Assembly (NCBI GenBank): GCA_004347695.1 | Contig: SLTK01000007.1 | Coordinates: 288,823 to 352,822 of the forward strand | Reading direction: 5' to 3' | From: Chloroflexota bacterium | GTDB taxonomy: Bacteria > Chloroflexota > Anaerolineae > Anaerolineales > Anaerolineaceae | Length of the DNA: 64,000 nt | Part shown: in pieces, positions 1 through 64,000 of the stretch | Layout of the letters: each line of letters starts with the position of its first letter | How positions within the stretch are numbered: the first letter of the stretch is position 1 | The notes under the pieces: model-generated | What the model saw: only the letters and a program-made list of their open reading frames with translations | The model's database searches: none | Told to the model about the DNA's origin: nothing | Position numbers and translations under genes: made by a program

Positions 1-454
1 ACACACCCATGGTACGCTTTTGATTGGGCAGCACTGCCGCCACCAGACTCATCGTGGCCGGCAGGGAAATCGCCGACCAGGACAAAAACAGCACGGCGCC
101 AACAATAACCGCCCACCAGGCCGGGATCAGAATTACGATCAGGTAACCGGCCATGGCGACCAGATTGAAGACCAGCAGCGCGCGTTTGTAGCCCAGCCGG
201 TCGCTGAGGTAACCACCGGGGAAGGAATACAACGCGCTGAGCAGGTTGTCCATGCCGTTTAACGCGCCGACCGCCAGCGCACCGCCGCCCAGGGCAAGCA
301 GGTACACCGGCAAAAAGCGCTCGGCCATGTTCTCGCCCATGCCAACCAGAATGGCCATAGCCAGCATGGCTGCCATGCTGCGGCGCAGCCCGAGGAAATT
401 CAAAACCCGCCGGGTCCAGGGCAGGACTTCAGGATTGGATGCTGGATTGGTCAA
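1..454 (-). CDS. MFS transporter, N-terminal part (cut by window edge)
   Basis: The minus strand stays open from a TTG at 454 to the window edge, giving about 151 residues. A GGAGG sits 5 bases before the TTG, which is why I chose that start. The protein has hydrophobic segments separated by short loops and the MFS motif A loop (GGYLSDRLGYKR) between the second and third segments, so it is the first third of a major facilitator transporter. It starts 22 bases after the stop of the copper ATPase gene on the same strand and is probably cotranscribed with it. The substrate cannot be told from this part. Confidence 0.8.
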   Translation of the reverse strand, partial: MTNPASNPEVLPWTRRVLNFLGLRRSMAAMLAMAILVGMGENMAERFLPVYLLALGGGALAVGALNGMDNLLSALYSFPGGYLSDRLGYKRALLVFNLVAMAGYLIVILIPAWWAVIVGAVLFLSWSAISLPATMSLVAAVLPNQKRTMGV

Positions 455-476
455 ACTGCCTCCCGGCAGGCGTGAA

Positions 477-2846
477 TTAGAGGGCAGTACGGCGCAACAA
501 TTGGGCGTTGATCGCCACGATCACCGTGCTGAGCGACATCAGTATAGCACCGACCGCCGGCGAGAGCAGAATGCCAGCCGATGCCAGTACGCCGGCTGCC
601 AGCGGCAGCGCCACCACATTGTAACCTGCCGCCCAGCCCAGGTTCTGCATCATCTTGCGATAGCTGGATTGGCTGAGATTGATGATTTTCACCACGTCCA
701 GCGGGTTATTGCGCACCAAAATGATCCCGGCCGATTCGACGGCCACATCCGTGCCGCTGCCGACTGCAATACCCACGTCGGCGCGGGTCAGGGCCGGCGC
801 ATCGTTGACGCCGTCACCGACCATCGCCACCTTGCGCCCCCTGGCCTGCAGTTCGCTCACCCTGGCATCCTTATTTTCCGGCAGCACCTCGGCAAAGTAA
901 GTGTCGATACCCAGTTCATCCGCCACTGTTTTGGCCACTGCCTGGCTGTCGCCGGTCAGCATGGCCACCTGAACGCCCATCTCATGCAATTTCTCGACTG
1001 CCTGGCGGCTTTCAGGCCGGATCACATCCGCCAGGGCAAAGGAAGCCACGGCTTGCACGCCGGAACCGTCATGATTGGATTGCAGCAGGTGGACCACGCT
1101 CTGGCCTTTGGCGCTGGCCTGCTGCTCAAATTGCGCCAGGGGTTCCGGAAGCTGCGTGGCGAGCATTTCCAGCAGACGCGGACCGCCAACATACAGCATG
1201 TGACTGTCGCTGTGCGCCTGAGCGCCGCGCCCTTTGATGGCCTCGAAGTCGCGCACCGCGGGTAGCGCCAGCCCGCGTTTCTCGGCGCTTTCACGGATGC
1301 CGCGCGCGATGGTATGTTCAGAATCGCCTTCCACCGCTGCAGCCAGCGCCAGCGCGTCATCTTCCTTGAAGCCGTCTGCCGCCGCCAGCCCAACGACGCC
1401 AAAGCGGCCCTCGGTCAGGGTGCCGGTCTTGTCGAACAGCACGGTATCGACCAGGCGCATTTTCTCGAGCGCCAGCCGGTCGCGCACCAGGATGCCGTTG
1501 GTGGCGCCGATTGCGGTAGTGATGGACACCACCAGCGGGATGGCCAGCCCAAGCGCATGCGGGCAGGCAATCACCAGCACGGTTGCCACCCGCTCGATAA
1601 CAGCAATATTAAAGCCGTCCGCGATAACCCAGGCAACGGCTGTAAGGGCTGCCACGCCCAGCGCGACATAAAACAGCCAGCCGGCGGCTTTGTCGGCCAG
1701 GATTTGCGTGCGGCTTTTGGACATCTGCGCCTGTTCCACCAGGCGCATGATTCCCGCCAGGGCGGTCTGGTCGCCGGTAGCAGTGACCTCCACCCGCAGG
1801 CTGCCGTCGCCGTTGATCGAACCGCCAATGACCTTTGCGCCGACTGCTTTATCCACCGGTTTTGATTCACCGGTGATCATGGATTCGTTGACAGCCGATT
1901 CGCCTTCCACAACCTGGCCATCGGCGGGGATGCTGGCACCCGGGCGCACCAATACGCGGTCGCCCGTGCGCAGTTGAGACGCCCGCACCGTCTCCAGGCT
2001 GCCGTCCGGCAGGATGCGTTCAGCGGTATCGGGCATCAGTTTAGCCAGCGCGTTGAGCGCGCCGGAAGCCTGGCGCACGCTGCGCATCTCGATCCAGTGG
2101 CCCAGCAGCATGATGTCGATCAGCGTGACCAGCTCCCAGAAGAAATCGGCCTGACCCGGCAGGAACAGGGTGGCGACGCTGTAAATAAAGGCCACCGAAA
2201 TGGCCAGCGAGATGAGGGTCATCATCCCAGGCTGGCGGTTTTTGATCTCCGGGACTGCCATTTGCAGGAAGGGCAGCCCGCCGTAGAAGAAGACGATCAC
2301 CGCAAAGACCGGCGCAATCCACGTACTGCCCGGGAAGGCCGGCATGGTCAACCCGGTCATCATCTGCAAGCCCATGCTGTACAGAATGACCGGGATCGAC
2401 AGGATCAGCGACACCCAGAACTTGCGCCGGAACAGATTCTCATGCCCGGTGTGGTCCGCGTGGGCACCCTCGTGCGCTGCCGAGGGATGCTCGTGCATGG
2501 AATGGTCGTGTTCAGCCCCGCTCCCTGAGCTAGTCGAAGGGGCGGAAGGCGTCGAAGCGTGCTTATGGCCGGCGTGCTCGTGCATGGAATGGTCATGCTC
2601 ATCGCCAGTCCCTTCGACAGGCTCAGGGACCGGCGGTGTCGAAGCGTGCTCATGGCCGGCGTGCTCGTGCAAGGAATGATCATGCTCGTCACCAGCCCCT
2701 TCGACAGGCTCAGGGACCGGCGGTGTCGAAGCGTGGTCGTGACCGGCGTGGTCGTGCATGGAATGGTCATGCTCGTCACCAGCCCCTTCGACAGGCTCAG
2801 GGACCGGTGGCGGCGAAGTGTGGTCGTGCTTATGGTCGTCTTTCAT
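477..2846 (-). CDS. copB: CopB-type copper-translocating P-type ATPase with repeat-expanded His-rich N-terminus
   Basis: A 789-residue P1B-type metal ATPase that should export copper or silver across the cytoplasmic membrane. Residues 1 to about 136 are soluble and full of His (EHDHS, HEHAGH repeats). The rest has the actuator TGES at about 325, the membrane metal site CPH at about 428 (the P1B-3/CopB signature rather than CPC), the phosphorylation site DKTGTLT at about 472, and the GDGVNDAP hinge. There is no Cys-type HMA domain. ATG at 2846 is preferred because AAAGGA lies just upstream; a GTG five codons earlier would overlap that ribosome site. The His-rich part is built of 29-residue units encoded by 87-bp tandem repeats that each carry a dispersed palindrome. 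No copper regulator is adjacent. CopB-like Cu/Ag specificity is inference from the CPH motif. Confidence 0.93.
2523..2805. repeat. 87-bp tandem repeats inside copB, each carrying a REP-like palindrome
   Basis: The core CTTCGACAGGCTCAGGG begins at 2612, 2699 and 2786, exactly 87 bases apart, and a fourth unit at 2523-2542 carries the same palindrome in the opposite orientation (CCCTGAGCTAGTCGAAGG). All units keep the reading frame. In three the palindrome encodes PVPEPVEG, in the inverted one PSTSSGSG. Related palindromes occur in gene-free DNA at 37818-38156. Confidence 0.9.
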
Positions 2847-2961
2847 GGCTGGTCCTTTCACAAACCCTGCTATGAACTTTCAGGTAATCCCCCTTAATCA
2901 TAATGCACTCTGCAGACCTTGAGACCCGCAGAGTGCATCACAATACAGGGAATACCCGGGG

Positions 2962-3210
2962 CTATGGAATTACATCGTCAACATGCACATGCAGGCCATT
3001 GGCCAGCGGCAGCATGCATAAAAAGCCGTTGCCGTTCAGGTCAACTGCCACGCCAATATGGTGATCGGGGTGATCCAGATGATCGCCAACCGCATGCAGC
3101 TCATAATTGGGCGGGCAAGTGGACGGCGCTTGTCCGGCTGCCAGCACTGGGGAAGCCAGGGTCATCATCAGCACGAGGGCTGCCAACAGGGTCAGGATTA
3201 TTTTCTTCAT
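2962..3210 (-). CDS. Small secreted protein with signal peptide and DxNGNG motif
   Basis: An 82-residue protein with a clear signal peptide: KK start, Leu/Ala-rich core, then SPVLAAG as a likely cleavage site near residue 25. The mature part is about 57 residues with two Cys and a DLNGNGFLC motif that resembles the short calcium-binding or Excalibur-like loop of small extracytoplasmic proteins, plus many His (DHLDHPDHH). AAAGGAG is 8 bases before the ATG. It lies upstream of the copper ATPase on the same strand, separated by 115 bases, so a periplasmic metal-related role is possible but unproven. Family not named with confidence. Confidence 0.7.
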   Translation of the reverse strand: MKKIILTLLAALVLMMTLASPVLAAGQAPSTCPPNYELHAVGDHLDHPDHHIGVAVDLNGNGFLCMLPLANGLHVHVDDVIP

Positions 3211-3379
3211 TTTATTTGCTCCTTTACCGGTAAACCGCAGGTTGTCAATATTTGTTGATAAATTCTATCATAATTTATGGGGCAAGATTATCGCTCTGCG
3301 CCCGCCGGGCAGCGGCGGTGGGGGGGCGCACTCCGCGCCCGCTTTGCCATTGGTTTGGTACAGGGTCGAAGATGCGGCG

Positions 3380-3512
3380 GTATTCGTTTCAAAAACGAAT
3401 AAAACGAATAGCGGTTTTTGGCACACCCGTGGCGGTCGAATTTGCTAAAACCGGCATATATGGTGGTTTTGGGTATTCGTATTCGTTTTAAAAAAAATAT
3501 AGAAACGAATAC
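3380..3512. repeat. Inverted-repeat element rich in CGAAT/ATTCG
   Basis: An 11-base inverted repeat, GTATTCGTTTC at 3380-3390 and GAAACGAATAC at 3502-3512, encloses a stretch with seven CGAAT/ATTCG pentamers in all. No gene is seen. It could be a mobile palindromic element or a cluster of protein-binding sites. Confidence 0.55.
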
Positions 3513-3788
3513 CTGCGGAGTAGGAAAAGGAATCAGTTGGCCAGGTTGTTAAGGTACAAGAATGGATAGTCTTATTATAGAAACTATTTTCTATTTGTCA
3601 AGGACGTGATTGCGGAGCGGCGGTAGGGGGGCGCACAGCGCGCCCGAAGGTCTTAGGGGGTAGATCAAGAGGCCAGGTGAGCCCCCATGCCCGGGCGGGT
3701 CGCGACCTGTCCCTACCGAAAGGCTTCAAAGAAGATCCCTGGCCCGTTCGGATGGGAACGTGGGTATTTTTATGAGCGGGCGGGTGCT

Positions 3789-4120
3789 ACCCGCCCCTAC
3801 AGCCGCTGCGCGATTATTGTCCATTGGCTACCCCGGGTACATTTCACCTGCATCAAATGATCGCGCTGGTCTCCTGACCAGGCGCGCGACCTGACCGAAG
3901 GTCTTAAATGGGGCAGGTCAAGAGGCCTTACCCCAACCAGAAACGAGAGTCGTGCTCGGGCGGGTCTCGACCCGCCCCTACCGGTAACTTTGATCGCGCT
4001 GGTCTCCTGACCAGGCGCGCGACCTGACCAAAGGTTGTAAATGGGGCAGGTCAGGAGACCTTGCCCCAACCGAAAGACCCGCCCCTACAGCCGCTGCGCG
4101 GTTATTGTCTGTTGGCTACC
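3789..4120. repeat. Intergenic direct repeats with hairpin cores
   Basis: About 80 bases starting GATCGCGCTGGTCTCC at 3859 recur at 3992, an offset of 133 bases. Each copy holds the hairpin core GGGGCAGGTC..GCCCC. The flanking motif CCCCTACAGCCGCTGCGCG is also present on both sides (about 3794 and 4083). The 25-base core at 4043-4067 is identical to 44181-44205. The region 3211-4188 has no convincing gene. Confidence 0.75.
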
Positions 4121-4188
4121 TCGGGGACCTTGCTCCAGCCGTCTTATTTTCAGGTTTTCTCCGTTTACTCCGTGGTTCAACCTCTGCC

Positions 4189-6093
4189 TTACGCCGCCGC
4201 TGCCTCCGGCTCGAACTGGCTGTTATACAGCTCGGCGTAGAAGCCGCCGGCCTGCAGCAGGCTCTTGTGGTCGCCCTGCTCGACGATATCCCCATCCCGC
4301 ATCACCAAAATCAGGTCGGCGTCGCGGATGGTGGACAGGCGGTGCGCAATAATAAAGCTGGTGCGGCCTTTCATCAGCTCGTTCATGGCGCGCTGGATCA
4401 ACACCTCGGTGCGCGTGTCCACCGAACTGGTGGCCTCGTCCAGGATCAGGATGCGCGGGTCGGCTAGCACAGCGCGCGCGATGGTCAGCAGTTGTTTTTG
4501 CCCCTGCGAGACGTTGCTGGCTTCCTCGTTGAGCACCATGTTGTAGCCGTCCGGCAGGGTATGCACGAAGTGATCCACATGCGCGGCTTTGGCCGCGGCG
4601 TAAACCTCGGAGTCAGTGGCATCCGGCCGGCCGTAGCGGATGTTCTCCATGATCGTGCCGTTATACAGCCAGGTATCCTGGAGCACCATGCCAAACAGCT
4701 TGCGCAGGTCGCGGCGGGTCAGGCTGCGGATGTCGCGCCCATCGACGCGGATCGCGCCGGAGTCGACATCGTAGAAGCGCATCAACAGCTTGACGATGGT
4801 GGTCTTGCCCGCGCCGGTCGGCCCGACGATGGCCACCCGCTGGCCGCTGTTTGCCCTGGCAGTGAAATTGTGGATCACCGCCTTCTCGGGGTTGTAACCG
4901 AAGCGCACCGCCTCGAAATCTACCTGGCCGCGCACATCGCTCAGTTCCAGCGCACCGGCCGGGTCGGGCACTTCCTCGGGCTCATTCAGAAAGCCAAAAA
5001 CCCGTTCGGCCGCGGCGGCGGTTTGCTGCAGCGTGTTGGAAATGTTCGCCAGTTGCGCAATCGGCTGGGTGAAGTTGCGCACATACTGGATGAAGGCCTG
5101 AATATCGCCGACGGTGATCAGGCTGCGCGTTGCCAGCCAGCCGCCAAGCACCGCCACTGCCACGTAGCCCAGGTTACTGATAAAGCTCATCACCGGCATC
5201 ATCAACCCCGAGAGGAACTGCGACTTCCAGGCCGAGCTGTACAGCGTGGTGTTGAAACCGTCGAATTTGACGACGCTCTTTTCCTCGCCGTTGAAAGCCT
5301 TCATCACCAGGTGGCCGCCGTACATTTCCTCGACATGCCCATTGATGTGGCCCAGATATTCCTGCTGCTCGGAAAAGTACTTCTGCGAGCGGTTCACGAT
5401 CTGCCGGATGAAAACCAGCGAGAGCGGGATGACCAGCAGGCTCGCCAGCGTCATCTGCCAACTGATGGTCAGCATCATCACCAGCACGCCCACAACCGTC
5501 ACGCCGGAGGTGATGATCTGCGACAGGCTCTGGTTGAGCGTCTGGCTGACCGTATCGACATCGTTGGTGACGCGCGAGAGCACCTCGCCGTGGTTGGTGC
5601 CGTCGAAATAACCCAGCGGCATGCGGTTGATCTTCTCGGCAATATCCCGGCGGAAGCGATAGGTCACCTTGGCTGAGACGCCGGACATGATCCAGCCCTG
5701 CACATAGCTGAACAGCGTCGCCAGCAGGTACAGGATGGTCATGGTGATCAAAATGTTGCCGATGTAGGTGAAGTCGATGCCCTCGCCGGTGCCGGCAATT
5801 TGCCCCATGACCCCTTCGAACAGTTTGGTAGTGGCCTTGCCCAGGATCTTCGGGCCGAGGATGTTGAACACGGTCGAGGCCGCGGCAAACAGAAACACCA
5901 CCGCAAAGGACCATTGGTAGGGCTTAAGGGCCTGCAAAAGCTTTTGCATCGTTCCCCTGAAGTCGCGCGCCTTATCGCCCTTTATCATCATGCCCATTGG
6001 GCCGCCGTGGCGTCCCGGGCCAAAACCTGGCCCGCCCGCCTGTTCCCTGGATCCGCCCCCGCTGCGATTTGGATTTCCGCCGGGCATCATCAT
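4189..6093 (-). CDS. Heterodimeric ABC exporter, half-transporter with canonical Walker B (BmrD/TM288-like)
   Basis: A 634-residue fused permease-ATPase half. The first 40 residues are Gly/Pro/Met-rich and cytoplasmic, then six membrane segments (about 60-340), then the nucleotide-binding domain. Walker A is GPTGAGKTT at 424-432, the ABC signature is degenerate (NVSQGQ, about 527-532, instead of LSGGQ), Walker B/catalytic Glu is ILDEATS at about 550, and the switch His is present (IIAHR). The pattern complements the partner gene, which has the degenerate Walker B, so the two should form a heterodimer with one weak and one catalytic ATP site. Its ATG overlaps the partner stop by four bases (ATGA). 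Substrate unknown; a lipophilic drug or lipid is usual for the family. Confidence 0.92.
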   Translation of the reverse strand: MMMPGGNPNRSGGGSREQAGGPGFGPGRHGGPMGMMIKGDKARDFRGTMQKLLQALKPYQWSFAVVFLFAAASTVFNILGPKILGKATTKLFEGVMGQIAGTGEGIDFTYIGNILITMTILYLLATLFSYVQGWIMSGVSAKVTYRFRRDIAEKINRMPLGYFDGTNHGEVLSRVTNDVDTVSQTLNQSLSQIITSGVTVVGVLVMMLTISWQMTLASLLVIPLSLVFIRQIVNRSQKYFSEQQEYLGHINGHVEEMYGGHLVMKAFNGEEKSVVKFDGFNTTLYSSAWKSQFLSGLMMPVMSFISNLGYVAVAVLGGWLATRSLITVGDIQAFIQYVRNFTQPIAQLANISNTLQQTAAAAERVFGFLNEPEEVPDPAGALELSDVRGQVDFEAVRFGYNPEKAVIHNFTARANSGQRVAIVGPTGAGKTTIVKLLMRFYDVDSGAIRVDGRDIRSLTRRDLRKLFGMVLQDTWLYNGTIMENIRYGRPDATDSEVYAAAKAAHVDHFVHTLPDGYNMVLNEEASNVSQGQKQLLTIARAVLADPRILILDEATSSVDTRTEVLIQRAMNELMKGRTSFIIAHRLSTIRDADLILVMRDGDIVEQGDHKSLLQAGGFYAELYNSQFEPEAAAA

Positions 6094-8330
6094 GATAATT
6101 CCTCCATGCTCAACTGCGACAGCGCGATCTCGCGATACGGCTCGCAGGTTTTCATCAATTCCGAATGGGTGCCAATGCCGACCACCTGGCCTTCATCCAG
6201 CACCACAATTTGCTCGGCGTTCATCACGGTCGAAACCCGCTGGGTGACGATCAGCACCGCGCTGTCGGCGGTATTCTCCTTCAGCGCATGGCGCAGAGCT
6301 GCGTCCGTCTTGAAATCCAGCGCTGAAAAGCTATCGTCGAAGATGTAAATGGGCGCCTGCTTCACCAGCGCGCGGGCGATCGACAGACGCTGTTTTTGCC
6401 CTCCGGAGACGTTCGCGCCGCCCTGAGCGATCTCAGTCGCCAGCCCGTCCGCGTTCGAGTCGATGAATTCAGTCACCTGGGCGGTTCCGGCAGCGGCCAG
6501 CAGCGCTTCTTTAGTGGCGCCATCGTCGGCGTAGCGCAGGTTGCTCTCGATCGTGCCGGAGAAGAGTGTGCTCTTCTGCGGGATGTAGCCGATCTTGTCG
6601 CGCAGCTCGTGCTGCGTCACCTGGCGGATATCGACCCCATCGATCAGGATCTGCCCGCCGGTCACATCGTAGAAGCGCGGGATCAGGTTGACGATGGTTG
6701 ACTTGCCGGACCCGGTGGAACCGATAAAGGCCGTGGTTTGCCCCGGCTGAGCAGTGAAGTTGATGTTGCACAGCACATCTTCATCCGCGCCGGGATAGCG
6801 GAAGGATACATTGCGGAACTCGACCGTTCCCTTGAACGGCGCGGGGAAATTGCGCGGGGTTTCGGCGTCGCGAATGGTTGGCTCTGTGCCCAGCACCTCA
6901 GCGATGCGTCCGCCCGAAACTGACGCGCGCGGCAAGAGGATGAACATGAAGGACATCATCAGGAACGAGAAGACGATCTGCATGGCGTATTGCATGAAGG
7001 CCATCATGTCGCCTACCTGCATCTGGGCCGCAGCCACCTGCTGCGAGCCGATCCAGATGATCAGCAGCGACAAGCCGTTCATGATGAGCATCATGGTCGG
7101 GAACATGGCCACCATCACCCGGTTGATGAACAGGGTCGTGCCGGTCAAATCCTGGTTGGCCTTGTCGAAACGCTGCTCCTCGAACGGCTGCATGTTGAAG
7201 GCGCGAATGACCATCATGCCGGAAAGGTTCTCGCGCAACACCAGGTTGAGGCGGTCGATCAGGTTCTGCATCGCCTTGAACTTTGGCAGCGTGACCGAGA
7301 AGACCACCACGATCAGGCTGAGCAGGGCTGCCACACCTACGGCGATGATCCACCACATCGACGAATCTTTGTCGATGGCGCGGATGATGCCGCCTACGCC
7401 CATGATCGGCGCGTAAAACACCATGCGCATCATCATGATCACCACCATCTGGACCTGGGTGATGTCGTTGGTGGTGCGGGTGATCAGGGATGCGGTGGAA
7501 AAGCGGTCGAACTCGGTAGATGAGAAGCCCTCCACCTTTTGGAAGACTGCGCGCCGCAGGTCGCGGGACAGACCGGCGGCTGTTCTGGCCGAGAGGTAAC
7601 CCACCGCGATGCTGCTGACGACCGATACCAGCGTAACCAGCAGCATCAGCAGTCCGGTGCTTAAGATGTAGTTGGTTTGCAGGCTGGCGGCGTTCATGCC
7701 AAGCGTTGTGTACTCGGCTTTTACTGCCTGAGTGGCTGCCTGCTGCACAGCGCTCTCGCCCAGCGCAGCGAACTGGCCTTGCAGTTGCGCGCTGATCTGT
7801 TCGCGCTGCGCCTGCGGTAAATTGCCCAGCAGGGTGAACAGATCGGCGCCGGCCGGCAGGCGAGAAAGATCAAAACCGGCCGCCGCGCCCATCTGGGCCG
7901 CTTTGGTCGGGTCAGCCATCACCTGCTCGACGCCGGAAACCGCCAGCAGCGCTCTGGCCATCACCGGATCGAGCGCAGCGATTTCATCAGCGTTGGTGGT
8001 GGTCAAAACGTAAACCGGTTCATTGGCAACGCCGGGCACCGTTTTCAGCGTTTCGGCGTAATTGGCCGCACCGGCATCGACCAGGGTGTAGGCTGCCATC
8101 ACGCGCGACTGTTCGTCCGGCGTCAGGAAAAGCTGCAAGTGGTCCATCGTGCTGGCGCGCAGGGCGGTGGGGACTGCGTTTTCCACGCCGCCCTGCTGGA
8201 TACCGTTATTTACAATGCGCGATAGATAATCGGGCAGCGCCAGGTCTGCGTTGGCCTGCACGAACAACAGCACGATGGTGAGCAAAATCATGGATAAATA
8301 GGGTTTGAGATACCTGACTAATCGAATCAT
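6090..8330 (-). CDS. Heterodimeric ABC exporter, degenerate-site half with large extracytoplasmic loop (BmrC/TM287-like)
   Basis: A 746-residue permease-ATPase half. Membrane segment 1 is at about 12-35 and segment 2 only at about 220-245, so some 180 residues (about 38-218, soluble, Ala/Gln-rich) are inserted in the first external loop. The ATPase domain has Walker A GSTGSGKST (about 537), a canonical signature NVSGGQ (about 640), but FDDSFSALD at about 662 with Asp in place of the catalytic Glu, and Gln in place of the switch His (VTQRVS). Those substitutions mark the non-catalytic half of heterodimeric exporters. It begins 8 bases after the MarR gene and forms an operon with it and the second half. 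Confidence 0.92.
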   Translation of the reverse strand: MIRLVRYLKPYLSMILLTIVLLFVQANADLALPDYLSRIVNNGIQQGGVENAVPTALRASTMDHLQLFLTPDEQSRVMAAYTLVDAGAANYAETLKTVPGVANEPVYVLTTTNADEIAALDPVMARALLAVSGVEQVMADPTKAAQMGAAAGFDLSRLPAGADLFTLLGNLPQAQREQISAQLQGQFAALGESAVQQAATQAVKAEYTTLGMNAASLQTNYILSTGLLMLLVTLVSVVSSIAVGYLSARTAAGLSRDLRRAVFQKVEGFSSTEFDRFSTASLITRTTNDITQVQMVVIMMMRMVFYAPIMGVGGIIRAIDKDSSMWWIIAVGVAALLSLIVVVFSVTLPKFKAMQNLIDRLNLVLRENLSGMMVIRAFNMQPFEEQRFDKANQDLTGTTLFINRVMVAMFPTMMLIMNGLSLLIIWIGSQQVAAAQMQVGDMMAFMQYAMQIVFSFLMMSFMFILLPRASVSGGRIAEVLGTEPTIRDAETPRNFPAPFKGTVEFRNVSFRYPGADEDVLCNINFTAQPGQTTAFIGSTGSGKSTIVNLIPRFYDVTGGQILIDGVDIRQVTQHELRDKIGYIPQKSTLFSGTIESNLRYADDGATKEALLAAAGTAQVTEFIDSNADGLATEIAQGGANVSGGQKQRLSIARALVKQAPIYIFDDSFSALDFKTDAALRHALKENTADSAVLIVTQRVSTVMNAEQIVVLDEGQVVGIGTHSELMKTCEPYREIALSQLSMEELS

Positions 8331-8338
8331 CGGGTGAT

Positions 8339-8932
8339 TTACTCCTCAGAAAAGGGTCCATGCGCTGTAAACCCGGAATGGGGTTTGCCATCTTTGCACC
8401 TGGCCTTGAATTGTTCGGCCAGTAAGCCTTGCAGCTTTTCGAGCAGCCGGGTAAGCTGCTCCTGCTCGGCTGAATCCAGTCCGGAAAGGAGGCGGTTGAG
8501 AGCATGGATGCGCTCAGGGGCAACCTTCTGCACATAGTCCCTTCCTGCCGGGGTGAGCTGGATGCGAAAGGCACGCAGGTCGGTCGAATCAAGCGTGCGC
8601 TGGATAAGACCTTGCGTTTCGAGGCCGCGCAACAGCGCGCTGATGGTGTTCTTGCTAACGCGCTGCGACTGGCTGATGACGGTTGGGGTCAAACCTGCGC
8701 CGCTGCCAGCCTCTTCATCGATCAACAGGCGCATCAGCAGCCTCCAGCGCGGGCCAGATATATCCAAATCCTCGTCGGACTGGTCATCGAGCCGCCGAAC
8801 CAGGTGCGCCGTTCGCTGCAGCGTGACGAAAAACTCGATGCCGCTGGTATCCTCGATGTCGAACAGCTTTTTCAGGTGTTCGCGAATGTGGGCCCGAACC
8901 TGGTCGTTTTCAGTATCGGCAAAAGGGTGCAT
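8339..8932 (-). CDS. MarR-family transcriptional regulator
   Basis: A 197-residue protein with a MarR-type winged helix: recognition region around residues 80-125 (VISQSQRVSKNTISALLRGL), wing (STDLRAFRIQLT), then a C-terminal dimerisation helix. It is the first gene of an operon with the two ABC exporter halves, 8 bases before the first. MarR proteins next to exporters are usually ligand-responsive repressors of their own operon, and that is the likely role here. GAGGAAAC precedes the ATG. Confidence 0.88.
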   Translation of the reverse strand: MHPFADTENDQVRAHIREHLKKLFDIEDTSGIEFFVTLQRTAHLVRRLDDQSDEDLDISGPRWRLLMRLLIDEEAGSGAGLTPTVISQSQRVSKNTISALLRGLETQGLIQRTLDSTDLRAFRIQLTPAGRDYVQKVAPERIHALNRLLSGLDSAEQEQLTRLLEKLQGLLAEQFKARCKDGKPHSGFTAHGPFSEE

Positions 8933-8978
8933 GTTTCCTCACAGAAAATTAGTAATACATAGAACTATACGGCGCAGA

Positions 8979-9008
8979 AATATACACCCTGCAAAGAGAA
9001 TGTGTCAA
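8979..9008 (-). promoter_or_regulatory. Promoter of the marR-ABC exporter operon
   Basis: On the minus strand TTGACA (9003-9008) is followed after 18 bases by TATATT (8979-8984), about 45 bases before the marR ATG. TAGT and ACTA half-sites flank the stretch just downstream (about 8951-8969) and could be the autoregulatory site. Confidence 0.6.
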
Positions 9009-9050
9009 GGGTGAATTTTATTGTAATAAGGTGGTCAACGTAACCCTTCT

Positions 9051-10463
9051 CTACGCTACGCTACTTTCCTCTGCATCCCACCGTTCCTTATACACGTGCC
9101 GGAACTTGCCGCTGACCGGGTTAGCCTGCGGCGCTTCACCTGCCAGAGCGACTCCAATCGTCACCGCGCCCTGGTTTGCAAAAAAGGCTTGTAAACCCGC
9201 CGCCGTAACATCCCAGACTGCCTCCCGTTCAACCCCCGATTCGACCTCCAGCCGCACCTTGAGTTGGTCCGGAGCCGTTTGGATGATCTGGTAACGCAGC
9301 ACCCCCGGAACCTGTTCCACCACGCTGGCGATCGCCATCGGCAGCACCGCCACATTGCCAGCGGTGCGGGCGGGGAAAATCATGGTTTCATCGGTCCTCC
9401 CGGCAACCCGAAATGCCGGCAGCGGATTGCCGCATGGGCAGGGTTCAGGCTTGAAGGTGACGCTATCCCCCAGGCTGTAGCGCAGGATGGGTTGGACGCG
9501 GTTCGCCAGGTTGGTCAGCAGCACGTTGGCGGAGGGCTGGCCTGCTGGAACCGGCTGGTGATCCGCACCCACCGGCTCCAGCAGCACCCAGTCGCTGTTG
9601 GCATGCAGCCAATGTTGGCTGCACTCGAAGCCGATACAGAGAAATTCCGAGGCAGCGTAGATATCCACCAGGTGGCTCTTCGGAAAGGCCGATTCGATCT
9701 TCTGCCGGGCCGGTTCATCCAGCCCTTCGCCCAGGCTGCACAATACAAAGGGTTGGATATTCAACCGGCCGGCTGACTGCTCACCGGCAAGCAGGGCCAG
9801 CACGCTCGGGTAGCTGATGATGATCACCGGCCGAAAAACACTCAGCCGGGCGACCAGCGCGGGCAGCGGCTCAAGGATGGGGAAGATCCTCAAACGGTCG
9901 GCAAACGGCCCCAGTGAACGTTGCACCCGCGCCCAGTTGGCAGCGCCGGCATAATGGTCGCCGACTGCCAGGATCATCGCGCAGTGAAAACCGCGCTGCA
10001 GCATGGCCGCCAAGTCTCCCCAGGTTAACCAGGAACGGAAGCCGCGTAGAATCAGCAGCCGGTTGTAAATACGCTGCGCGGCGGCATCCTGCAGGAAAAT
10101 ACCCGGTTCGCCGGTCGTTCCGGACGTCGTCCAGACGGAATATTTTCCCAGGTAGCGCTGGCCGACCAACCGCTTATCGCGGATGAAGGCGTCCACGCTC
10201 GCACGGCTGACAGCCGGGTCGGTCGCCCAGGCGTCAAAGGCCTCCATCAATTGGGTTTTGGTAGTGGGTGGGAGGTCGTGAAGCGCTACGCCGCTAACGG
10301 GCAGGTGCTGGTACAGTTGGCGATAGAACGGAGAATGGCTGCGGGCACAGGCAATCATCCGGTCAAGACGCTGCTGCTGCAATTTAGCCAATGGCAGTTC
10401 GCTGCCAGTGCTTTTTTTCCATTCCATTCGAAATGCTTTTTGGGGTTGCATTTTTGCACTCAT
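9051..10463 (-). CDS. PaaK/CapK-like adenylate-forming enzyme (phenylacetate-CoA ligase family)
   Basis: A 470-residue member of the ANL superfamily. The P-loop-like motif TTSGTTGEPG (about residue 113) is the AMP-binding signature, and GRTDETMIFPAR (about 370) is the conserved hinge-region Asp/Arg motif of PaaK enzymes. A CPCGNPLP segment, common in this family, precedes it. It should activate a carboxylic acid as acyl-AMP and perhaps load it onto CoA. No phenylacetate catabolic genes are adjacent; a thiolase is 9 kb away. It is divergent from the arsR gene at 10744. The substrate is not evident, so no gene symbol is given. Confidence 0.82.
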   Translation of the reverse strand: MSAKMQPQKAFRMEWKKSTGSELPLAKLQQQRLDRMIACARSHSPFYRQLYQHLPVSGVALHDLPPTTKTQLMEAFDAWATDPAVSRASVDAFIRDKRLVGQRYLGKYSVWTTSGTTGEPGIFLQDAAAQRIYNRLLILRGFRSWLTWGDLAAMLQRGFHCAMILAVGDHYAGAANWARVQRSLGPFADRLRIFPILEPLPALVARLSVFRPVIIISYPSVLALLAGEQSAGRLNIQPFVLCSLGEGLDEPARQKIESAFPKSHLVDIYAASEFLCIGFECSQHWLHANSDWVLLEPVGADHQPVPAGQPSANVLLTNLANRVQPILRYSLGDSVTFKPEPCPCGNPLPAFRVAGRTDETMIFPARTAGNVAVLPMAIASVVEQVPGVLRYQIIQTAPDQLKVRLEVESGVEREAVWDVTAAGLQAFFANQGAVTIGVALAGEAPQANPVSGKFRHVYKERWDAEESSVA

Positions 10464-10707
10464 GACATATCTTCTGTTGGGAGTGAACCGGGTAAAAGGG
10501 TTTCAAAAACAACTCGAATTGACGGCTGAATCACAGCAACCAATGATTCACCCCTATTTATAAACCCTTTCCGGTATTTGCTTCCCCTGGAAAAACACAA
10601 GAAGGATCGATCTTTTCTAGGGGCTGAGAACTTCATCGATATCAAGAATATTCCGTCTCCGGCTAATTTCTTTTACCTTTGTCCGCAATTATTATGACAA
10701 ATTACCA

Positions 10708-10736
10708 TTTAAACAAAGTTAACTTGACACTATAAT
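10708..10736 (+). promoter_or_regulatory. Promoter of arsR cluster 1, likely leaderless
   Basis: TATAAT at 10731-10736 lies 7 bases before the arsR ATG, with a weak -35 (TTTAAA, 10708-10713) 17 bases upstream. No ribosome-binding site fits between, so the transcript probably starts at or next to the ATG. Confidence 0.55.
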
Positions 10737-10758
10737 CATATTCATGACTTTGAATGTG
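10737..10758. promoter_or_regulatory. Candidate ArsR operator over the start codon
   Basis: CATATTCA (10737-10744) and TGAATGTG (10751-10758) form an inverted repeat with one mismatch and a 6-base spacer. It covers the expected transcription start and the ATG, which fits autorepression by ArsR. Confidence 0.5.
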
Positions 10759-11118
10759 ATTGATGGCACTGCCCCGTCACTCAAACCACTGGATGCCCAG
10801 GTTCAGGTGTTTAAAACCCTGACCCACCCCGCGCGCATCGCCATTCTCAATCTGCTGCGAGATGGAGAACATTGCGTTTGCCACATGGAAGCCTTCCTTG
10901 GTTTCCGGCAGGCTTACATCTCGCAGCAATTAGCCGTGCTGCGTGAAGCCGGGTTGATTCAGGACCGGCGTGACGGTTGGAATATTTATTATCGGGTGAC
11001 CAATCCCCAGATTTACGTTGTTCTCGACGCAGCCAGTCAGTTGACCGGTCAACCCACGGCCGGGACTGCAAAACCGGAAACTACCTGCCCCTGCCCGCAT
11101 TGCAATCCCAAAGAATAG
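10744..11118 (+). CDS. arsR: ArsR-family metalloregulator, cluster 1
   Basis: A 124-residue winged-helix repressor. HCVCHMEA at about residues 40-47 is the CxC metal or metalloid site at the start of the DNA-binding helix region, followed by the recognition helix ([17 protein letters not shown]) and the wing ([11 protein letters not shown]). The C-terminus ends in a second Cys cluster, CPCPHCNP, also present in the other ArsR here. It leads a plus-strand cluster with a small thioredoxin and an ArsP-like permease, and should sense arsenite or a related metalloid. The inducer is inference. Confidence 0.9.
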
Positions 11119-11177
11119 CCAAACTACCTGGCGTTTTAAACTTCCTCAGACTAATTTTCGAAAAGGAGACAAAAAAT

Positions 11178-11417
11178 ATGATCAACATCAAAGTTCTTGG
11201 ATCGGGCTGCCCCAATTGCAAACGGGTGGAAGCCGTTGCCCGCAAAGCGGTAGAAGCCCTCGGCCTTGAGGCTGAAGTGGAAAAAGTGACCGACTTTGAC
11301 GAAATTATGAAATGGCCGATTCTTTCCACCCCGGGTCTGGTGATCAACAATAAGGTAGTTTCAGCCGGCCGTATTCCCAGCGAAGCCGAAGTGGCCAACT
11401 GGTTGAAGGCTGCATAA
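11178..11417 (+). CDS. Small thioredoxin-fold redox protein (CPNC)
   Basis: A 79-residue protein starting at the ATG after AAAAGGAGAC. The SGCPNC motif (Cys11, Cys14) and the cis-Pro in STPGLVINN identify the thioredoxin family of small redox-active disulfide proteins often encoded beside ArsP-like permeases. It lies between arsR and the permease gene, 60 and 20 bases from each, and probably supports reduction or handling of a thiol-reactive metalloid. The reading frame is open further upstream, but only this start has a ribosome-binding site. Confidence 0.85.
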
Positions 11418-11437
11418 CCTGCATCTTCGAAGAAATT

Positions 11438-12769
11438 ATGGATTCAATACTCGCATACGCTGGAAACCTGCTCTGGTCTGGCTGGACCGGGCTGCTGGAT
11501 TACCTGGCAGCCCATGTTTTATTGTGCCTGGTGCCGGCATTTGTCATTGCCGGTTTCATGAGTTCCATGGTCCCCAAGGAAGCCATCACCCGCTTTCTTG
11601 GTCCCAAAGCCTCCAAATGGATCAGCTACCCTGCCTCCGCTTTTGGCGGTTTCATCCTGGCAGTTTGCTCGTGCACCATATTGCCGCTCTTTGCCGGCAT
11701 TTGGAAGCGCGGCGCAGGGCTGGGGCCTGCCATCACCTTCCTGTTCGTCGGGCCAGCCATCAACATCCTGGCGATCACCTACACCGGCGCGGCCATCGGG
11801 TTTGATGTCGCCATCAGCCGCCTGGTGCTATCCATCGCCTTTGGCATCATCATCGGGATGATCATGGCCCGGGTTTTCCGCAAAGAAGAAACTGCGCGCA
11901 CAACTGAAATGGCTGCCAACGGCGTGTTCGACCAAAACGCTGGTGTCAAATCCGCGGTGTGGGTTATCTTTGGTCTGCTGCTGGCAGTTTTAATTGTTGG
12001 AACCCTGCAGGTAGGCTTGCTGACCAATGTTTATGCTGAAATTACGCTGCCAGTAGATCTCACTGCGAGTTGGGCATCCATGCTTTCCACCTTAAACCTG
12101 ACGGTGCAGGGGGCCGTGCTCATCCTGATGCTGGTCTTCATCGGGATAACCGCCTGGAAGGGCTTCCAGAATATATTCGAGGGGTTCAACGGCTGGACCT
12201 ATACGGCAATCGCATTAATTGCCCTGACGATCCTGATTGCTGCACCCAAGGAACAGGTCGGGTCGCTGATCATTGGCATCAACGGCCGATTGGTTGGCGA
12301 AGCGGTTCTGCTGGCAGCCACCGGCATTGTTGCTGCCCGCTCTTTTACCAAGGATGAACTGGCCGGCTGGGTCTTCGAGACCTGGAAATTTGTCAAGCAG
12401 ATTTTCCCGCTCTTGATCATCGGCGTGTTCGCCGCGGGCATCGTCAAGGTGATCATTCCAGAGACCTGGGTGCGCACCGTAGCCGGTCAAAACACCATCT
12501 GGGCAAATATCATCGGCGTCCTATTTGGCGTATTCATGTATTTCCCCACGCTGGTCGAAGTCCCGATTGCCCGCATGTTCCTCGACCTTGGCATGGCGCG
12601 CGGTCCGCTGCTGGCTTACCTGCTGGCCGATCCCGAACTTTCGCTCCAGTCCATCCTGGTATTGAATGGGGTTATGGGCAAAAAGAAGACCGGCGTCTAT
12701 GTCGGGTTGGTTGCCGTGCTAAGCACACTGGCTGGCTATCTTTTCGGCGTTGTCATCGCCAGCCTGTAA
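11438..12769 (+). CDS. ArsP-like permease (PF03773-type)
   Basis: A 443-residue membrane protein with about ten hydrophobic segments. The CSC motif (Cys77, Cys79) in segment 2 followed by GPAITFLFVGPAINI is typical of the permease family that includes ArsP and related two-domain SO_0444-type transporters. The second half repeats the pattern (FMYFPTLVEVP, LNGVMGKKKTG). It is the last gene of the arsR-thioredoxin cluster. ArsP members export trivalent organoarsenicals; the broader family is less defined, so the arsenic role here is inference from the regulator. Confidence 0.85.
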   Translation: MDSILAYAGNLLWSGWTGLLDYLAAHVLLCLVPAFVIAGFMSSMVPKEAITRFLGPKASKWISYPASAFGGFILAVCSCTILPLFAGIWKRGAGLGPAITFLFVGPAINILAITYTGAAIGFDVAISRLVLSIAFGIIIGMIMARVFRKEETARTTEMAANGVFDQNAGVKSAVWVIFGLLLAVLIVGTLQVGLLTNVYAEITLPVDLTASWASMLSTLNLTVQGAVLILMLVFIGITAWKGFQNIFEGFNGWTYTAIALIALTILIAAPKEQVGSLIIGINGRLVGEAVLLAATGIVAARSFTKDELAGWVFETWKFVKQIFPLLIIGVFAAGIVKVIIPETWVRTVAGQNTIWANIIGVLFGVFMYFPTLVEVPIARMFLDLGMARGPLLAYLLADPELSLQSILVLNGVMGKKKTGVYVGLVAVLSTLAGYLFGVVIASL

Positions 12770-12921
12770 GCGGTTGTCTCTGATCCGAATTGGATAGGAG
12801 AATAAACACAAACGGAATTGGCCGGGCTTTATTCACCCATACTGCGCTGCACTGGTGCACAGCTCTGGACGCCACATATACCGATTGTGTTCATCCAGAT
12901 GGACAGCTATCGCATGGATAA

Positions 12922-12958
12922 AAATCAGGGCTGCTCCTTCCCCCTGAAAGCAGCCCTG
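12922..12958 (-). terminator. Intrinsic terminator of acr3
   Basis: CAGGGCTGCT (12926-12935) pairs with AGCAGCCCTG (12949-12958), and on the minus strand the hairpin is followed by ATTTTTAT. It lies 8 bases beyond the acr3 stop. Confidence 0.85.
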
Positions 12959-12966
12959 CCCCCTTC

Positions 12967-14055
12967 TTAGCAGACGTCAGGACTGGGCGCGCCAGCCGTT
13001 ATTTCGCCTTTATACAGCCGCTTTTGCAGCCAGAAAGCCACATTGACCAGACCAATCATGACCGGCACTTCCACCAGCGGACCAATCACCGCCGCAAAGG
13101 CCTGCCCGGAGTTGAGCCCGAATACCGCCACCGCGACGGCGATCGCCAGCTCGAAATTATTGGATGCCGCCGTGAAGGACAGCGTCGTGGTCTGCTTATA
13201 ATTCGCTCCAATCGCCTTACCCATTGCAAAGCTGACCAGGAACATAACCACAAAGTAGATCAGCAGCGGGATGGCAATGCGGATCACATCCAGCGGGATG
13301 CGGACGATCAGATTGCCCTTGAGCGAGAACATCACCAGGATGGTGAACAACAGCGCGATCAGCGTAATCGGATTAATTTTTGGGATAAAGGTTTTGTAAA
13401 ACCATTCCTTGCCTTTCACGCGGGTGAGCACCATGTTGCTGATGAAACCGGCGATAAAAGGAATGCCCAGGTAGATGAATACGGATTTGGCAATCTCGCC
13501 AATCGTGACGTGAACGGCCGCGCCTTCCAGTCCAAACCAGGTGGGCAGCACGGTGATAAACACGTACGCATAGACGCTGTAAAAGAGCACCTGGAAGACG
13601 CTGTTGAAAGCCACCAGCCCTGCCGCGTAGTCGGTGTCGCCCTTCGCCAGTGAGTTCCAGACGATGACCATGGCAATGCAACGCGCCAGGCCGATCATGA
13701 TCAGCCCCGACATGTATTCCGGAAAACCGCGCAGGAAAATGATCGCCAGCGCGAACATCAAAACCGGCCCAATGATCCAGTTTTGCAGCAGCGAAAGGCC
13801 GAGCACCTTCCAGTCGCGGAAAACTTTGCCCAACTCGTTGTAATGCACCCTGGCCAGCGGCGGATACATCATCAGGATCAACCCAATGGCAATGGGGATG
13901 TTGGTGGTGCCCACCGAAACGGCCGTATTGAAGCCTTCGACCACGCTGGGGAATAAATAGCCCAGGCCCACGCCCACTGCCATGGCCAGGAAAATCCACA
14001 GGGTTAAATAGCGATCCAAAAATGACAGCCGTTTGGTCACACTTTTATTTTCCAT
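12967..14055 (-). CDS. acr3: ACR3-family arsenite efflux permease
   Basis: A 362-residue protein with ten hydrophobic segments. The conserved Cys126 in [13 protein letters not shown] (segment 4) and the Glu in GPLVEVP (segment 9) are the arsenite-pathway residues of ACR3 transporters. It exports As(III) across the cytoplasmic membrane, normally driven by proton motive force. It lies 18 bases downstream of the second arsR gene and ends at a strong hairpin terminator. No arsC arsenate reductase is visible in the window. Confidence 0.95.
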
Positions 14056-14073
14056 TCAATGCCTCGCTCAGAA

Positions 14074-14493
14074 TTATGATGGCCTGGATGAACTGAGAGT
14101 CTTGCAGGATAGCCCCGGGTCGATGCCCGGGTTGCACTGCGGGCAGGGGCAGCCGGCAACCGGCCGGAGGGCCAGGGCAGATAAGGCGCCCGGCGTCATG
14201 CCGGCGAAAACGGCAGCCTGCTCGATCACCGCAAGTATCCCCGGTTGGACCAGCCGATAAAAAATGTTCCGGCCTTCGCGCTGCGCCGTCACCAGGTTAG
14301 CCTTGCGCAGCACCATCAAATGCTGGGAAATGCTGGCCTGGCGCAGCCCCAGCACCGCCTCCAGATGGCAAACACAGGCCGGCTCATTGCCGATAATCGC
14401 CAATATTTGGATGCGTACGGGCTGCCCGATGATGGCGAACAGGTGAGAAATTTGGGTTTCGGGGGAGCTCGCAGGAGATATATTCGCAGTCAC
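14074..14493 (-). CDS. arsR: ArsR-family metalloregulator, cluster 2 (controls acr3)
   Basis: A winged-helix repressor of about 139 residues when read from GTG 14493. It has ACVCHLEA (metal-site CxC), the recognition helix RQASISQHLMVLRKANL, the wing EGRNIFYRL, and a C-terminal Cys cluster CPCPQCNP shared with the other ArsR. A TTG at 14535 gives a longer form, but that start would place the -10 box and the operator inside the gene; TATAAT lies 6 bases before the GTG, so a leaderless transcript from GTG is more likely. It forms an operon with acr3. Confidence 0.87.
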   Translation of the reverse strand: MTANISPASSPETQISHLFAIIGQPVRIQILAIIGNEPACVCHLEAVLGLRQASISQHLMVLRKANLVTAQREGRNIFYRLVQPGILAVIEQAAVFAGMTPGALSALALRPVAGCPCPQCNPGIDPGLSCKTLSSSRPS

Positions 14494-14501
14494 GAATATA
14501 T
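14478..14501. promoter_or_regulatory. ArsR-type operator overlapping arsR-acr3 promoter
   Basis: Perfect inverted repeat ATATATTCG-N6-CGAATATAT, 24 bp long, overlapping the minus-strand TATAAT (14500-14505) and the proposed GTG start. Size and AT-rich arms fit operators of the ArsR/SmtB family. Confidence 0.75.
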
Positions 14502-14582
14502 TATAGGGTATGAACGAGCCCGCGGCTATGGTCAACGGTCATAAATCCGGGGATGAGCTTTATCACGATTTTACCAACGCAC

Positions 14583-14910
14583 CAAAAACCGGGGGGTTGC
14601 GTGCGATGCACCTGCCTTTGGTGCATTGCACGTGCATTTGCGAAAAACACGTTACAGGTCAGGTGCATCGCTCCTTGACCGTGGTTAACTAGGCGCGTGA
14701 GCAGGCCAGGAGCAACGCACTAAAATCAAAACAAAAATCGCAATGACAGATGCCGGCATAAGCAAAAACCGGCGGCTTGCGTGCGATGCACCTTCCTTTG
14801 GTGCATTGCACGTGCATTTGCGAAAAACACGTTACAGGTCAGGTGCATCGCTCCTTGACCGTGGTTAACTAGGCGCGTGAGCAGGCCAGGAGCAACGCAC
14901 CAAAATCAAC
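14583..14910. repeat. Two-copy 180-bp direct repeat with internal inverted repeats
   Basis: Bases 14583-14730 recur at 14763-14910 with only a few differences, an exact 180-base offset. Each copy contains GCGATGCACCT and its reverse complement AGGTGCATCGC about 48 bases apart (14603-14613 and 14661-14671 in copy 1), plus the small palindrome GTGCATTGCAC between them. No reading frame is convincing. It fills the gap between arsR and the oxidoreductase operon. Confidence 0.85.
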
Positions 14911-14928
14911 ACCAAAATCAAAACAAAA

Positions 14929-14950
14929 ACCGGCGGGATTTCCCGCCGGT
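14929..14950 (-). terminator. Intrinsic terminator of the 2-oxoacid oxidoreductase operon
   Basis: ACCGGCGGGA (14929-14938) and TCCCGCCGGT (14941-14950) form a perfect 10-bp stem with a 2-base loop. On the minus strand it is followed by TTTTGTTTTGATTTTGG, 18 bases beyond the gamma-subunit stop. Confidence 0.88.
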
Positions 14951-14968
14951 TCATCTTTCCTTCTTATC

Positions 14969-15514
14969 CTACACCTTCTCGGCCAGGAACCGCGCGCCTT
15001 CGCGCAGCGCCTGGTAATTGAGCGGCAACAATCGATGATGCTTTTCCGGCAGGTGCTCGCGCAGCGACTTCTCCACCGCTTCCAAAGGCAGCAGCGGTAC
15101 GTTGGCCAGCAGCGCGCCGAGCAGCACCATGTTGGTCATCTTCTTGTCGCCCAGTCCCTCGGCAATCTCGTTGCCGGGTACCATCACAGAATGGATCTCC
15201 TTGCGGGTGACGGGGCGATCCACCATGGATGAATTGACGATCAAATGCCCGCCCTCTTTGACCAGCGGTTCGTATTTATCCAACGAGGGCAGGTTCATGG
15301 CCACCACCGCCGCCGGGTAGCGCACCTGCGGCGAGCCAATTTCCTCATCGGAGACGATGACCGTGCAGTTGGCGGTTCCGCCGCGCATCTCCGGGCCGTA
15401 TGAAGGGATCCAGGTGACCTCCAGGCCATTGTCCATGGCCGCATACGCCACGACCTGCCCGGCAAACAGCACGCCCTGACCGCCAAAACCGGCAAAAATG
15501 ATCTCAGTCTGCAT
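14969..15514 (-). CDS. 2-oxoacid:ferredoxin oxidoreductase, gamma subunit
   Basis: A 181-residue subunit. The N-terminal FAGFGGQGVLFAG is the family motif, followed by SYGPEMRGGTANC. It helps CoA-dependent oxidative decarboxylation of a 2-oxoacid by the four-subunit complex. The start at 15514 is set by AAAGGAGAACGCC; the frame continues upstream into the beta gene without a ribosome site. Last gene of the operon delta-alpha-beta-gamma, 11 bases after beta. Substrate could be 2-oxoglutarate or branched-chain 2-oxoacids; sequence alone does not decide. Confidence 0.92.
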   Translation of the reverse strand: MQTEIIFAGFGGQGVLFAGQVVAYAAMDNGLEVTWIPSYGPEMRGGTANCTVIVSDEEIGSPQVRYPAAVVAMNLPSLDKYEPLVKEGGHLIVNSSMVDRPVTRKEIHSVMVPGNEIAEGLGDKKMTNMVLLGALLANVPLLPLEAVEKSLREHLPEKHHRLLPLNYQALREGARFLAEKV

Positions 15515-15525
15515 GGCGTTCTCCT

Positions 15526-16299
15526 TTAGCCCTTGATCTCGGCGACAGCCGGGTTGACTTTGTAGTCGCCCAGCGGGTAGTATGGAATCATGTGCTCTTC
15601 CAGCCATTTGAGCGAATTCTGCGGGGTCATTTCCCAGTTGGTCGGGCAGGTGGAAAGCAGCTCGACCATCGAAAAGCCCAGACCGCGCAATTGCACCTCA
15701 AAGGCGGTGCGGATGGCTTTTTTCGCCAGGCGGATATTCTTGGGGTCGTGCAGGCTGCGGCGCACCACGTAGCTGGCGCCGTCCAGCGTTGCCAGCAATT
15801 CCGAAGCGCGGATCGGGTAACCCTGCGTCTCTACATCGCGGCCGCTGGGGGATGAAGTCGTCTTTTGACCGGGCAGCGTAGTCGGAGCCATCTGACCGCC
15901 GGTCATGCCGTAATTGGCGTTATTCAGGAAAAAGACTGATATATTTTCACCGCGGGCGGCTGCATGCACAATTTCAGCCATGCCGATCGAAGCCAGGTCG
16001 CCGTCGCCCTGGTAGGTCAAAACCACCTTGTCAGGGAACACGCGCTTGACGCCGGTTGCCATGGCGGGGGCGCGGCCGTGCGGCGCCTGGACAAAATCAA
16101 AGTTCATGTAATTGTAGGCAAAAACCGAGCAGCCAACCGAGGCGACGCCAATTGTACGCTCGCGCAAGCCCATCTCATCGATCACTTCCGCGATCAGGTG
16201 GTGCGCCACACCATGGGTGCAGCCCGGGCAATAGTGGGTGTTGGTTTTCGTCAGCGAATCAGGCCGTGCGTAAACGATAACTTCTTCTTGAGTATCCAT
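15526..16299 (-). CDS. 2-oxoacid:ferredoxin oxidoreductase, beta subunit (TPP-binding)
   Basis: A 257-residue subunit that binds thiamine diphosphate. YCPGCTHG near residue 23 and a later Cys (VGCSVFAYN) are typical cluster or cofactor-near residues, and GDGDLASIG to [11 protein letters not shown] is the TPP-Mg motif (GDG...NN). It carries out the decarboxylation step with the alpha subunit, passing electrons to ferredoxin. The family resembles KorB/VorA types. It lies 12 bases after the alpha gene. Confidence 0.94.
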
Positions 16300-16311
16300 T
16301 CGCTGCTCCTC

Positions 16312-17424
16312 TTAGTTCAAAGTACCCATGCGCGCCAGCCAACGGTCACGGGGGTGACCTTCCAGCGTCAGCGGACCTTTGGCCAGGCGGCGGATTTCGT
16401 CCAGGACTTCATCCGGCAGCGGCACGATGCCGCCCAGGCGGGCAAAGAATTCCACCGGCGCCGCGCCTTTGGCGATGCGGCGGATATCTTCCAGCATCTG
16501 GCCCGAATTCATCTCGACCACCAGAATTCCCTCGACCTGTTTGGCCAAATCTTCCACCACTTTTTCGGGGAAGGGATTGAGGGTAATGGGGCGCAGCAGC
16601 CCAACCGGGATGCCTTCGGCGCGGGCCGCCCTCACGGCAGTGAGCGCCACCCGGCCGGAAGAGCCAAAGCCGATGACGGCAAATTTGGCGTCTTCCATGT
16701 AATAGGTCTTGTAGCGAATTTCATTGGCCTGGACTTCCTGCCAGCGGCGCAGCATGCGCAGGTTGGCGGCCTCTTCTTGCGGCGGGTCCAGGTAAATGGA
16801 ACTGAGGAAGCGGCGCTCGCGGTCTTTGGCGCCGGTAACCGCCCATTCGGGATATTCGGTGCGCAGCGGCTGGAAGGGCGGCATTTCCGCCGGTTCCATC
16901 ATTTGACCGATGCTGCCATCCAGCAGCACCACGCAAATGGAGCGGTATTTTTCCGCCAGGTCAAAGGCCAAAACAGTCAGGTCAACCGATTCCTGCACAG
17001 AGGATGGCGCCAAAACGATCAGGTTGTAATCGCCGTGGCCGCCGCCGTGGACGATCTGATTGTAGTCGGACTGCGCGGGAGCAATGTTACCCAGGCCCGG
17101 CCCGCCGCGCATGACGTCCACCAGAACCGCCGGAATTTCCGTGCCGGCAATGTAGGAAACCCCCTCCATCATCAGGCTGACGCCCGGGCTGGAGGACGAA
17201 GACATCACCCGCGTCCCGGTGCAGGCCGCGCCGTACACCATGTTGATCGCGGCTAATTCACTTTCCGCCTGAACGAATGCGCGCCCCAACTGCGGCATGC
17301 GGGCCGACATGTACTCCAATAATTCGGTCTGCGGGGTGATCGGGTAGCCAAAATAGGCGGCGCATCCGGCTCTCACTGCCGCTTCGGCAATGGCATTGTT
17401 CCCTTTCCATAATTCGCGTGTCAT
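16312..17424 (-). CDS. 2-oxoacid:ferredoxin oxidoreductase, alpha subunit
   Basis: A 370-residue subunit with the PFOR pyrimidine-binding domain (GNNAIAEAAVRAGCAAYFGYPITPQTE) and transketolase C-terminal-like domain. The YPITP(S/Q)TE motif is characteristic. Resembles the subunit called VorB or KorA in anaerobes. Nine bases separate it from the ferredoxin subunit upstream. Together with beta and gamma it forms the catalytic core, oxidising a 2-oxoacid to acyl-CoA and reducing ferredoxin. Confidence 0.94.
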   Translation of the reverse strand: MTRELWKGNNAIAEAAVRAGCAAYFGYPITPQTELLEYMSARMPQLGRAFVQAESELAAINMVYGAACTGTRVMSSSSSPGVSLMMEGVSYIAGTEIPAVLVDVMRGGPGLGNIAPAQSDYNQIVHGGGHGDYNLIVLAPSSVQESVDLTVLAFDLAEKYRSICVVLLDGSIGQMMEPAEMPPFQPLRTEYPEWAVTGAKDRERRFLSSIYLDPPQEEAANLRMLRRWQEVQANEIRYKTYYMEDAKFAVIGFGSSGRVALTAVRAARAEGIPVGLLRPITLNPFPEKVVEDLAKQVEGILVVEMNSGQMLEDIRRIAKGAAPVEFFARLGGIVPLPDEVLDEIRRLAKGPLTLEGHPRDRWLARMGTLN

Positions 17425-17433
17425 ATCCGCCTC

Positions 17434-17685
17434 CTATGCTCCTACGGGAATCGCACGCCGGGCGCGCAGATCTTCCCGGTAAACCGTGATGGCGGCGTCG
17501 GGGCATACGATGGCGCAAATTCCACAGCCAGTGCAGCCGTCTTTGAACAATGAAGCCGGGTGATAACCCTTGGCGGTAATGCGGTCAGGGTTCAGCGCAA
17601 TAACCGCTTGCGGGCAAGCCCCAACACACAACTCGCATCCCTTGCAGTACAAATCGCTGACGATAATTCGTCCCTTGGGGGGCAT
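17434..17685 (-). CDS. 2-oxoacid:ferredoxin oxidoreductase, delta (2[4Fe-4S] ferredoxin) subunit
   Basis: An 83-residue ferredoxin-like subunit with two CxxCxxCxxxCP motifs (CKGCELCVGACP and CTGCGICAIVCP), so two [4Fe-4S] clusters. First gene of the operon; it carries electrons from the alpha/beta core to external ferredoxin. Confidence 0.94.
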   Translation of the reverse strand: MPPKGRIIVSDLYCKGCELCVGACPQAVIALNPDRITAKGYHPASLFKDGCTGCGICAIVCPDAAITVYREDLRARRAIPVGA

Positions 17686-17913
17686 TCAGTTCCTCCTCAT
17701 TCAGTTTTTGCAGGATTAAAACTAAAAACAGCCGCAATGCTCGGTGCTTTATGATTATGGGGCTGTTTTCAGAGAATACATAGTGTCAACCGTCACACAG
17801 GGTAAAAACATATTTCCTCAATATTGCTATTATGAAGGTAAAATTTGTCTTATTGAAAGAATTGAATCCCGTAATCTGGAAGGCAGCAGCTATTCCATAA
17901 ATAATAGCTTGAA

Positions 17914-18048
17914 TGTCATCCTGCCCACAATTACAGAGCATCCTTCGGGTGGGGCACGCTGCGCGTGAACGAAGTGACGCCTCTCGCGATGGGCCGGGAG
18001 ACCCTTCGCTTACGCTCACTCGCAGAGTGCCCTGCGGGCAGGGTGACA
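17914..18048. repeat. 135-bp inverted-repeat element upstream of moaA
   Basis: TGTCATCCTGCCC (17914-17926) and GGGCAGGGTGACA (18036-18048) are terminal inverted repeats matching in 12 of 13 positions. The interior has further palindromic pieces (CTTCG/CGAAG) and no gene. It looks like a non-coding palindromic element. The rest of 17686-18160 holds no convincing gene. Confidence 0.55.
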
Positions 18049-18160
18049 TCCATTGCGGTCTTTCTTCTCAGAAACCGATCGGATTGAAATATCCCGGGTT
18101 AATCCCCTCTCAGGTTTTATGCAATTTATATGATACAATTGATTTTAATTAAGGGAACTT

Positions 18161-19141
18161 ATGGCCTACGACCGCTTTGGACGCAACATCCATTACCTGC
18201 GCATCAGTCTGACCGACCACTGCAACCTGCGCTGCGTGTACTGCATGCCGGAGGATATGACCTTCCGCCCCAATGCCGAAATGCTGCAGGACGACGAAGT
18301 GCTGCTGCTGGTGCGTCTGTTTGCCAGCCTGGGATTCGACAAAATCCGGCTGACGGGCGGGGAACCCACCGTGCGGGCGCACGTAGTCGATCTGGTGCGC
18401 GAAATTGCCGCGGTGCCGGGCATCCGGTCGCTTTCCATGACGACCAACGGGGTGCTGCTTGGTAAGCTGGCTCAACCGCTCAAAGACGCCGGTCTGCAGC
18501 GCGTCAACATCAGCCTTGACACGCTCGACACCGTCCGCTTCAAGAAAATCACTCGCTGGGGGTCGTTTGACCAGGTCTGGGAGGGTATCCAGGCCTCCGA
18601 AGCAGCCGGGCTGACCCCGGTCAAGCTGAATGCAGTGGTGGTGCGCGGCTTCAACGACCAGGACATTGCCGGCATGGCCGCTCTGACGCTGGAAAACCCC
18701 TGGCAGGTGCGCTTTATCGAAATGATGCCGTTTGGCGGCGCTACCGATTTGCAGCGCCAGCAGGTGGTCACCGCAGAGGAAATGCGCAGCCAGATCGAAG
18801 CCGAGCTGGGACCGCTGACGCCGGGCAACAACGGCAAGCTGGACGGCGAGGCGCGCATTTTCCGCCTGCCGAACGCCAAAGGCGAACTTGGCTTCATATC
18901 CTCGGTCACCGCGCCATTTTGCGCCGCCTGCACCCGCGCCCGCCTGACCGCCGACGGCAAGCTGCGGTTGTGCCTGCTGCGCGATAAAGAGGTGGACCTG
19001 TTAACTCCCCTGCGCGCGGGCGCATCGCTCGAGCAACTGCGTCAAATTGTGCTGGACGGGGTGTGGGTCAAGCCGTGGGGACATGGGCTGGCGGAAGGCG
19101 AGTTTGCCACCAACCGCGTCATGAGCGAAATCGGGGGATAG
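18161..19141 (+). CDS. moaA: GTP 3',8-cyclase MoaA
   Basis: A 326-residue radical SAM enzyme for the first step of molybdenum cofactor synthesis: GTP to 3',8-cyclo-7,8-dihydro-GTP. The SAM cluster motif CNLRCVYC (Cys21, 25, 28) is N-terminal; the second [4Fe-4S] site, CxxC then Cys 13 residues later (FCAACTRARL..LRLCLL), is C-terminal. It ends in the conserved double Gly (EIGG). AAGGGA precedes the ATG. No other moa genes are adjacent except the MoaD-like protein at 41117. Confidence 0.96.
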   Translation: MAYDRFGRNIHYLRISLTDHCNLRCVYCMPEDMTFRPNAEMLQDDEVLLLVRLFASLGFDKIRLTGGEPTVRAHVVDLVREIAAVPGIRSLSMTTNGVLLGKLAQPLKDAGLQRVNISLDTLDTVRFKKITRWGSFDQVWEGIQASEAAGLTPVKLNAVVVRGFNDQDIAGMAALTLENPWQVRFIEMMPFGGATDLQRQQVVTAEEMRSQIEAELGPLTPGNNGKLDGEARIFRLPNAKGELGFISSVTAPFCAACTRARLTADGKLRLCLLRDKEVDLLTPLRAGASLEQLRQIVLDGVWVKPWGHGLAEGEFATNRVMSEIGG

Positions 19142-19262
19142 CGAAGGCGTGTCACGTACCAAGTGCCAGGTATCACGCCCGAAGACAGTCGGAACAATAA
19201 TTCGGGATTGACCCGATAGCAGGCCGCGATTGGAAACCAGTTTCCACCGCAAAAGCAAACCG

Positions 19263-19385
19263 AGGCTGTCTCAAAAGAATAAATTGGTCATTTATTCCAT
19301 CCCATATATGCGGGATAGGGTGGAACCCATCCCCTTGTACAGTTAGGGGCGGGTTTCCACGCCTGACCGCTTTTGGGACAGTCCC
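19263..19385 (+). mobile_element. MITE copy A (GGCTGTCTCAAAAG family)
   Basis: About 123 bp between moaA and the thiolase gene. It starts AGGCTGTCTCAAAAG and ends CTTTTGGGACAGTCCCT. It aligns along its length with 37862-37980 and, in reverse, 59587-59705. The ends resemble those of DDE insertion sequences, but no transposase is encoded, so a non-autonomous element is likely. Confidence 0.8.
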
Positions 19386-19432
19386 TACGAAATACTCTTT
19401 TGAGGCAATCTCCTACAGCTACGATAGCGCGC

Positions 19433-20647
19433 TTAAACCAGGCTCTCGACAATCGTAGCTTCGCCCTGGCCGACGCCCACGCACAACATTGCCATGCCGT
19501 AATACGGTTTGGCAGCCTGCGGCGCGCGGCGCGACATCTCGTGCAGCAGCGTGGTTAAAATGCGCGCCCCGGAACATCCCAGCGGGTGGCCCAGCGCCAC
19601 AGCGCCGCCGTTGACATTGACAATTTCCTCGGAAAGCCCCAGTTCGCGGATAACCGCCAGCGACTGAACAGCAAAAGCTTCATTGAGCTCCACCAGGCCA
19701 AGCTGCTCGATACGCAGTCCGGCGCGGGCCAGCGCCTTGTGCGCCGCCGGTACCGGACCGATACCCATGATGCGCGGGGGCACACCCGCAACCGCCGAGG
19801 AAAGCACGCGCGCCATGGGCTTCATGCCCAACTCGGCGGCTTTTTCAGCACTCATCACCAGCAGGGCGGCTGCGCCGTCGTTCAACCCGGAGGAGTTGCC
19901 GGCGGTCACCGAGCCGTCCTTGCGGAAAGCCGGTTTGAGCTTCGCCAGCGATTCCAGCGTGGTATCCTGCCGCGGGCGTTCATCCTGGCTGACCATGACC
20001 GGATCGCCTTTGCGCTGCGGTACCGGCACCGGGACAATTTCGGCGGCAAAACGCCCGGAATCCATGGCAGCCACGGCGCGCTGGTTACTCTGCAGGGCAA
20101 AAGCGTCCTGGTCGGCGCGGCTGATGCCGGTCATATCAGCAATATTTTCAGCGGTCACACCCATCGAATCGGTGCCGTACAGGGCTTCCATTTGGGGGTT
20201 GGGATAACGCCAGCCAAGCGAGGTATCATAGGCTGTCAGGTTGCCGAAGGGATAGCCGCGCTCGGCTTTGGGCAGCGAGTATGGCGCGCGCGACATGCTT
20301 TCCACGCCGCCGGCGATAAAAATATCGCCTTCGCCCGCGCGAATAGCCCGCACCGCCATGTTGACCGCGTTCAGCCCGGACGCGCACAAACGGTTGACCG
20401 TCACCCCGGCGGTTTCAACCGGCAGACCGGCCAACAGCGCCGCCATGCGCGCAACATTACGGTTATCCTCGCCGGCCTGGTTGGCGCAGCCGAAATAAAC
20501 TTCCTCGATCTGGTCGGTAGGCACATGGGTGCGTTCGACCAGAGCCCGGATGATATGCGCAGCCAGGTCGTCCGGGCGCACACCGGAAAGCGTCCCGCCC
20601 AGCGCGCCAATCGGCGTGCGGACTGCATCTACGATGACAACTTCCAT
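19433..20647 (-). CDS. Acetyl-CoA acyltransferase (thiolase, PcaF/PaaJ-like)
   Basis: A 404-residue degradative thiolase. The nucleophile Cys88 is in [10 protein letters not shown], the catalytic His motif is NEAFA/GHPLG, and the second Cys is in [24 protein letters not shown] is typical of the beta-ketoadipyl-CoA thiolase branch (PcaF/PaaJ), although acetoacetyl-CoA thiolases share much of it. It should cleave 3-oxoacyl-CoA with CoA or run the reverse condensation. It lies 42 bases downstream of guaB on the same strand. Substrate not certain. Confidence 0.92.
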
Positions 20648-20689
20648 CACAACACTGCTCCTTCTTCATGTATGGGGCTTGCCCGGCCA

Positions 20690-22138
20690 TTAAATCAGAT
20701 TTACGTCGTGCGACCCCGATTCTTTCGTTCCTGCCGGGGTAACCCGGACAAATTCAGCATTCTCCCACAATACCGGAATCGTGCGCGCCCCGGCGTAACT
20801 CATCCCGGAACGCACTCCGCCGGCAAGCTGGATCAATATATCCGCAACGTCGCCGCGGTAGGGCACGAATGCCTCCACACCTTCCGGTACGACCTCGGTC
20901 CAGTCCTCTTCGGTGAACTCCACCACGGTGTTATCCAGTTTGCGCCGTTCGACATTGGCTGATAGCGACGCCATGCCGCGCACTACCTTGTAGCGCCGGC
21001 CATCGCGCACAATTTCAGCACCGGGCGCTTCTTCAGTGCCAGCCAGCATCGACCCCAGCATCACGGTACTGGCGCCGGCTGCCAGGGCTTTGGTCACATC
21101 GCCTGAAGTGCGCATGCCGCCATCCGCGACCAGCGGTAGACCGAGTTTGCGGCTGACCTCAGCGCAATCTGCGATGGCCGTCAACTGCGGTACACCAAAC
21201 CCGGTGACAATCCGGGTGATGCAGATCGAACCTGCCCCAACCCCAACTTTGATCGAATCCGCGCCAGCATCCGCCAGTTCGCGTACGCCGTCGCCCGTGG
21301 CAACATTTCCCGCCATGACCGCTGTGCCAGGAAACGATTGCTTTAGCCTTTTGACCATCTGGATCGTATGGTCCGAGTCCCCGTGGGCAATATCCACCAC
21401 CAGCAAATCGGCGCCCGCCTCGATGCAGGCGGCCGCTCGCTCCACGTCTTCGCTGCGCACGCCCAGCGCTGCTCCCACTCGCAGCCGACCAAGCTGGTCT
21501 TTGGTGGCATGCGGGTGCTCCTGAATTTTAACAATATCCTGCGCAGTGATCAATCCAGTCAGGGTTCCGGCCGGGGTGATCAGGGGCAGCTTCTCCACGC
21601 GCGCCTGATACAGTTTTTCGCGCGCTGCTTCAAGGGTTTCATCAGTGCCAGCCACTACCAACCGCTCACGCGGGGTCATCACGGTGCGTACCGGCAATAA
21701 AGGATCGGTCGCCAGCAGCACATCGCGGGTTGTGACCATCCCGTCCAGCCTGCCGTTTTCGTCAACCACCACCAACCCGCCGACATTTTCCTCCGCCATC
21801 ATCTGGCGTGCTTGCGCAACACTGGCATCCGGCGAAATCGTAAGCGGGTTATGCACGACCAGGCTTTCCGCGCGTTTTACCTTCCGCACCTGTTCGGCTT
21901 GCCGTTCGATGCTCATAAAACGGTGCAGAATACCGATCCCGCCGTGCTGCGCCATGGCAATGGCCATGGCCGCCTCGGTCACGGTGTCCATATTGGCAGA
22001 GATGATCGGCAGGTGAAGCTGGATTTCACGGGTCAACTGGGAGGACACATCGATATCCTGCCGGCTGCGGATGGAGGAATGGCGCGGCACAAGCAGCACA
22101 TCATCAAAAGTTAAGGCAATATCCGGGCGGAGTTTCAT
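20690..22138 (-). CDS. guaB: IMP dehydrogenase
   Basis: A 482-residue enzyme converting IMP to XMP with NAD+, the committed step to GMP. The (beta/alpha)8 barrel is split by a pair of CBS domains at about residues 95-205. The catalytic Cys306 is in [13 protein letters not shown], the flap Arg/Tyr region follows, and [10 protein letters not shown] binds phosphate. The ATG at 22138 is preferred over longer in-frame starts because GTGAGG lies just upstream and the protein begins as in other GuaB proteins. Length is normal. Confidence 0.96.
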
Positions 22139-22171
22139 TACACACCTCACCAGCAATAAGGGTCTACAGGT

Positions 22172-22200
22172 ATTGTACAATACAACCATGGGGTTGTCAT
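22172..22200 (-). promoter_or_regulatory. guaB promoter, sharing a palindromic -10 with the divergent glycosylase gene
   Basis: On the minus strand ATGACA (22195-22200), 17 bases, TACAAT (22172-22177). The -10 lies in the palindrome TATTGTACAATA (22171-22182), so the same bases also give TACAAT on the plus strand, 6 bases before the glycosylase ATG. Confidence 0.6.
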
Positions 22201-22793
22201 CTTGCCTGCCGCGAGACTGGTACGCCCGCGATCCGCTATTGGTGGCGCGCGAACTGCTGGGTATGCACCTGGTACGCCTGCTGGACGGGCAGGTGCTGCG
22301 CGGGGTGATCAGCGAAACCGAAGCCTACCGCGGCGAGGAAGACCTGGCCTGCCATGCACGGGTTGGGCGGACGCCGCGCACGGCGGTGATGTACGGCCAG
22401 CCGGGGGTGGCTTATGTTTATTTCACCTACGGTATGCACTGGTGCCTTAACGCGGTCTGTCTGCCGCCGGATTTTCCGGCAGCGGTGCTGATTCGCGCCG
22501 TCGAGCCGGTTGACGGGTTGGCGGTGATTAATGCCCGCCGCGCGGGACGGCTGCGCGCCCGGTGGACGGACGGGCCGGCCAAATTGACCCAGGCGTTCGG
22601 CGTCGATGGGCAGCAGAACGGCGTGGACCTGACCTCGCAGGCCGGCGGCCTGTGGATCGAGGCGGGCGAGCCTGTGCCGGATGAACGGGTTATCACCGGC
22701 CCGCGCGTGGGTATCCACAACGTCTCAGAACCCTGGCGTTCATTGCCGTGGCGCTTCCGAACCCATTTCCTCTCCCAGGAAGGGAGAGGCTAG
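22188..22793 (+). CDS. DNA-3-methyladenine glycosylase (AAG/MPG family)
   Basis: A 201-residue base-excision repair enzyme that removes alkylated purines. ARELLGMHLVR, the ISETEAYRG catalytic Glu segment, RTAVMYGQPGVAYVYFTYGMHWCLN and the VLIRAVEP motif are typical of the human-type AAG family. The ATG at 22188 has no ribosome site but a TACAAT 6 bases upstream, so a leaderless message is likely. The last residues (about SQEGRG) come from a common intergenic palindrome (CTCTCCCAGGAAGGGAGAG), so the natural C-terminus may once have been different. Confidence 0.92.
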   Translation: MGLSSCLPRDWYARDPLLVARELLGMHLVRLLDGQVLRGVISETEAYRGEEDLACHARVGRTPRTAVMYGQPGVAYVYFTYGMHWCLNAVCLPPDFPAAVLIRAVEPVDGLAVINARRAGRLRARWTDGPAKLTQAFGVDGQQNGVDLTSQAGGLWIEAGEPVPDERVITGPRVGIHNVSEPWRSLPWRFRTHFLSQEGRG

Positions 22794-22995
22794 GTGAGGG
22801 TCCTTTTTCGAGTAAAGTCCAGCCTTAGAGGTGCGGAGAAATCGTTATTACAGGTTGAATTGCCCATAGTGCATACTGAGAGTAAGGGCATGGAAATTAT
22901 GGCGGGTAGGCAACATCCCCAAAGCCGAAATCCAACGTCCGGCAGCCCTGGAATGTCGGTTTTCAGGGCTGCAAATGTTTCTCCTTTTTGGAACT

Positions 22996-23070
22996 ACTTT
23001 CGCCCCTCAAACCGACCTACAAGAACCTGTAGCGCAAACTTTAGTTTGCGAGGCGAACTGAAAGTTCGCC
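22996..23070. repeat. Palindromic repeats upstream of the bactofilin gene
   Basis: The segment has CCTCAAACCGACCTACAAG, related to repeats at 62251-62571, then the palindromes GCAAACTTTAGTTTGC (23034-23049) and GGCGAACTGAAAGTTCGCC (23052-23070). Relatives of the first occur at 54612 and in 59441-59776. The rest of 22794-23217 shows no gene. Confidence 0.65.
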
Positions 23071-23217
23071 CTACATCCATATGTGTCTAACATAACGTCG
23101 ATCTGCCAGCAGCTTGCCCTGCGTGCCGTAGTGAGATGGTTTCAAAGATTGTACAATCGCATGAATCTCTTTATAATTCCCTCGCACGCTTGTTTCTGCA
23201 CCACCTTCAGGAGGACG

Positions 23218-23676
23218 ATGTTTCGTAAAAACCCACCTACCAGCCCGGTTGCAATGACGCCCATCGAGCGCGTCACATCCGTGCTCGGGCCTGGCATTAA
23301 CTGGAAAGGCGACCTCCACGGCAGCGGCGGCATTCGCATCGAAGGCACCTTTGACGGTGAAATCGCGGTGCGCGGCCTGGTCGTGGTCGGCGAGACCGGC
23401 CGGGTGAACTGCGAGGAACTGCGCGCCAATAGCGTGGTGATTGCCGGATCGGTGCGCGGCAATATTATTGCCGAAAAAATCGAGATCCGCTCCACCGGTC
23501 GCGTCTGGGGCGACGTGACCACGGTCGCTTTCGCCACCGAGGAAGGCGCTTTCCTGCGCGGCCAGGTGCGCATGGAGGAAAAAATCGAATTGCAGTTCGA
23601 GACTCCTTCAGAACCCACCTCCCCGGATGAAACTTCAGCCACCCCAGCGGAATCCCAGGGGGAACAACCCGCTTGA
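23218..23676 (+). CDS. Bactofilin family polymer-forming cytoskeletal protein
   Basis: A 152-residue protein with the bactofilin beta-helix core at about residues 20-115 (GDLHGSGGIRIEGTFDGEI, VVGETGRVN, SVVIAGSVRGNI, STGRVWGDV) and a Pro/Ser/Thr/Glu-rich tail. Bactofilins form filaments linked to cell shape or localisation. GGAGGACG sets the start at 23218. It overlaps the next gene by four bases (TTGA), suggesting translational coupling. Confidence 0.92.
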   Translation: MFRKNPPTSPVAMTPIERVTSVLGPGINWKGDLHGSGGIRIEGTFDGEIAVRGLVVVGETGRVNCEELRANSVVIAGSVRGNIIAEKIEIRSTGRVWGDVTTVAFATEEGAFLRGQVRMEEKIELQFETPSEPTSPDETSATPAESQGEQPA

Positions 23677-24425
23677 CCATTACCGATATCATCGCGTTCG
23701 TCAGCGAAGTGCTGGGCGTCATCGCCGCGACCATGCTGTTGACCCTCAGTCCGCGCTTCAAGCAGCATACGCCAGTCAGTTTCCGCTACCCGCAGCGTGA
23801 AGTCGTCGCCGCGGCGCTGGTGACTGCCGCCGCGTTTATTGTCGGGTTTGTGGTCTTTCGCGGACCCAGCCCGGCGCCCATCACCGGGTTGTCCGGCTCG
23901 ACCCCGACGCTCGACGCGTTACTCCAACACCTGACCGTTGCTGGCGCGGGCGTTGTTTTGGTGGCAATTGCCCTCATCTACCGCCGTCAACCGGTTCGCA
24001 GCGCCGGTTGGAACCGCCCGCTGCTGACGCCTGCCTTCCAGGTGGGCATTGCTGTCATCTTGCTGACCATTTTCCTGCGCGGCAAAATCACCCTGCTCTT
24101 CGATGGCATTACCACTGCCGAAACCAGCGCGCTGCTGGTCGTCACTGCACTGGGATTGGCCGAAGAAACCCTCTTCCGCGGCTATGTCCAACCCCGCCTG
24201 TCCGCGCGCCTGGGGAATATCCCGGGCTGGCTGATAACTTCGGGGCTGTTCGCTCTCTGGCAGATTCCGCGGCTTTCAGGCGAACCGGTCGAAACCGTGC
24301 TGATCGGAGTTGGTATCGGACTGGTGCAGGGTCTTGTGGCCGGCTGGATGATGCAAAAGTGCCAGCATGTGCTTGCGCCCGGGCTGTATCGCGCCATCTC
24401 CGGCTGGATTGCCTTTTTAGGTTAG
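23673..24425 (+). CDS. CPBP-like membrane protein (probably inactive protease homologue)
   Basis: A 250-residue membrane protein with about seven hydrophobic segments, starting at a TTG that overlaps the bactofilin stop. AEETLFRGYVQPRL (Glu164, Glu165, Arg169) is CPBP motif 1. The His of motif 2 is replaced (FALWQIP, Gln197 where FxxxH is usual), and the motif 3 region (VLAPGLYRAIS) lacks His and Asn. Loss of the metal or catalytic residues suggests a non-proteolytic homologue. Second gene of the 23.2-28.7 kb group. Confidence 0.78.
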   Translation: MTITDIIAFVSEVLGVIAATMLLTLSPRFKQHTPVSFRYPQREVVAAALVTAAAFIVGFVVFRGPSPAPITGLSGSTPTLDALLQHLTVAGAGVVLVAIALIYRRQPVRSAGWNRPLLTPAFQVGIAVILLTIFLRGKITLLFDGITTAETSALLVVTALGLAEETLFRGYVQPRLSARLGNIPGWLITSGLFALWQIPRLSGEPVETVLIGVGIGLVQGLVAGWMMQKCQHVLAPGLYRAISGWIAFLG

Positions 24426-24465
24426 TCCATTCGACATTCATCCTTTCCAGAAAGTCACTCCATTT

Positions 24466-25650
24466 ATGAGCAAATCCATCCCGCCCATCGTACCCATGTC
24501 ATCGCCTGATTTGACCGATGCAGAACGCCAGGCTGTTCTGGCCGTGCTGCAAACACCCAACTTGAGCATGGGCCCGCAAATCACAGCTTTTGAAGCAGCA
24601 TTCAGCGCCTATACGGGCTTTCGCCATGCCATCGGTGTGAACTCCGGCACAGCCGGGTTGCACCTGTGTGTGCGCGCCGCTGGTATTGGTTCTGGCGATC
24701 TGGTGCTTACCACCCCCTTTTCCTTCGTAGCCTCCACCAACGCTTTGCTTTTCGAGCAGGCTGTTCCGGTGTTCGTTGATGTGGATCCGCTGACCGGTAA
24801 CATGGATCCCCAGCTAACTGCCCAGGCTGCCCGCGATCTACACGAGGGCGGCAGCGCTGCCCAACGCTGGCTGCCACGTAAAGGCGCCCAACCAGGCGCC
24901 ACACTCAAAGCCGTTCTGGGGGTGGACGTGTTTGGCCAACCCGCCGACTGGGATGCTTTGCATGCGGTCGCCAATCGATACAACCTGTCCCTGATCGAGG
25001 ATTCCTGCGAGGCGCTTGGCGCGGAGTATAAAGGCCGCAAAGCCGGAACCCTGGCTGAAATGGCCGTTTTTGCTTTTTACCCCAACAAACAGATCACTAC
25101 GGGTGAAGGCGGCCTGGTGATCACCAATAACGGTCAGGCGGCCGGGCTTATGCGCGCGCTACGCAACCAGGGGCGCGCCCCCGGCGATACCTGGCTTTCA
25201 CACACTCACCTGGGCTACAACTACCGGTTGGATGAGTTGAGCGCCGCGCTGGGCGTAGTGCAGATGAGCCGGTTGGAAGAGCTGCTGCGCAAACGCGAGC
25301 GGGTAGCTGAATGGTACCGCCAGCGCTTGAGCCGCATCACGGGCGTCACAGCGCCTTGTATCGACAAAAATACCACCCGCACCAGTTGGTTCGTGTATGT
25401 CATCCGGGTCGATCGCGGCGTCAACCGTGAAGCGCTGGCACAGCGGCTGGCAGACCGCGGCATACCGGTACGGCCGTATTTTCTGCCCATCCACCTGCAG
25501 CCCTACATGGTCGATCGTTTTGGCTACCAACCCGGCGATTTTCCGGTCACCGAGGATCTTGGCAAGCGCGGCCTGGCGCTGCCTTTTTCCGGCGTGATGA
25601 CTGAAGAACAGGTTGACCTGGTTTGCCGCACCCTGGAGGAAGTTCTGTAA
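24466..25650 (+). CDS. DegT/DnrJ/EryC1/StrS-family sugar aminotransferase
   Basis: A 394-residue PLP enzyme. GVNSGTAGLHL binds the cofactor phosphate, IEDSCEALGAEYKG holds the conserved Asp, and the Schiff-base Lys is in FYPNKQITTGEGG. Members transaminate nucleotide-linked keto sugars for surface polysaccharides or glycosylated products. A short segment of about 20 residues (EGGSAAQRWLPRKGAQPGATL) near residue 125 looks inserted compared with the usual family. No sugar nucleotide genes are adjacent, so its substrate is open. Confidence 0.9.
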   Translation: MSKSIPPIVPMSSPDLTDAERQAVLAVLQTPNLSMGPQITAFEAAFSAYTGFRHAIGVNSGTAGLHLCVRAAGIGSGDLVLTTPFSFVASTNALLFEQAVPVFVDVDPLTGNMDPQLTAQAARDLHEGGSAAQRWLPRKGAQPGATLKAVLGVDVFGQPADWDALHAVANRYNLSLIEDSCEALGAEYKGRKAGTLAEMAVFAFYPNKQITTGEGGLVITNNGQAAGLMRALRNQGRAPGDTWLSHTHLGYNYRLDELSAALGVVQMSRLEELLRKRERVAEWYRQRLSRITGVTAPCIDKNTTRTSWFVYVIRVDRGVNREALAQRLADRGIPVRPYFLPIHLQPYMVDRFGYQPGDFPVTEDLGKRGLALPFSGVMTEEQVDLVCRTLEEVL

Positions 25651-25653
25651 CGA

Positions 25654-26559
25654 ATGGCTGCCGGGCTGCCTATAACTTTTCTTCCGCCTCGCCGGCGTGC
25701 CTTGCTGATGCACATCCTGGCAGCGGCCGCATTTCTGGCCATCAGCGCAATCAGTCTGGTATTTGCTCTGCAGCAGCAGGTTAGCGGCATTTTTGCGATT
25801 CTCCTGCTGGTCTCGCTGGTTTTTTTTATTCCCCTGCCGGTTGTTCTATACCGCGCCTATGCGCTTTACACCGCCGCATACACGCTCGAACGCGACGGGC
25901 TGCGCATCCGCTGGGGACTGCGGGCAGAGGATATTCCGTTGACCCAGATCGAATGGGTTCGGCCTGCCAGCGATTTGGGTTTCCACTTGCCGCTGCCGCC
26001 TTTATCGTTCCCGGGCGCAATTCTAGGCCTGCGCCAGGTGGAAGAACTGGGCCAGGTCGAATATCTGGCCTCAGACAGCGGTACGCTGCTCTTGATTGCC
26101 GCCCCGCGAAAGGTGTACGTCATTTCTCCCGAAGATACTCGCGGTTTCCTACGCTCCTTCCAAAATGCCATAGAAATGGGCAGCATTTCACCGCTGCCAG
26201 CTTACTCCGCGGAACCGGCAGCATTCGCCCGCCGCGTTTGGGATGACCGCGTGGCGCGCGGTTTTCTGATTGCCGGTCTGGTTTTGACCATTGGATTGCT
26301 GCTGCTGGTCTCGCTGGCAATACCGGGCCGCACGGAAGTAACCCTGGGTTACAACGCCCAGGGGCTGCCCCTGGAACCCGTCCCGGCGCAACAATTGCTC
26401 TTGCTGCCGGTGCTGGGCATTTTTGCTTATGTCATCAGCCTGTTTGTTGGCCTGTTTTTTTACCGCCGCGAGGTTGAACAACCGGTGGCGCTTATGCTCT
26501 GGATCGCTTCAGCCGTCACACCCCTGTTATTAATCCTGGCTACCCTCTTAATTCTTTGA
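25654..26559 (+). CDS. Membrane protein with PH-like domain
   Basis: A 301-residue protein with two hydrophobic segments near the N-terminus (about 15-70), a soluble region containing a bacterial PH-like fold signature (LERDGLRIRWGLRAEDIPLTQIE, then VYVISPEDTRGFLRSFQ), and three C-terminal membrane segments. It starts 3 bases after the aminotransferase stop, so it is cotranscribed. Function unknown. Confidence 0.72.
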   Translation: MAAGLPITFLPPRRRALLMHILAAAAFLAISAISLVFALQQQVSGIFAILLLVSLVFFIPLPVVLYRAYALYTAAYTLERDGLRIRWGLRAEDIPLTQIEWVRPASDLGFHLPLPPLSFPGAILGLRQVEELGQVEYLASDSGTLLLIAAPRKVYVISPEDTRGFLRSFQNAIEMGSISPLPAYSAEPAAFARRVWDDRVARGFLIAGLVLTIGLLLLVSLAIPGRTEVTLGYNAQGLPLEPVPAQQLLLLPVLGIFAYVISLFVGLFFYRREVEQPVALMLWIASAVTPLLLILATLLIL

Positions 26560-26578
26560 TCCTGGAATCTGCCAGACG

Positions 26579-27433
26579 ATGACCATAAATCCTTTTACAA
26601 CTGATTTTTTCTGGCTCCAACTGGCTGCCGGGTTCGGATTGGCGGTTCTGATCGCTGTCGCGGCTTTTGCCGCCCGCAGCCTGTCCGCTTCCGGCGCAAT
26701 AGCCGCTGCGCTGCTTGGCACGGCTATCTTTGGCCTGGGCGGCCTCCCGTGGGCGGTGCTGTTGGTTGGTTTTTTTGTTTCCTCTTCGCTGCTATCCCGC
26801 TTATTTAAACATCACAAGGCTGCTGTGAACGAGAAGTTTTCCAAGGGCAGCCGACGGGATGCAGGTCAGGTGCTGGCCAATGGCGGTGTGGCCGGAGCGC
26901 TGGTCATTGCCCAGGCAATTTTCCCATCCGCCGGGTTTCTGTGGGCGGCGGCGGCTGGAACTCTGGCAGCCGTAAACGCCGATACCTGGGCGACGGAACT
27001 GGGAGTGCTCAGCCGCGGCGAGCCGCGCCTGTTGACCACCGGCCAAAAGGTGGAGAAAGGCACGTCCGGAGCTGTCAGTTGGGTTGGCACGGCGGCGGCT
27101 CTGGCCGGTGCCGCTGCCATTGGCGTGCTGGCAGTGATGGTTTGGCCGGGGTATGCCGGTGGAGTCAATCTGACGGCAACCCCCCTTCGTCTTGGGTCGA
27201 TCGCCCTGGCCGGATTGGCCGGCTCCTTCGTCGATTCACTGCTGGGCGCGACGGTGCAAGCGATTTACTACTGTCCAACGTGCGCCAGGGAAACCGAACG
27301 CCACCCACAACATTCCTGCAGTACGGCCACACAGCAGATTCGCGGCTGGAACTGGTTGAACAATGACCTTGTCAACCTGGCCTGCGCTTTGACCGGCGCT
27401 CTGGCGGCATCGCTGTTCGCCGCAATCTTTTGA
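26579..27433 (+). CDS. DUF92 family membrane protein (VTE6-like)
   Basis: A 284-residue membrane protein with about seven hydrophobic segments. NADTWATELG, TTGQKVEKGTSGAVSW, GSFVDSLLGATVQ and the C-terminal WNWLNNDLVN are hallmark segments of DUF92/TIGR00297 proteins; plant VTE6 of this family phosphorylates phytyl phosphate. A CPTC...HSC Cys set sits before the last segment. A prenyl-phosphate kinase role is known only for plant and cyanobacterial relatives and is inference here. It is 19 bases after the PH-domain gene. Confidence 0.85.
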   Translation: MTINPFTTDFFWLQLAAGFGLAVLIAVAAFAARSLSASGAIAAALLGTAIFGLGGLPWAVLLVGFFVSSSLLSRLFKHHKAAVNEKFSKGSRRDAGQVLANGGVAGALVIAQAIFPSAGFLWAAAAGTLAAVNADTWATELGVLSRGEPRLLTTGQKVEKGTSGAVSWVGTAAALAGAAAIGVLAVMVWPGYAGGVNLTATPLRLGSIALAGLAGSFVDSLLGATVQAIYYCPTCARETERHPQHSCSTATQQIRGWNWLNNDLVNLACALTGALAASLFAAIF

Positions 27434-27460
27434 AGGCCTGGATAAGACCTGGGTAATCCG

Positions 27461-28714
27461 GTGATCAAAAAACACAGCGCTGAAACGGTTTATTCCGTTT
27501 ACAACCTGTTGATATCTGCCTTTTTTGCTCTGGCGTTCACTGTAAACATGGTGTATTTCGTCACGGCGGCGAAACTTGATCCCCTGCAACTGGTGCTGGT
27601 CGGCACCTCGCTGGAAGCATCCATATTCGTGTTCGAAATTCCCACCGGGATCGTTGCCGATACCGTCTCACGGCGCTTATCCGTCATTCTGGGCGTGTTT
27701 CTGATGGGACTTGGCACTTTTCTCTCCGGCTTGATCCCGGTTTTCCTCCCCATCCTGATCGCCCAGGTGATCTGGGGATTGGGGTATACCTTCACCAGCG
27801 GCGCGCTGGATGCCTGGATCAGTGATGAGGTTGGCGAGGAGAACGCCGGGGCGATCTTCCTGCATGGCGCCAAGGTCAGCCAGTTCGGCGGTCTGGCGGC
27901 CATCCCGGTCAGCATCCTGCTGGCCCAGGGCAATATTGCCACGCCCATCCTGGTCAGCGGCGTGCTGTTCGGATTTTTGGGCTTCTATTTGATTGGTTTC
28001 ATGCCGGAGACCGGTTTCACACCTGCTCCACGTGAAAACCGCACCACCTGGCAGCATATGGGGCAGACTTTGCGCACCGGTGCCAGTATGCTGCGCGTAC
28101 GCCCGGCACTGGTCGGTATCCTTACCATCGGCTTATTCATTGGTCTGTATTCCGAGGGGTTCGACCGCCTGTGGAACGCGCACATTCTGGAGCAGTTTAC
28201 CTTCCCCGACTTGTTTGGCTTAAAAATGATCACCTGGTTCGGCGTCATGGAAGCAGCCCCGCAACTGTTGACCATTCTGGCAGTCCGCCAGGTGCAAAAG
28301 CGCGCCGACACCAGTCAAACTCCGTCACTCGTCCGCGCTTTGACCGCACTGAGTACTGCGCTGATCGTCAGTCTGCTGGTTTTTGCGCTGGCGGGAAACT
28401 TTTGGCTGGCGGTTGTATCGGTCATTGCCATTGGCGTGGTTCGCAGCCTGATTTGGCCGCTGTATACCGCCTGGGTCAATCACCGCCTGGACTCGAGCGT
28501 TCGGGCAACCGTCCTGTCCATGTCCGGTCAGGTGGATTCGATTGGCCAAATTTCCAGCGGTCCGCTGCTGGGTATCATCGCCCGGCGTTATGGGATTCGC
28601 ACCGGTTTGCTGGGTTCAGTGCTGCTGCTACTCCCGGTTTTACCGCTGCTGCGGCAGCTTAAAAATGGAGAAAGGACGCCTGAAAGATCAATTGCCTCAG
28701 AATCGCAACTTTAG
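27461..28714 (+). CDS. MFS transporter
   Basis: A 417-residue protein with about 12 hydrophobic segments, starting at GTG 27461. The MFS motif A loop is modified (ADTVSRRLSVILGV between segments 2 and 3). The sequence EIPTGIVAD and SGALDAWISDEV are typical of a branch often annotated as tetracycline-type or general efflux proteins. It ends the co-directional group that begins with the bactofilin gene. Substrate not evident. Confidence 0.87.
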   Translation: MIKKHSAETVYSVYNLLISAFFALAFTVNMVYFVTAAKLDPLQLVLVGTSLEASIFVFEIPTGIVADTVSRRLSVILGVFLMGLGTFLSGLIPVFLPILIAQVIWGLGYTFTSGALDAWISDEVGEENAGAIFLHGAKVSQFGGLAAIPVSILLAQGNIATPILVSGVLFGFLGFYLIGFMPETGFTPAPRENRTTWQHMGQTLRTGASMLRVRPALVGILTIGLFIGLYSEGFDRLWNAHILEQFTFPDLFGLKMITWFGVMEAAPQLLTILAVRQVQKRADTSQTPSLVRALTALSTALIVSLLVFALAGNFWLAVVSVIAIGVVRSLIWPLYTAWVNHRLDSSVRATVLSMSGQVDSIGQISSGPLLGIIARRYGIRTGLLGSVLLLLPVLPLLRQLKNGERTPERSIASESQL

Positions 28715-28920
28715 CACAACTTTGTTGTTTAGACATCTGACAATCTACTGGAAACAAGGATGAAGATCATTCGGGAATCGGGTACATTAATCGTTCCAAT
28801 TCACCGTTTATTCTCATACAATAGATGAGGGTAACCCGCATTCATCCACGATTTTTATGCTGCGGGAAAGCCCATTCTTGTTTTCTATCCCCATCATTAA
28901 TCCATAAGTGAGGAAACCGT

Positions 28921-30471
28921 ATGGCTGAGGAAGATCCCCGAATCCTTGAATTGCGCGAGCGACGCGCTAAAGCGCAAAAAGCAGGCGGAGAAGAACGAAT
29001 TGCCAAGCACAAAGCTAAAGGCAAACTGACTGCCCGCGAACGTATTGCCGAACTCCTCGACGCCGGCTCCTTCAATGAGGTGGAACTGTATTCGGCCCAC
29101 CGCAGTGAGGATTTTGGCGTTGGCGACCGTATCGAGACCGACGGCGTCGTCACCGGCTTTGGCACCCTGGATGGGCGCACTATTTACGTATACGCCCAGG
29201 ATTTCACCGTCATGGGCGGCGCCCTGGGTGAAGTTCACGGACGTAAAATTGCCCGCCTGATGGACCTGGCAGCCCAGAGCGGCTCGCCGGTTATCGGCAT
29301 GATCGACTCGGGCGGCGCCCGTATTCATGAAGGCACTCGCAGCCTGTGGGGCTATGCCCAGATCTTCCGCCGCAATACCCTGTATTCCGGCGTGATCCCG
29401 CAGATCAGCCTGGTGATGGGCCCATGCGCCGGCGGCGCGGCTTACTCCCCCACCGTCACCGATATGATCATCATGGTCGAGAAGCAGTCCTTCATGTTCC
29501 TGACCGGCCCTGAAGTGATTAAATCGGTCACCGGCGAGATCATCGACATGGAAAGTCTGGGCGGCGCTGCCGTCCACCTCGGCACCAGCGGCACCGCTCA
29601 CCTGACCGCGCCAAGCGATAAAGAAGCTATTGCTGTTGCCCGCCGTATTCTCAGCTACTTACCCTCCAATAACACTGAGAATCCGCCGTTTGTTGACACC
29701 GGTGATGATCCCGACCGTATGGACGAAGAACTCAACCACATCATGCCGGATAATGCCAACGAGCCGTACAACATGCATGAAGTAATCGAACGCATCGTTG
29801 ACCGCGGCACTTTTATTGAGCTGCAAGCCACCTTTGCCACCAACGCTATCATCGGCCTGTCCCGCGTGGGCGGCAGCACAGTTGGTATCGTCGCGCAGAA
29901 TCCCGCCGTGATGGCCGGTTCGATGGAAATGAATTCCGCCGACAAGATCGCCCGCTTTGTACGCTTCTGCGACGCTTTCAATATTCCGCTGCTGACCTTC
30001 TGCGACTCTCCTGGATTCCTACCCGGCGTTTCATCGGAACATAACGGTGTCATCCGCCACGGCGCCAAGGTGCTGTTTGCCTACTCCGAGGCTACCGTGC
30101 CAAAGATTCAGGTGACCACGCGCAAGGGCTACGGCGGTGCATACATCGTCATGAGCTCCAAATTACTGGGCGCCGACCTGGCTTTCGCCTGGCCAAGCGC
30201 TGAAATCGCCGTGATGGGTCCAGAAGGCGCAGCCAATGTCGTTTACCGCCGCCAAATCGAAGCTGCGGAAGACAAGAACGCTGAGCGCGCCCGGCTGGTA
30301 GAAGAGTACCGCAAGACCTTCCTCAATCCCTACGCTGCCGCTGCGGATGGCTACATCGATGATGTGATCGAGCCGAAAGAGACCCGCAAGCGTGTCATTG
30401 CCGCTCTGATTGCATTGCGTGAAAAAGCTGAAGCGACCCCTGCCAAAAAACACGGTAACATCCCGCTGTAG
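28921..30471 (+). CDS. mmdA: Biotin-dependent acyl-CoA decarboxylase, carboxyltransferase subunit (methylmalonyl-CoA decarboxylase alpha type)
   Basis: A 516-residue carboxyltransferase. The N-domain has GGSGSP-type segments (AQSGSPVIGMIDSGGARIHEG) and the oxyanion-forming GPCAGGAAYSPT; the C-domain has CDSPGFLPGV, RKGYGGAYIVMSSK and WPSAEIAVMGPEGA, as in MmdA and PccB. It moves CO2 from the acyl-CoA to biotin on the carrier two genes downstream. Context with OadG-like and OadB-like subunits identifies a decarboxylase rather than a carboxylase. First gene of a four-gene operon with GAGGAAACC before the ATG. Confidence 0.93.
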   Translation: MAEEDPRILELRERRAKAQKAGGEERIAKHKAKGKLTARERIAELLDAGSFNEVELYSAHRSEDFGVGDRIETDGVVTGFGTLDGRTIYVYAQDFTVMGGALGEVHGRKIARLMDLAAQSGSPVIGMIDSGGARIHEGTRSLWGYAQIFRRNTLYSGVIPQISLVMGPCAGGAAYSPTVTDMIIMVEKQSFMFLTGPEVIKSVTGEIIDMESLGGAAVHLGTSGTAHLTAPSDKEAIAVARRILSYLPSNNTENPPFVDTGDDPDRMDEELNHIMPDNANEPYNMHEVIERIVDRGTFIELQATFATNAIIGLSRVGGSTVGIVAQNPAVMAGSMEMNSADKIARFVRFCDAFNIPLLTFCDSPGFLPGVSSEHNGVIRHGAKVLFAYSEATVPKIQVTTRKGYGGAYIVMSSKLLGADLAFAWPSAEIAVMGPEGAANVVYRRQIEAAEDKNAERARLVEEYRKTFLNPYAAAADGYIDDVIEPKETRKRVIAALIALREKAEATPAKKHGNIPL

Positions 30472-30482
30472 AGGAGAGGGTT

Positions 30483-30851
30483 ATGTCCACACTTGAACAA
30501 ACACTTGGAATTTCCGGCATCAGCCTCCTCCTGCTGTTCAGCGCCATGGCGTTGATCTGGGGATTAATGGCTTTGATGGCCCGAATTCCAGATAAAAAAA
30601 ACAGGCATGAAGCGGAAACACGCGAACCAGGAAGCGAAGCGGCACCTGCCGCTGTAGTAGTTCCTGCCGCCAGCGGTATGGAAAAAGCCAAAGCAGCGGT
30701 CCTGGCAGTCGCGACCGCATTGGCACTCAGTAAACGAACCACCCGGCTTGCTCCCAAGCCTGGCAACATCAGCACCACCCCCTGGCAGGCTGCCCAAAGG
30801 GCGAACCACATCAGCCGCCGCAACCAGGTTAATTCCCGCAAACGAGGATAG
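30483..30851 (+). CDS. Small membrane subunit of Na+-pumping decarboxylase (OadG/MmdD-like)
   Basis: A 122-residue protein with one membrane segment at about 12-34, then a charged Ala/Pro-rich cytoplasmic tail. This is the usual build of OadG/MmdD, which tethers the peripheral subunits to the membrane pump. Position between the catalytic and biotin-carrier genes supports it. GGAGAGGG precedes the ATG. Confidence 0.85.
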   Translation: MSTLEQTLGISGISLLLLFSAMALIWGLMALMARIPDKKNRHEAETREPGSEAAPAAVVVPAASGMEKAKAAVLAVATALALSKRTTRLAPKPGNISTTPWQAAQRANHISRRNQVNSRKRG

Positions 30852-30856
30852 GTCCT

Positions 30857-31288
30857 ATGAATCTCAAAGTAAAAATAAACGACGTAACCTATGATGTCGA
30901 GGTGGGAGATCTGGACAGCCGTCCCATCCTGGCGACCATCGATGGCGAGACTTTTGAGGTCTTTCCCGAAGAAATCGCCGCTCCAGTGGTTGCTGCCGTA
31001 GCAACACCGTCCGCACCCGCACCGGCTCCGCGGCCTTATGTAGCTCCAGTCGCTCAAGTAGCTGCCGCCGGCGGCAATGTAGTTGTCGCCCCCTTACCCG
31101 GCACAGTCGACAGCATCCAGGTAAAAGTAGGATCCACAGTAACTCAGGGTCAGGAAGTCCTGAAGCTGGAAGCGATGAAAATGAAAAATTCGATCCGCTC
31201 TCCGCGCGCAGGCAAAGTTGTGGCGATCCACGTCAATCCCGGTGACCAGGTCAAGCACGGGCAGGCCCTCCTCGAGATTGGCGATTAA
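30857..31288 (+). CDS. mmdC: Biotin carboxyl carrier subunit of Na+-pumping decarboxylase
   Basis: A 143-residue carrier: N-terminal beta segment, Ala/Pro-rich flexible linker (about 45-70), then a biotinyl domain with EAMKMKN, where Lys108 should be biotinylated. It shuttles CO2 from MmdA to the membrane subunit. It starts 5 bases after the previous gene. The biotin ligase gene is at 52631. Confidence 0.95.
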   Translation: MNLKVKINDVTYDVEVGDLDSRPILATIDGETFEVFPEEIAAPVVAAVATPSAPAPAPRPYVAPVAQVAAAGGNVVVAPLPGTVDSIQVKVGSTVTQGQEVLKLEAMKMKNSIRSPRAGKVVAIHVNPGDQVKHGQALLEIGD

Positions 31289-31301
31289 GGGGTGATGAGA
31301 T

Positions 31302-32423
31302 ATGGACTTAAGCGAAGTCTTTAAAATCCTCACTCAAGGGTTCGCGAACTTCACCTGGCAGAATGCAGTCATGATCGCGGTGGGAGGTATTTTAATTTAC
31401 CTCGCCGTATCCAAAGAATACGAACCCATGCTGCTGCTGCCGATCGGGATTGGTTGTATCCTGGCCAATGTCGGGATGTCTGCCTACGGAGAAAACTTCC
31501 TTGGCATCCTTTACAAAGCCGGCATTGAGACCGAATTGTTCCCGCTGCTGATCTTCATCGGTGTGGGTGCCATGCTCGACTTCCGCCCGCTGCTGGCTAT
31601 GCCCAGCATGGCAATGTTAGGCGCAGCCGGTCATTTCGGCATTTACGGCACTTTGATTTTAGCCGCTGCGTTGGGTTTCAAACTCAACGAAGCCGCATCG
31701 ATCGCCGCCATCGGCACCATTGATGGCCCGACTGCCATCTTCGTGACCTCCCGATTAGCCCCGGAAATGCTTGGCCCCATCGCGGTGGCGGCTTATTCCT
31801 ATATGAGCCTGGTACCGATCATCCAGCCCCCCATAATGAAGGCGCTCACCTCGCGGAAAGAACGCATGATCCGTATGGATTATGCTCAACACCAGATCTC
31901 AGACACGGTCATGATCATCTTCCCGATCGTGGTGACTGCCATTGTCGCGATGATTGCCCCAGACGCAGCCCCACTGATTGCATCGCTCATGCTCGGCAAC
32001 CTGCTGCGCGAGGCGGGTGTTGTGGAACGCTTGAGTAAATCGGCGCAAAACGAGATCATCAACGTCGCTACCCTTTTCCTTGGACTAACAGTTGGCGCTA
32101 CCATGACGGGCGAGAGTTTTGTCCGTATCGACACGCTCCTTATCCTCGTCCTGGGTCTGTTCGCCTTCGTCCTGGATACCGTCGGTGGATTGTTGTTTGG
32201 GAAACTCCTGGCCGTAGTCACCAAAGGCAAAATCAACCCGTTGGTAGGCGCTTGCGGTATCTCGGCCTTCCCCATGGCCGGGCGCTTATCGGCTCAGGTG
32301 GCATTGGAAGAGGACCCGGACAACTTCATCCTGATGCATGCCATGGGTTCCAACACTGCCGGACAATTGGCATCAGTCGTGGCTGGCAGCGTGCTCTTCG
32401 CGCTGGTTGTCGGATTGATCTAG
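31302..32423 (+). CDS. mmdB: Na+-translocating decarboxylase beta subunit (OadB/MmdB)
   Basis: A 373-residue membrane protein with about nine to ten segments. GAMLDFRPLL, AASIAAIGTIDGPTAIF (with the conserved Asp), YSYMSLVPIIQPP and GISAFPMAGRL...HAMGSNTAGQ are hallmark stretches. It decarboxylates carboxybiotin and couples this to sodium export. Last gene of the operon, ending at a strong bidirectional terminator. Confidence 0.96.
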   Translation: MDLSEVFKILTQGFANFTWQNAVMIAVGGILIYLAVSKEYEPMLLLPIGIGCILANVGMSAYGENFLGILYKAGIETELFPLLIFIGVGAMLDFRPLLAMPSMAMLGAAGHFGIYGTLILAAALGFKLNEAASIAAIGTIDGPTAIFVTSRLAPEMLGPIAVAAYSYMSLVPIIQPPIMKALTSRKERMIRMDYAQHQISDTVMIIFPIVVTAIVAMIAPDAAPLIASLMLGNLLREAGVVERLSKSAQNEIINVATLFLGLTVGATMTGESFVRIDTLLILVLGLFAFVLDTVGGLLFGKLLAVVTKGKINPLVGACGISAFPMAGRLSAQVALEEDPDNFILMHAMGSNTAGQLASVVAGSVLFALVVGLI

Positions 32424-32444
32424 GTATAACGATTTTCCTATGAC

Positions 32445-32482
32445 AAAAATTTCCTCCCCGAAATTCGGGGAGGAAATTTTTT
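32445..32482. terminator. Bidirectional terminator between mmdB and the response regulator
   Basis: Left arm 32445-32462 and right arm 32464-32481 form an 18-bp stem around CTCCCCGAA/TTCGGGGAG with an A-run before and a T-run after, so it can stop both converging transcripts. It overlaps the regulator stop codon region. Confidence 0.9.
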
Positions 32483-33149
32483 ATCCTTCTACATCCAACC
32501 GGTAACCCAGACCGCGCACCGTTTTGATGTAGCGCGGGTGGCGCGGATCATCTTCGATGGCGCGGCGCAGCCAGCTCACATGGACATCCAATGTGCGCGT
32601 ATCGCCGGTGTATTCCGTCTCCCAGACATGGCTGAACAACGCTTCCCGGTTGATCACCTGCCCCGGGTGGTCCATTAATGCGCGCAACAGCGCTGCCAGG
32701 CGAGGCGTCAATTGCCCCTGGTGCTCGTTACAACGCATCGAACGGGTTTCCAGATCCAAAACGATGGGGCCTACGGTTAACCCATTTTTGGGTTCCATCG
32801 GCAGGAATGGTTTAAGTCGATTGAGCAGCTTCTGCAGCGTGAAGGGCATGCGCAGAACTACGTCTGCTCCCGAGTCGTTACCGTGTTTTGCTTCCGGGTC
32901 GAGGATCAGCACCATGGGTATGCGCTGGGCTTTCTCGCGCAGCGCCGCAACAATCCGCTTGCCGCTGGTACGCAGCGAAGCCGCATCAACGATGATCATA
33001 TCCGGGAAGAACTCATGCAAGAGTTTTACGCCGGCGCTGCCGCTTAAAACGCTGCGAACCTGATAATTCTTGGCAGTCAGCCCGCCGTAGAATGAGGTTC
33101 GGTCGTTGCGTTTGCCTTCCACCAGCAGTATTTTAGCGTTCCTCTGCAT
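32481..33149 (-). CDS. OmpR/PhoB-type response regulator with atypical receiver
   Basis: A 222-residue protein: receiver-like domain (about 5-118) and a winged-helix DNA-binding domain (about 125-220, ending TVRGLGYRLD). The receiver keeps an Asp at residue 55 (IIVDAAS) but the acidic pair is Glu11-Gly12 and the conserved Lys is Met101 (LRMPF); the switch Thr/Ser is also missing (VLILD). Such receivers usually do not use normal Mg-dependent phosphorylation. No histidine kinase is adjacent. It converges on the decarboxylase operon. Confidence 0.88.
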   Translation of the reverse strand: MQRNAKILLVEGKRNDRTSFYGGLTAKNYQVRSVLSGSAGVKLLHEFFPDMIIVDAASLRTSGKRIVAALREKAQRIPMVLILDPEAKHGNDSGADVVLRMPFTLQKLLNRLKPFLPMEPKNGLTVGPIVLDLETRSMRCNEHQGQLTPRLAALLRALMDHPGQVINREALFSHVWETEYTGDTRTLDVHVSWLRRAIEDDPRHPRYIKTVRGLGYRLDVEG

Positions 33150-33517
33150 AGTAAGCGATCCTGGTCCCTTTGATGAGCATATAACTTCGATCTGGCAGAC
33201 AATTGTGCCTTATGCGCAGGACGCTGGACATCCTACGTATATTTTCCCCCAGGCATAACAGCGGCCTTTACACGGACGTTAAATCAGCCCCGCATCGGGC
33301 AGCTTCGGGAAAATACAATTTGAGTTAACGGTGAATATCGCAGGCAGAACGATTACCGCTAATGATCATGGTATTATACCAAAACTTAACAAAAGTCTAG
33401 CTAATAGAATTGTTAACATTGCGCAATTAACCCTATTGAATCGCTCCGCTTTTTGAAAACCGAAGTTGGCAGACGAAAAAAACTTTTTTTTGTGGGCTGC
33501 CTGGCCGTCCAACGCAG

Positions 33518-33546
33518 TTGCATCCAACTTATGCACGTGTTAGAAT
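33518..33546 (+). promoter_or_regulatory. Promoter of the bifunctional nuclease gene
   Basis: TTGCAT (33518-33523), a 17-base spacer, TAGAAT (33541-33546), about 80 bases before the ATG. The rest of 33150-33625 is AT-richer and has no gene. Confidence 0.5.
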
Positions 33547-33625
33547 AATTCAAGTCATCTGCCGGGGTCTTTCCGGCGCACCATGCAACGCCGTCTTAGC
33601 CCCCGTAAGTATATGAGGATAATTT

Positions 33626-34222
33626 ATGGCAAAAATGGTCGAAGTCGTGATCGACAGTGTACGTGTCAGCCTGACCAATCAGCAGCGGATCGTGGTGTTG
33701 CGTGAAGTCAACGCTGAACGCTACCTGCCGATATGGATTGGGCCGTATGAAGCAGAGTCGATCACCATTGCGCTGCAGGAAATCGAAGTTGCCCGGCCGC
33801 AAACACACGACCTGATAAAAAATCTGATGACCACATTGAATGCCCGGCTGGTTCGGGTGGAAATTATTTCTCTGCGGGATGACGTCTTTTTCGGCAATCT
33901 GGTCATTGAGTATAACGGCCAACTGCTCGACATCGACACGCGTCCATCCGACGCGCTTGCCCTGGCCGTGCGCGCGCATGTCCCAATCATGGCCTCGCGC
34001 GAAGTGATGGAAACGGCAGGCATCATCCCGGATAAAGACATCCAACCCGATGATTCTGGACCATCTGAAAACTCGGCTCCGGAAGTGGACGTACCCGAAA
34101 CAGATGAACGCCTGTCGGTCTTTAAAGATTTTTTGAAGAACCTGAACATCGATGATTTATCCGAAGGCTCCAGTGAGGGGGACCAAGATCCGGACAAGGA
34201 CGGACCGCAGAAACCCACTTAG
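33626..34222 (+). CDS. Bifunctional nuclease family (DUF151) protein with acidic tail
   Basis: A 198-residue protein. Residues 1-135 match the DUF151 fold (RIVVLREVNAERYLPIWIGPYEAESI, THDLIKNLMTTLNA, DTRPSDALALAVRA). The tail (about 140-198) is Asp/Glu/Ser-rich and variable. The family is called bifunctional nuclease from plant and bacterial work; a role in DNA or RNA metabolism is plausible given the dnaB gene 126 bases downstream on the same strand. Confidence 0.88.
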   Translation: MAKMVEVVIDSVRVSLTNQQRIVVLREVNAERYLPIWIGPYEAESITIALQEIEVARPQTHDLIKNLMTTLNARLVRVEIISLRDDVFFGNLVIEYNGQLLDIDTRPSDALALAVRAHVPIMASREVMETAGIIPDKDIQPDDSGPSENSAPEVDVPETDERLSVFKDFLKNLNIDDLSEGSSEGDQDPDKDGPQKPT

Positions 34223-34348
34223 CACCAGGTACAGCCAGCCCGGGGCCGGATTGCTGCCCCGGGTTTTTAAAGGTTCACGAACCAGAGAAGCTCCCTTTAC
34301 CTGTCCCTTCACCCTCAACGACCAACAGCAGATTAGAATCCGGTGACC

Positions 34349-35734
34349 ATGAGCGATTTTCCTCCTCCCTATGAAAATACCAGTTCGACCATGGAAGCTG
34401 CTCAACCGCATAACCGCGAGGCGGAAGAAGCTGTTTTGGGCGCAGTTTTAGTCAATCCGGAAACTTATTACGAGATCGCCCAGACCTTGCACGCGGATGA
34501 TTTTTACATCGTGCGCAACCGCTGGGTGTGGGAGGTATTCGTCGACCTCCACGAGCGGCGGATACCGGTTGATTATCTGATCGTCGAAAAAGAGCTGGAA
34601 CAAAAAGGGCAGCTATTCGAGATCGGCGGCGCGGCTTATCTCACCGCATTGATCACCCAGACCCCTACTTCTCTGCATGCCGTTGCGTATGCCAAAATGG
34701 TCGAAGAAGCTTCGATCCGGCGGCGCATGCTGGCCTCTGCCAATGAAATGGCCCGGCTGGCGCTCGACCAACACCGTGATGTGGACACATTGATCGGTGA
34801 AGCGGAAAAAGGTGTCTTCGGACTGAGCGAACGGCGGCTGCAGCACGATTTACAGCCCATCAACAAAGTTTTGACTACCTTCATCGACCGGGTCGATGAA
34901 CTTTCCAAGCGCACGGATGAGATCTTTGGCGTACCCACCGGCCTGATCGATCTGGACCGGTTATTGGGCGGTTTGCAGAAATCCGACTTGTTGATTATCG
35001 CCGGGCGGCCTGGCATGGGTAAAACCGGCTTTCTGCTGTCCGTGGCCAAGAATGCTGCCCAGAAACATAAAAAGCATGTGGCTGTCTTCTCGCTCGAAAT
35101 GTCCGCTGAGCAGCTCGTCCAGCGGCTCATTGCCCAGGAAACCGGCATCGATACCCAGCGCCTGCGCACCGGCAAGCTAAAAGACGACGAATGGCGTATT
35201 TTGGCCAACGCCATCGAGGTGCTTTCCGGCACCCAAATCTGGCTGGACGATACCCCCGCGATCACCCCGCTGCAACTGCGCACAAAGTGCCGCCGCTTGC
35301 ACCTGGAACACGAGCTGGACTTAATCATTGTGGACTACCTGCAATTAATGTCCGGCGACACACGCAACGACAACCGCGTGCAGGAAGTCTCATACATCTC
35401 GCGCAACTTGAAAATTCTGGCGCGCGAGTTGAATGTTCCGGTGCTGGCAGCCGCCCAGTTGTCGCGTGCAGTCGAGCAGCGCTCCGATAAAGTCCCGATT
35501 CTTTCTGATCTGCGGGAATCGGGCAGTCTGGAACAGGACGCGGATATCGTTATGTTCATTCACCGGCCAGACGCTCTGGATAAAGACAACCCGCGCCAGG
35601 ATCTGGCGAACCTGATCGTTGCCAAACACCGCAACGGCCCCACCCACGGCGGCATCGAAGTTCTCTTCCGCAGCAACCTGGCCCGCTTTGATAATGCCGC
35701 CACCGAGCGATTTACGAGCAGCGAGGGCAGGTAA
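34349..35734 (+). CDS. dnaB: Replicative DNA helicase DnaB
   Basis: A 461-residue hexameric 5'-3' helicase. The N-terminal domain (AEEAVLGAVLVNPETYYEIAQTL) binds primase, and the RecA-like domain has Walker A GRPGMGKTG, DLIIVDYLQLM (Walker B) and the SRAVEQRSDKVP...RESGSLEQDADI motif. Length is normal. ATG 34349 is preferred; a GTG two codons upstream is possible. It begins a compact replication cluster with a DnaD-type gene 6 bases downstream and a DnaC-like gene overlapping that one. Confidence 0.96.
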   Translation: MSDFPPPYENTSSTMEAAQPHNREAEEAVLGAVLVNPETYYEIAQTLHADDFYIVRNRWVWEVFVDLHERRIPVDYLIVEKELEQKGQLFEIGGAAYLTALITQTPTSLHAVAYAKMVEEASIRRRMLASANEMARLALDQHRDVDTLIGEAEKGVFGLSERRLQHDLQPINKVLTTFIDRVDELSKRTDEIFGVPTGLIDLDRLLGGLQKSDLLIIAGRPGMGKTGFLLSVAKNAAQKHKKHVAVFSLEMSAEQLVQRLIAQETGIDTQRLRTGKLKDDEWRILANAIEVLSGTQIWLDDTPAITPLQLRTKCRRLHLEHELDLIIVDYLQLMSGDTRNDNRVQEVSYISRNLKILARELNVPVLAAAQLSRAVEQRSDKVPILSDLRESGSLEQDADIVMFIHRPDALDKDNPRQDLANLIVAKHRNGPTHGGIEVLFRSNLARFDNAATERFTSSEGR

Positions 35735-35740
35735 ACGGGC

Positions 35741-36442
35741 ATGGCGCGTTTTGCTGGGTTCCCCGCCGGTAAATCGCGGCTGACTCGCTTGCCGGCTGTT
35801 TTTTTTACGGATTTGCTGTCCGAAATTGACCATCTTGGCGAGCTCAAGGTGACCCTGTATGCTTTCTGGTTTTTGGACCGGATGGAAGGGGAGTTGCGCT
35901 TTATCCGTTATCAGGACTTTGCCCGTGACAAGGTTTTACTCGCCGGGCTGGGCGGCCAGCCAGACGCCGGGCTTGAAGCCTTGAACGAGTCCCTGGAACG
36001 ATCCGTGCAGCGCGGTACCATGCTGCGTGTGCAACCTGCCGGCAACCTGGACGAGGCTATCTATTTCATTAATTCACCGCGCGGAAAAGCTGCTGCCGCC
36101 GCTTTGGAAAACAGGGAATGGTCGCCGCAGGATACCGCCCGCGTCCCGCAGACCCTGGAAATGGAGCGGCCGAACATCTTCCGCCTGTACGAGCAGAACA
36201 TAGGCCCGCTCACCCCGCTGATCGCAGACGCCCTGCGCGAAGCCGAAGCTACTTACCCGATGGAATGGATCGCCGAGGCCGTGCGCGCCGCGGTCGAGGC
36301 CAATGTGCGCCGCTGGCGCTATATTGATGCGATTTTGCGCGCTCGTTTGGAGAGAGAACCCAATGGAACCACTCGAAGAGAAACTGAAAAAGATCGCCGA
36401 AAATATGTCGAAGGGGAATTTGGTGACTTCATCGAGCATTGA
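35741..36442 (+). CDS. DnaD-domain protein (primosome adaptor)
   Basis: A 233-residue protein. The N-terminal half (about 15-110) is winged-helix-like (VFFTDLLSEIDHLGELKVTLYAFWFLDR). The C-terminal half (about 145-205) is a DnaD domain: NIFRLYEQNIGPLTPLIADALREA...YPMEWIAEAVRAAVEANVRRWRYIDAIL. Firmicute DnaD helps place the helicase at origins and restart sites. Its position between dnaB and the loader-like ATPase supports the same role here. It overlaps the loader gene by 80 bases. Confidence 0.85.
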   Translation: MARFAGFPAGKSRLTRLPAVFFTDLLSEIDHLGELKVTLYAFWFLDRMEGELRFIRYQDFARDKVLLAGLGGQPDAGLEALNESLERSVQRGTMLRVQPAGNLDEAIYFINSPRGKAAAAALENREWSPQDTARVPQTLEMERPNIFRLYEQNIGPLTPLIADALREAEATYPMEWIAEAVRAAVEANVRRWRYIDAILRARLEREPNGTTRRETEKDRRKYVEGEFGDFIEH

Positions 36443-37790
36443 TCCTGGCGACCGCGCACGCCAGTTCCTGGGGGATCCCAACTGCCCGATTTGCGGCGGG
36501 GTTGGCTTTGTCCGCCGCGACCTGCCGGTCGATCACCCTGATTTTGGCAAATCGACTGTTTGCACCTGCCGCCAGAGCCAGATTGCGCAAACCGAACGCC
36601 AGCGGCTTTACCGCCTGAGCAATTTGGACGCCTTCCAGAATATGACCTTCGAGACCTTCAAGGTGCAGGGCCGGCTTGGGCTGGGGGAAGCGCAGTTGCG
36701 GTCGCTGCAGTTTGCCTTTAACCAGGCGCAGCAGTTTGCCCGCAGTCCGCTCGGCTGGCTGCTGTTGATGGGCGGTTACGGCAGCGGCAAGACGCACCTG
36801 GCAGCCGCCATCGCCAATCAGATGGTTGAATTGGGCGGCTCGACCCTGTTCGTGACCGTGCCGGACCTGCTGGACTGGCTGCGGTTTTCCTTCGAGGGCG
36901 GCGATTCCAGCCTGGAGCAACGCCTGGAAGAAATTCGCAACGTCCGCCTGCTGGTGCTCGATGATCTGGGGACGCAAAATGCAACCCCCTGGGCTGAAGA
37001 AAAGCTTTACCAGATCATCAATCACCGCTATGTCAACCGGCTGCCGATGGTGATTACCACCAACCTTTCGCTGAACGAGATCGATGGCCGCATTTCCTCC
37101 CGTTTGCAGGACCCGGACCTGGTGACCCTGCTGGAGATTCATGCCCCCGATTACCGTTCGCCGGTGTCGGATGAAGGCCGCTCGATCATCTCTTCACTGG
37201 CGTTGTTAAGCGACCGCACCTTTGGTTCTTTCTCGCTGCGCGAGTATGAGAAATTACCCCAGGAAGAGCAGCAAAGTCTGCAAAAAGCGTTTGGCGCCGC
37301 CACAGCCTACGCCGAGGATCCTCAGGGCTGGCTGGTGCTGATGGGCGGATACGGCTCCGGGAAGACCCATCTGGCGGCTTCCATTGGCAACTACCGCAAA
37401 GCGATGGGCGAAGACCCCATTTTTGTAGTGGTGCCCGACCTGCTCGACCATTTACGCGCCACTTTCAGCCCATCCAGCAACACATCGTATGACCGGCGCT
37501 TCGAGGAAGTGCGCTCGGCCCCGTTGTTGATCCTGGATGACCTGGGCACCCAATCAGCTACCCCCTGGGCGCGCGAAAAGCTCTACCAATTGCTCAACTA
37601 CCGCTACAATGCCAAACTGCCGACCGTGATTACCACCGCGCAACGCCTGGACGAAATCGATCCGCGCGTGCGCAGCCGCATGCTGGATAAACGCCTGTGC
37701 ACCATTTACGGTATTACCGCACCGCCTTACATGGCAGGCGCGTCCTCCCCGGCGCGCCGGAAGCCGCCAACGCGGCGTTCCGGCGGTTAG
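36363..37790 (+). CDS. Tandem double DnaC/DnaI-like AAA+ ATPase (helicase loader-like)
   Basis: A 475-residue protein. Residues 41-69 have a Zn-type CPICGG...CTC motif. AAA+ module 1 (about 94-250) has Walker A GGYGSGKTH at 137-145, Walker B LLVLDD at 196-201, sensor-1 ITTN at 231-234 and GRISSRL. Module 2 (about 287-442) repeats the order at an offset of about 192: GGYGSGKTH at 328-336, LLILDD at 388-393, but ITTA where Asn is expected, then RVRSRM. Usual DnaC/DnaI loaders have one AAA+ module of 200-330 residues in all. ATG 36363 has GGAGAG upstream. It should load or remodel DnaB, inferred from gene order. Confidence 0.9.
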   Translation: MEPLEEKLKKIAENMSKGNLVTSSSIDPGDRARQFLGDPNCPICGGVGFVRRDLPVDHPDFGKSTVCTCRQSQIAQTERQRLYRLSNLDAFQNMTFETFKVQGRLGLGEAQLRSLQFAFNQAQQFARSPLGWLLLMGGYGSGKTHLAAAIANQMVELGGSTLFVTVPDLLDWLRFSFEGGDSSLEQRLEEIRNVRLLVLDDLGTQNATPWAEEKLYQIINHRYVNRLPMVITTNLSLNEIDGRISSRLQDPDLVTLLEIHAPDYRSPVSDEGRSIISSLALLSDRTFGSFSLREYEKLPQEEQQSLQKAFGAATAYAEDPQGWLVLMGGYGSGKTHLAASIGNYRKAMGEDPIFVVVPDLLDHLRATFSPSSNTSYDRRFEEVRSAPLLILDDLGTQSATPWAREKLYQLLNYRYNAKLPTVITTAQRLDEIDPRVRSRMLDKRLCTIYGITAPPYMAGASSPARRKPPTRRSGG

Positions 37791-37817
37791 CCGGTGGCTG
37801 CCCACAGGGCAATCTGT

Positions 37818-38156
37818 GATTGAGCTTGTCGAAGCCAGCGCTCACTCACAGTACGCATGGCGGGGCTGTCTCAAAAGAATAAATTTGTCATTTATTCCAC
37901 CACATATACGGGATGGGGTGGAACCCATCCCCTACCTGTAGGGGCGGGTTTCCACGCCCGCCCGCTTTTGAGACAGCCCCCTACGCCGCTGCGCGGTCCG
38001 GGTGGCTGAACCGCCCCGGTGGGCAGCCCGCCGGGCTTCGACAGGCTCAGCCAACGGCGGGCCACCCCCTTGACATGCTTGCACACAGCACGCATGGCGG
38101 GAGCGCAGTGCGCTCCCCTACAGCCGCATGCCCTTTGACCCTTCGACAAGCTCAAT
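37818..38156. repeat. REP-like palindromes related to those inside copB
   Basis: The core CTTCGACA[A/G]GCTCA appears at 37818-37836 (reverse), 38033-38052 (forward) and 38139-38156 (forward). The same core is inside the copB coding repeats. The gene-free stretch 37791-38209 is made of these and MITE copy B. Confidence 0.75.
37862..37980 (+). mobile_element. MITE copy B, perfect 16-bp terminal inverted repeats
   Basis: A 119-bp element with GGGGCTGTCTCAAAAG at 37862-37877 and its exact reverse complement at 37965-37980. The interior matches copies at 19263 and 59587. No transposase gene; a clear target duplication is not visible. Confidence 0.88.
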
Positions 38157-38209
38157 CGCAGATTGTCCTGCGGACAGGGTACGAAGTGCGCGGTCCGGGT
38201 GGCTGAATC

Positions 38210-39568
38210 TTATGGCTGAACCACCCGGCCGAGGAACAATACTGCTCCGGTCTGGCTGTCGCGGATAAGGAAAAGGAACGGGCGGTCCACCTTGACCTCA
38301 ATGGGTTCGCCGACCGGCATCGATTTCAAGCCCATCACCACCCCGGTGGCGGCGGCAGCTTCCGTGCCTTCCTCGTTGACATTTACATAAGCTTTATGCA
38401 CGACATCGGTAATAAACAGATCAGGCTGGCCGGTCATGCCCGAGAAATCGGCTCTGGCAACATCGAAGGCATCCGGCATGCCCATAGCTGCCAGAATATC
38501 GGCCAACCCGAATGCGGAATCGATCTTGAACTTAGGCATGGAAAGGTCGAGCCGCTGCATCGTTAGCTGGTCAAGGATGGATTGCAGTTGCACGGAATCC
38601 AAACCGTCCTCGAAAGCGGTAAATTGCTCTTCGTCGGGCAGTAAAATCAGCATCGATAATGCGTTGCCTTCGTAAAATAGCTCAATTGCCTGGAAATTTT
38701 CGGCTTTAAGGTAGCCAAAGCTCTCCGTCTGACGCATCATCGGCACCTGGACTTCGCTGCCATCCAGCAAATCGAACGAGTCATCCTCTGTAGCATCTTC
38801 TTCGAAAGGCAGCAACCAGGCAGCATTGAAGTAGATGGCATTGGTCAGCACCAGGCGAGTCATTGGATTGAGCGCACCTTGCGGGATCAGATCTTTAATT
38901 TTGTCCTCGGTTTGGTCCGCAACCCAGTCATTGATGGTCTGGCGGGCAGCATCAGGCTGGTTGTAATCCACCGCCTGCATGCCAGCGCCGTAATTGAGTG
39001 CCAGTGTGTCCAGGAAATCAGGCAGGAAGGCAAACCCCTGTTGACCCCAGAGGGCGTTGGCAATATTGAGCTTGAACCCGGTCTGCTCGCCCTCACCAGC
39101 ACGGCTGTCCAGCTCGGAGCTGAGCGCATTGAAGGCCGGGTGCAAGTCGGCCTGGGGCAGGTCAAAGTGCATGGCAGCAGCCATCTGCGACGCAGTCTCC
39201 GCTTTTGCGCCGGCGTAGGTCATGGCCAGCGCCTGGGAAATGCTGAACGGCGAATAAAACAGGTTGCCATCCTGGCTGCGCAACTGCTGATATAAGTCGA
39301 GCGCAAAGGCTGTGTTGCCACTGGATAAGGCTGGCAGGTTGTCGTAAGCAGTCGAAGGCGGATTCTCACGCGGTTTATCGGATTGCAAGCGGATCGGTTC
39401 AGTCATAGGGGTGGGCTCAGAAGGGAGAGAGGTCGGGTCAATACCCGGTACGGACGGTGTGTCGGCTACCGGGCCAGGAACGCTGGGAGTGGGTTGTTGG
39501 GCGCAGCCGGCGGCTGACAGAGCTACCACCGCCGCGGCAAGCGTGATCTTTCTTAAAAGGGACATCAT
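38210..39568 (-). CDS. Serpin-family protease inhibitor, lipoprotein
   Basis: A 452-residue protein with a lipoprotein signal (LSAAGC, Cys22), a Pro/Ser/Thr linker to about residue 75, then a full serpin fold. The hinge NEEGTEAAAATGVV has the Gly and small residues at P15-P9 that allow loop insertion, so it should be an inhibitory serpin. Counting from the hinge puts Lys-Ser at P1-P1' (MGLKSMP), which suggests a trypsin-like target. The C-terminal FLFLIRDSQTGAVLFLGRV is the family signature. AAGGAGAAA precedes the double ATG. It should face outside the cell membrane. Confidence 0.94.
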   Translation of the reverse strand: MMSLLRKITLAAAVVALSAAGCAQQPTPSVPGPVADTPSVPGIDPTSLPSEPTPMTEPIRLQSDKPRENPPSTAYDNLPALSSGNTAFALDLYQQLRSQDGNLFYSPFSISQALAMTYAGAKAETASQMAAAMHFDLPQADLHPAFNALSSELDSRAGEGEQTGFKLNIANALWGQQGFAFLPDFLDTLALNYGAGMQAVDYNQPDAARQTINDWVADQTEDKIKDLIPQGALNPMTRLVLTNAIYFNAAWLLPFEEDATEDDSFDLLDGSEVQVPMMRQTESFGYLKAENFQAIELFYEGNALSMLILLPDEEQFTAFEDGLDSVQLQSILDQLTMQRLDLSMPKFKIDSAFGLADILAAMGMPDAFDVARADFSGMTGQPDLFITDVVHKAYVNVNEEGTEAAAATGVVMGLKSMPVGEPIEVKVDRPFLFLIRDSQTGAVLFLGRVVQP

Positions 39569-39644
39569 TTTCTCCTTCTATAATCGGACTTGCGATTAAC
39601 ATTGTACCAAGCGTTTGACGCTGTGGACATCAGGATGGTTCCAT

Positions 39645-39881
39645 ATGCAGTCTGGAAACCCTAAAATAGTCGAATTACATCTATTGATTGCCCGTCTCGA
39701 GCGGTTGTCGGTTGACTCGCATTGGGCGCACCGAGCTGCCGGGATGCGGGGCGGGTTGCTCAAAGCGCTGGAAGATTTGGAGGCAGGAAAACCGGCTCCG
39801 GACGAATTGGATGCAATCCTGACTCAAAGTTATCGGATTTTGATACGGGCGGCGCGGGAAATCCCTGCACAAGAGGAATAA
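39645..39881 (+). CDS. Small hypothetical protein
   Basis: A 78-residue soluble protein from ATG 39645, which has AGGATGG 6 bases upstream; the frame continues 10 codons further up. It looks alpha-helical (VELHLLIARLERLSVDSHWAHRAAGMRGGLLKALEDLE) with no Cys and no membrane segment. It lies between the divergent serpin gene and the BNR gene, 81 bases before the latter. I do not recognise the family. Confidence 0.6.
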   Translation: MQSGNPKIVELHLLIARLERLSVDSHWAHRAAGMRGGLLKALEDLEAGKPAPDELDAILTQSYRILIRAAREIPAQEE

Positions 39882-39962
39882 TTCAACCTTGCCTGACGGG
39901 AAAGAATCGTGTAGTATTTTGATATACAATTCATTTCAGGCACTGCCGCAAGGAGGCGCTTC

Positions 39963-41120
39963 ATGAGCAAACCGAAAACCGCCATTAAAGACGGAAACGT
40001 ATCATTACTTGTAGGAACGCGTAAAGGCGGCTTTTTGCTGCGCAGCAGTGACAACCGCGAAAAATGGAAACTGGAAGGCCCTTTTTTGCTTGGGGCGATC
40101 GTCCATAATATGATCCTCGACCCGCGCGACGGGCATACCCTGCTGATGGCTGCCAGTACCGGCCATCTTGGGCCGACTATTTTCCGCTCCAACGACCAGG
40201 GACACACCTGGAAGGAGGCCACGCGCCCGCCGGCATTCCCCAAAGCTGAACCAGAAGGAACCGGCGAAGCGGTTAACCACACTTTTTCCCTGTGGCCAGG
40301 GCATGTCGACGAACCAGGCGTTTTTTATGCCGGTACATCCCCGGTAGGGTTGTTTCGTTCTGAGGACAGCGGGGAAACCTGGGATGGCGTAGCCGGCTTC
40401 AACGAGAATCCCATGCGCCGCACCTGGATCGGCCCGATTGAGTTCGCGCCACCGGGAGGCGGTGGGCTGCACTCACTGCAAATTGATCCGCGCGACCCGG
40501 CGCATATGTACATCGGATGCTCGATGGGCGGCGTGTTCGAATCGCTCGACCAGGGTAGGAGCTGGCAACCGTTGAATAAAGGCTGTGAAGCCGACTTTTT
40601 GCCCGACCCTGAAGCTGATTTCGGCCACGACCCGCACACGCTGCGCATTCACCCGCTTTACCCAGACGTGCTCTATCAGCAAAACCATTGCGGTATCTAC
40701 CGCATGGACCGCGAGGACGGTTACTGGGTACGCATCGGCTCCAACATGCCGGAGGATGTCGGCGATATTGGTTTCCCGATCGTACTCGATCCGCGCGACC
40801 CGCAGCGAGTGTGGGTTTTTCCGATGGATGGCACTGAAATTTGGCCGCGAACCAGCCCCAAAGGCAAACCGGCGGTCTACGTCAGTACAAACGGCGGCAA
40901 AAACTGGGAGTCCTTGCATAAGGGGCTGCCGGCCCGTCACGGCTACTTTACGGTCAAACGCCACGCTATGAATGCTGACCGCCAGGCTCCGCTGGGCATT
41001 TATTTCGGCACCAGCGCCGGTCAGGTGTGGGGCAGCGTGGACGAGGGTAAACGCTGGCGCAAACTGGTGGACTACCTGCCGGAGATCTACTCCATCGAAC
41101 CGGTAGTGTTTGCAGCATGA
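39963..41120 (+). CDS. BNR/sortilin-type beta-propeller protein
   Basis: A 385-residue protein without signal peptide. It has repeated Asp-box-like motifs (SNDQGHTWKE, SEDSGETWDG, SLDQGRSWQP, STNGGKNWES, SVDEGKRWRK), so a beta-propeller of the BNR/exo-alpha-sialidase or glycosyl-hydrolase-like type. Sialidase catalytic residues are not evident. It overlaps the MoaD-like gene by four bases (ATGA), a pairing that recurs in other bacteria. AGGAGG is upstream. Enzymatic role unknown. Confidence 0.85.
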   Translation: MSKPKTAIKDGNVSLLVGTRKGGFLLRSSDNREKWKLEGPFLLGAIVHNMILDPRDGHTLLMAASTGHLGPTIFRSNDQGHTWKEATRPPAFPKAEPEGTGEAVNHTFSLWPGHVDEPGVFYAGTSPVGLFRSEDSGETWDGVAGFNENPMRRTWIGPIEFAPPGGGGLHSLQIDPRDPAHMYIGCSMGGVFESLDQGRSWQPLNKGCEADFLPDPEADFGHDPHTLRIHPLYPDVLYQQNHCGIYRMDREDGYWVRIGSNMPEDVGDIGFPIVLDPRDPQRVWVFPMDGTEIWPRTSPKGKPAVYVSTNGGKNWESLHKGLPARHGYFTVKRHAMNADRQAPLGIYFGTSAGQVWGSVDEGKRWRKLVDYLPEIYSIEPVVFAA

Positions 41121-41374
41121 ATGTGATGATTCCCAGCCAACTGCGCTCCTATACCCACGCCAGCCGGGTGGAGTGCAGCGGCGATACGTTGGGAGCGGTG
41201 CTGGATGAACTGGATCGGCGCTTTCCGGGTCTGCGTTTCCGCATCATCGACGAGCAGGACCGCATCCGTCAGCATATCCATATTTTTATCAACAAGGAAA
41301 TGACGCTGGGTCTGCATCAGCCAGTCACGGACGCCGATGAGATTCGGATTATCGGCGCATTGAGCGGCGGGTAA
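41117..41374 (+). CDS. MoaD/ThiS-family sulfur-carrier-like protein
   Basis: An 85-residue ubiquitin-like protein with the C-terminal double Gly (GALSGG) needed for adenylation and thiocarboxylate formation. LDELDRRFPGLRFRI and NKEMTLGLHQPVTDADEIRII are typical. Translationally coupled to the BNR-propeller gene, not to moa or thi genes, so its sulfur acceptor is unclear. Confidence 0.9.
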   Translation: MNVMIPSQLRSYTHASRVECSGDTLGAVLDELDRRFPGLRFRIIDEQDRIRQHIHIFINKEMTLGLHQPVTDADEIRIIGALSGG

Positions 41375-41511
41375 ATTCTTAATATATTGTAAGAAAGTAA
41401 TTAATGTGACGCAGCCCAAATATCTTTATAATGATTTGGGGACAGCGTCTTTTAAGGTGGGATTCAAAAAATCGTATTCGATTTTAGAACAGGCGCTGTC
41501 AGTGCAAGCAT

Positions 41512-44136
41512 ATGAGTTTTCGAATCAGAACTTTTATTTATTCCATGCTCATCGTGATTGTAACGCTGGGAATCGTGTTCGCGATTACACAGTCGGTCCT
41601 TACTAAACAATTCCTACAACTCGAATCGCAAGATATCCGCCTGGATGCACAACGCGCTCAAGAAGCGATTAACAAAGAACTGGATACCCTCAATAAAATC
41701 ACAGAGAACTGGGCGCTTCGCAATGAAACCTACCGGTTCATTCGTGGTTTTGATCCAGGGAGTGCAAACTCAGCCCCGCCCGATGCAGAATTAGAATCGC
41801 TGGATATGGATGCAGTTTTATATTTTGACAACCACCAACAACTGATATACGGTCATGTTAATAATCCACTCACCGGCGAACAACAGGCTGTTCCGGCCGA
41901 TCTACGCGCGTTACCTCAGGATCACGAATTATTCCAGTCAGACTTGCTGGCCACTGAAGGCACTAGCGGCATCTTACGCTCCAGCCAGGGACCATTAATC
42001 CTTTCCGCAAGGTTGGTGAATCCAGGTTACTCGGAGGGGTCTCCTGTTGGAATGTTGGTATTAGGCCGTTATTTCGACCGGGGTTTTGTGGATGAACTTG
42101 GCAAGTTGACTCAGCTTTCATTGGATGTAAAGCCGGTCGACGATCCCGCGATTCCAAATGATTACCAGCAGGCAATGCGTACTTTGCAAAAAACGACTGA
42201 CCAGATTGTGGTTCAAACGCCGGGTGAACTTAAGTTGTCCAACACTTCAGAGCATGTTGCTGCTTACCTTCCAATAAATGATCTGGATGGAAATCCACAG
42301 CTAATCTTGCGGGTCGATGACGAGCGCCATCTCTATCAGCAAGGGGTAAGATCGGTGCGAAATTATGGTTTCGTTCTGATTCTCATCGGATTGATCTGTG
42401 GCGGCGCTGCGTATTTATATTTTGACCGCTCTCTCATTTCCCGGCTGCTGGTAATCGATGATGGAATAAACCGCTTTCGGGAAACGCATAATTTTGATCA
42501 GCAAATCGAGGTGCAAGGGAATGATGAACTGGCTCATCTGGCCAGTGCGGTGAATGCCACAATTATCGAGCTTGGGCAATTCCAGGAAGGCCAGATAGAG
42601 GCAGAAAAGCAGTTCCGGGAAGCACTGCAAAATTTAAGCCTGGCTGCGGTAATTCTGGATCCGAATGGACGAATTGTTTTTTGCAACGATCATATTGTTA
42701 GTATTTCCGGCTGGCAGCACAAGGAATTAATCGGCCATTCCTGGTGCGCTCGCTTCGTCCCGGAAGAGCAGCAGGCGGAATGCCGCCGGGAAATTGTGGA
42801 AGCCGCTCGCTCCGGCCGAATTACAGCGCATGAAGATACCCTGTTCCTGCTGCGTAACGGTAAAACCCGAACTTTTACCTGGAGCAATACGTTGCTCTAT
42901 TCACCAGATGAAATCGTGACCGGCATCGTGCGAATTGGCGAGGATGTTACGGAAAGGCGCAAGGCTGAATCTCTGCTGCGTGATAGCCTGCGCGAAACAC
43001 GCCTGCACCTCTCGCGTTTGACAGCTCTGCGAAACATTGACACAACCATCACCAGCAATATGGACACCGTGGCGAAGTTAGACAGTGTCCTAATCACCAT
43101 CCAGGAATCACTTAATGTGGATGGGGTAGATATTCTGCAGATTGATCAGGACAAAAAAAGTCTGGTTCCAATTGCCGCAAAGGGACTTTCGACGGATTTC
43201 CTCGAGGAGCAGCCTCTCATCATTTCTGATCCGGTTTTAACTAAATTGCTGGAAAACAACGAGCCGCTCATTTTGGTCAGTCCATCCAAGGCCGAACTCC
43301 CCATATGGACCAAATCGCGCCTGAGAGGCAGCCGATGGATCGAGTTTTATGGGGCCGCGCCTATGATCTCCAGCAGCCGGCTGATCGGCGTTCTCGAAGT
43401 TTTCGGGCGCCAACCCATTGAAATCGATGATGGCTGGTTGGAGCACTATAACTCCATGGCGCTTCAAGCAACCATAACCCTGGAAAACGATAAAATGATC
43501 CAGGGCATTCAGCATGCTAACCATGAACTGGTGCAGGCGTATGAGGGCACATTAATTGGCTGGGCCCGCGCACTTGAACTGCGCGATAAAGAAACCCGCG
43601 GTCATTCCGAGCGGATGATGGACCTGACGATGCGCCTTGGACGCCGGTTAGGTATGGATGCACATGATCTGGAAGTTATAGCCCGGGGCGTACTCCTGCA
43701 CGACATAGGTAAAATGGGCGTGCCGGATTATATATTACACAAGCCAGGACCGTTGACAGACGAAGAGTGGGTGGTCATGCACCAGCATCCACAATTTGCC
43801 TTTAATTTACTAAAAAATATCCCGTACCTGGAAGGCGCGCTTGAAGTAGCCTTTTGTCACCACGAGCATTGGGATGGCAAAGGTTATCCGCGCGGGCTGA
43901 AGGGTAAAGATATTCCGTTTAGCGCCCGAATCTTTGCCATCATCGATGTATGGGATGCGCTCACTCACGATAGACCCTATCGCCCTGCCTGGCCGGAAGA
44001 GGAAGCGCTTAATTACATTCACTCACGGGCCAATACGCAATTCGACCCGCGTGTTGTCGATGCGTTTATCAAGATGCAACAGGAAAGTGGTTTGCGCGAA
44101 ACCGCGCCGCTGCCAGTTCACTTCGTCCTCGACTGA
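41512..44136 (+). CDS. Membrane sensor: CHASE4-HAMP-PAS-GAF-HD-GYP phosphodiesterase
   Basis: An 874-residue signalling protein. It has a membrane segment at about 8-30, an extracytoplasmic CHASE4-type domain (about 60-270), a second segment (about 283-305), HAMP, a PAS domain (about 365-490), a GAF-like domain (about 515-660), and a C-terminal HD-GYP domain with HDIGKMGVPD (about 730) and HHEHWDGKGYP (about 785-793). HD-GYP domains break down cyclic di-GMP. The motif residues are complete, so it should be active. No ribosome site is evident before the ATG. Confidence 0.92.
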   Translation: MSFRIRTFIYSMLIVIVTLGIVFAITQSVLTKQFLQLESQDIRLDAQRAQEAINKELDTLNKITENWALRNETYRFIRGFDPGSANSAPPDAELESLDMDAVLYFDNHQQLIYGHVNNPLTGEQQAVPADLRALPQDHELFQSDLLATEGTSGILRSSQGPLILSARLVNPGYSEGSPVGMLVLGRYFDRGFVDELGKLTQLSLDVKPVDDPAIPNDYQQAMRTLQKTTDQIVVQTPGELKLSNTSEHVAAYLPINDLDGNPQLILRVDDERHLYQQGVRSVRNYGFVLILIGLICGGAAYLYFDRSLISRLLVIDDGINRFRETHNFDQQIEVQGNDELAHLASAVNATIIELGQFQEGQIEAEKQFREALQNLSLAAVILDPNGRIVFCNDHIVSISGWQHKELIGHSWCARFVPEEQQAECRREIVEAARSGRITAHEDTLFLLRNGKTRTFTWSNTLLYSPDEIVTGIVRIGEDVTERRKAESLLRDSLRETRLHLSRLTALRNIDTTITSNMDTVAKLDSVLITIQESLNVDGVDILQIDQDKKSLVPIAAKGLSTDFLEEQPLIISDPVLTKLLENNEPLILVSPSKAELPIWTKSRLRGSRWIEFYGAAPMISSSRLIGVLEVFGRQPIEIDDGWLEHYNSMALQATITLENDKMIQGIQHANHELVQAYEGTLIGWARALELRDKETRGHSERMMDLTMRLGRRLGMDAHDLEVIARGVLLHDIGKMGVPDYILHKPGPLTDEEWVVMHQHPQFAFNLLKNIPYLEGALEVAFCHHEHWDGKGYPRGLKGKDIPFSARIFAIIDVWDALTHDRPYRPAWPEEEALNYIHSRANTQFDPRVVDAFIKMQQESGLRETAPLPVHFVLD

Positions 44137-44180
44137 TCACGAGGCTATCGGGCGCGCGAGTGCCTTGGCGCGTTCCGCAT

Positions 44181-44205
44181 GGGGCAGGTCAGGAGACCTT
44201 GCCCC
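44181..44205. repeat. Hairpin repeat identical to 4043-4067
   Basis: The 25-base hairpin GGGGCAAGG/CCTGACCTGCCCC-type core is an exact copy of 4043-4067 and lies just after the HD-GYP gene. Confidence 0.75.
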
Positions 44206-44234
44206 ATCTCAGGGGATGGGGTCTGCAACCTTCT

Positions 44235-44266
44235 ATTAAAAACAGCCCTGGATTTCAGGACTGTTT
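44235..44266 (-). terminator. Terminator of tRNA-Arg(GCG)
   Basis: AAACAGCCCTG (44240-44250) and CAGGACTGTTT (44256-44266) pair; on the minus strand the hairpin is followed by TTTTTAATAG directly after the tRNA 3' end. Confidence 0.75.
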
Positions 44267-44268
44267 AG

Positions 44269-44342
44269 TGCCCCCTGCAGAACTCGAATCTGCAACCTTT
44301 TGCTCCGCAAGCAAACGCTCTGTCCAATTGAGCTAAGAGGGC
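44269..44342 (-). tRNA. tRNA-Arg, anticodon GCG
   Basis: A 74-base cloverleaf on the minus strand: 7-bp acceptor (GCCCTCT/AGGGGGC, one G-T), D arm GCTC/GAGC, anticodon stem TTTGC/GCAAA with loop TTGCGGA (anticodon GCG, codon CGC and CGU), T arm GCAGA/TCTGC with TTCGAGT. Discriminator A; CCA is not encoded. Most bacteria use ACG here. Confidence 0.93.
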
Positions 44343-44577
44343 CAGCCGGCGGGTGGTACCCGCCCCACAAGCCGCATAATCATACTGCCAAGTGCTTGAA
44401 TCGTCAAGGATTCCAGCGCTGACAGGATTCCAACGCTAACAGGATTCCAAGGCAGGATTCCAAGGCTGTGACAGATTCAGGACTTACCCCCCGTCGAATA
44501 TCCTCCCCAACGAATATTCCGTTTATCCTTAAACTGTGCAATAATATTCTTCAACCTTTCTTGGTCAGGAGCATTCC

Positions 44578-46035
44578 TTGAAAGATATGTCGATCCACGC
44601 AGTCAAGGCGATCCGTCCGAACAGTATGCTTGAGGGAGAATTCAACGCGTTTCAGCAGCGTTATCCAACCTATGAAAGAACTCACCTGCTGGATGAGCTG
44701 CGCCGGACCGAATACGCCCGTCTGGAGCGTCAGGGGCAGATTTACCTGGATTACACTGGCGGCGGTCTCTACAGCGATCACCAGGTGCAAACGCATCTGC
44801 ACCTGCTGCAAAACAATGTATTTGGCAACCCGCACTCCACCAACCCGACCTCGCAAGTCACGACTCGTCAGGTGGAATCGGCCCGCAGGAGCGTTCTATC
44901 CTTCTTCAATGCCTCCCCCGATGAATATGAATGTATCTTCACCCAGAATGCCAGCGGCGCGCTCAAACTGGTGGGCGAGGCTTACCCCTTCACCCCGGAC
45001 AGCCAGTACCTGCTCACCTTCGACAATCACAACTCGGTCAACGGCATCCGTGAATTTGCCCGCACCCGCGGCGCCGCCATCCACTACGCCCCGGTCAACC
45101 CGCCTGAAATGCGCATCGAAGACGGCAAGCTTGCCGCCCTGCTCGATCAGGCCAACCCGAACGCGCACAACCTGTTTGCCTACCCGGCACAGTCCAATTT
45201 CTCGGGGGTGCAGCACGATCTGGCCTGGATCGATCGGGCGCAGCAAAAAGGCTGGGATGTGCTGCTGGATGCGGCCGCTTTTGCTCCGACGAACCCGCTC
45301 GACCTCAGCGCTGTCCACCCCGATTTTGTCTGCCTCTCCTTCTATAAAATCTTTGGCTACCCGACTGGCGTTGGCGCGCTGATCGCCCGCCGCGGGGCGC
45401 TGGCAAAACTGCACCGACCCTGGTTCGCCGGCGGGACGATTACCGTCGCGTCGGTGCAGGGCGACCGGTATTTCCTGCACATCGGCGCTGAAGGGTTCGA
45501 AGACGGCACCTTGAACTATCTGACACTGCCGGCAGTTGAAATCGGGCTCGAGCACATCCAACGCATTGGCTACGATGCCATCCATACCCGGGTGGCTTGC
45601 CTGACCGGCTGGCTGCTGGAGCAATTTTCCGGCCTGCGCCACAGTAACGGCCTGCCTGTGGTCAAGATCTATGGCCCGCTGGACACCCACATGCGCGGCG
45701 GGACGATCACCCTGAACTTCTTCGACCCGCGCGGTCATTTTGTAGACCACCTGCGGGTTGAAGGTCGCGCCAACCAGAAACAAATTTCGATCCGCACGGG
45801 TTGTTTCTGCAATCCCGGCGGGGGTGAACTGGCGCTAGGGCTTACCGCTGGCGAGTTACAGACGTGTTTTTCGCTCAAGTCGCGCATGGAGTTCCAGGAC
45901 TTCCAGCGCTGCATCGACGACAAAAGCACTGGCGCGGTGCGGGTTTCCGTCGGGCTGGTCTCCAACTTTGCCGACGTCTACCACCTGATCGACTTTGCCC
46001 GCCAGTTTATCGATAAAAATTCTGATGAAGCCTGA
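44578..46035 (+). CDS. Class V aminotransferase, MOCOS/cysteine desulfurase-like
   Basis: A 485-residue PLP enzyme starting at TTG 44578 (AGGAG 6 bases upstream; ATG at 44587 is an alternative). IYLDYTGGGLYSDHQV and FGNPHSTNPTS resemble the N-terminal domain of molybdenum cofactor sulfurases. The Schiff-base Lys is in LSFYKIFGYPTGVGAL, and RTGCFCNPGG holds the Cys that accepts sulfur. There is no MOSC domain, so it could be a stand-alone MOCOS-like desulfurase or a kynureninase-like relative. Gap 44343-44577 holds only short direct repeats (ACAGGATTCCAA). Confidence 0.83.
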   Translation: MKDMSIHAVKAIRPNSMLEGEFNAFQQRYPTYERTHLLDELRRTEYARLERQGQIYLDYTGGGLYSDHQVQTHLHLLQNNVFGNPHSTNPTSQVTTRQVESARRSVLSFFNASPDEYECIFTQNASGALKLVGEAYPFTPDSQYLLTFDNHNSVNGIREFARTRGAAIHYAPVNPPEMRIEDGKLAALLDQANPNAHNLFAYPAQSNFSGVQHDLAWIDRAQQKGWDVLLDAAAFAPTNPLDLSAVHPDFVCLSFYKIFGYPTGVGALIARRGALAKLHRPWFAGGTITVASVQGDRYFLHIGAEGFEDGTLNYLTLPAVEIGLEHIQRIGYDAIHTRVACLTGWLLEQFSGLRHSNGLPVVKIYGPLDTHMRGGTITLNFFDPRGHFVDHLRVEGRANQKQISIRTGCFCNPGGGELALGLTAGELQTCFSLKSRMEFQDFQRCIDDKSTGAVRVSVGLVSNFADVYHLIDFARQFIDKNSDEA

Positions 46036-46044
46036 TCCGGCGTT

Positions 46045-46803
46045 TTACCCAAAGCGTCCGGTGACGTAATCCTGGGTTTCCTTCTCGCGCGGTTTGAGGA
46101 ATAACTCTTTTCCCGGCGCATATTCCACCAGCCGGCCCTGCAGGAAAAAACCGGCATAATCCGCGGTGCGGGCAGCCTGCTGCACATTATGCGGCACCAG
46201 GATGATGGTAAGGCGCTCTTTAAGCGTGGCCAACATGCCCTCGATTTTTGCGGTGGAGACGGGATCGAGCGCTGAGGTGGGCTCATCGAGCATGATCACC
46301 TCGGGTTCCAAAGCCAAAACACGCGCAATGCACAGCCGCTGCTGCTGTCCGCCCGATAGCGACGTCCCGGGGTCATTCAGCCGGTCGTACACTTCATCCC
46401 ACAGCACCGCCTGACGCAGCGATTGTTCCACCCGCTCGTCCAGCAACGACTTATTGCGTTCGCCCATCAGCCGCAAGCCGTAAATTACATTTTCGTACAC
46501 CGAAAGCGGCAGCGGCGCCGGCCGTGAAAAGACCATTCCCACTTTGCGGCGCAGTTCAATCACGTCTGTCGCCGGATCCAGAATATTTTGTTCGTTAAAT
46601 ACAATCTTGCCCTGAGCGGTATCTACATCCGCCAGGTCGTTCAACCGGTTGAGCGCCCGCAGCAGCGTCGATTTTCCGCCCCCGGCCGGGCCAAACAAAA
46701 CATTCACCGCATTGGCAATAATATCGATACTGACGTTTTGCAGGCTTTCCACGCCGTCTGAATACATCAGCGTCAAATTCTGCACCGAAATTTTTGCGCT
46801 CAT
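46045..46803 (-). CDS. pstB: Phosphate ABC transporter ATP-binding protein
   Basis: A 252-residue ATPase with Walker A GPAGGGKST, signature LSGGQQQR, Walker B VIMLDEPTSALDP and switch VPHNVQQAARTAD. Last gene of pstSCAB. Walker A reads PAGGGKS where most PstB have PSGCGKS, which is tolerated in ABC ATPases. Starts 7 bases after pstA. Confidence 0.95.
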   Translation of the reverse strand: MSAKISVQNLTLMYSDGVESLQNVSIDIIANAVNVLFGPAGGGKSTLLRALNRLNDLADVDTAQGKIVFNEQNILDPATDVIELRRKVGMVFSRPAPLPLSVYENVIYGLRLMGERNKSLLDERVEQSLRQAVLWDEVYDRLNDPGTSLSGGQQQRLCIARVLALEPEVIMLDEPTSALDPVSTAKIEGMLATLKERLTIILVPHNVQQAARTADYAGFFLQGRLVEYAPGKELFLKPREKETQDYVTGRFG

Positions 46804-46810
46804 CCTGACC

Positions 46811-47677
46811 TCACCATTGCCGCCGGGCGCGCGCCCGGTTGCGAATTAAGGTGGCGATCACATTCATCCCAAGCACAAAGATCAACAGTACCAGAACCGT
46901 GCCGTATTGAATTTCGACCGGCATACCCGGCACCGAGGTCGAGATGACGAAAATGTGATATGGCAGCGCCATGGTGGCATCCAGCGGAGATTGCGGCAGC
47001 AACGGCAGGAAGAACGCCGCCCCGGTGAACATGATCGGCGCAGTCTCACCGGCAGCTCGTTCCAACCCCAATATGACGCCTGTGATGACCCCGGGCAATG
47101 CCTGTGGCAGGGTGATGCGCTTGATCGTCTGCCAGCGGGTTGCTCCCAGTGAGGTGGATACCACCCGGAAGGCGTTGGGCACCTGCCGCAGCGCTTCTTC
47201 GGTTGTGCTGATGATCACCGGCAGCGTCATGATCGACAAGGTCAGCGAAGCCGCCAGGATGCTGGTGCCAAATTTCAGGAAGAGCACAAATAATCCCAAC
47301 CCAAACAGCCCATATACCACGGATGGGATGCCCGCCAGGTTGATGATGGCGATGCGCACCAGCCGGGTAGCGCGGTTGTCAGGCGCGTATTCGGCGATGT
47401 AAATGCCAGCGGCCACCCCCAGCGGCACCGAAAACACGGCTGTCCCCAGCGTCAGGTAGAAGGTGCCCATAATCGCCGGGAGAATCCCGCCGGCGCGCAT
47501 GCCTTCGCGCGGCATGGCGCTGATGAATTCCCAACTGAGCGCCGGCGCGCCGCGCACGATGATGTAAACAATCACGCCAATGACCGGCAACGCCGTCAAA
47601 AGCGTTATCAGGCGCAGCAAGTTGACACCCAGTAAAGCATTGCGGCGGGAAGTTCGAGCGGCGTCAGAGTTTTCCAT
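46811..47677 (-). CDS. pstA: Phosphate ABC transporter permease PstA
   Basis: A 288-residue membrane protein with six segments and the inner-membrane permease loop (EEALRQVPNAFRVVSTSLGATRWQTIKRITLPQALPGVITG). The ATG at 47677 follows a GTG one codon earlier. It lies 13 bases after the pstC stop. Confidence 0.95.
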   Translation of the reverse strand: MENSDAARTSRRNALLGVNLLRLITLLTALPVIGVIVYIIVRGAPALSWEFISAMPREGMRAGGILPAIMGTFYLTLGTAVFSVPLGVAAGIYIAEYAPDNRATRLVRIAIINLAGIPSVVYGLFGLGLFVLFLKFGTSILAASLTLSIMTLPVIISTTEEALRQVPNAFRVVSTSLGATRWQTIKRITLPQALPGVITGVILGLERAAGETAPIMFTGAAFFLPLLPQSPLDATMALPYHIFVISTSVPGMPVEIQYGTVLVLLIFVLGMNVIATLIRNRARARRQW

Positions 47678-47690
47678 CACGCTTATCCAA

Positions 47691-48581
47691 TCAGGAGAGC
47701 AAACGCTCGGCCCGTTTCCGGCTGCGCAAAGCTAAGGATGAGGCAGTCAGGTTGACCGCCAGCGATATGCCAAACAACACGATGCCGATAAAGAACAATA
47801 CATGGTAATGCGTCGATCCAGTCGCCACCTCGCCCATCTCGGATGCAATGGTGGCGGTCATGGTTCGGGCCGGCAGGAAAAGCGCATTCAAGCTGCGCGG
47901 CAGTACCGGCGCATTGCCGGTGACCATCATCACCGCCATAGTCTCGCCAATGGAACGCCCGACCCCCAGCATCACCGCGGTCAAAAGGCCCGAACGCGCT
48001 GCCGGAACGGTCACCCCCCAGATGGTCTGCCAGTGATTGGCGCCAAGAGCCAGCGCGCCGTGCCGGTAGGTGCTCGGTACGGTATTCAACGCGTCTTCAG
48101 AGATCGAGACGATGGTCGGGATGGCAATGAAACCCAGCAGTACCGCACCGGTAAAAGCGGTCAAACCAGTTGGCAGGTTGAGAAATTGGCGGAAAAACGG
48201 CGCTGCCAGTTGGATACCTAAAAAGCCAAGCACCACCGAAGGCAGACCGGCCAAAATTTCGATGATCGGCTTGAGAATATTCTTGATCCAGGCCGGCGCC
48301 AGTTCGGAGAGGTACACCGCCGTTCCGATGCCAAACGGAATACCGATCAGCAGCGCGCCAACCGTTACCAGCACCGATCCAAAAATCAGCGGCCAGATGC
48401 CAAAATACCCCTCGATCGGATACCAGCGCGCGCCAAACAGGTCTTTGAGCGGCACCTCACCCAGCGCCGGGAAACCCTCGCGCGCCAGGAAGAACAGGAT
48501 CAGGCTGACAAATAAAATGCTGGAATAGCCGGAAATCTTGATGATCCAGGTGATCCAGCGTTCGCCTTTAGCCGTTTCCAT
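47691..48581 (-). CDS. pstC: Phosphate ABC transporter permease PstC
   Basis: A 296-residue membrane protein with six segments and the EAA loop (EDALNTVPSTYRHGALALGANHWQTIWGVTVPAARSGLLTA). FGTAVYLSELAP and GRSIGETMAVMM are typical of PstC. Forms the membrane channel with PstA for high-affinity phosphate uptake. Confidence 0.95.
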   Translation of the reverse strand: METAKGERWITWIIKISGYSSILFVSLILFFLAREGFPALGEVPLKDLFGARWYPIEGYFGIWPLIFGSVLVTVGALLIGIPFGIGTAVYLSELAPAWIKNILKPIIEILAGLPSVVLGFLGIQLAAPFFRQFLNLPTGLTAFTGAVLLGFIAIPTIVSISEDALNTVPSTYRHGALALGANHWQTIWGVTVPAARSGLLTAVMLGVGRSIGETMAVMMVTGNAPVLPRSLNALFLPARTMTATIASEMGEVATGSTHYHVLFFIGIVLFGISLAVNLTASSLALRSRKRAERLLS

Positions 48582-48593
48582 GCCTGTTTGCGC

Positions 48594-49490
48594 TCACTTT
48601 CCAGCCGTTGGGCTAAGGATGGGGACAAAGCCAAGGTCGGTAACGATCTGCTGAGCGTCCGGCGAGAGAATCCAGGCCAGGTAATCCAGAACGGATTGCG
48701 GCGCACCGGTTTGAGTGTACATATACAGATCGCGCGAGATCGGGTATTGACCGTTGTTGACCGACTCAACCGACGGCAACACATACGGTTGATCGGCCGT
48801 GCGCGCTACCGCCAGCATCTTGACTTCGGGTGTCACGTAACCCAAACCGTCATAACCGATGGCGTTGGGGTTCTCGCTGACTTCGGCGATGATCCCCTCG
48901 GAAGATGGCAGCAGCAGCGTATCCGCGGAAAAAATTTCTTTATTTTCCTTATCCCCCAGGCGTACCACCTCTTCCAGGAAGTAAACGTGCGTCCCGGAAT
49001 TGGTTTCGCGCGATAGGCGCACGATAGGACGATCCTCGCCGCCCAACTCCGACCAGTTATTGACCTCGCCGCGGTAAATGCGCGCGATTTGTTCCAGTGA
49101 AAGTTCCCCGATCGGGTTCTCCGGGTTGACGATCACCGCAATGGCGTCACGGGCAATCACATGCTCGACCGGTTCGATTCCGTTGGCCTTGGCTGCCTGG
49201 ATTTCTTCAGCTTTGATTTTGCGCGAGGCGTTGGCAATGTCCACCGTACCGCTGATCAGGGCGGTCAATCCGGTGCCGGACCCGCCGCCGGTGACCGAAA
49301 TGCGCACTTCCGGTTTGACGGTCTGATAGGCTTCCGCCCAGGCCAGCGCCAGGTTGACGATGGTGTCGGAGCCTTTATTTTGGATGTAGGTTGAAGCGGA
49401 TGGGGCAGTCGAATCACTCGGGGTAGCCGAACAGGCAGTCAGCAATAGCATGAACCCGATCAACCATCGGCGCGCGGCAACGAATCTCAT
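48594..49490 (-). CDS. pstS: Phosphate-binding lipoprotein PstS
   Basis: A 298-residue substrate-binding lipoprotein with lipobox LLTAC (Cys20) and a Ser/Thr linker. Phosphate-binding segments are NKGSDTI, SVTGGGSGTGL and SRETNSGTH, as in PstS. First gene of pstSCAB. TATAAT (49499-49504, minus) is 8 bases before the ATG with no ribosome site, so the message may be nearly leaderless. No phoU or phoB is adjacent. Confidence 0.95.
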   Translation of the reverse strand: MRFVAARRWLIGFMLLLTACSATPSDSTAPSASTYIQNKGSDTIVNLALAWAEAYQTVKPEVRISVTGGGSGTGLTALISGTVDIANASRKIKAEEIQAAKANGIEPVEHVIARDAIAVIVNPENPIGELSLEQIARIYRGEVNNWSELGGEDRPIVRLSRETNSGTHVYFLEEVVRLGDKENKEIFSADTLLLPSSEGIIAEVSENPNAIGYDGLGYVTPEVKMLAVARTADQPYVLPSVESVNNGQYPISRDLYMYTQTGAPQSVLDYLAWILSPDAQQIVTDLGFVPILSPTAGK

Positions 49491-49498
49491 ACAGATAA

Positions 49499-49504
49499 AT
49501 TATA
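49499..49504 (-). promoter_or_regulatory. -10 box of pst operon
   Basis: TATAAT on the minus strand 8 bases before the pstS ATG. TTGACT lies only 9 bases upstream of it, too near for a standard -35, and may be part of a regulator site. The rest of 49505-49834 shows no gene. Confidence 0.5.
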
Positions 49505-49834
49505 ACCGACGGAAGTCAAACCAAGGACTAATAGATTTTGCGGATCGTCGCTGTGGCGCAGGAAAGTGGTGGTTTGGCCTGCAGCGATTTAACCGGATCG
49601 CCCATATTTCCAAATCCTTGTCATCCTGAATGCCCCGGGGAAGATGATCATTAATTTTAGAGCGGCAGCAGGGGCATGAAGGATCTCGCGGCCGGGCATC
49701 CATTTTCTTCGCGTTCCGAAAAGACCAACGGAACGCTCAGAGTAACACATAAAGGTGGTGCAGCCTGTCAATTGATTTTGTGATAGCTTGCCCAGGCCTG
49801 AGCGCCCTGAAAATTAGGAAAGCGAGCTCCGGTT

Positions 49835-49843
49835 TGGTATAAT
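49835..49843 (+). promoter_or_regulatory. Extended -10 promoter of gyrA
   Basis: TGGTATAAT (TGn plus TATAAT) about 38 bases before the gyrA ATG, with no good -35. GAAGGAAAA is the ribosome-binding site. Confidence 0.55.
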
Positions 49844-49880
49844 TATAAGGTTACCAACCATTTGCGCGAAGGAAAATTTC

Positions 49881-52343
49881 ATGGATATCGGTACGGTCCA
49901 AAATGTAGATATCGACGGCCAGATGCGCGAGGCGTTCCTCGATTACGCCATGAGCGTGATCGTGGCGCGCGCCCTGCCGGATGCCCGCGACGGGCTCAAA
50001 CCGGTTCACCGCCGCATCCTGTTTGCCATGTCCGAGCTGGGCATGCGCTCCACCACCGCTTACAAAAAGTCGGCGCGCATCGTTGGAGAAGTGCTTGGCA
50101 AGTACCATCCGCACGGCGACATGGCCGTTTATGACGCCATGGCGCGCATGGTGCAGGATTTCTCCATGCGCTACCCTCTCATCGACGGACAGGGCAACTT
50201 CGGCTCGGTCGATGGCGATGCACCAGCCGCCATGCGCTACACCGAAGCCCGCCTTGGACCGATGGCTGAAGAATTGCTGGCCGATATCGACAAGAACACC
50301 GTCGATTTCAGTGATAATTTTGACGGCTCGCTCAGAGAGCCAACCGTATTGGCAGCTCGCCTGCCCAACCTGCTACTAAACGGCTCGGTTGGCATCGCGG
50401 TCGGCATGGCAACCAACATTCCGCCGCATAACCTGCGCGAACTGTGCAATGCCATTAATTATCTGATCGATCACTATGACCAGGTGGACGACGTCAGCGT
50501 GGACGATTTGATGGCCTTCCTGCCCGGACCCGACTTTCCAACCGGCGGTATCATTGTCGGCGCCGACACGATCAAACAAATGTACAGCACCGGGCGCGGA
50601 CGCCTGATCGTCCGTGGACAGGCGCACATCGAAGAAGCGAAAAACGGGCGTTACAACATCATCATCACCGAAATCCCGTACCAGATCAATAAAACCACGT
50701 TGATCGAACGCATTGCTGATCTGGCGCGCGAGGGCCGGCTGGATGCCATCTCCGACTTGCGCGATGAATCAGACCGGCGCGGCATGAGTATTGTCCTGGA
50801 ACTCAAACGCGGCGCACAGGCCAAAAAAGTGCTCAACCAGTTGTACAAATACACGCCCCTGCAAACCACCTTTGGCGCGCATATTCTGGCCCTGGTGGGA
50901 AACGAGCCGCGGTTGCTTTCGCTCAAACGCGCGCTGCAACATTACATCGAGCACCGCCAGCTTGTCATCACCCGCCGCTCGCAATTCGAACTGGATAAAG
51001 CCCGCGCCCGTGCGCACATTCTGGACGGGTTGCTGATTGCTCTGGCTAACCTGGATGCTGTCATCCAGACCATTCGCCAGTCGCCGGACGTGGAAACAGC
51101 CCGCGACCGCCTGATGGCCAACTTCAACCTGACAGAAATTCAGGCCCAGGCCATCCTGGATATGCAGCTACGCCGCCTGGCCGCCCTGGAGCGCCAGAAA
51201 ATCGAAGAGGAACACAAAGCGCTGTTGGAACGCATCGCTTACCTGGAAGACCTGCTGGCATCCCCCCACAAGATTTTGGATGTCGTCAAAGCCGACCTGA
51301 ATGAGATTGGCGAGAAATACGGCGACGACCGCCGCACCAGGATTGCCCATGACGGCAAAGAAGGTTTCAGCGAAGAAGACCTGGTGGCGGACGAGCATGT
51401 GCTCATCAACATCACCACCAAGGGCTATATCAAGCGCGTGGCAGCCAGGTCCTTCCGTACCCAGTTACGCGGCGGCCGCGGCGTCACCGGCCAGAACCTC
51501 AAGAATGAAGATGAAATCTTGATGGTGATTCCAGCGCGTACGCTGCAGACGCTGCTGTTCTTCACCAACAAGGGCAAAGTTTATTCTGAGAAGGTATACC
51601 AGCTGCCAGACGCCGGACGTACCGATCGTGGGATTTCCATTCAAAACGTGCTTGCGCTCGGATCGGACGAATCGATCACGGCAGCAGTGGCTGTGCCTGA
51701 ATTTAAGGCCGGCGCTTACTGCACCATGGCAACCGTAAGAGGCAAGGTCAAACGTGTCTCCCTGGAAGAATTTTCCAGCGTCCGGCCCTCCGGCCTGATC
51801 GCCATTGGCCTGGAAACAGGCGATGAACTGGGCTGGGTGGGCTTGACCGGCGGCAAAGACGACCTGATTCTGGTGACTGCAAATGGCCAGGCGCTGCGTT
51901 TTATCGAGCAAACGATCCGTCCGATGGGACGCCCCGCTTCGGGCATAAACGGCATCCACCTGGCTAAAGATGACCGGGTCGCCTCTATGGAGGTGGTCAA
52001 AGCGGACGCCGAGTTATTGGTTGTGACCGAGTGGGGTTATGGCAAGCGCACGCCGCTTAAAGATTACCCGGTCAAAGGCCGCGCCACGAACGGTATTTTG
52101 ACCATCGATCAGCGCAATCTGGACAAGATTGGTAAAATTGCCACTGCCCGGGTGGTGGAAGAAAATGATGAAGTCACGCTCATCTCTGCCAGCGGCTTAA
52201 TCATCCGCATGAAGGTTAAAGATATCAGTCAGACGGGACGGGCGACCCGCGGGGTGCGGGTGATGGACCTTGGCCCCGGTGATACGGTGGTTACCGTTGC
52301 GCGCATTGCAGAATCCGACTTGAAAGAAGTTGGCGAAGAATAG
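49881..52343 (+). CDS. gyrA: DNA gyrase subunit A
   Basis: An 820-residue type II topoisomerase subunit. Catalytic Tyr120 is in [10 protein letters not shown], and the winged-helix DNA gate is at [17 protein letters not shown]. The C-terminal pinwheel has a GyrA box (QLRGGRG), which supports GyrA over ParC. At the place of E. coli Ser83 there is Met81, while Asp85 matches E. coli Asp87; non-Ser residues at this place are linked with low quinolone sensitivity. Normal length. Ends at a hairpin terminator. Confidence 0.95.
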
Positions 52344-52362
52344 TTCTCGGTTTTAATACAAA

Positions 52363-52398
52363 ACAGGCGCAGGCTGATACCGGCTGCGCCTGTAATTT
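52363..52398 (+). terminator. gyrA terminator
   Basis: ACAGGCGCAG (52363-52372) pairs with CTGCGCCTGT (52384-52393), followed by AATTTTT. It also faces the small membrane protein gene from the other side. Confidence 0.87.
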
Positions 52399-52408
52399 TT
52401 AAACAGGG

Positions 52409-52609
52409 TTAAATACCTACTTTGTTAAAAGCAATGAGCAGTAAGCTTCCCATCGCGCAGGTCATCACCAGCAGCAACACAGAGACCAGAAACCGCTGTG
52501 GTGCGGTCATGCCAAGAAAGTGGCCGTCCGATAAGCCGCCAGCGGACTCCTCAACCGGCATATCATCTATGAAAGACTGTGTAGCGGAATTTCGCAGATC
52601 GTCTAACAT
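52409..52609 (-). CDS. Small single-pass membrane protein
   Basis: A 66-residue protein. About 35 soluble acidic residues are followed by one membrane segment (FLVSVLLLVMTCAMGSLLLIAF). GGGAGGG is 5 bases before the ATG, a strong sign of translation. It lies 21 bases downstream of birA on the same strand. I do not recognise the family. Confidence 0.7.
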   Translation of the reverse strand: MLDDLRNSATQSFIDDMPVEESAGGLSDGHFLGMTAPQRFLVSVLLLVMTCAMGSLLLIAFNKVGI

Positions 52610-52630
52610 CCAAACCCTCCCAACCCTTAT

Positions 52631-53413
52631 TTAACCACGAACCGGCCTTAAATGCACGTCCCCAACCGATACCATTTTTTCTGTCCCATCGTCCATGCGA
52701 AGCCTTAAGTTGCCCTGATCATTCACACCCAATAACAATCCATCGAAGGACTGACTGCCAGAATTCTTCAGAGTCACCTGTTCGCCTTTGAACGCCAGGC
52801 GTTCTTCCCATGTCCGGAAAAATTCAGCCGATCCCAGCCGGCTGCGCCACTCGAAGAAGGATTCCAACACTGCGTGCAGCAACTTCCAGCGGTCAAGCTG
52901 CCTGCCAAGCTGCTCTTCCACGCAGGTCGCCGGGAATTGAACCTGATCGGCAGGCGGTACAGAAGCGGGTGCAATATTGATTCCAATACCCACCACCACC
53001 CCGTGCACCTGCCCGGCCTGCCATGCTGATTCTGCCAGAATGCCGCAAGTCTTTCGGCGCGCCAGCAGCACGTCATTAGGCCACTTGATTTCGGCGGGCA
53101 GGCCAAGGCCCTGCAGCGCCAGACAGACCGCCAGCCCTGCCAATGGCGAGAACAATCCCAGGTTTTCTTGTTCCGCGACCGTCGGGCGCAAGATCAGAGA
53201 AAAGGCCAGCGCTGCGCCCGGGTTGGTCACCCAGGCGCGTCCCAGCCGCCCGCGCCCTTTGGTTTGCTGGTCGGCAACCACCAGTGAGCCATCCATTGCG
53301 CCGGCTTCAGCCCAGGCCAGGGCTTCATCGTTGGTGGAACCGATGGTGTCAAACGTCCGGATTGCTGGAAGCGGCAAGTCGGCCAGAGTTTGCTGGAGTC
53401 GATCTGTTTGCAT
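52631..53413 (-). CDS. birA: Biotin--[biotin carboxyl carrier protein] ligase
   Basis: A 260-residue biotin protein ligase without an N-terminal DNA-binding domain, so enzyme only. TIGSTNDEA, QTKGRGRLGRAW (GRGRxGR biotinyl-AMP loop), KWPNDVLL and GVVVGIGINI are the conserved motifs, followed by the small C-terminal SH3-like domain. It should biotinylate the carrier encoded at 30857. Confidence 0.95.
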   Translation of the reverse strand: MQTDRLQQTLADLPLPAIRTFDTIGSTNDEALAWAEAGAMDGSLVVADQQTKGRGRLGRAWVTNPGAALAFSLILRPTVAEQENLGLFSPLAGLAVCLALQGLGLPAEIKWPNDVLLARRKTCGILAESAWQAGQVHGVVVGIGINIAPASVPPADQVQFPATCVEEQLGRQLDRWKLLHAVLESFFEWRSRLGSAEFFRTWEERLAFKGEQVTLKNSGSQSFDGLLLGVNDQGNLRLRMDDGTEKMVSVGDVHLRPVRG

Positions 53414-53439
53414 TGGCCTATTTTACCTTCATTTAAACG

Positions 53440-53467
53440 GTAAAAGCCGCATCTCTGCGGCTTTTAC
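53440..53467. terminator. Hairpin between hsp20 and birA
   Basis: GTAAAAGCCGCA (53440-53451) and TGCGGCTTTTAC (53456-53467), a 12-bp stem with a 4-base loop, lies just after the hsp20 stop. The T tract is part of the stem, so termination is likely but not certain. Confidence 0.7.
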
Positions 53468-53494
53468 AACCGATAAAACCGAAAGGCGATCTGT

Positions 53495-53917
53495 TTAATT
53501 CACATTAACTTTGATGGTCTTCGGGCGAGCTTCCTCAGCCTTGGGGATGCGCAGGGTCAATACGCCGTCTTTAAGGCTGGCCTCGACCTTGGCTGAATCC
53601 ACCGGCTCAGGCAGGCGCAGGGTGCGCATGAAGCGGCCGACCGGGCGCTCGCGCAGCAAATAGGTGGCCTGCTCGTCATATTCGACCTTCAGTTCACCCT
53701 GAATGGTCACGGTATCGCCAACGACCTGAATGCTCAAGTCATCTGCCGACACACCGGGCAGCAGAGCTGATACTTCATAATCTTCGGCATTGTCTCTGAC
53801 ATCCAGCGGGAAAGCCACGCGGGCGGCATCGCCGAACCATTCGTCATTCATCATCCGGTTGAACATCCGGCGGTGAGCCATCATCCGGTTGTAAGGGGTG
53901 GTAAGATAAAAAGCCAT
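53495..53917 (-). CDS. Hsp20/alpha-crystallin family small heat shock protein
   Basis: A 140-residue chaperone. N-terminal Met/Arg-rich arm, alpha-crystallin domain at about residues 35-130 (VSALLPGVSADDLSIQVVGDTVTIQGEL, ERPVGRFMRTLRLPEPVDSAKVEASLKDGVLTLRIPK), short tail with IKVNVN. GGAGG before ATG 53917 sets the start. Typical size. Confidence 0.94.
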   Translation of the reverse strand: MAFYLTTPYNRMMAHRRMFNRMMNDEWFGDAARVAFPLDVRDNAEDYEVSALLPGVSADDLSIQVVGDTVTIQGELKVEYDEQATYLLRERPVGRFMRTLRLPEPVDSAKVEASLKDGVLTLRIPKAEEARPKTIKVNVN

Positions 53918-54119
53918 GGTTGCCTCCAATTCTTAACTTTTGATGATCCAATACGCTGTACAAATAGGGTTTTTGCTTACAGAAATTATTTTAGGCTCGA
54001 GCTGTAAGAGTCAGATAAGTGAAATATTAGTGTTTTGTATGAAAGGTTAGTTTCCTGCTTCGCCGCGTACCGGAGGAAAATATTGTGGTATGATTTTGCC
54101 CCGAGGTTGAAACCAACAA

Positions 54120-54482
54120 ATGGACGACAAAATCACAATTATCGAAGGCCCCCCGCCCGATTTTGAAGATATCGATGACGGCTGGGCGCTGGGACTCAAC
54201 GAAGGCCCCGCTTTATATGATCTATCGTTGACCCGCCTGCGGACGTTCAACGGCCCGGCGCTGGTCGAACGTTGCCACCGCGCCTGGCGCAAACAGGAGC
54301 CCATATACCTGCACTACCGCACCCCTATTGGTATGGAAGAACGCGCCCCCATCATGGCAGCCCGCTCTTTGGAAACGGGCGATGGGCAGGTCCTGCTGCT
54401 TTGGGTCCGCCGTCAACATGATGAGACAGAAATCGAAATCGACATCGATGACGATGAAGATGATCCAGGAACAGAATTCTAG
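54120..54482 (+). CDS. Conserved hypothetical protein with acidic tail
   Basis: A 120-residue soluble protein with an acidic N-terminus and a strongly acidic C-terminus (EIEIDIDDDEDD). The middle (LRTFNGPALVERCHRAWRKQEPIYLHYRTPIGMEERAPIMAARS) is basic. GAGG is 13 bases upstream, and the gene is followed by a strong hairpin terminator, which supports it as real. I do not recognise the family. Confidence 0.7.
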   Translation: MDDKITIIEGPPPDFEDIDDGWALGLNEGPALYDLSLTRLRTFNGPALVERCHRAWRKQEPIYLHYRTPIGMEERAPIMAARSLETGDGQVLLLWVRRQHDETEIEIDIDDDEDDPGTEF

Positions 54483-54509
54483 ATCTTGATCGCGTAGTAT
54501 TGATATGCA

Positions 54510-54543
54510 AAAAAGAATTTGTCCATACAGACAAATTCTTTTT
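54510..54543. terminator. Bidirectional terminator after the acidic-tail gene
   Basis: AAAAAGAATTTGTC (54510-54523) and GACAAATTCTTTTT (54530-54543) form a 14-bp stem with A- and T-runs at both ends. Confidence 0.85.
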
Positions 54544-54611
54544 GTTATAAGCACCTTTCAAAACTTGCGAGCAATTTTTATTGTTGTAGCAAATTAAGGA
54601 CCTTGTATGTG

Positions 54612-54631
54612 GCGTAAACTAAAGTTTGCGC
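54612..54631. repeat. Palindrome of the CAAACTTTAGTTTG family
   Basis: GCGTAAACTAAAGTTTGCGC, related to 23034-23049 and to the array at 59441-59776. Confidence 0.6.
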
Positions 54632-54673
54632 TTACGAAATAAAGCTTTCGCTACTTATGGAAACTTCAGGAAG

Positions 54674-54747
54674 TGCCACTGGAGGGAATCGAACCCCCAA
54701 CCTAGGCGTTAGGAGTGCCTTGCTCTGTCCTTTTGAGCTACAGTGGC
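54674..54747 (-). tRNA. tRNA-Arg, anticodon CCT
   Basis: A 74-base cloverleaf on the minus strand: acceptor GCCACTG/CAGTGGC, D arm GCTC/GAGC, anticodon loop CTCCTAA (anticodon CCT, codon AGG), T arm GGGGG/CCCTC with TTCGATT. The last anticodon-stem pair is an A-C mismatch. Discriminator A; CCA not encoded. Confidence 0.93.
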
Positions 54748-54822
54748 CAGGTTCAGACGGATTATAGCATCCTGGCGGTCAGGTTACAAGAATGGATGGT
54801 AAACCAGGGCATGTCCTTGCGA

Positions 54823-54907
54823 GACCTCGTAGAGGTCGAAGCAATCTGCGCTTGTGCTACCGGCAGCCAGATCGAATTGGACTCCATTGCGGGACCTCAC
54901 AGAGGTC
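54823..54907. repeat. Paired short palindromes in gene-free stretch
   Basis: GACCTCGTAGAGGTC (54823-54837) and GACCTCACAGAGGTC (54893-54907) lie 70 bases apart in similar flanks (CTTGCGAGACC, ATTGCGGGACC). The stretch 54748-55155 has no convincing gene. Confidence 0.6.
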
Positions 54908-55155
54908 GGAATAATCAGTGTAAACCCAAAGATCAGCCTGATTAAACGAACCGCCAGGCGTGGGGGGGACACGCCTGGCGATCCTCAGGGAGGGAATGCC
55001 ACTTTCAGCCTTTTCGCCAACATGGGGGGGACATGCTGGTTTTGCTTGGAGTGGTCCGACACCATATACCGATAAAATTTGGGGTGTCTTGTGGATAATA
55101 TACACCATATTAGTCAAGATATCATTAAAATCAAATAAGAATTTCCCCGGGCGAG

Positions 55156-55641
55156 CTACAGCCTTGTATTTTCACCTCGGTCACGGTTGAAAAGCTCCAG
55201 CCAGGCGTCCACTTCTTCTGGCGAGAGCCCCTGTTCCGCCGACGGGCTTTTGACCGCCTGAATCAGCGCTTCTTCGAGCTGGACGGCAAACGCTTCGGCG
55301 CTGATCACCCCGGCATGTGCGCTGTGCGCCTCTGCCTGAACCTGGCGATCAGAGCTGACCACCTGCCAGTTCCGGGCTTTCCGCTCCAGCCGTTTGAGCG
55401 CCTGCCGGATGGCGGAATCGGCATTCGATTTTTCCGGGACAAAATGCGCCTTCACCAGGCCAAAACTCTTCGTACCGCTGCGACCGGCTGCTGCTTTATC
55501 AAAATAAACTTCAACTGTCTGGCGGCGTACCCGACAGAAAATTTGCAATCGTTTGACGAGTTCCAGCTCATCATCCAGATTCTGCAAACTTAACCCCCGT
55601 ACCTTGGGAATTAAATTGTGTCCATCGATCATATACGGCAT
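55156..55641 (-). CDS. YacP-like NYN-domain ribonuclease
   Basis: A 161-residue protein with the NYN/PIN-like fold: MIDGHNLI (first acidic residue), EVYFDKAAAGRSG, then EKSNADSAIRQALKR and VVSSDRQVQAEA with the further acidic residues. B. subtilis Rae1 (YacP) of this family cuts mRNA in the ribosome A site. GGAGGC precedes the ATG. The acidic residues are kept, so activity is plausible. Confidence 0.88.
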   Translation of the reverse strand: MPYMIDGHNLIPKVRGLSLQNLDDELELVKRLQIFCRVRRQTVEVYFDKAAAGRSGTKSFGLVKAHFVPEKSNADSAIRQALKRLERKARNWQVVSSDRQVQAEAHSAHAGVISAEAFAVQLEEALIQAVKSPSAEQGLSPEEVDAWLELFNRDRGENTRL

Positions 55642-55763
55642 AATGCCTCCACGCGCGTCTCGCGCGTAATTTTATTTTACCGGGAAAATATGCTATTATT
55701 CAACCAGTGTCAGGCTTAAAGCACAGTACCAATCCCTCTATCTGGCCGGTTTTGTGAGTGCGC

Positions 55764-56279
55764 ATGAATTTCTGGAGACGAATCTTTCCTTACCTGATCA
55801 TCAACGTCATTCTCTCGGCTGCCGTCACCCTGATCGTGCTGGCGGTATGGGACCGGGTTCAGCATCCACAGTTATCTGCCAGTGGCGATGTCCCGGCGAC
55901 GCAAGCAGCGTCCAACATTAATCCAAACGCAAGCACGCCGCAGACCCAACCCACGCTTCCGCCTTTGGACGAGCCGGTAATTCGTATCGAGACGGTTATT
56001 GGCGCAGGCGACCTTGCCTCCGAAACGGTGCAATTGCAGCGCATCGGCGAGAACGAGCTTCAACTGGCAGGCTGGTGGCTGGAAGGAAACGGCCTGAAGT
56101 ACACTTTCCCGGCGCTCACGCTCAATGAAAACGGATCGGTCCGGCTCTACAGCCGCTCCGGCCAAAGTACGGTCATCGAATTGTACTGGGGCCTTGAATC
56201 GGCTGCCTGGAAAGCGGGCGATACCATCACCCTGTATGATTCCCAGAGCAATCAACGCGCTTCCTATACCATCCCCTAG
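55764..56279 (+). CDS. Membrane-anchored lamin-tail-domain-like protein
   Basis: A 171-residue protein from ATG 55764. One N-terminal membrane anchor (about 8-29), a Thr/Pro/Asn-rich linker (to about 70), and a beta-rich domain (LQLAGWWLEGNGLKYTFPALTLNENGSVRLYSRSG, then W...WKAGDTITLYDSQ) that resembles the lamin tail domain found in many extracellular bacterial proteins. Likely outside the membrane. Function unknown. Confidence 0.72.
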   Translation: MNFWRRIFPYLIINVILSAAVTLIVLAVWDRVQHPQLSASGDVPATQAASNINPNASTPQTQPTLPPLDEPVIRIETVIGAGDLASETVQLQRIGENELQLAGWWLEGNGLKYTFPALTLNENGSVRLYSRSGQSTVIELYWGLESAAWKAGDTITLYDSQSNQRASYTIP

Positions 56280-56296
56280 CATTGGGACCGCCGAAT

Positions 56297-56740
56297 ATGA
56301 GCCTGTTTGGCAAGATAGCGGATGAATATATCAAGCACGCGATGCAAGATGGCGCCTTTGACAATTTGCCGGGCAAAGGCCAGCCGCTCAAACTGGACGA
56401 GAACCCGCACGAACCAGCCGAATGGCGCACCGCTTACGGCATGCTGCGTTCCAACGGCTACAGCCTGCCATGGCTTGAATTGCGCAAAGAAATCGAAGAA
56501 GCCATCGAGGTCGCCCGATCTGCCGCCCGCAGTGCCTGGCAAACCGGCGATTTTGAATTTTGGGAAAAGCAAAAAGTTGTTTTTCAACAGCGAATCGAAG
56601 CCCTAAACCAGCGCATTTTCCATTACAATTTACAGGCTCCCTCCCCGCAATTTCACCGGCAACCGCTCGACCCGGTGCGCGAGATCGACGCAATCCAAAG
56701 TGGGGATGGCGCCCAACCCTCACCAGCAAAAGGCAGGTAA
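56297..56740 (+). CDS. DUF1992 (DnaJ homologue subfamily C member 28-like) protein
   Basis: A 147-residue soluble protein. IADEYIKHAMQDGAFDNLPGKGQPLKLDENPH...AYGMLRSNGYSLPWLELRKEIEE is the DUF1992 signature, without a J domain. The C-terminal part is helical. It lies 3 bases before dnaX, so cotranscription is likely. Function not established. Confidence 0.85.
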   Translation: MSLFGKIADEYIKHAMQDGAFDNLPGKGQPLKLDENPHEPAEWRTAYGMLRSNGYSLPWLELRKEIEEAIEVARSAARSAWQTGDFEFWEKQKVVFQQRIEALNQRIFHYNLQAPSPQFHRQPLDPVREIDAIQSGDGAQPSPAKGR

Positions 56741-56743
56741 TTC

Positions 56744-58384
56744 ATGTCGCAAGCCCTTTACCGCAAATTCCGCCCACATTTATGGGGCGAGGTTGTCGGG
56801 CAAGAACATGTTGTGCAAACCCTCCAGAACGCAATTCGCAGCGGGCGGGTTGGACATGCTTACCTGTTTGCCGGTCCGCGCGGCACGGGAAAAACTACTT
56901 CAGCGCGGCTGCTGGCCAAAGCCGTCAATTGTCTTGCCGAGGAACTCAATGACCGCCCATGCGACCACTGCGACCATTGCCAGGCGGTCAACGATGGGCG
57001 CTTCCTGGATTTGATCGAGATCGACGCAGCCTCCAACACTTCGGTGGATGACGTCCGTGATTTGCGCGAAAAAATCAATTTTGCGCCTTCTCAGGGGCGA
57101 TTCAAAGTCTATATTATTGACGAAGTCCACATGCTCTCGACGGCTGCCTTCAACGCGCTGCTTAAAACCCTGGAGGAGCCGCCGCCCCATGCCATATTTA
57201 TTCTGGCAACCACCGAGGTTCACAAAATTCCGGCGACGGTTCTTTCCCGCTGCCAGCGTCACGAGTTCCGCCGCATTCCACTGCACCTGATCGTCAGCCT
57301 CTTGAAAGAACTGGCCGTAAAGGAAGAAATAAATGTCGCTGAGGAGGCCATCACCCTCATCGCTCGCCAGGCGACAGGCTCGATGCGCGACGCGATTTCG
57401 CTGCTCGATCAGTTAGCCTCATCCGGCATTCCGATTACGTTGGAGGCAGCCCAAACGATTCTCGGCACGGCTGCCAGCCAGGCTGTAGTCGAACTGGTTG
57501 ATACCATCCTCCAACGCGACCCTGCCAGCGGTCTGGTCTGCATCCATCGCGCGCTGGACAGCGGCTCAGACCCGCGTCAGTTTGCCCGCCAGATGGTGGA
57601 TTATTTACGCAATCTGCTCCTGGTGCGCCTGGGAAATGCCGATCAGGTGGATGCTACCGCAGAACAGCGCACCGCCATGACAAAACAGGCGCAAAGTTTT
57701 GAAAAAGAGCATTTGTTGGAAACACTGCGGCTGTTCAACGGCGCGGCCAGTGAGGTCCGCTCCGGCTGGCAACCCGGGCTTCCCCTAGAGTTAGCCCTGG
57801 CGCACGCGATCGGTAGGCGCGAGGAATTAACGGCTGCACCCGAGAAAAATCAACCTGTCATTGCTCCACCGGCGGTAACCGCACCCAGGCCAACGCAGCC
57901 AGCAAACGAATCCTTCACTGCTAAAACCCCGGCCCCGGCAGCAGTCCCGCAGGCGAGCGCAGAGCAAGCACGCCCTGCCGCCCAATTGGGCGCTGACGAA
58001 GCGCCGGCTGACAATCCTCCCCCTGGCGAGGGCCATCCAACCCCGGCCGGGATCCGGGATAACTGGGCAAAAATTCGGGCAGTGGTCAAACGCAAACAGC
58101 CCATGATCGAGGCGTTGCTGAACTCGTGCAAGTCGGTCGAATTGCGCGAGGGCGTGCTGCAGTTGAGTTTTGGCAGTCCGGTTTTGAAGGCCAAAATGGA
58201 AAAGGATGATAACCTGCAGATCGTCAGCAGCGCCGTGAAACAAGTGCTTGGCTGGGATATCCCGGTAGCCTGTATCGACGCTACCAACAAGGGCGGGCAA
58301 ATGCAGTCCAATTCGGACGTTGATGCCGACGGGATGGTCAATGCGGCGCTCAACCTGGGTGGTAAAATAGTTCAGAAAGAATAA
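56744..58384 (+). CDS. dnaX: DNA polymerase III subunit gamma/tau
   Basis: A 546-residue clamp-loader ATPase. Walker A GPRGTGKTT at 44-52, zinc module Cys63, 73, 76, 79 (CxnCDHCDHC), Walker B IIDEVHML at 125-132, sensor-1 ILATTE, and SRC arginine-finger motif. Domain III ends about residue 360, then a Pro/Ala-rich linker and a tau-like C-terminal domain (WAKIRAVVKRKQPMIEALLNSCKSVELREG). No frameshift slippery run was noted. Operon with ybaB and recR. Confidence 0.95.
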   Translation: MSQALYRKFRPHLWGEVVGQEHVVQTLQNAIRSGRVGHAYLFAGPRGTGKTTSARLLAKAVNCLAEELNDRPCDHCDHCQAVNDGRFLDLIEIDAASNTSVDDVRDLREKINFAPSQGRFKVYIIDEVHMLSTAAFNALLKTLEEPPPHAIFILATTEVHKIPATVLSRCQRHEFRRIPLHLIVSLLKELAVKEEINVAEEAITLIARQATGSMRDAISLLDQLASSGIPITLEAAQTILGTAASQAVVELVDTILQRDPASGLVCIHRALDSGSDPRQFARQMVDYLRNLLLVRLGNADQVDATAEQRTAMTKQAQSFEKEHLLETLRLFNGAASEVRSGWQPGLPLELALAHAIGRREELTAAPEKNQPVIAPPAVTAPRPTQPANESFTAKTPAPAAVPQASAEQARPAAQLGADEAPADNPPPGEGHPTPAGIRDNWAKIRAVVKRKQPMIEALLNSCKSVELREGVLQLSFGSPVLKAKMEKDDNLQIVSSAVKQVLGWDIPVACIDATNKGGQMQSNSDVDADGMVNAALNLGGKIVQKE

Positions 58385-58450
58385 CTGCCCTCGCAAATCC
58401 AACCAGCCAGGCGCAGAATAACATCCAATTAAGGGATATTTGAGGATAAT

Positions 58451-58798
58451 ATGGCAAAAGGTCGAGGAATTGGCCGCGGTATGGCAGGCGGTATGGGCGG
58501 CGGCGGGATGATGTCGCAGATCAAAAAGCTGCAAGAGCAAATGGAAGCCACCCAGGCAGCGCTGGCAGAGGAAACTGTGACCGCTACGGTTGGCGGCGGC
58601 GCGGTTAAGGTGACCATGACCGGCGCGCAAGTCTGCAAAGGGATCGAAATCGACCCCGACCTGCTCAAGGATGCCGATGCGGAAATGCTGCAGGACCTGA
58701 TCTTGAGCGGCGTCAACCTGGCGCTGGACCAATCTCGCAAGCTGGCGGAGGATCGCATGGGCCCGCTGGCAGGCGGTTTATCCGGGTTGGGACTGTAA
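58451..58798 (+). CDS. YbaB/EbfC nucleoid-associated protein
   Basis: A 115-residue protein. A Gly/Met-rich N-terminus, then helix MSQIKKLQEQMEATQAALAEETVTATVGGGAVKVTMTG and DPDLLKDADAEMLQDLILSGVNLAL, the YbaB fold. Gene order dnaX-ybaB-recR is widely conserved. Confidence 0.94.
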   Translation: MAKGRGIGRGMAGGMGGGGMMSQIKKLQEQMEATQAALAEETVTATVGGGAVKVTMTGAQVCKGIEIDPDLLKDADAEMLQDLILSGVNLALDQSRKLAEDRMGPLAGGLSGLGL

Positions 58799-58817
58799 AC
58801 CAAAGGCGAGCGATTTC

Positions 58818-59426
58818 ATGCCTGTAATGCCGGAACCAATCGAAAATCTGACGCTGGCTTTGGAGCGATTGCCCGGCATTGGCCCCAAAACAGCCTCACG
58901 CCTGACATTCTTTCTGTTGCGCGCGCCTGAAGAAGTGTCTTTGGCGTTGGCAGAAGCGTTGACCGCTTTGAAATCCTCCACCGGGTTGTGCGAGGAGTGT
59001 TTCAACATTACCCGCTCTGACCAGCCCAAATGCGAGATTTGCGTCAGCGACAAGCGCGACGAGGGCATGTTGTGTGTGGTTGAAGAACCACTGGATGTGC
59101 TGGCGCTGGAGCGCACCGCCGGGTATTTTGGGCGGTATCACGTTTTGCATGGAGTGCTTTCTCCCATCGAGGGCATAGGGCCCGAGGATCTAAAAATCAG
59201 GCCGTTGTTGGAACGCGTCCATGCCGGCAAGGTGCGTGAAATAATTTTGGCGACCAACCCTAGTATGGAAGGCGATGCCACTGCGTTGTATTTGCAGCAG
59301 CAACTGGCCGGGTCAGGAGTGCGCATCACACGTCTGGCGCGTGGTCTTCCGGTTGGCGGTGACCTGGAATACGCCGATCAAAACACCCTGCTGCGCGCGC
59401 TCGCCGGTCGCCAGGATTTAAGTTAA
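58818..59426 (+). CDS. recR: Recombination mediator protein RecR
   Basis: A 202-residue protein: helix-hairpin-helix (LPGIGPKTASRL), C4 zinc finger (Cys58, 61, 72, 75), Toprim domain (MLCVVEEPLDVLALERTAGYFGRYHVLHGVLSPIEGIGPEDL) and C-terminal Walker-like segment (GLPVGGDLEYADQNTLLRALAGR). Works with RecO/RecF to load RecA on gapped DNA. Confidence 0.96.
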   Translation: MPVMPEPIENLTLALERLPGIGPKTASRLTFFLLRAPEEVSLALAEALTALKSSTGLCEECFNITRSDQPKCEICVSDKRDEGMLCVVEEPLDVLALERTAGYFGRYHVLHGVLSPIEGIGPEDLKIRPLLERVHAGKVREIILATNPSMEGDATALYLQQQLAGSGVRITRLARGLPVGGDLEYADQNTLLRALAGRQDLS

Positions 59427-59440
59427 GCAGTTCGGCAACA

Positions 59441-59776
59441 GTAGGACAAACTTTAGTTTGTCCACTGCCAGCCAACAGGTTGGCGATTGGGCAAGCTGAA
59501 GCTTACCTTCCACGCAGGACAAACTTTAGTTCGTCCAGTACCAGCCAACAGGTTGGCGATTGGGCAAGCTGAAGCTTACCTTCCACGGGGCTGTCCCAAA
59601 AGCGGGCGGGCGTGGAAACCCGCCCCTACCTGTAGGGGATGGGTTCCACCCCATCCCGCATATGTGGTGGAATAAATGACAAATTTATTCTTTTGAGACA
59701 GCCTCTGCCAGCCAACAGGTTGGCGATTGGGCAAGCTGAAGCTTACCCTACATGTAGGGCAAATTTCAGTTTGCTC
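59441..59776. repeat. 73-bp tandem repeats with palindromic cores
   Basis: The unit GGACAAACTTTAGTTTGTCC plus CCAGCCAACAGGTTGGCGATTG starts at 59444 and again at 59517, and a third partial unit restarts with CCAGCCAACAGG at 59708 after MITE copy C. Each unit has hairpin-forming pieces (GCCAACAGGTTGGC, AAGCTGAAGCTT). No gene is seen in 59427-59848. Confidence 0.85.
59587..59705 (-). mobile_element. MITE copy C, inside the 73-bp repeat array
   Basis: A 119-bp element, reverse orientation to copies A and B, GGGGCTGTCCCAAAAG at the left end and CTTTTGAGACAGCCTC-like right end. It interrupts the repeat array; about 25 bases of the unit are missing at the junction. Confidence 0.85.
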
Positions 59777-59848
59777 AAGCCTATGCATTCGTTGTCTGGC
59801 CGGGGTTATAATCCAACCGTACCCATTAAGCCATCAGGGAGGTGTTGC

Positions 59849-60652
59849 ATGGAGCGTTACCGCGTAAAAGAAGACGAAAAAGTCCATTTGAAGCACATCG
59901 ACCCAGGCGATACCGGCAAATATGACGGCGAAAAAGATGAAGGACTTGAACTGCTTGGCAGGCTGAATCAGGAACTGGAGAAACTGCAGGAACTCCTGTA
60001 TGCCGAACACAAGCACCGCGTCCTGGTGGTGCTGCAAGGCATGGATACCAGCGGTAAGGACGGCGTCATCCGCCACGTGTTCGAAGGCGTCAACCCGCAG
60101 GGAGTGCGGGTCGCCAGCTTTAAAGTGCCCACCCCCGAGGAGTTGGATCACGACTACTTATGGCGTATCCACAAGCAAACTCCTGCCAAAGGTGAAATCG
60201 TCATTTTCAATCGCAGCCATTATGAAGACGTTTTGGTTGTGCGCGTTCATGAACTGGTACCCGAGATGGTATGGAAGAAACGCTACAACCAGATCCGCGA
60301 GTTTGAACGGCACCTGGTTCAGGAAGGAACGATCATTCTAAAGTTCTTCCTGCATATAGATCTGGATGAACAAAAAGAACGCCTGCAGGCGCGTTTGGAT
60401 GACCCGACCAAGACCTGGAAATTCAACCCCGGCGATCTGAAAGAGCGCGCCCATTGGGATAAATATATCGAGGCTTATGAGGACGCATTCAATAAAACCA
60501 GCACGGTCGAGGCGCCCTGGTATATCGTACCGGCCAACAAAAAATGGTACCGCAACCTGGTTATTGCCAGTGTTCTGGTCGATGCGCTGAAGAAATTGAA
60601 TATGGAATACCCGCACCCGGCTGAAGATTTAAGCGGGATTGTAATCCAGTAG
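59849..60652 (+). CDS. ppk2: Polyphosphate kinase 2, class III-like
   Basis: A 267-residue PPK2. Walker A GMDTSGKDG (64-72), Walker B NRSHYEDVLV (121-130), lid FERHLVQEGTIILKFFLHI, and the terminal WYIVPANKKWYRN. The N-terminus (RYRVKEDEKVHLKHIDPGDT) and overall sequence closely resemble the class III Meiothermus enzyme, which phosphorylates both AMP and ADP with polyphosphate. AGGGAGG sets the start at 59849. Confidence 0.93.
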   Translation: MERYRVKEDEKVHLKHIDPGDTGKYDGEKDEGLELLGRLNQELEKLQELLYAEHKHRVLVVLQGMDTSGKDGVIRHVFEGVNPQGVRVASFKVPTPEELDHDYLWRIHKQTPAKGEIVIFNRSHYEDVLVVRVHELVPEMVWKKRYNQIREFERHLVQEGTIILKFFLHIDLDEQKERLQARLDDPTKTWKFNPGDLKERAHWDKYIEAYEDAFNKTSTVEAPWYIVPANKKWYRNLVIASVLVDALKKLNMEYPHPAEDLSGIVIQ

Positions 60653-60710
60653 CCCCGGTTATATTATCGGCTATGCGCATCTCTAGTACGACAAAGGGAA
60701 ACTAAACCCT

Positions 60711-61403
60711 ATGCTTTATCTGGTCTCCACCCCCATCGGCAATCTGGGTGACATCTCACAGCGCGCGCTTGACACCCTGCGCACGGTTGACTATGTCATC
60801 AGCGAGGATACCCGTAAAACGGGCATGCTGCTCAAGCATTTCGATATTAAAAAGCCGCAAATCTCGTTTCGGGAAGATAATGAGGAACGCGCGCTTCCCA
60901 AAGTCCTGGCGCTGTTGGACGAAAGCAAATCCGTCGCGCTGGTGACGGACGCCGGCACCCCGGGTATCTCGGACCCCGGCTTTTTGCTGGTACGCAGCGT
61001 CTTGCAAGCCGGTTTGCCGCTGACCGCCATTCCGGGTCCAACTGCGCTGATCCCGGCGCTGATCCTCTCCGGCCTGCCGGTGCACAGCTTCACCTTCCGT
61101 GGTTTTCCGCCCCGTAAATCTGGCGCCCGCCGCCGCTTTTTGCAGGTAGATGACGCGTCACCGCATACCCTCATCTTCTACGAAAGTCCGCATCGCCTGA
61201 TCGCCTTCATGGATGACGCACTGGCGGTGTATGGCGACCGACGCGCGGCAGTCGCCAATGACCTGACGAAAATGTTCGAGACGCTCTATCGGGGGCGGCT
61301 CGGTGAATTGGTGGAACGATTCAAGACCGAACCGATTCGCGGTGAATATGTGGTTGTCATAGAGGGACTGCAAACAAAAGATAACCCCGAGCGCGCGGAT
61401 TAA
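60711..61403 (+). CDS. rsmI: 16S rRNA (cytidine1402-2'-O)-methyltransferase
   Basis: A 230-residue tetrapyrrole-methylase-fold enzyme. [42 protein letters not shown] and [16 protein letters not shown] are the family motifs. It methylates C1402 in the decoding centre. It is shorter than the usual 270-290 residues, lacking the C-terminal extension. Its stop overlaps the converging transporter stop. Confidence 0.94.
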
Positions 61404-62131
61404 TCAGCCGCAAACGGTGAGAAGCGCGTTTGTGTGTCGTAGTAATCTTCGTTTTCAGCCTGTTTCAGCCAGTTGACCACTTTATAGGTCAGCGGGGTCA
61501 TTAATACTTCGATACCTACTTTGAAAACATAGTTGGTGACGGCCAGTGTGCCAAACAGTTCCCAGGGGAAGACCCCTGCCAGCGTGGCAACCAGAATAAA
61601 AATGGCCGTGTCCACCCCCTCGCCTACCAGCGTACTGCCGATGGTGCGCATCCATAAAAAGCGCCCCTGAGTGGCTACCTTCATTTTCGCCAGAACGGTC
61701 GAATTGCTGAATTCTCCCACGAGATACGCCACCAGACTGGCCAGCACAATCCCGCCAGTGCTCATGCCGCCAAGAATAGCATCGTAGGCTCCCTGCCCGG
61801 CGTAGCCTTCCCACATGGCTTCACCCGGCATGATGCGCACCAGCCATAGGACCACGGCCGAGAGCGTCAGCATGGCAAATCCGGTCCAGATTACCCGCCG
61901 GGAGCGCTTGAAACCATATACTTCGGTCAGCACATCGCCGAAAATGTAGCTGATGGGGAACAAAATAGTGCCCGCGTCAAAGGCGAAACGCAGGCCAAAC
62001 ACCGAAAATCCCCAGTCCACGATTTTTGCTGATGAAGCAATGTTGCTGACAATTAATATGGTGACAAACAGCGCCATCACCCAGTCAAAAAACCGGAATA
62101 CCCGGTCAACAGGTTTGCGATCGTCAGGCAT
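61400..62131 (-). CDS. yhhQ: Queuosine precursor transporter (YhhQ/VUT family)
   Basis: A 243-residue membrane protein with about six segments. [32 protein letters not shown] is the DUF165/VUT signature, and [39 protein letters not shown] is the second. It imports queuosine precursors such as preQ1 or preQ0. ATG 62131 was chosen; the open frame upstream to 62404 reads through a repeat region and looks non-coding. Confidence 0.9.
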
Positions 62132-62250
62132 TGGACGATTCCAATTTCTAGTGTAGAGTAGCCGTAGTATACCCTTCTTTGTGTTTTTGCGAAGGCACAC
62201 CAGAAGTGTTTTTTGGGTGTGACTGAAGCAATCTGCACTCATCGTGTAGG

Positions 62251-62571
62251 TTTTGTAGGTTGGATTGAGGGCGTACATATCGTCTTTACAGAAAACGCAT
62301 CCGCAGCCCGAAATCCAACAATGAATGCATGGAGTCTGTTTATTTTCGCCAGGTTGGGTGCTGAAATCGTAATTTGTGGTCTCTCCTTTTTCACCATCCC
62401 TCAACCCGACCGATGAAAATTGTCCACCAAAAAAATGACGTCGGGTATCGGGGCTGAAAGCAAAATCTACGAATAACGTTTTTCGTCGCCCCTCAACCCG
62501 ACCTACGAAAATATGCGGGAGTTTTTGTAGGTTGGATTGAGGGCGTACATATCGTCTTTACAGAAAACGCA
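62251..62571. repeat. 49-bp perfect direct repeats with inverted relatives between them
   Basis: Bases 62251-62299 and 62523-62571 are identical (TTTTGTAGGTTGGATTGAGG start). Between them are two copies of CCTCAACCCGACC (about 62399 and 62490), the reverse-complement relative of GTAGGTTGGATTGAGGG. A related copy is at 22996. The gap 62132-62655 holds no gene. Confidence 0.8.
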
Positions 62572-62655
62572 CCCGTTCCCAATCTTCTATTATTACCCAA
62601 CCCACTCACCGCTCTCGGGTACAATAGGTATAATTCCAAACCGCGGAGGGAAGCG

Positions 62656-63141
62656 ATGGAACTAAAGCTGGTTCAAATCGAGAAACCGGAAGACACGAAT
62701 TTCATTCTCGGGCAATCGCACTTTATCAAAACCGTCGAAGATATCCATGAGACGCTGGTCGCCCACGTACCGGGCATCCAGTTCGGGCTGGCCTTCTGTG
62801 AAGCATCCGGCAAGCGGTTGATCCGCTGGAGCGGGACGAACCCCGAAATGATCGCCCTTGCGCAAAAAAACGCACAAGGGATCGGCGCCGGTCACAGCTT
62901 CATTCTCTTCCTGGGCGAAGGCTTTTACCCGGTCAACATCCTCGACGCTGTGCAAGCCGTCCCGGAGGTTTGCCACATTTACTGCGCCACTGCCAACCCA
63001 ACACAGGTGGTTGTGGCGGAAAGCGATCAGGGACGCGGTATCTTGGGGGTGATCGACGGCTTCAGTCCCCTTGGCGTAGAGGGTGAAGAGGATATCGCCT
63101 GGCGCAAGGGGTTTTTGCGGATGATTGGTTATAAGTCGTAG
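62656..63141 (+). CDS. Adenosine-specific kinase (DUF355)
   Basis: A 161-residue protein matching the DUF355/adenosine-specific kinase family: NFILGQSHFIKTVEDIHE, FGLAFCEASGKRLIRWSG, GAGHSFILFLGEGFYPVNIL, CHIYCATANPTQVVVAE, RGILGVIDGFSPLGVE. GGAGGGAAG lies before the ATG. The name comes from archaeal structural work and the in vivo role is not well set. Confidence 0.88.
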   Translation: MELKLVQIEKPEDTNFILGQSHFIKTVEDIHETLVAHVPGIQFGLAFCEASGKRLIRWSGTNPEMIALAQKNAQGIGAGHSFILFLGEGFYPVNILDAVQAVPEVCHIYCATANPTQVVVAESDQGRGILGVIDGFSPLGVEGEEDIAWRKGFLRMIGYKS

Positions 63142-63231
63142 AGACGGTCAAAGGAACTCAACAACGGGCAAATCCGTCTTGGTATTGGCAGGCTGATTCG
63201 GCCTGGCAATAATAACAGGAGTGATTGCACC

Positions 63232-64000
63232 ATGAAGCAGATCCTACCCATTCTCGTGCTTGCGGTCCTACTTTCAGGCTGCAGTCTGATCAACACCCCA
63301 ACCGCCATCCCGGAAGATTCCGAAATGGCCACCAGGGTTGCTCAAATCTTGACCAGCATGCCGACAGCCACCAGCCAGACGGGAGGTCAAATTCCGTCTC
63401 CATTGCTGCCCACCATCATATCGTCGCCAACGACCGGGTTGGTCGAAACTGCAACCAGCGTACCCACAGCGACCAGCGCGCCTTCTGCGACCCCACTGGT
63501 AATGCTCACCATTGCTCCCTCTGCCACAGCAACAATTGCGCCAACCGGGCAACCCGCCAGCACCTACATCCCACCTGCCAGCGACCCAACCACCCGCTTG
63601 GGCGGACCGGATTGGAGTGATACGATGGATAACTCCAATTACTGGCCGACTGGAGCCGACCAATTTACCGATATTGCGTTCTCGGGTGGCGCCATGCAGC
63701 TAACCGGTCTTTCTACCACTGACGGCTGGCGGATGACTTTCCCCGAAGAGACCAATTTTTATCTGGAAGCCATTTTTCAGGTGAGCGACTGCAGCGGCGA
63801 CGATCGCTACGGTGTCATCGCGCGTGTTCCCCAACTTAATTCCCCGGACCGCGGCTACCTGTTCGGCTTCACCTGCGACGGTAAGTATTCGCTGCGGCGT
63901 TGGAATGCCAGCGTTGGCGCCAATGGTGAAATGGTCAACCTGGTGGAATGGAAAACCAGCACGGCTGTCAACGCCGGCTCCAGCCAAACCAATCGTTTGG
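63232..64000 (+). CDS. Lipoprotein with Thr/Pro-rich linker and LamG/jelly-roll-like domain (cut by window edge)
   Basis: At least 256 residues, open to the right edge. Lipobox LLSGC (Cys17), a long Thr/Ser/Pro/Ala linker (about 20-115), then a beta-rich domain (GPDWSDTMDNSNYWPTGAD, MTFPEETNFYLEAIFQVSDCSGDDRYGVIARV) of the concanavalin/LamG-like type. It should be on the outer face of the membrane. AGGAGTG precedes the ATG. Full length and role not seen. Confidence 0.82.
   Translation, partial: MKQILPILVLAVLLSGCSLINTPTAIPEDSEMATRVAQILTSMPTATSQTGGQIPSPLLPTIISSPTTGLVETATSVPTATSAPSATPLVMLTIAPSATATIAPTGQPASTYIPPASDPTTRLGGPDWSDTMDNSNYWPTGADQFTDIAFSGGAMQLTGLSTTDGWRMTFPEETNFYLEAIFQVSDCSGDDRYGVIARVPQLNSPDRGYLFGFTCDGKYSLRRWNASVGANGEMVNLVEWKTSTAVNAGSSQTNRL

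Follow-up and report, generated by a model that had tools for sequence, protein, structure and literature searches.

The repeat that occurs three times in the window (the whole stretch of 64,000 nucleotides analysed here, C3:288823-352822 of the home genome G000) is very probably a non-autonomous miniature element of the IS1182 kind, which moves by stem-loop replacement in the manner of IS1272 and TnSha1. It is present in high copy number, shares its ends with IS1182 elements, has no target-site duplications that we could find and has palindromes at its element-free counterpart sites; in our analysis, the exchange of one hairpin for another by stem-loop replacement is the most likely way in which it moves. 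IS1272 and TnSha1 both belong to the IS1182 family, and the passages of PMC5678879 and PMC4923244 that describe their insertion report deletion of the target inverted repeat and no duplication.

A sequence-only reading of the window had described three copies of one miniature inverted-repeat transposable element (MITE), bounded by 16-bp terminal inverted repeats (TIRs), present in both orientations and with perfect ends in copy B. All of this was confirmed, except that the first base of copy A is 19262 and not 19263; copies A and B have the same orientation and copy C the opposite one. The copies and the parts of copy B are the following.

19262-19385, + strand: copy A, 124 bp, decayed, between the convergent moaA (18161-19141, +) and thiolase gene (19433-20650, -)
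37862-37980, + strand: copy B, 119 bp, perfect 16-bp TIRs, between the convergent IstB/DnaA-like AAA ATPase gene (36303-37790, +) and serpin gene (38210-39568, -)
59587-59705, - strand: copy C, 119 bp, between recR (58818-59426, +) and the polyphosphate kinase 2 gene (ORF to 60652, +)
37862-37877, + strand: left TIR of copy B, GGGGCTGTCTCAAAAG, an IS1182-family terminus
37965-37980, - strand: right TIR of copy B
37878-37896, + strand: AT-rich subterminal hairpin of copy B, AATAAAT-TTGTC-ATTTATT, seen in the sequence and present in the predicted fold
37909-37964, + strand: GC-rich imperfect palindrome of copy B, the long inner stem, from the sequence and the predicted fold
37929-37944: central palindrome of copy B, CCCCTAC-CT-GTAGGGG, where an IS110-family element sits in five genomic copies

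All three copies are intergenic. With up to three mismatches, GGGGCTGTCTCAAAAG occurs at six sites in the window, which are precisely the six element ends (shuffled expectation 0.52; six sites were reached in 0 of 100 shuffles), and the stretches 37864-37980 and 59587-59703, in copies B and C, are 97% complementary over 117 nt. Copy B is 100% identical to the copy at C3:741323, and the insertion of copy A is common to the sister species G003 (C47:8892-9008). As single-stranded DNA, copy B has a predicted folding energy of -38.3 kcal/mol versus -15.6 +/- 2.6 for shuffled sequences, the predicted fold consisting of an outer TIR stem, the small AT hairpin and the long GC-rich inner palindrome with CCCCTAC-CT-GTAGGGG at its centre. 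The claim that no transposase lies in the window holds for IS1182, the one family examined (profile NF033551, no match in the window); the gene next to copy B matches IstB_IS21, a family of ATPases and not of DDE transposases. In its longest form, the ORF covering the polyphosphate kinase 2 gene (59639-60652) starts within copy C and continues in frame into the gene, and copy C could give this gene an alternative start or N-terminus. The window also has tandem repeats at 2488-2828 (three copies, 87-bp step) and at 14583-14919 (two 157-bp copies 180 bp apart, 96% identity).

The home genome is a draft of 3.30 Mb in 14 contigs, 91% complete. Copy B gave 53 matches in it, corresponding to 40 distinct places (the best 40 of 74 candidates scored, hence at least 40), so that the high genomic copy number surmised from three copies was borne out; the remaining matches come from the second half of one long form and from the palindromic interior matching itself on the opposite strand. 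The tip GGCTGTCYCAAAAG, with at most one mismatch, occurs 86 times in G000 versus 4 times for the reversed control. Thirty-six near full-length copies were oriented for the statistics on length, TIRs and flanks: 27 are 119 bp long, nine have perfect 16-bp TIRs, 23 have TIRs with two mismatches or fewer, and only one, a decayed copy, lies within an ORF of at least 120 amino acids. The repeat is thus short, non-coding, multi-copy and TIR-bounded, which supports its description as a high-copy non-coding TIR element, i.e. a MITE. The possibility that it is part of a larger repeat holds for a few derivatives only: the long forms (336 and ~405 bp) and the five copies into which an IS110-family element has inserted. 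The long forms (336 bp, L058, in G000; ~405 bp, L101, in G003) have in common an extra interior with a long palindrome around GCGCCG. Among the places listed, the copies are unevenly spread, with 22 on C3 (1.11 Mb) versus 5 on C6 (1.04 Mb; binomial p 0.0017).

A search for an insertion sequence (IS) with the same ends led to IS1182-family elements in relatives. The exact 16-mer of the TIR, GRGGCTGTCYCAAAAG, is present in 34 of 147 genomes of the family, the reversed control in none. In G035, a member of the same family, a complete 1728-bp IS (locus L268) has GAGGCTGTCCCAAAAG at both ends, and its ORF at 1062-2624 encodes a 520-amino-acid IS1182 transposase (NF033551, 458.5 bits with a cut-off of 270; Pfam DUF772 and DDE_Tnp_1); by eye, its flanks are without duplication. 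G003, of the same genus as G000, is Chloroflexi bacterium GWB2_54_36, which also has the MITE in its records MGMG01000092.1 (C92) and MGMG01000047.1 (C47); one of its contigs ends 95 nt into an element that begins with GGGGCTGTCTCAAAAG and soon enters an ORF starting MAKKSNIPVF, a stretch too short to classify alone. The TIRs are therefore common to the MITE and to IS1182 elements of relatives, that of G035 being autonomous. Across the eight genomes of the genus, G000 included, the NF033551 profile had no match above the cut-off; G002, G001 and G003 have pieces of up to 201 bits, and the home assembly has one 19.2-bit fragment at C3:281474, outside the window. The IS1182 partner of G000 has been lost, is absent from the bin or is collapsed. 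As for the parent IS expected elsewhere, IS1182-family elements with the same ends exist in relatives and, above the cut-off, not in the home assembly; what they share with the MITE is limited to roughly the terminal 16-18 nt. Beyond the TIR, no resemblance of the MITE to IS1182 ends was seen.

A check of the flanks for target duplications had been suggested; none were found, and the element seems to replace a palindrome at its target instead. When the 36 copies were taken with 81 choices of boundary, direct repeats reached at most 5/36 copies for 2 bp, 2/36 for 3 bp, 1/36 for 4-7 bp and none for 8-12 bp. Direct matches of the immediate flanks (34 copies, 4 nt) numbered 30 versus 34.9 +/- 4.8 in shuffles, showing no excess, and the inverted complementarity of the G000 flanks (34 copies) was 44 versus 36.0 +/- 5.2, a value reached in 70 of 1000 shuffles and not significant. 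Target-site duplications are a usual, not a defining, feature of MITEs, and PMC3852290 tabulates families with DR 0. A rival reading is a canonical cut-and-paste MITE with decayed duplications, TIRs, a non-coding interior and high copy number making up the standard MITE picture. Duplications are, however, absent from copies 98-100% identical to copy B too, so decay is not the reason why they are missing; decay would also leave unexplained the palindromes of G003 that are absent in G000 (below), and we hold this origin to be highly improbable. Hairpin replacement would explain the missing duplications, and their absence is what is seen in the inverted-repeat-replacing transposition of IS1272 and TnSha1.

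The content of the target before insertion was approached through relatives. Forty-two home loci were compared with relatives' stretches, after aimed searches for copies A and B and three C3 copies and synteny-guided guesses for L001, L067, L026 and copy C; the searches in G003 scored the best 37 of 146 candidates for copies A and B and the best 40 of 106 for the C3 copies, and some counterparts may have escaped them. In the stretches concerned, G003 is 86-95% identical to G000. At all five readable element-free loci G003 has a palindrome that is absent in G000, which is replaced edge to edge at three loci, matched at one edge at the fourth and loosely placed at the fifth.

C3:758128: G003 has GGCGAGCAGTGCTCGCC between the same flanks; replaced edge to edge, the left edge to ~3 nt
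C3:767610: G003 has GGGTTGACCCATGTGTCAACCC; replaced edge to edge
C3:741323: G003 has GGACGGCGCTGTTTAGCGCCGCCC; replaced edge to edge
C3:768961: G003 has AGCCCAGGCTACGCTGGGCT followed by ATTTTTT, a terminator-like hairpin; right edge clear
C3:718123: G003 has a terminator-like hairpin (17-bp arms, T tail) within a 58-bp interval, the place of which is taken in G000 by a variant copy; loose edges

At C3:768961, G000 has kept the right edge and a similar T-rich tail, and its left flank has diverged. All five palindromes have a net arm of at least 8, a loop of at most 6 and at most one mismatch. A second palindrome of this quality lies nearby in G003 at 741323 and at 718123, and at 741323 G003 also has a GGGACAGCCCC stretch resembling a TIR remnant. 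Such palindromes, with the 10 nt on either side, take up 6.8-12.7% of the 5019 non-ORF bases of six stretches of G003, so that five out of five would arise by chance with a probability of ~1e-6 to 3e-5, a figure that rests on a small background sample and on sites from one sister species and one G000 contig. Other loci were less telling. The counterpart of copy B in G003 is element-free, and its ~720-nt interval holds other sequence, precluding a clean comparison; that of copy A in G007 is element-free with CCTCTCCCCACCGGGGAGAGG in the interval, and the adjoining flanks do not align. Copy A, L028, L054 and L059 are uninformative on the target, since a relative also has the element, or some form of it, at these places, and L026 and copy C have no orthologous site in the relatives' stretches examined.

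Two genomes alone leave the direction of the change unfixed, and the palindromes could be new in G003, the element representing the older state in G000. The more distant G007 and G001, which are only ~70-87% identical to G000 at these sites, speak on both sides of this question. At 768961 a terminator-like hairpin, ATACCCCGTGAAATCGGGGTAT, is present in G007 too, which argues against the reverse direction, and G001 has no palindrome there; at 767610 a qualifying palindrome is found in neither G007 nor G001 in the stretch read; at 758128 G007 has two palindromes, in diverged sequence. The outgroup evidence is mixed, the ancestral palindrome not always being present in more distant species. The palindromes, however, vary from site to site and the element copies are nearly identical, as is expected of recent arrivals, and we consider the reverse direction quite improbable.

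A matching pattern is seen within the window, where two paralogous sequences stand in for the sites before insertion.

38099-38117: palindrome GGGAGCGCAGTGCGCTCCC, flanked like copy B by ACGCATGGC to its left (38090-38098) and CTAC to its right; it represents, as a paralogue, the pre-insertion site
59444-59463: palindrome GGACAAACTTTAGTTTGTCC of a 73-bp repeat unit, absent from the unit that holds copy C
59517-59536: second copy of the palindrome GGACAAACTTTAGTTTGTCC, with one mismatch

Copy B reads ACGCATGGC, element, CTAC, and 237 bases onward its intact paralogue reads ACGCATGGC, GGGAGCGCAGTGCGCTCCC, CTAC. Copy C lies in the array of 73-bp repeats, the other two units of which have GGACAAACTTTAGTTYGTCC at that spot. 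With the five readable G003 sites and these two window paralogues, deletion of the target inverted repeat, as in IS1272 and TnSha1, is seen here too. In 8 of the 36 copies CTAC occurs no more than 7 nt from the right end (0.8% expected; p 4e-10), and in 2 of 36 GTAG precedes the left end (p 0.03), an enrichment that would be expected if GC palindromes ending in CTAC were frequent targets. Short GC palindromes with similar ends occur in the window at 3776-3806, 38097-38127 and 44345-44375, the first two ending in CCCCTACAGCCGC; these seem to form a host family of REP-like type, and the element is likely to target them. A REPIN-like element mobilised by a REP-associated tyrosine transposase (RAYT, IS200/IS605) would make no duplications either, the interior of the MITE has two head-to-head GTAG-tagged palindromes (CTAC-CT-GTAG), and GTAG repeats are reported from Chloroflexi (PMC3733652). 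The outer 16-bp TIR is, however, an IS1182 end and the target palindromes are removed, and we find such an origin very unlikely.

The same central palindrome is the site at which a second mobile element has entered the MITE. Ten of the 27 G000 contig ends read, out of 28, run from a MITE half into another element (five into the left end of that element, five into its right end), and a whole-genome search of G000 returned those ten places only. The right end of this element encodes, by eye, DPNYLSTA-stop, followed by CTTTCAAGACGGTATCTAC, and in G109 this right end lies after an IS110-type transposase (NF033542, E 2.5e-66); the contig-end element as query matches 22 of 147 family genomes, G000 included. 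The contig-end element was considered as the MITE parent and rejected, as it is IS110-type and inserted in the MITE centre. That the MITE is a deletion derivative of this IS110-family element might be surmised from the ten contig ends that run from a MITE half into it, but the junction is at the MITE centre, where the IS110 ends lie instead of coinciding with the element ends, and two of the ten ends (C7 start, C13 end) have the opposite orientation to the other eight, which indicates insertion into pre-existing MITE copies; a derivation from IS110 is barely conceivable. In all, five MITE copies have been interrupted at the CTAC/GTAG palindrome by an IS110-family element, and two of these five are among the 40 places, as partial matches. 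Across the family, most IS110-family right ends (L108-L126) end in TATCTAC, suggesting, as a lead only and from a query that itself contained CTAC, an IS110-family preference for CTAC/GTAG sites. The internal GTAG palindrome of Coxiella QMITE2 is similarly a landing site for an IS110/IS1111-type element (IS1111), according to PMC10969869; the MITE and the IS are different ones there, and here five copies carry an IS110-type element, in both orientations.

Elements with the same ends extend beyond the Chloroflexota. A scan of GTDB contigs for GGCTGTCTCAAAAG-N62-92-CTTTTGRGACAGCC returned at least 104 stretches, and among the matches listed (80 of at least 104) most are from Bacteroidota, the others including Ignavibacteriales, Melioribacter, Paenibacillus and GWB2_54_36. 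The elements of Flavobacterium, Chryseobacterium, Chitinophaga, Tannerella, Melioribacter, other Ignavibacteriales and Paenibacillus resemble ours in having GGCTGTCTCAAAAG ends, a length of 90-120 bp and flanks without excess direct repeats, but differ in their interiors and in AT-rich flanks that are often pairs of an A-tract and a T-tract. The flanks of 100 GTDB loci, a set that excludes two GWB2_54_36 loci, duplicates and short flanks, show an excess of inverted complementarity (243 versus 213.4 +/- 6.3 over 4 nt; 0 of 1000 shuffles), which fades to 126 of 1000 shuffles over 15 nt, and no excess of direct repeats. The inverted excess fits partial hairpin removal, albeit terminator-like A/T tracts alone could give it.

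An assembled parent was not found by pattern search in Chryseobacterium sp. ZHDP1, F. soyae, Chitinophaga, Paenibacillus, Flavobacterium sp. CF108 or an Ignavibacteriales genome. In Flavobacterium soyae the tip recurs at 16 of the contig ends examined, where either of two other interiors comes after it (10 and 6 cases); this has the look of a collapsed insertion sequence, the transposase of which was not recovered; in a sample of the genus, 44 of 199 Flavobacterium genomes match it, one besides soyae strongly, with no transposase ORF there. A 1.5-kb pair of ends in F. soyae (L231) was rejected as the parent, being a MITE copy with an IS3-like insertion near one end (two ORFs by eye); same-TIR MITE copies thus collect nested insertions.

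Neither an IS1182-associated MITE (PMC3852290) nor stem-loop replacement by IS1182-family elements is new to print. In the section of PMC3852290 devoted to them, the IS1182 MITEs of Methanosarcina acetivorans (ISMac2) are 160 bp (14 copies, DR 4) and 169 bp (7 copies, DR 0); like ours, they have essentially only the TIR in common with the IS1182 partner and one is without duplications, but their TIR is 25-26 bp, the host is another one and that section names no hairpin targets or replacement. The parts of PMC5678879 and PMC4923244 on target sites describe IS1272 and TnSha1/TnSha2 of Staphylococcus as having TIRs (16 bp in IS1272) and no duplications, like our element, with targets of IS1272/TnSha1 that are inverted repeats, terminators included, and a target hairpin that is wholly or partly deleted. 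The staphylococcal elements treated there are, however, gene-carrying IS and transposons of ~2 kb or more, whereas ours is a 119-bp, non-coding, high-copy element of the Chloroflexota. Our searches of one open-access library gave no report of a hairpin-replacing MITE, of the TIR GRGGCTGTCYCAAAAG, or of either in Chloroflexota; a CRISPR spacer in PMC5484467 happens to contain the 14-mer and has no bearing, and the consulted portions of PMC8868234, PMC13277301 and PMC3281130 hold no result bearing on a hairpin-replacing MITE or this TIR. Hairpin replacement, so far described for a few larger staphylococcal elements, appears here to be the way in which a gene-less element of 119 bases moves.

We propose that the GRGGCTGTCYCAAAAG TIRs are the ends on which an IS1182 DDE transposase would act in trans. 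Judging from the sequences compared, the element would insert at a short palindrome, a hairpin or cruciform, the transposase probably acting at an extruded hairpin, and would remove the palindrome and leave no target duplication. The replaced hairpins would include terminator-like stem-loops and the short GC palindromes of the host that end in CTAC, and the inserted element may then itself serve as a terminator. Whether this extends to other phyla is a more tentative matter: it is possible, though we would not favour it, that IS1182 satellites with GRGGCTGTCYCAAAAG ends spread across phyla by swapping the hairpins, terminators and REP-like palindromes of their hosts for mobile hairpins. If true, such satellites would rewrite transcription units at their 3' ends, leave none of the usual footprints and provide new landing pads for IS110 elements, and the residual inverted flanks of the Bacteroidota copies would be the feet of replaced hairpins. 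MITE detection often relies on target duplications, hence hairpin-replacing satellites are likely to go unnoticed or to be classed as palindromic repeats without an explanation. Should terminators be routinely swapped for a mobile hairpin, termination would change without gene disruption or a reversible footprint. Pairs of sister species like G000 and G003, one of which has dozens of copies, make the IS1272 model testable outside staphylococci.
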